From the NCBI GenBank assembly GCA_021804455.1, contig JAJZHT010000003.1, positions 9,389-19,809 on the forward strand: a stretch of 10,421 nt of DNA, read 5' to 3'. The position numbers and the translations under genes were made by a program. Origin of the DNA: Pseudomonadota bacterium (lineage in GTDB: Bacteria > Pseudomonadota > Alphaproteobacteria > Paracaedibacterales > CAIULA01). The first letter of the stretch is position 1, and each line of letters opens with the position of its first letter. Below, in pieces: positions 1 to 10,421 of this stretch. Below the pieces are notes generated by a model. That model searched no databases, was not told where the DNA came from, and was given only the letters and a program-made list of their open reading frames with translations.

Positions 1-270
1 TTTTTCAGCCCTCTCTAAACTATCAGAGAGTTTTTGTAAAGCCGTTTGCCGAGACGTCTCACATTCTTTAGCCAAATCATACAACCAGGCCGGAGCTTTT
101 GGCGGCAAAAGAATCGCCACATGCTCCACAAACGGTTTATGGGTGTAATCAAAAGATTCCGCATGGGGCAGATCCACCAACTGGGTCGCGCTTCGGTAAG
201 CTAAGCTGGCGACACAACTTTTCCCGGAACCACGGCTTATATTTTTAGTGGTTAAATGATAATGTGCCAT
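1..270 (-). CDS. MobA/MobL-family (TraA-like, MOBQ) conjugative relaxase, N-terminal part
   Basis: Relaxases of this family nick the transferred strand at oriT and stay covalently attached through a tyrosine near the N-terminus. Only the first 90 codons are in the window; the gene continues past the left edge. Visible family features are the opening MAHYHLTTKNISR, then SGKSCVASLAYRSA, whose Tyr25 corresponds to the catalytic tyrosine of RSF1010 MobA, and then DYTHK..VEHVAILLPPKAPAW, typical of the MobA/MobL domain. The metal-binding histidine motif and any helicase region lie outside the window, so it cannot be told whether the protein is a short MobA or a long TraA relaxase-helicase. The start at 268-270 gives the conserved N-terminus directly. 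It is transcribed divergently from traC/traD, as in Agrobacterium Ti plasmids, with the probable oriT between. Confidence 0.9.
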   Translation of the reverse strand, partial: MAHYHLTTKNISRGSGKSCVASLAYRSATQLVDLPHAESFDYTHKPFVEHVAILLPPKAPAWLYDLAKECETSRQTALQKLSDSLERAEK

Positions 271-295
271 ACAACTTGATCCATAAGTACATAAA

Positions 296-396
296 ATTGT
301 ACAATAATTTTATTCGTTCGAGAAGAGGGGTCGCTTTGCGACGAAGCGGTGTTGCAAGGCAACGTGTAAGCGCGCATTTCTCATTCTTCGAAATGA
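296..396 (+). other. candidate origin of transfer (oriT) with nic-like site
   Basis: This stretch lies between divergent relaxase and traC genes, where the Ti-plasmid oriT sits. Seen directly: a 10-base palindrome ATTGTACAAT (296-305); a hairpin GTCGC-TTT-GCGAC (330-342); a second hairpin GTTGC-AAG-GCAAC (351-363); then, three bases on, TAAGCGCGC (367-375); and CATT/AATG arms around TTCGAA (382-395). A hairpin followed by TAAGTGCG/CCCT is the arrangement known for RSF1010/R1162 oriT. By analogy the nick would fall at about 374/375 on the plus strand. The element call is inference from position and motif; the exact nick is a guess. Confidence 0.55.
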
Positions 397-497
397 AGCA
401 TGGATAAGAAGGCTCTTTTTTATTGCCGACAAGGATGGCCAAAACAGGGGGTTGAAAGGGGGACTCCCCTTCACAAAACACACAAGAAGGATCCAGG

Positions 498-839
498 ATG
501 ACGTTACGTTTAGAAAAACTCGATACGAAAATTGAAAAACTTTTGCAACGCCGAGAAAAAATTCAACAAGATTATAGAGAGGCTCTGCTTAAACTGATGT
601 TAAATTCCCTGGAAAAAGGGCCCCCTATTCAGACGCTAGCCGGGATCCTTTTGCAGGCAGAGGATCTTATGAAAGAATTTCCCCATAAACAGGAGGTTTG
701 GCAAGAAGCCGGACGGAAATTTCTTTCCCGATCCTTTACAAGAAAAACTGCAAAGGATCCATGCCCGAATCAGGCGTTTTCATCGCCACAAAATTTACGT
801 CTTGAAAAAGAAGAAAATGGATGCCATGAGTTTCCGTAA
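498..839 (+). CDS. traC: TraC-like conjugal transfer accessory protein
   Basis: The protein has 113 residues with a highly charged N-terminal helix (about residues 3-35, heptad-like LEKLDTKIEKLLQRREKIQQ), followed by a Leu-rich segment. This fits the small TraC family encoded next to traD in Ti-like transfer regions, where these proteins help form the relaxosome at oriT. An AAGGA at 486-490 lies 7 bases before the ATG. The last 35 or so residues, from about FLSRSFTRK, are poor in helix-forming charge and unlike the first part. The +1 frame over the same bases reads as a charged helix that runs into TraD. Either the C-terminus is simply variable or a frameshift has occurred near position 720. 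The name rests on context and a coiled-coil N-terminus rather than on a diagnostic motif. Confidence 0.6.
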   Translation: MTLRLEKLDTKIEKLLQRREKIQQDYREALLKLMLNSLEKGPPIQTLAGILLQAEDLMKEFPHKQEVWQEAGRKFLSRSFTRKTAKDPCPNQAFSSPQNLRLEKEENGCHEFP

Positions 840-1083
840 AGCGCGCACCCGAACCCTGATTCAGGTGGGTGGACTGGTTGAAAAAGCCGGCCTTTTGCAA
901 GCCCTCAACATTCAATTGGGGGATGATTTGCAACAAAACAGTGAGTGTTTTGAGAATACGGCCATTTTGATGGGGGCCTTGATCGATGCGTGTAAAGCTC
1001 TTCATACAAACGACCGTCACGCCCAAAAAATCCTGTGGGCTGAAGTGGGGAAAAAGATGCTGAAGCAACGAGACAAAACATAA
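817..1083 (+). CDS. traD: TraD-like conjugal transfer protein
   Basis: This small protein carries the family signature RKARTRTLIQVGGLVEKAGLL, followed by a LMGALIDACKAL segment, as in the Ti-plasmid TraD family (not the large F-plasmid coupling protein of the same name). It is presumed to help relaxosome function. The ATG at 817 gives 88 residues and overlaps the end of traC by 23 bases in the +1 frame, a typical translational-coupling arrangement. A TTG at 802 would add five residues (LKKKK), and the frame stays open back to 673. AAAAAGAAG just before the ATG is only a weak ribosome site. In Ti plasmids traG, the coupling protein, follows; here it is absent and an unrelated small secreted protein comes next, which suggests a shortened or rearranged transfer region. 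Confidence 0.78.
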   Translation: MDAMSFRKARTRTLIQVGGLVEKAGLLQALNIQLGDDLQQNSECFENTAILMGALIDACKALHTNDRHAQKILWAEVGKKMLKQRDKT

Positions 1084-1097
1084 GGGAGAAGGAAATT

Positions 1098-1505
1098 ATG
1101 AACCGTTTTATATTAGCTGCTTTAGGATTATTCCTTTCTGGATTTTTTCTAACTCCTATGGCTATGGAAGAACGAGAAGAGGGGATAGGAAAGATATCTG
1201 ATGTTCCGCCCTTATGGGTTGCAGAGAAAATTGTTAACGGGGAGTTCACTAACCAACAAATTGACGAGCTTGATGGTGCTGAGTTTAAAAAAGAACTTCA
1301 GTATAGGACCAATTTTACGGGTGATGGCTGGGTTATGCCCCATGTTAGAGCTTTAGCTGCCAAGAAAATTATTGAAATAACCGATCATAATCCAGGTTAT
1401 TCTTTAAAACTTTTGTCGGAAACAGGGATGAAGAATTACTTTAAGGAACACAGAGCTCTAATGGTAGAATTAAATCAACAACATGAACAATCTGATGAAG
1501 ATTGA
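1098..1505 (+). CDS. small predicted secreted protein of unknown function
   Basis: I do not recognise this 135-residue protein. Residues 1-22 look like a Sec signal peptide: MNR, a hydrophobic stretch FILAALGLFLSGFFL, then TPMA with likely cleavage after Ala22. The mature part is about 113 residues, acidic and soluble, with no cysteine, so it would be released to the periplasm or outside. The ribosome site GGAGAAGG (1085-1092) stands 5 bases before the ATG. The gene begins 14 bases after traD stops and is probably in the same transcript. It is the last intact gene before the tRNA-Thr scar, so it is cargo of the mobile element rather than a transfer gene. It ends in Gln/Glu/Asp-rich sequence. 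No catalytic motif is visible. Confidence 0.75.
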   Translation: MNRFILAALGLFLSGFFLTPMAMEEREEGIGKISDVPPLWVAEKIVNGEFTNQQIDELDGAEFKKELQYRTNFTGDGWVMPHVRALAAKKIIEITDHNPGYSLKLLSETGMKNYFKEHRALMVELNQQHEQSDED

Positions 1506-1641
1506 AACGGGTAGAAAGTTGAATATAAATTTTGGTTGAGGTTCGGAAGAATACTTTGGCGAAATTTATCTTTCTGGAGATAATTTGGAGACAATAAGAA
1601 ATTCAAAAGAAAAAAGAAAATCTAAGGATCAAGTATTTTGA
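1495..1641 (+). pseudogene. possible degraded small reading frame with in-frame TGA
   Basis: From an ATG at 1495 that overlaps the end of the preceding gene by 11 bases, the frame reads MKIETGRKLNINFG, a TGA at 1537-1539, then GSEEYFGEIYLSGDNLET and a Lys-rich tail to a TGA at 1639-1641. The composition of the second half looks protein-like rather than random. No family is recognised and no ribosome site supports it. It may equally be chance. Confidence 0.2.
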
Positions 1642-1674
1642 ACGAATTAATGGCCAAAATTAACCCTTAACTTA
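1506..1674. other. gene-poor end of the mobile element
   Basis: Apart from the doubtful small frame ending at 1641, this AT-rich stretch shows no gene, RNA or strong hairpin. It leads directly into the tRNA-Thr 3' fragment. Confidence 0.5.
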
Positions 1675-1724
1675 TTTGATTTGTAATCAGTAGGTCGAGA
1701 GTTCGAGTCCCTCAACCGGCACCA
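1675..1724 (+). other. tRNA-Thr(TGT) 3' fragment: probable att site / right boundary of the integrated element
   Basis: The sequence contains an anticodon loop TTTGTAA (1680-1686, anticodon TGT at 1682-1684), a 3' anticodon stem TCAGT, a variable loop AGGTC, a T arm GAGAG-TTCGAGT-CCCTC, a 3' acceptor strand AACCGGC, discriminator A and CCA at 1722-1724. Everything 5' of the anticodon stem is missing: the bases before 1675 do not form a D arm or the expected GCCGGTT strand, and the 5' stem pairs only partly. One T-stem pair is A-C mismatched. Integrases of islands and ICEs recombine in the 3' half of tRNA genes and leave such a fragment at the far end. Its orientation places the element to its left, where the tra genes are. 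Confidence 0.75.
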
Positions 1725-1898
1725 GGAAAATAAAAGTTTTTCATTATTCCTTTATTATTTCCATACAAAGATTTCGTCAAACTATAGGCTTTACCATTCT
1801 CGATTTTTATCAAGTTGTTTATGTCCTAGGTTTAGTACTGCATTCTAAAAGTTTTAAAGGTCACCCTAATCTTTCAAACCCCCATCATGGCGAAAAAA
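1725..1898. other. intergenic stretch, no gene seen
   Basis: AT-rich sequence. GGAAAATAA at 1725 and TTATTTCC near 1755 form an imperfect inverted repeat just after the tRNA-Thr fragment. Nothing else is supported here. Confidence 0.5.
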
Positions 1899-1899
1899 G

Positions 1900-1929
1900 T
1901 TGACAACCTTTTCATGGATCCGTTACAAG
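1900..1929 (+). promoter_or_regulatory. probable promoter of tRNA-Asp (and tadA)
   Basis: A perfect -35 TTGACA (1900-1905) is followed by 18 bases and TACAAG (1924-1929), which keeps T, A, A, A of the -10 consensus. Transcription would start about 25 bases before the mature tRNA 5' end. The -10 box is weak. Confidence 0.5.
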
Positions 1930-1960
1930 AATACATAAACTTTACTGCGTTTCGCTGTAG

Positions 1961-2037
<77 letters not shown>

Positions 2038-2047
2038 TTAAAATCCT

Positions 2048-2485
2048 ATGCTTTTTTATCCTATGCAACAGGCTTTGTTTTTGGCCCAGCAGGCTTTCGG
2101 TCAAAAAGAAGTGCCTGTGGGTGCTGTTCTCTTAAAAGATGGAAAAATTGTGGCCCAAAGCCATAATCTTTGCAAAAGGCAAAACAACCCCTTGGCTCAT
2201 GCTGAGTTTTTGGTTATTGAAAAAGCTTTGCAAACTCTAAAAGCTTCTGATTTGCAAGAATGTGATTTATACGTGACTTTAGAGCCCTGTGCTTTTTGCG
2301 CTGGTGCGATCGCTCTTGTACGTTTAAAAAGGGTGTTTTTTGGTGCCTATGATCCAAAGGGTGGAGGAGTTGACCATAATGCCCAAGTTTTTAGGCACAG
2401 CTTTCATAAACCCTTTGTAATGGGTGGAATTTGTGAGAAAGAAAGCCAAAGTCTGCTTCAATCTTTTTTTATGACTAAGCGTTAA
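2048..2485 (+). CDS. tadA: tRNA-specific adenosine(34) deaminase TadA
   Basis: TadA converts adenosine to inosine at the wobble position of tRNA-Arg(ACG), an essential step in decoding CGN codons. The 145 residues fit the usual family length. The zinc deaminase motifs are present: HAE with His51 as ligand and Glu53 as proton shuttle, and PCAFC with Cys81 and Cys84 as the other ligands. The substrate-side EVPVGAVL is near the N-terminus. The ATG at 2048 gives MLFYPMQQAL; an in-frame ATG at 2063 would remove five residues. Neither has a Shine-Dalgarno sequence, because the region just upstream is the tRNA-Asp 3' end. Cleavage at the tRNA end would leave a nearly leaderless mRNA. The C-terminus carries the normal FF..KR helix. 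Confidence 0.95.
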   Translation: MLFYPMQQALFLAQQAFGQKEVPVGAVLLKDGKIVAQSHNLCKRQNNPLAHAEFLVIEKALQTLKASDLQECDLYVTLEPCAFCAGAIALVRLKRVFFGAYDPKGGGVDHNAQVFRHSFHKPFVMGGICEKESQSLLQSFFMTKR

Positions 2486-2491
2486 AGCCTC

Positions 2492-2519
2492 TTCCCAAAT
2501 GTGACAAGGGGAATATAAT
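2492..2519 (+). promoter_or_regulatory. probable promoter of the SlyB-like lipoprotein gene
   Basis: A perfect -10 TATAAT (2514-2519) stands 16 bases after TTCCCA (2492-2497), which matches TTGACA at four of six positions. Transcription would start near 2526, about 34 bases before the start codon. Confidence 0.5.
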
Positions 2520-2559
2520 GGCAAGAGGATCCCATGTCATTTTTTAAGGTTAAGGAAAG

Positions 2560-3036
2560 ATGAGAAAAATTTTGGTTGTAACAGCTGTTTCAGCTGTTAG
2601 TTTATTAGTTTCTGGTTGTGCTCCGAAATTGGGCGGCAGTGATTATGACGCTCGCACGGTGGGCGAGATCAGTCAAACACTTCGTGGTACAGTTCTTTCA
2701 GTGCGCCCTATTATGATTAATGCCTCAGACAACAGTCAGTTTGGCGCAGGGGCTGGTATTGGTGGTTTATCAGGAGCCTTGTTGGGTTCCCAAATTGGTG
2801 GGGGTAAGGCCCGTTATGTGACAGGCACGCTTGGAGCTTTGGGAGGTGCTGCTGCAGGCCATTTAATCCAACAAAAAGCCACAGAACAAGAAGGAAGAGA
2901 ATACCAAGTTCAGCTGGACCGTGGTGATATTATTACCATCAGCCAGGGGGCTGAGCCGATGATTGCTTCTGGCCAACGTGTTTTGGTAATCCAAAGTAAG
3001 AGCCGTAGTCGTATTGTTCCGGATTCAACGCGCTAG
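2560..3036 (+). CDS. outer-membrane lipoprotein, SlyB / 17-kDa surface antigen-like, glycine-zipper
   Basis: This 158-residue protein has a lipoprotein signal peptide. After MRK and a hydrophobic stretch, the lipobox LVSGC puts the lipid-modified cysteine at residue 20. Residues about 62-105 form a glycine-zipper segment (GAGAGIGGLSGALLGSQIGG, then GTLGALGGAAAGHLI), the membrane-associated hairpin of the SlyB/PcpY and rickettsial 17-kDa antigen family. The C-terminal part (YQVQLDRGDIITISQGAEP...GQRVLVIQ) is the conserved small beta domain of these proteins. They reside in the outer membrane and act in envelope integrity; the precise role here is not shown. AGGA at 2553-2556 is only 3 bases before the ATG. 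It is a single-gene unit with its own promoter and terminator. Confidence 0.88.
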   Translation: MRKILVVTAVSAVSLLVSGCAPKLGGSDYDARTVGEISQTLRGTVLSVRPIMINASDNSQFGAGAGIGGLSGALLGSQIGGGKARYVTGTLGALGGAAAGHLIQQKATEQEGREYQVQLDRGDIITISQGAEPMIASGQRVLVIQSKSRSRIVPDSTR

Positions 3037-3063
3037 GAAATCAAAGAAACTTTTTATCGAAAT

Positions 3064-3094
3064 GAATTCCCGTTTTTTAGCGGGGATTTTTTTA
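3064..3094 (+). terminator. rho-independent terminator after the SlyB-like gene
   Basis: The stem ATTCCCG (3066-3072) pairs with CGGGGAT (3081-3087), with one T-G wobble and an eight-base loop TTTTTTAG. An unbroken run of Ts (3087-3093) follows. The stem lies about 30 bases past the stop codon. Confidence 0.85.
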
Positions 3095-3124
3095 TGGGCT
3101 TTATGGAAACTTTAAATAATTAAA

Positions 3125-3154
3125 TTGACATAAATTTTATAAAAATTAGATAAT
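3125..3154 (+). promoter_or_regulatory. strong sigma-70-type promoter of the 3191 gene
   Basis: TTGACA (3125-3130) is perfect, the spacer is 18 bases, and GATAAT (3149-3154) matches the -10 consensus at five of six positions. The start codon at 3191 is about 30 bases beyond the expected start of transcription. Confidence 0.7.
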
Positions 3155-3190
3155 AATTGGAGGGTTGTAAGGGCACGAGGAATTTGAACG

Positions 3191-3571
3191 ATGTTATGGA
3201 GTTTAGCTTTCTGCATATTTGGGGTACCCGGTTATTGGACTATGGACTTAAATGAATCAGCAAACTCTCCCCCTTCTTTACCAAGGGTTTCTGTTAAAAC
3301 CTCTCCTGATACGAGCATTATTCCCCTAAAAGACTATCGAAAATCTTTTAAGCAGGCTTTAATGTCTTTGAATGATCCAGAAGTCGAACTGTATGGAACC
3401 GTTGCAGGGCTGTCAGAACAACCTTTGGCCCTAGAAAGTTATCAGTTTCTGAAGGATCATTTCTCCAACATCGAAGCATTGTTTGCTGTGCAGGAAAAAG
3501 ATCCCACTATTTTAGAACAAAATGAATGGGAAAGGTTGATTGCTTTAACGAAGGCTATCTTAAATAAATAA
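3191..3571 (+). CDS. hypothetical protein, possibly exported
   Basis: I do not recognise this 126-residue protein. It opens with a hydrophobic segment MLWSLAFCIFGVPGYW that lacks the basic residues of a usual signal peptide. A Pro/Ser-rich linker and a mostly helical acidic domain (about residues 45-126) with many Leu and Glu follow. GAGGA (3177-3181) stands 9 bases before the ATG, and an in-frame TGA lies just upstream, so the start cannot be earlier. The ATG at codon 18 (3242) would give a purely cytosolic protein, but the ribosome site favours 3191. The good promoter in front and an independent position between a terminator and a convergent operon indicate that it is expressed on its own. 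Confidence 0.7.
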   Translation: MLWSLAFCIFGVPGYWTMDLNESANSPPSLPRVSVKTSPDTSIIPLKDYRKSFKQALMSLNDPEVELYGTVAGLSEQPLALESYQFLKDHFSNIEALFAVQEKDPTILEQNEWERLIALTKAILNK

Positions 3572-3618
3572 CTTAAAGGAATCCTAGAAATTTTAAGGGA
3601 TTTCAGAGAAAGGCGGAA

Positions 3619-3640
3619 GGGGTTAATAGCGTTTAACCCT
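3619..3640. repeat. inverted repeat between convergent transcription units
   Basis: GGGTTAA (3620-3626) and TTAACCC (3633-3639) form a 7-base-pair hairpin with a six-base loop, midway between the ends of the 3191 gene and fabI. Neither strand has a T run after it, so it may be a weak bidirectional transcription barrier rather than a normal terminator. Confidence 0.45.
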
Positions 3641-3711
3641 ATCCAATAAATCTAACCGTATCTCCAAAAAATCTTTACAGGACAGCTTTAGTCGTTTCTT
3701 CCAAAATCACC

Positions 3712-4449
3712 CTAGGCCATAATATGAAAACCGTTATCGATGTAAAATGTGTTGCCCGTGATATTCTGGGATTCATCCCCTATAAGAAACCGAGCTAGAT
3801 ATCCCACATCATCAATTGTTAAGGGTTTCTTTAAAGGGGCCTTTTGTTGAAACAACCCGATAAGGGATTGAAAATTTTGAATGCCAGAGGCAGCCCTTGT
3901 TAAAAGAGGCCCTGGTGAAAGGGCGTTTACACGGATATTCTGAGGTCCTAACTCACTGGCGAGAGAACGAACCGTTGACTCTAAGGCAGCTTTGATAGGC
4001 CCCATAATTTTATAATTCGAAACCACTTTTTGGGAACCATAATAGGTCATGGTGAGGACAGATCCCCCCTTTTTCATCAGTTGGGCTGCATAGTGCGCGC
4101 TTTTGATGAAAGAATAACAAGAAATATTCATGGCTTCTGTAAAGCTGTCCAACGATATATCGATAACGTGACTGTTTAAATCACTGCAATAAGCCAGGCT
4201 GTGAATCAGAAAATCAAGCGAGCCCCATTTTTCTTGGATGGCTGTAAAAAAAGCTTCCATCTCTTCGGGCCTATGGACGTCTAAGGGCATGAGAATTTCT
4301 GCATTGACTGCAGTGGCTAAAGGTTCGACATAAGGTTTGGCTTTATCATTAAGATAACTAAGGGCCAGCCTGCTGTTTTGCAGAACCTTTGCACATCCCC
4401 AAGCAAGGCTGTGTTCGTTAGCAATCCCTAAAATAGCGCCTCGTTTCAT
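3712..4449 (-). CDS. fabI: enoyl-[acyl-carrier-protein] reductase (NADH) FabI
   Basis: FabI reduces trans-2-enoyl-ACP to acyl-ACP, the last step of each fatty-acid elongation cycle, in the cytosol. The 245 residues show the atypical short-chain dehydrogenase pattern. The nucleotide-binding GIANEHSLAWGCA starts at residue 8. The catalytic pair is Tyr146 and Lys153 in NYKIMGPIK (six residues between, as in E. coli Y156/K163), with Tyr136 at the place of the E. coli Y146. The segment RVNALSPGPLLTRAASGI follows, and the C-terminal TGNTFYIDNGFHIM is typical. The N-terminus is a few residues shorter than usual, beginning just before the Rossmann motif. AGGA 6 bases upstream supports this ATG. It begins 8 bases after the ackA stop codon and ends the operon. 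Confidence 0.95.
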   Translation of the reverse strand: MKRGAILGIANEHSLAWGCAKVLQNSRLALSYLNDKAKPYVEPLATAVNAEILMPLDVHRPEEMEAFFTAIQEKWGSLDFLIHSLAYCSDLNSHVIDISLDSFTEAMNISCYSFIKSAHYAAQLMKKGGSVLTMTYYGSQKVVSNYKIMGPIKAALESTVRSLASELGPQNIRVNALSPGPLLTRAASGIQNFQSLIGLFQQKAPLKKPLTIDDVGYLARFLIGDESQNITGNTFYIDNGFHIMA

Positions 4450-4457
4450 GGGTTGTC

Positions 4458-5618
4458 CTATCCCCTTTTTAAAAGTTGTTGTATATGGAACGCAATAACC
4501 TGTTCTTCATTAATACTCATTAAAAAAGCCTTAATTTGGCTGGTAGGTTTTGTCAGAATAGAAGCATGAGAAGTATTCGCCTTTTCATCCATCTCCAGAC
4601 CTAACCACGTCAAACGATCGGCTATTTTTTTTCTGACAAGGGAAGAGTTTTCTCCAATACCTCCTGAAAAGGTAATCGCATCAACCCCCCCTAAAACACC
4701 TATTAAACTGAATAAATTTTTAACCGCACTGTGGCAAAAAATATTAAGAACACGATTGAAAAGGTCTGAATCATATTCTATATCCCGTAGGTCACTGCTG
4801 ATTCCTGACAGGCCTCGAATTCCGGAGTCATGATAGAGCAGATTTTCGATTTCTTGGTAAGACATTTTATAATGATTGACCATAAATAACAAAGCTCCTG
4901 GGTCGAGACTTCCCGATCGTGTGCTCATAATTAGACCGTCTAAAGTAGAGAATCCCATGGAGGTATCAAAGCTTTTACCATTCTTAAGAGCCGCCATACT
5001 GCATCCGCTTCCCAGATGAATAGCAACCACTTTATTAGGAAATTCCGTAGGGCATCGTTGTTTCAAATGCTGAACCACGGATTCATAGGCAATCCCGTGA
5101 AATCCATACTTAATCACCCCCTCCTCAGCCAATCTTTGAGGAAGGCCAAACACTCGGTGATGATAAGGAATCGATTGATGAAAGGCTGTATCAAAATGGC
5201 AGAATTGAGGAATGTTAGGGAAAGAAGACCGAAAAAATTTTAGATAATCCAACGCATGTCTTTGATGAAGAGGGGCTAGAATCGATAAATTTTCTATATC
5301 TTGGATCACTTGGTCATCAGCTTGGCTACAGCTGTGATATTTCAAACCACCATGGACAATTCTATGACCCATACCGATGATATCTTGGGTTTCTTGACAT
5401 TGCTGTAAGGTTTTTAGGATTAAAGTCGTAATATCTTTGTAATCCTTAAAAGAATCGTTTGAAAGTTTTACGTCATCTTGATAGAAGGTTAGTTTTTTTT
5501 TATCAAAATGTATTTCAACTTTGGCTTTTAACAAAGATTGTGTGGGACAATCAGCGTCCAATACACTCCATTTAACCGTGGATGAGCCTGCATTGATAAT
5601 TAAAAGCGCTTTTCCCAT
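4458..5618 (-). CDS. ackA: acetate kinase (acetate/acyl kinase) AckA
   Basis: The enzyme interconverts acetyl phosphate plus ADP and acetate plus ATP, and so makes ATP from the product of the phosphotransacetylase encoded just upstream. The 386 residues are of normal length. Conserved ASKHA-kinase motifs are seen in order: INAGSSTVKW (Asn9), GHRIVHGG (Arg86), DTAFH (Asp143), YGFHG (His174), HLGSGCS, TRSGSLDPG (Arg234; SLDP where DIDP or DLDP is common), FSGGIGEN and INEEQVIA near the end. The start codon overlaps the Pta stop codon by one base (TAATG), so translation is coupled. If Pta is not made, this start may be used less and the kinase would lack its partner. The substrate could be a longer acyl phosphate, given the hydratase and fabI in the operon. 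Confidence 0.94.
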   Translation of the reverse strand: MGKALLIINAGSSTVKWSVLDADCPTQSLLKAKVEIHFDKKKLTFYQDDVKLSNDSFKDYKDITTLILKTLQQCQETQDIIGMGHRIVHGGLKYHSCSQADDQVIQDIENLSILAPLHQRHALDYLKFFRSSFPNIPQFCHFDTAFHQSIPYHHRVFGLPQRLAEEGVIKYGFHGIAYESVVQHLKQRCPTEFPNKVVAIHLGSGCSMAALKNGKSFDTSMGFSTLDGLIMSTRSGSLDPGALLFMVNHYKMSYQEIENLLYHDSGIRGLSGISSDLRDIEYDSDLFNRVLNIFCHSAVKNLFSLIGVLGGVDAITFSGGIGENSSLVRKKIADRLTWLGLEMDEKANTSHASILTKPTSQIKAFLMSINEEQVIAFHIQQLLKRG

Positions 5619-6610
5619 TAGTTATAGATTTCTCCCATTTTAAAAGGCGGAAGCAGAAAAGATTTATGGTGAATATAACACAAAGATAGTAAGCAAGAAG
5701 CCTTTCGGGAAATAAGATTATCTTCAGCCCTGCTGGTAAGCACAATAGGGATTTTGGCGCCTAAGACAATACCTATTCCTTGAATATTGGATAAAAACCG
5801 CATCTGCTTGTATAAGATATTTCCAGCCTCAATATTAGGCACAACCAAGATATCAGCATCGCCTGCAACCTCAGAGTTGATGGATTTCAGTTCCGCGGCT
5901 TTTTTAGAAATAGCATTATCAAAGGCAAGAGGACCATCTAAGACTCCTCCTCTGATTTGGCCTCTTTCCGCCATCTTGCATAAAGCTGTGGCATCAAGAG
6001 TTGAAGGTAATTTTTGGGTTACAGTCTCAACAGCGGACAAAATAGCCACCTTAGGAACCTGTCCAGAATGAACGCAACGAAATAGATCGATGGCATTTTG
6101 AATGATATCTTTTTTAGCCAACAGATCAGGATCGATATTGATAGCCACATCTGTTAAAAATAAAGGTTTATGGTATTGGGGGGCAAACAAAACGAAAACA
6201 TGGCTCATTCTACGTTCAGTATGTAAAGTTGGCTTTGCGATAACAGCCTGCATCAATTCATCTGTATGCAAATTCCCTTTAATAATCATATCAACAGCAC
6301 TTTGTTCTGCTAAATCGGCGGCTATTTCAGCCGATTGGTGGCTGTGGGATGTTGAAATAATTTGATAAGAATCAAGGGGGATGGATGATTCTTCAGCAGC
6401 TTTTCTGATTTTTTCTTGAGGACCAATGAAAATGGGATTGATAATACCATCAAGAGCAGCTTCATGAGCAGCCTCTAAAGAGAGTTGATCGACTGCATGG
6501 ACAAGCGCAGTTTTAATTGCGGGTAAACCTTTAGTTGTATTAATAAAATGGTTGTAATATTTAGCTGTTGTGTTTTCGATAACTTCGATTTGAGGTAAGT
6601 CTGTTGGTTC
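5618..6610 (-). CDS. phosphate acetyl/acyltransferase (Pta) half of a bifunctional hydratase-Pta gene, cut off by an in-frame TAG
   Basis: Family members transfer the acyl group of acyl-CoA to phosphate. The frame is open from the codon after the TAG at 6611-6613 to the stop at 5618-5620, 330 sense codons. It reads as a continuous Pta domain: KTALVHAVDQLSLEAAHEAA, GIINPIFIGPQEKI, STSHSHQSAE, then MIIKGNLHTDELM, ERRMSHVF, ILSAVETV, STLDATALCKMAERG, GPLAFDNAIS, ADILVVPNIEAGN and PIVLTSRAED. No ATG, GTG or TTG occurs in frame until 6287-6289, 107 codons in; starting there would give 223 residues and lose the N-terminal third of the domain. Alphaproteobacterial homologues are single proteins of about 470 residues with an N-terminal MaoC domain, and this frame is collinear with that layout. 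The gene is therefore a recent nonsense mutant, a read-through gene, or a split gene with a rare start codon. Confidence 0.85.
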   Translation of the reverse strand, partial: EPTDLPQIEVIENTTAKYYNHFINTTKGLPAIKTALVHAVDQLSLEAAHEAALDGIINPIFIGPQEKIRKAAEESSIPLDSYQIISTSHSHQSAEIAADLAEQSAVDMIIKGNLHTDELMQAVIAKPTLHTERRMSHVFVLFAPQYHKPLFLTDVAINIDPDLLAKKDIIQNAIDLFRCVHSGQVPKVAILSAVETVTQKLPSTLDATALCKMAERGQIRGGVLDGPLAFDNAISKKAAELKSINSEVAGDADILVVPNIEAGNILYKQMRFLSNIQGIGIVLGAKIPIVLTSRAEDNLISRKASCLLSLCYIHHKSFLLPPFKMGEIYN

Positions 6611-7051
6611 CTAGGAAATTTTTTGGGTGGGAACAATCACAAGGGCTTCTCCTGTCATCACTTCTTGGCCCAGTTGATTGATGCAGGTACAAGAAAGTCT
6701 GGCGCGATTTCCAACCTCTATTTTTTCTTTAACCGTAACAGTGATGCTAACTTTATCATCCACCCCTATGGGCTTTAAAAATTTTAATGTTTGCTCTAGA
6801 TAAATGGTTCCAGGACCGGGCAGGATCGTACCCAAAATAGTGGAAATAAGTGTTCCGCCCCACATTCCATGACCTACAATTTTTTTAAAAATATCTTTCT
6901 TGGCGAAGCTTTCATCAAGATGAGCAGGGTTAATATCGCCTGTTACAACGGCAAATATCTCAATATCCTGTTTTGTCAAAGTTTTTGTAATTGTGGCAGA
7001 ATCACCAACTTTTAGTTCATCAAAGACTTTGTTTTGAAGGGGTGTTGGCAT
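6611..7051 (-). CDS. MaoC-like (R)-specific enoyl-CoA hydratase; N-terminal half of the hydratase-Pta gene
   Basis: The 146-residue hot-dog-fold domain hydrates enoyl-CoA to (R)-3-hydroxyacyl-CoA or the reverse. The hydratase motif GDINPAHLDESFA carries the catalytic Asp39 and His44, followed by IVGHGMWGG and the substrate-side PGPGTIYLEQTLKFLKPI. The end (EVMTGEALVIVPTQKIS) is where the bifunctional family has its linker, and the stop TAG at 6611-6613 is in frame with the Pta domain that follows. The start at 7049-7051 has no strong Shine-Dalgarno sequence. A TATAAT on the minus strand (7069-7074) lies about 18 bases upstream, without a clear -35 box. As a free-standing protein it would resemble PhaJ-type hydratases and could still be active. 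Confidence 0.88.
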   Translation of the reverse strand: MPTPLQNKVFDELKVGDSATITKTLTKQDIEIFAVVTGDINPAHLDESFAKKDIFKKIVGHGMWGGTLISTILGTILPGPGTIYLEQTLKFLKPIGVDDKVSITVTVKEKIEVGNRARLSCTCINQLGQEVMTGEALVIVPTQKIS

Positions 7052-7153
7052 AAAAGAAAAAACCTAGAATTATATAATTAAATTTAAAATTATTTTTTCT
7101 TTAAATCAATTTTAATAACCGCTTCGTACACTTTTGTAAAAAAATTGTTTGAT

Positions 7154-7175
7154 AGAGTATTTTTAACTCTTTTTT
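7154..7175 (+). terminator. weak terminator-like hairpin
   Basis: AGAGT (7154-7158) pairs with ACTCT (7166-7170) across a seven-base loop, and the Ts continue to 7175. The five-base-pair stem is weak, and no plus-strand gene is known upstream, so its role is uncertain. Confidence 0.25.
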
Positions 7176-7292
7176 AGGGATTTGTAGGGTAAGATATTTT
7201 CAGGTGGTAAGCCACACCCAAACGAAGTTGGGTGCGCAACCCTGTTTTAAGATGTTTCTTTGATGAAAGATCTTAAACGTGCCCTGGATGAG

Positions 7293-7316
7293 GATCTTAA
7301 AAGCGCTTTTAAGATC
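7293..7316. repeat. perfect 24-base palindrome
   Basis: GATCTTAAAAGC (7293-7304) is followed with no spacer by its exact reverse complement (7305-7316). The first nine bases, GATCTTAAA, also occur at 7269-7277, and the inverse TTTAAGAT near 7247, so the motif recurs three times in 70 bases in both orientations. It could be a protein-binding site or a cruciform/hairpin element. Confidence 0.9.
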
Positions 7317-7583
7317 ATACCGGAATGAGAGAAAGGAGGGTATCCTTTTGATCAGAACTGCCCTTATAAAGGGGCAGGGGGAAGGTTGTGTTGAGGAGGT
7401 GCGTGGGGCGGGAACGCACAGGGGACCCGATGATGGGCGGGCCCCGCAAAGGTAACCCTTGGGCCTGATACACATCGGTCTAATAAAGATACTAAGTGAT
7501 TTTCATAGAAATAGGGAAACCCCCCTAGAAACCCCATTGTTTAGGGTTAAGTCGGGTGGGCTTCGCTCTGAAATTTATACAAT

Positions 7584-8984
7584 TTAGCTGTACATACTTT
7601 CCCAAGGTTCTTTTGTAACGTCCTTTAGACTGTCCTTAAAAACTTTTTCAATCATAGAACCATCAATTGTAACAGTTTTTCCTTTATACGTTTCAGTATC
7701 AGAAAGAATAGGCTGTATAATACGATCTACAATGGTGTAAATACCTCGAACACCCGTTCCTAGATTAAACGATTTTTCAACAATCGCCGGATAACAACTT
7801 TCATCAAATTGTAACTGAATTTTATAGCCTAATTTCAGTAAAATTTTATTTTGTTGAAGAGGAGAGATAATGGGTGAGTTCAAAATTTGTAAGATTTTTT
7901 CTTTTGTAAGGGGACTCAAAAAAATCATTTCGCCAAAACGGCCCAAAAGTTCTGGTTTAAAACCAATATTAATGAAATCGCTTATGGTATGGGGACCTTT
8001 TTTAGGGGGGAGTTCGGAAAAGGATCCTCCCCCAATAAATAAAATATTTTGCGTATTTACAGTATACATCTTTTCGTCGCCGAGGTTTTTAACGCGAACA
8101 ATAACCTCTTTTCCTTCCATCAGTTTTAAAAGTTCTGATTGAACATCACTTCCTCCGATATCTCGGTAACTGCTGGTTGTTTTGGCGGCAACTTTGTCGA
8201 TTTCATCCAAAAAGACTATCCCTTTTTCAGCGTCTCCAACGCGGTAACAACATGATTTTAACAATCCATGAATTACCGAGTCTGCGCTGTCACCCATATA
8301 ACCGGTTCGTGAAAAAGTACTAACATCTCCTGTAAAAAAAGGGCGGTTTAAAAGTTTGGCTAGATGCTGAACGCTGGCTGTTTTACCACTGCCTGTTGGG
8401 CCCACCAGTAAAAGATTCATTTTTTTGATGGGGGCGATATTGAGGCCTGTTTTTTGAATAAGTTGATTGATGCGCAGACTTTGATAATGACGATCAACAT
8501 AAACTGCTAGGGCTTCCATCGCCTCTGGCTCACCGACAATTCTTTGGTTAAGATAATCTTGAATCACTTGGGGTGAAGGGGAAAAAATTTCGCTACCTTC
8601 TTCTTGCTCTTTTGGAACGGAAGATGTCGTCAATAATAAATTTTCATCTTGATTGGGAACAAGCCAACTTTTTATAAGATCCGTAATCTGCTCGACCTTC
8701 TCAAGAGATATTTCTCCTTCGGAGCGCGCGTTAAGTACTTGTTCAAAGAAAACAGGTAGAGTAAGGTCTGCTTCGTATTGTTTGACAAAGCCTTTGACAC
8801 AAGACTTAAGTTCGTTATCATCGGATATTTTTTGAATTTTCTCAAAGAGTTGACGATAAGCTTTCATCCCGTAAGATGGCAAAGGCAAAAGGGAGTCTTG
8901 GCCCTCGCTCGCAAAGACCAAAGGACTTAATACCAACCCCTTAAGAAATAAAAATAAAAAAGCATTCCTGATACAGATTATCAT
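7584..8984 (-). CDS. ClpX-like AAA+ ATPase with N-terminal signal peptide
   Basis: The 466 residues contain a ClpX-type AAA+ core. The box IVGEPEAMEALAVYVDRHY (from residue 149) resembles ClpX VIGQ...AVYNHY. The Walker A is GPTGSGKT (195-202), the pore-loop-1 motif GYMG (228-231), and the Walker B IVFLDEIDK (256-264). VQSELLKLMEG and the sensor FIGGGSF (317-323) follow, then the arginine finger in PELLGR (Arg349) and sensor 2 GTGVRG (Arg413). Three things differ from ClpX. There is no Cys4 zinc domain. Instead residues 1-25 form a signal peptide (basic Arg6, hydrophobic core, VFA cleavage site) and a helical region of about 120 residues precedes the core. The segment between FIGGGSF and PELLGR is about 20 residues where ClpX has about 50, so the IGF loop that docks ClpP is missing. 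AGGAG 7 bases before the ATG is a good ribosome site. It probably unfolds or remodels proteins without ClpP, outside the cytosol or in a host; the place of action is inferred. Confidence 0.88.
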   Translation of the reverse strand: MIICIRNAFLFLFLKGLVLSPLVFASEGQDSLLPLPSYGMKAYRQLFEKIQKISDDNELKSCVKGFVKQYEADLTLPVFFEQVLNARSEGEISLEKVEQITDLIKSWLVPNQDENLLLTTSSVPKEQEEGSEIFSPSPQVIQDYLNQRIVGEPEAMEALAVYVDRHYQSLRINQLIQKTGLNIAPIKKMNLLLVGPTGSGKTASVQHLAKLLNRPFFTGDVSTFSRTGYMGDSADSVIHGLLKSCCYRVGDAEKGIVFLDEIDKVAAKTTSSYRDIGGSDVQSELLKLMEGKEVIVRVKNLGDEKMYTVNTQNILFIGGGSFSELPPKKGPHTISDFINIGFKPELLGRFGEMIFLSPLTKEKILQILNSPIISPLQQNKILLKLGYKIQLQFDESCYPAIVEKSFNLGTGVRGIYTIVDRIIQPILSDTETYKGKTVTIDGSMIEKVFKDSLKDVTKEPWESMYS

Positions 8985-9081
8985 GATTGGACTCCTTTAA
9001 GTGAAACGATAAGCCCCAATTGACTATCCTTTGATCAGATAGGGACAAAAAGTTTACAGAAAATTAAAGGAGGTTAAAAAA

Positions 9082-9159
9082 TGGGGCGAGTGACCGGTCT
9101 CGAACCGGCGACCTCCAGAGCCACAATCTGGCGCTCTAACCAACTGAGCTACACCCGCC
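9082..9159 (-). tRNA. tRNA-His(GTG)
   Basis: The minus strand folds into a cloverleaf. The extra G-1 (9159) faces C73 (9085), as is specific for tRNA-His. Acceptor GCGGGTG pairs with CACTCGC, the D arm is GCTC/GAGC, the anticodon stem CCAGA/TCTGG has loop TTGTGGC with anticodon GTG (9122-9124), and the T arm is GCCGG-TTCGAGA-CCGGT. CCA is encoded at 9082-9084. The ClpX-like gene begins 97 bases downstream on the same strand and may be read from the same promoter. Confidence 0.97.
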
Positions 9160-9178
9160 ATGGAATGATATAATTGGT

Positions 9179-9206
9179 TTTATAATGGAATCCTCTGAAA
9201 GGTCAA
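9179..9206 (-). promoter_or_regulatory. promoter of tRNA-His
   Basis: On the minus strand, TTGACC (9201-9206) is followed by 16 bases and TATAAA (9179-9184). Each box matches the sigma-70 consensus at five of six positions. Transcription would start near 9172, about 13 bases before the tRNA. Confidence 0.65.
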
Positions 9207-9351
9207 TCACTTCCTTGTTACCAGGATCTGATTTTTTAATGAAATACTAAGGTAAGTTCGTGGAGGATAAGGCTTTTTCTTATCAAAGAGATGATTTTCT
9301 TTTTAGGTTAAATTATTTCAAAAGTTTATTTCTTCCGTGCTTTTTAAAATT

Positions 9352-9379
9352 TAATCATGTAAATAAAGAAACATGATTA
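9352..9379 (+). promoter_or_regulatory. inverted repeat enclosing the rmuC start codon
   Basis: TAATCATGT (9352-9360) and ACATGATTA (9371-9379) are perfect 9-base reverse complements separated by AAATAAAGAA. The rmuC ATG (9373-9375) lies inside the right arm and the only ribosome-site-like purines lie in the loop. In RNA this hairpin would mask the start codon; in DNA it could be an operator. Confidence 0.5.
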
Positions 9380-10421
9380 TGGTTTATTTCTTGGCTGCTG
9401 GCGTTGTTGTTGGTTTTGGTGCCTTGTGGGCGGTTTATCGGCTTTATTGCTGGGGAGAAAGTCATCGACAGCACGTGGTTGAGTTAACTTTGAATAACAC
9501 ACGTCTCGAGGCTGCTTTACAACAAGAGCGAAGCCAATCTTTAATCCGGATTGAAGCTTTACAACAAACTCAAAAACAGCTTAATGAAACGTTTCAAAAT
9601 TTGTCGAATCAGGCTTTGCTGAACAACAATCAAACTTTTCTTTCCTTGGCACAATCCAGTTTTGAAAAATTTTTTGCTCAATCCAAGGCTGATCTAGAAA
9701 ATAATCAGCAGAATTTTGTACAGCTTATTCAACCGGTTCAAAAAAGCTTGGAACAAGTGGATCAAAAAATTGGTCTTTTGGAAAAACAACGGATCGATGC
9801 TTACAGTGATCTTCGTCGTCAAATCACAGATTTATTGACAACGCAAAAGGATTTACGGGCAGAAACAGCGAATCTTATCAAGGCATTACGAACTCCTCAC
9901 ACACGGGGGCAATGGGGTGAGATCCAGTTACGTCGGGTGGTTGAAATGGCTGGGATGCTGCCTCATTGTGATTTTTTGGAACAAGCTCGTACAGAAGAAG
10001 GTCGCCTGCGTCCTGATATGGTCATCAATTTGCCTGGCGGCAAAAGGATTGTGGTGGATGCTAAAACCCCTTTGTCCGCTTATTTAGAAGCCATTGAGGC
10101 ACAAGATGAACAGCAGCGTCGTCTTCATTTAGAAGATCATGCACGTCAGGTGCGCACGCATATTCGTTCCTTAAGCCAAAAGGCCTATTGGGAACAGTTT
10201 CAGCCAGCCCCTGATTTTGTGATTTTGTTCTTGCCAGGCGAGGCTTTTTTTAGCAGTGCTTTGGAAAAGGACCCCTCTTTGATTGAATTTGGCGTCAAAG
10301 AACGTGTTATTCTGGCTACTCCTACAACTTTGATTGCTGTTTTAAGAGCTGTCGCCTTTGGCTGGCGTCAGGAAAATATCGCCGAAAATGCTCGCCTGAT
10401 CAGCGATCTGGGTCGCGAGAT
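9373..10421 (+). CDS. rmuC: DNA recombination protein RmuC (C-terminus beyond the window)
   Basis: RmuC proteins are membrane-anchored, nuclease-like proteins that limit recombination between inverted repeats. The 349 codons present show the family plan. One N-terminal membrane helix (about residues 2-24, [19 protein letters not shown]) is followed by a long Gln/Leu-rich coiled coil (about 35-175). The conserved core then begins with [20 protein letters not shown] and includes the PD-(D/E)xK-type nuclease motif around [11 protein letters not shown] and VVDAK (Asp215, Asp229, Lys231). [26 protein letters not shown] and [21 protein letters not shown] follow. The ATG at 9373 is preferred, with one at 9379 two codons later; neither has a real Shine-Dalgarno sequence. 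The missing end should be roughly 30-100 residues, judged from the family. Confidence 0.94.

Follow-up and report, generated by a model that had tools for sequence, protein, structure and literature searches.

A ClpX-type AAA+ ATPase with signal-peptide features and a C-terminal HbYX motif in Paracaedibacterales

The C-terminal HbYX motif, a hydrophobic residue followed by Tyr and any last residue, has been described as the docking and gate-opening element of PAN and of three Rpt subunits, and Mpa is described as docking by a variant of it (PMC12352868; PMC11475706). HslU also docks to its own protease via its C-terminus, and is described as having no HbYX motif (PMC11475706). The gene analyzed here lies in a window of 10,421 nucleotides, which is the whole stretch of DNA that was studied. 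Its product resembles PAN, Rpt1-6 and Mpa in being an AAA+ unfoldase whose flexible C-terminal tail ends in HbYX, and in its proposed mode of working. It is unlike them in that the core is of the ClpX type, export is predicted and no proteasome was found in the genomes of the order that were searched. HslU is an AAA+ unfoldase of the same broad group, but the window protein ends in MYS. ClpX (NF003745 / TIGR00382) is similar in its large and small AAA+ domains, Walker A and B motifs, pore loop, arginine finger and sensor 2. Unlike ClpX, the window protein has neither a zinc domain nor an IGF loop, and it has signal-peptide features and the HbYX tail.

The nearest case among the papers listed by searches of open-licence PubMed Central is LegC4 of Legionella, an amoeba-dwelling bacterium, an effector acting on host proteasome regulation. 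It differs in binding PA28alpha, and the account of it describes neither an ATPase nor HbYX docking (PMC10321654). The titles and abstracts listed by these searches describe neither an exported ClpX nor a bacterial ATPase that targets host proteasomes by HbYX, and ClpX and proteasome have 0 occurrences in the main text of the paper on a Paracaedibacter-like symbiont of Bodo (PMC8163844).

Gene, start site and ATPase core

The open reading frame extends on the minus strand from an ATG at 8984-8982 to a stop at 7586-7584 and encodes 466 amino acids; the coordinates and strand given in the earlier, sequence-only reading are thus correct. The features of the gene are listed below with the evidence for each.

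7584..8984, minus strand: whole gene, 466 aa, ClpX-like AAA+ ATPase with putative signal peptide and HbYX tail (open reading frame, Pfam AAA_2, fold)
8991..8998, minus strand: Shine-Dalgarno sequence AAAGGAGT, 6 nt before the ATG (sequence)
8910..8984, minus strand: predicted Sec-type signal peptide, residues 1-25, MIICIRNAFLFLFLKGLVLSPLVFA/SEG (sequence, homologues, heuristic counts)
8661..8867, minus strand: helical bundle at the position of the zinc domain, residues 40-108, no significant fold match (AlphaFold2, Foldseek)
8574..8660, minus strand: linker, residues 109-137, mostly of low confidence (AlphaFold2)
7920..8573, minus strand: AAA+ large domain, residues 138-355 (Pfam, AlphaFold2, fold matches)
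8379..8402, minus strand: Walker A, GPTGSGKT, residues 195-202 (sequence motif)
8292..8303, minus strand: pore-1 loop, GYMG, residues 228-231 (sequence motif, family alignment)
8196..8219, minus strand: Walker B, IVFLDEID, residues 256-263 (sequence motif, family alignment)
7956..8018, minus strand: shortened segment at the position of the IGF (ClpP-docking) loop, residues 323-343 (comparison of the interval from sensor 1 to the arginine finger)
7938..7940, minus strand: arginine finger, R349 (sequence motif, family alignment)
7638..7919, minus strand: AAA+ small domain, residues 356-449, with sensor-2 R413 at 7746-7748 (AlphaFold2, alignment)
7587..7637, minus strand: flexible C-terminal tail, residues 450-466, 17 residues (low pLDDT)
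7587..7595, minus strand: HbYX motif Met464-Tyr465-Ser466, followed by TAA (sequence, conservation, controls)

A shortened or mis-called start was ruled out for the window gene because the strong ribosome site AAAGGAGT precedes its ATG. Homologues beginning after residue 40 with a better ribosome site had been named as evidence that would speak against the N-terminus; inspection of the window sequence revealed no ribosome site upstream of Met40. Among the relatives, P0005 (on a contig of 1,924 bases) starts inside the linker and has no signal, and the given starts of P0229, P0249 and P0250 apparently lie inside the signal. A Shine-Dalgarno-like core is present ahead of the first Met, which is not always the true start, in 23 of 36 family loci and absent in 13.

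Elsewhere in the window, a single reading frame at 5618-7051 (minus strand) comprises domains of the MaoC-like (6611-7051) and phosphate acetyltransferase (5618-6610) types. An in-frame TAG lies between them at 6611-6613, and position 6289 has the first common start codon for the phosphate acetyltransferase part. The start of a MobA/MobL relaxase (1-270, minus strand) and two small TraD-like ORFs (498-839 and 802-1083, plus strand, the first below the Pfam cutoff) make positions 1-1083 read as the remains or the edge of a conjugative element. A stretch at about 1681-1722 (plus strand) resembles the 3′ half of a tRNA, was not called by ARAGORN and could be an integration site. The plus strand also encodes a small protein (1098-1505) that matches no Pfam family and whose N-terminus is signal-like, and a 17-kDa-antigen-like glycine-zipper protein (2560-3036).

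By its motifs the window protein is a complete ClpX-type AAA+ ATPase. Walker A, Walker B, the pore loop, the arginine finger and sensor 2 were all found, as had been read from the sequence, and are largely conserved in 37 aligned family rows (Walker A Lys in 37/37, Walker B Asp in 35 and Glu in 34, arginine finger in 34, sensor-2 Arg in 33). AlphaFold2 analysis of the whole protein (mean pLDDT 85.9) produced an N-terminal helix, a helical domain at residues 40-108 that was for the most part modelled with confidence, a linker of low confidence, a ClpX fold and a tail again of low confidence, and the best 50 PDB fold matches listed were all ClpX or ClpXP entries. Both curated ClpX cutoffs were missed: the scores were 226.2 bits against 359 (NCBIfam, the match beginning at model position 50) and 200.3 against 370.75. 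The HslU score of 133.7 bits is also below its cutoff of 362.45, and the tail, EPWESMYS, is not that of HslU. Four models of the proteasome-activating nucleotidase type gave 21.6-26.4 bits against cutoffs of 500-750.

The replacement of the zinc domain by a helical region, proposed earlier, was borne out: none of the 14 Pfam matches of the window protein at E 0.01 is to the zinc-domain family, the AlphaFold2 model has a helical domain in its place, and paired CxxC near the N-terminus occurs in 0/80 family members. Modelled alone, the N-domain gave a weaker prediction (mean pLDDT 67.5). A Foldseek search with this domain returned no significant match, and with a best E of only 0.27 its fold allows no assignment of function. 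The domain is predicted to be all-helical, in place of the coiled coil and OB domain that characterize proteasomal ATPases, and an OB family is likewise not among the 14 Pfam matches of the window protein at E 0.01. The family is best described as ClpX-type unfoldases that probably act in the manner of proteasomal ATPases but lie outside their family.

The interval from sensor 1 to the arginine finger is 31 aa in the window protein versus 58-59 aa in the seven ClpX proteins that could be scored, including that of the same genome (one of eight was unmatched). Scoring was possible for 34 of 40 non-redundant family members, and 33 of these have 31-48 aa; the exception, L044, has 92 aa and yet no IGF. 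The letters IGF in the window protein and in P0002 occur only at GFKPEL before the arginine finger and do not mark a loop. The shortening noted from the sequence was therefore confirmed, and the loop has been lost in 34/34 scored members. Cytosolic ClpP was rejected as a partner because this docking loop is absent.

The C-terminal HbYX motif

The HbYX motif was absent from the sequence-only reading. We compared 80 family members, consisting of 36 genome loci and 44 protein-database entries with some duplicates, and found HbYX at the C-terminus of 65 (26/36 and 39/44, respectively). It is present in 32 of the 40 members that are non-redundant at 60% identity. A hydrophobic-(F/W)-X ending occurs instead in 7 of the 80 and 4 of the 40. 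Conservation is localized: entropy is 1.17 and 1.46 bits at positions -2 and -3, and 2.43-3.84 bits at the others of the last 25. The third-last residue is mostly Met (29/40), and the last varies among S, L, M, I, V and T.

The motif is rare in controls. Of 299 ClpX-type proteins that the same database searches had returned, 1 has it, as do 11 of 724 ORFs from 0.8 Mb of one genome, G030. Only 2 of the 117 signal-peptide-like ORFs in this 0.8 Mb carry it, both family members, as do 9 of the other 607. With only two constrained residues, HbYX arises by chance at about 1% (9/722 non-family ORFs of G030); the published rate for bacteria is 0.72%, with 2.5% expected at random (PMC11475706). If the members were independent draws, the chance of reaching 32/40 would be vanishingly small whichever of these background rates is taken, a calculation which is only indicative given the relatedness of the members.

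The seven members with Phe or Trp for Tyr are L038, L044, L056, L057, P0122, P0124 and P0236; the ending of L044 may be due to chance, since this is a shortened copy. Neither form is present in L039, L042, both L053 genes, L055, L061, P0246 and P0257. One of the L053 genes is shortened, P0246 is apparently cut, and the end of L039 differs from that of the near-identical P0006, which carries HbYX.

Docking to a proteasome is counted against by the 15 of 80 members without strict HbYX (including the seven with Phe or Trp) and by the third-last residue. Single tail peptides acting on the human 20S proteasome are reported to need Tyr at that position, not Leu or Ile, where the family mostly has Met, and to prefer Phe or Tyr at the second-last; with multivalent activators, other residues at the third-last position and Phe at the second-last are reported to be tolerated (PMC8907193). 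Six tails on a hexameric ring would make it multivalent.

It could be proposed that the hydrophobic-Tyr-X ending is some other tail signal, for example a tag for outer-membrane export, a ligand of the PDZ type or an element of ring assembly. The brevity of the motif and its Met bias at -3, which is narrower than HbYX requires, would agree with this. However, the ending is absent from the other 115 of the 117 signal-peptide-like ORFs of G030, the one genome considered, and a general export tag is unsupported when the only two carriers are family members. In PDZ ligands the last residue usually has to be a fixed hydrophobic one, and that of the family is variable. Six complete HslU tails end in FIL, a different motif. 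We therefore regard another kind of tail signal as improbable.

Signal peptide, distribution and phylogeny

The N-terminus of the window protein has a positive n-region, a hydrophobic core and a VFA-S site, which are Sec signal features, and the N-termini of many homologues are signal-like and continue into an acidic, often proline-rich stretch. By a home-made rule, 68 of the 80 members and 37 of the 40 representatives have a signal-like N-terminus, with 12 of the 80 failing it; the same rule selected 9 of 299 ClpX-type proteins and 117 of the 724 ORFs of G030. The signal peptide recognized earlier in this one protein can thus be regarded, at the level of a heuristic rule, as a trait of the family.

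The sequence-only reading had also offered an uncleaved N-terminal anchor with the ATPase facing the cytosol, as in FtsH. In its favour, a single Lys breaks the hydrophobic core of the window segment, and cleavage is only predicted. Against it, the residues ahead of the hydrophobic core carry a higher net charge than those following it in 38 of 40 representatives, so that the positive n-region and the acidic stretch put the C-terminal part outside. A second membrane segment was found in 0/40 representatives, cleavage-like small-residue sites recur among the homologues, and there is no docking loop for cytosolic ClpP. The charge distribution and the lack of a second membrane segment therefore predict export; judged from the sequences, export of the ATPase is the better reading and a cytosolic anchor is very improbable.

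A search of 58 genomes revealed ClpX-like genes additional to those of the housekeeping ClpX and HslU. Supplemented by a profile search in 17 genomes that had been doubtful, it located the family in 30 of 42 genomes of the order, a tally that includes broken copies in G037, G039 and G001. By family code, copies are present in 6/8 (f1), 2/3 (f2), 6/6 (f3), 0/2 (f4), 0/4 (f5), 5/7 (f6), 0/1 (f7) and 11/11 (f8) genomes; G007 and G017 lack a copy, and their completeness is only 72% and 70%. Two or three copies occur in at least nine genomes. With a threshold of E 1e-95 the profile, built from the window's order, detected 4 of 385 genomes in a sample of the class, each of them a member of this order, and a single one of 398 in a sample of the phylum, the window's own; this strict threshold may miss distant members, and three candidates per genome were scored. 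A first scan of genome contigs returned no relative, a second contig scan and a viral scan returned 80 distant ClpX-like loci each, and the matches of a plasmid search were all below 60% identity. By database names the carriers include Candidatus Odyssella thessalonicensis and Candidatus Paracaedibacter symbiosus, where the database name is only 'AAA family ATPase'. Candidatus Odyssella and Candidatus Paracaedibacter are endosymbionts of amoebae, and the carriers appear to live inside single-celled hosts.

The phylogeny proposed earlier as a check was based on 283 columns and 74 rows: 39 family members (one of the 40 representatives, without a recognized Walker A, was left out), 14 ClpX of the order, 12 other ClpX and 9 HslU. 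The family stands apart from HslU and outside the clade of the order's ClpX, each with 100% support. A recent duplication of the ClpX of the same genome is unsupported, the family lying outside that clade. The unity of the family itself has 18% support and several members are on long branches, which meet; for this reason one origin is neither favoured nor dismissed, and the family may have a single or a multiple origin.

Some copies are broken or shortened: L036 in G001, where a contig end cuts the gene and the frame is broken, L278 in G039, L281 in G037 and L044 in G016. A further ClpX-like match, G038:C84:4054-4788, contains four stop codons. The in-frame stops in G039 and G037, the frame break in G001 and the shortened copies in G016 would be expected if the gene were a decaying ClpX paralogue with no specific role. 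Such decay is scarcely likely, as the ATPase motifs and the tail are kept across subgroups only about 20-30% identical and at least nine genomes carry multiple copies.

Possible partners and mode of action

Matches to PF00227 were found in 37 of 40 genomes of the order, the full-size ones being HslV-sized frames of 183-217 aa; G007 has a further partial match of 51 positions. There is usually one such frame per genome. G029 and G031 have two and G005 has three, with HslU-like frames beside them where listed. The PF00227 search identified no 20S proteasome set among the 40 genomes, and a 20S partner would therefore be that of the host.

Analysis of 211 neighbouring ORFs revealed no partner gene recurring across the family, and no conserved partner operon is evident. 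The widest neighbour cluster, an ABC-transporter-like gene, occurs in seven genomes, and hslU and hslV recur in five. In subgroup f3 the family genes lie divergently beside hslVU in five genomes (L041, L043, L052, L053 and L061), a position which could hint at another partner.

The sequence-only reading assumed a periplasm lacking ATP. This premise is doubtful, as it need not hold in a bacterium with an ATP/ADP translocase, and the window genome has a member of that family (656.9 bits). The translocase is present in 27 of the 30 family-positive genomes, with only a weak match in G024, G031 and G041. Host ATP may thus reach the periplasm, which makes the main rival explanation an unfoldase or disaggregase working there, free or anchored, on host ATP entering via the outer membrane and with its tail docked to a periplasmic partner. 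Such a role would account for the signal peptide without a second export step. It would leave the HbYX nature of the tail unexplained, it finds no recurring partner gene, and the only proteasome-like proteases found are the HslV-sized frames; we consider it unlikely. The titles and abstracts listed by the searches of open-licence PubMed Central contain no report of a periplasmic AAA+ machine on host ATP.

TolC-type families are present in 38 and secretin families in 37 of 40 genomes of the order, and no link of either to the family genes was found. The secretin of the window genome was set aside as an outer-membrane route, as it sits among unrelated genes in the ORF list. A precedent for passage from the periplasm into the host is PRP1, a 63-kDa protein of Holospora obtusa. 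It also belongs to an intracellular alphaproteobacterium, has a putative signal peptide and is reported to be periplasmic and later to occur in the host nucleus (PMC9866348). It differs in being a novel sequence with a DNA-binding domain, in not being described as an ATPase in that account and in having its putative signal reported near the C-terminus (PMC9866348).

The earlier interpretation is supported in part: the signal-like N-terminus and the loss of the loop recur in the family, and an action on host proteins would agree with the HbYX tail. Export, formation of a hexamer, release past the outer membrane, proteasome binding and the substrates are inferred. Our preferred reading, to which we give an even chance, is that of an exported unfoldase capping the host 20S proteasome. 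The gene product would be a hexameric unfoldase derived from ClpX and exported by Sec in an endosymbiotic alphaproteobacterium. In its descent from ClpX the zinc domain and the ClpP-docking loop would have disappeared, and the helical N-domain and the flexible HbYX tail would have been gained. After passage through the inner membrane it would be released, past the outer membrane, into the host cell, where ATP is available. There the ring would insert its HbYX tails into the pockets of the alpha ring of the host 20S proteasome. The new helical N-domain probably chooses the substrates, and the ring would unfold the chosen proteins and feed them to the proteasome as a bacterial stand-in for the 19S cap. 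The loss of a bacterial protease dock and the gain of an export signal and of a proteasome dock form a coherent whole.

It is an evenly balanced question whether host 20S and bacterial motor make up a hybrid protease through which the symbiont destroys proteins of its choice independently of ubiquitin. If so, the microbe would give the motor and the host the protease of a hybrid degradation machine, and endosymbionts would have a direct, ubiquitin-independent route to steer host proteolysis. The family would also provide a natural test of HbYX alone on a foreign AAA+ ring. If the tail docks as proposed, this would be a new way for a microbe to direct the destruction of host proteins.
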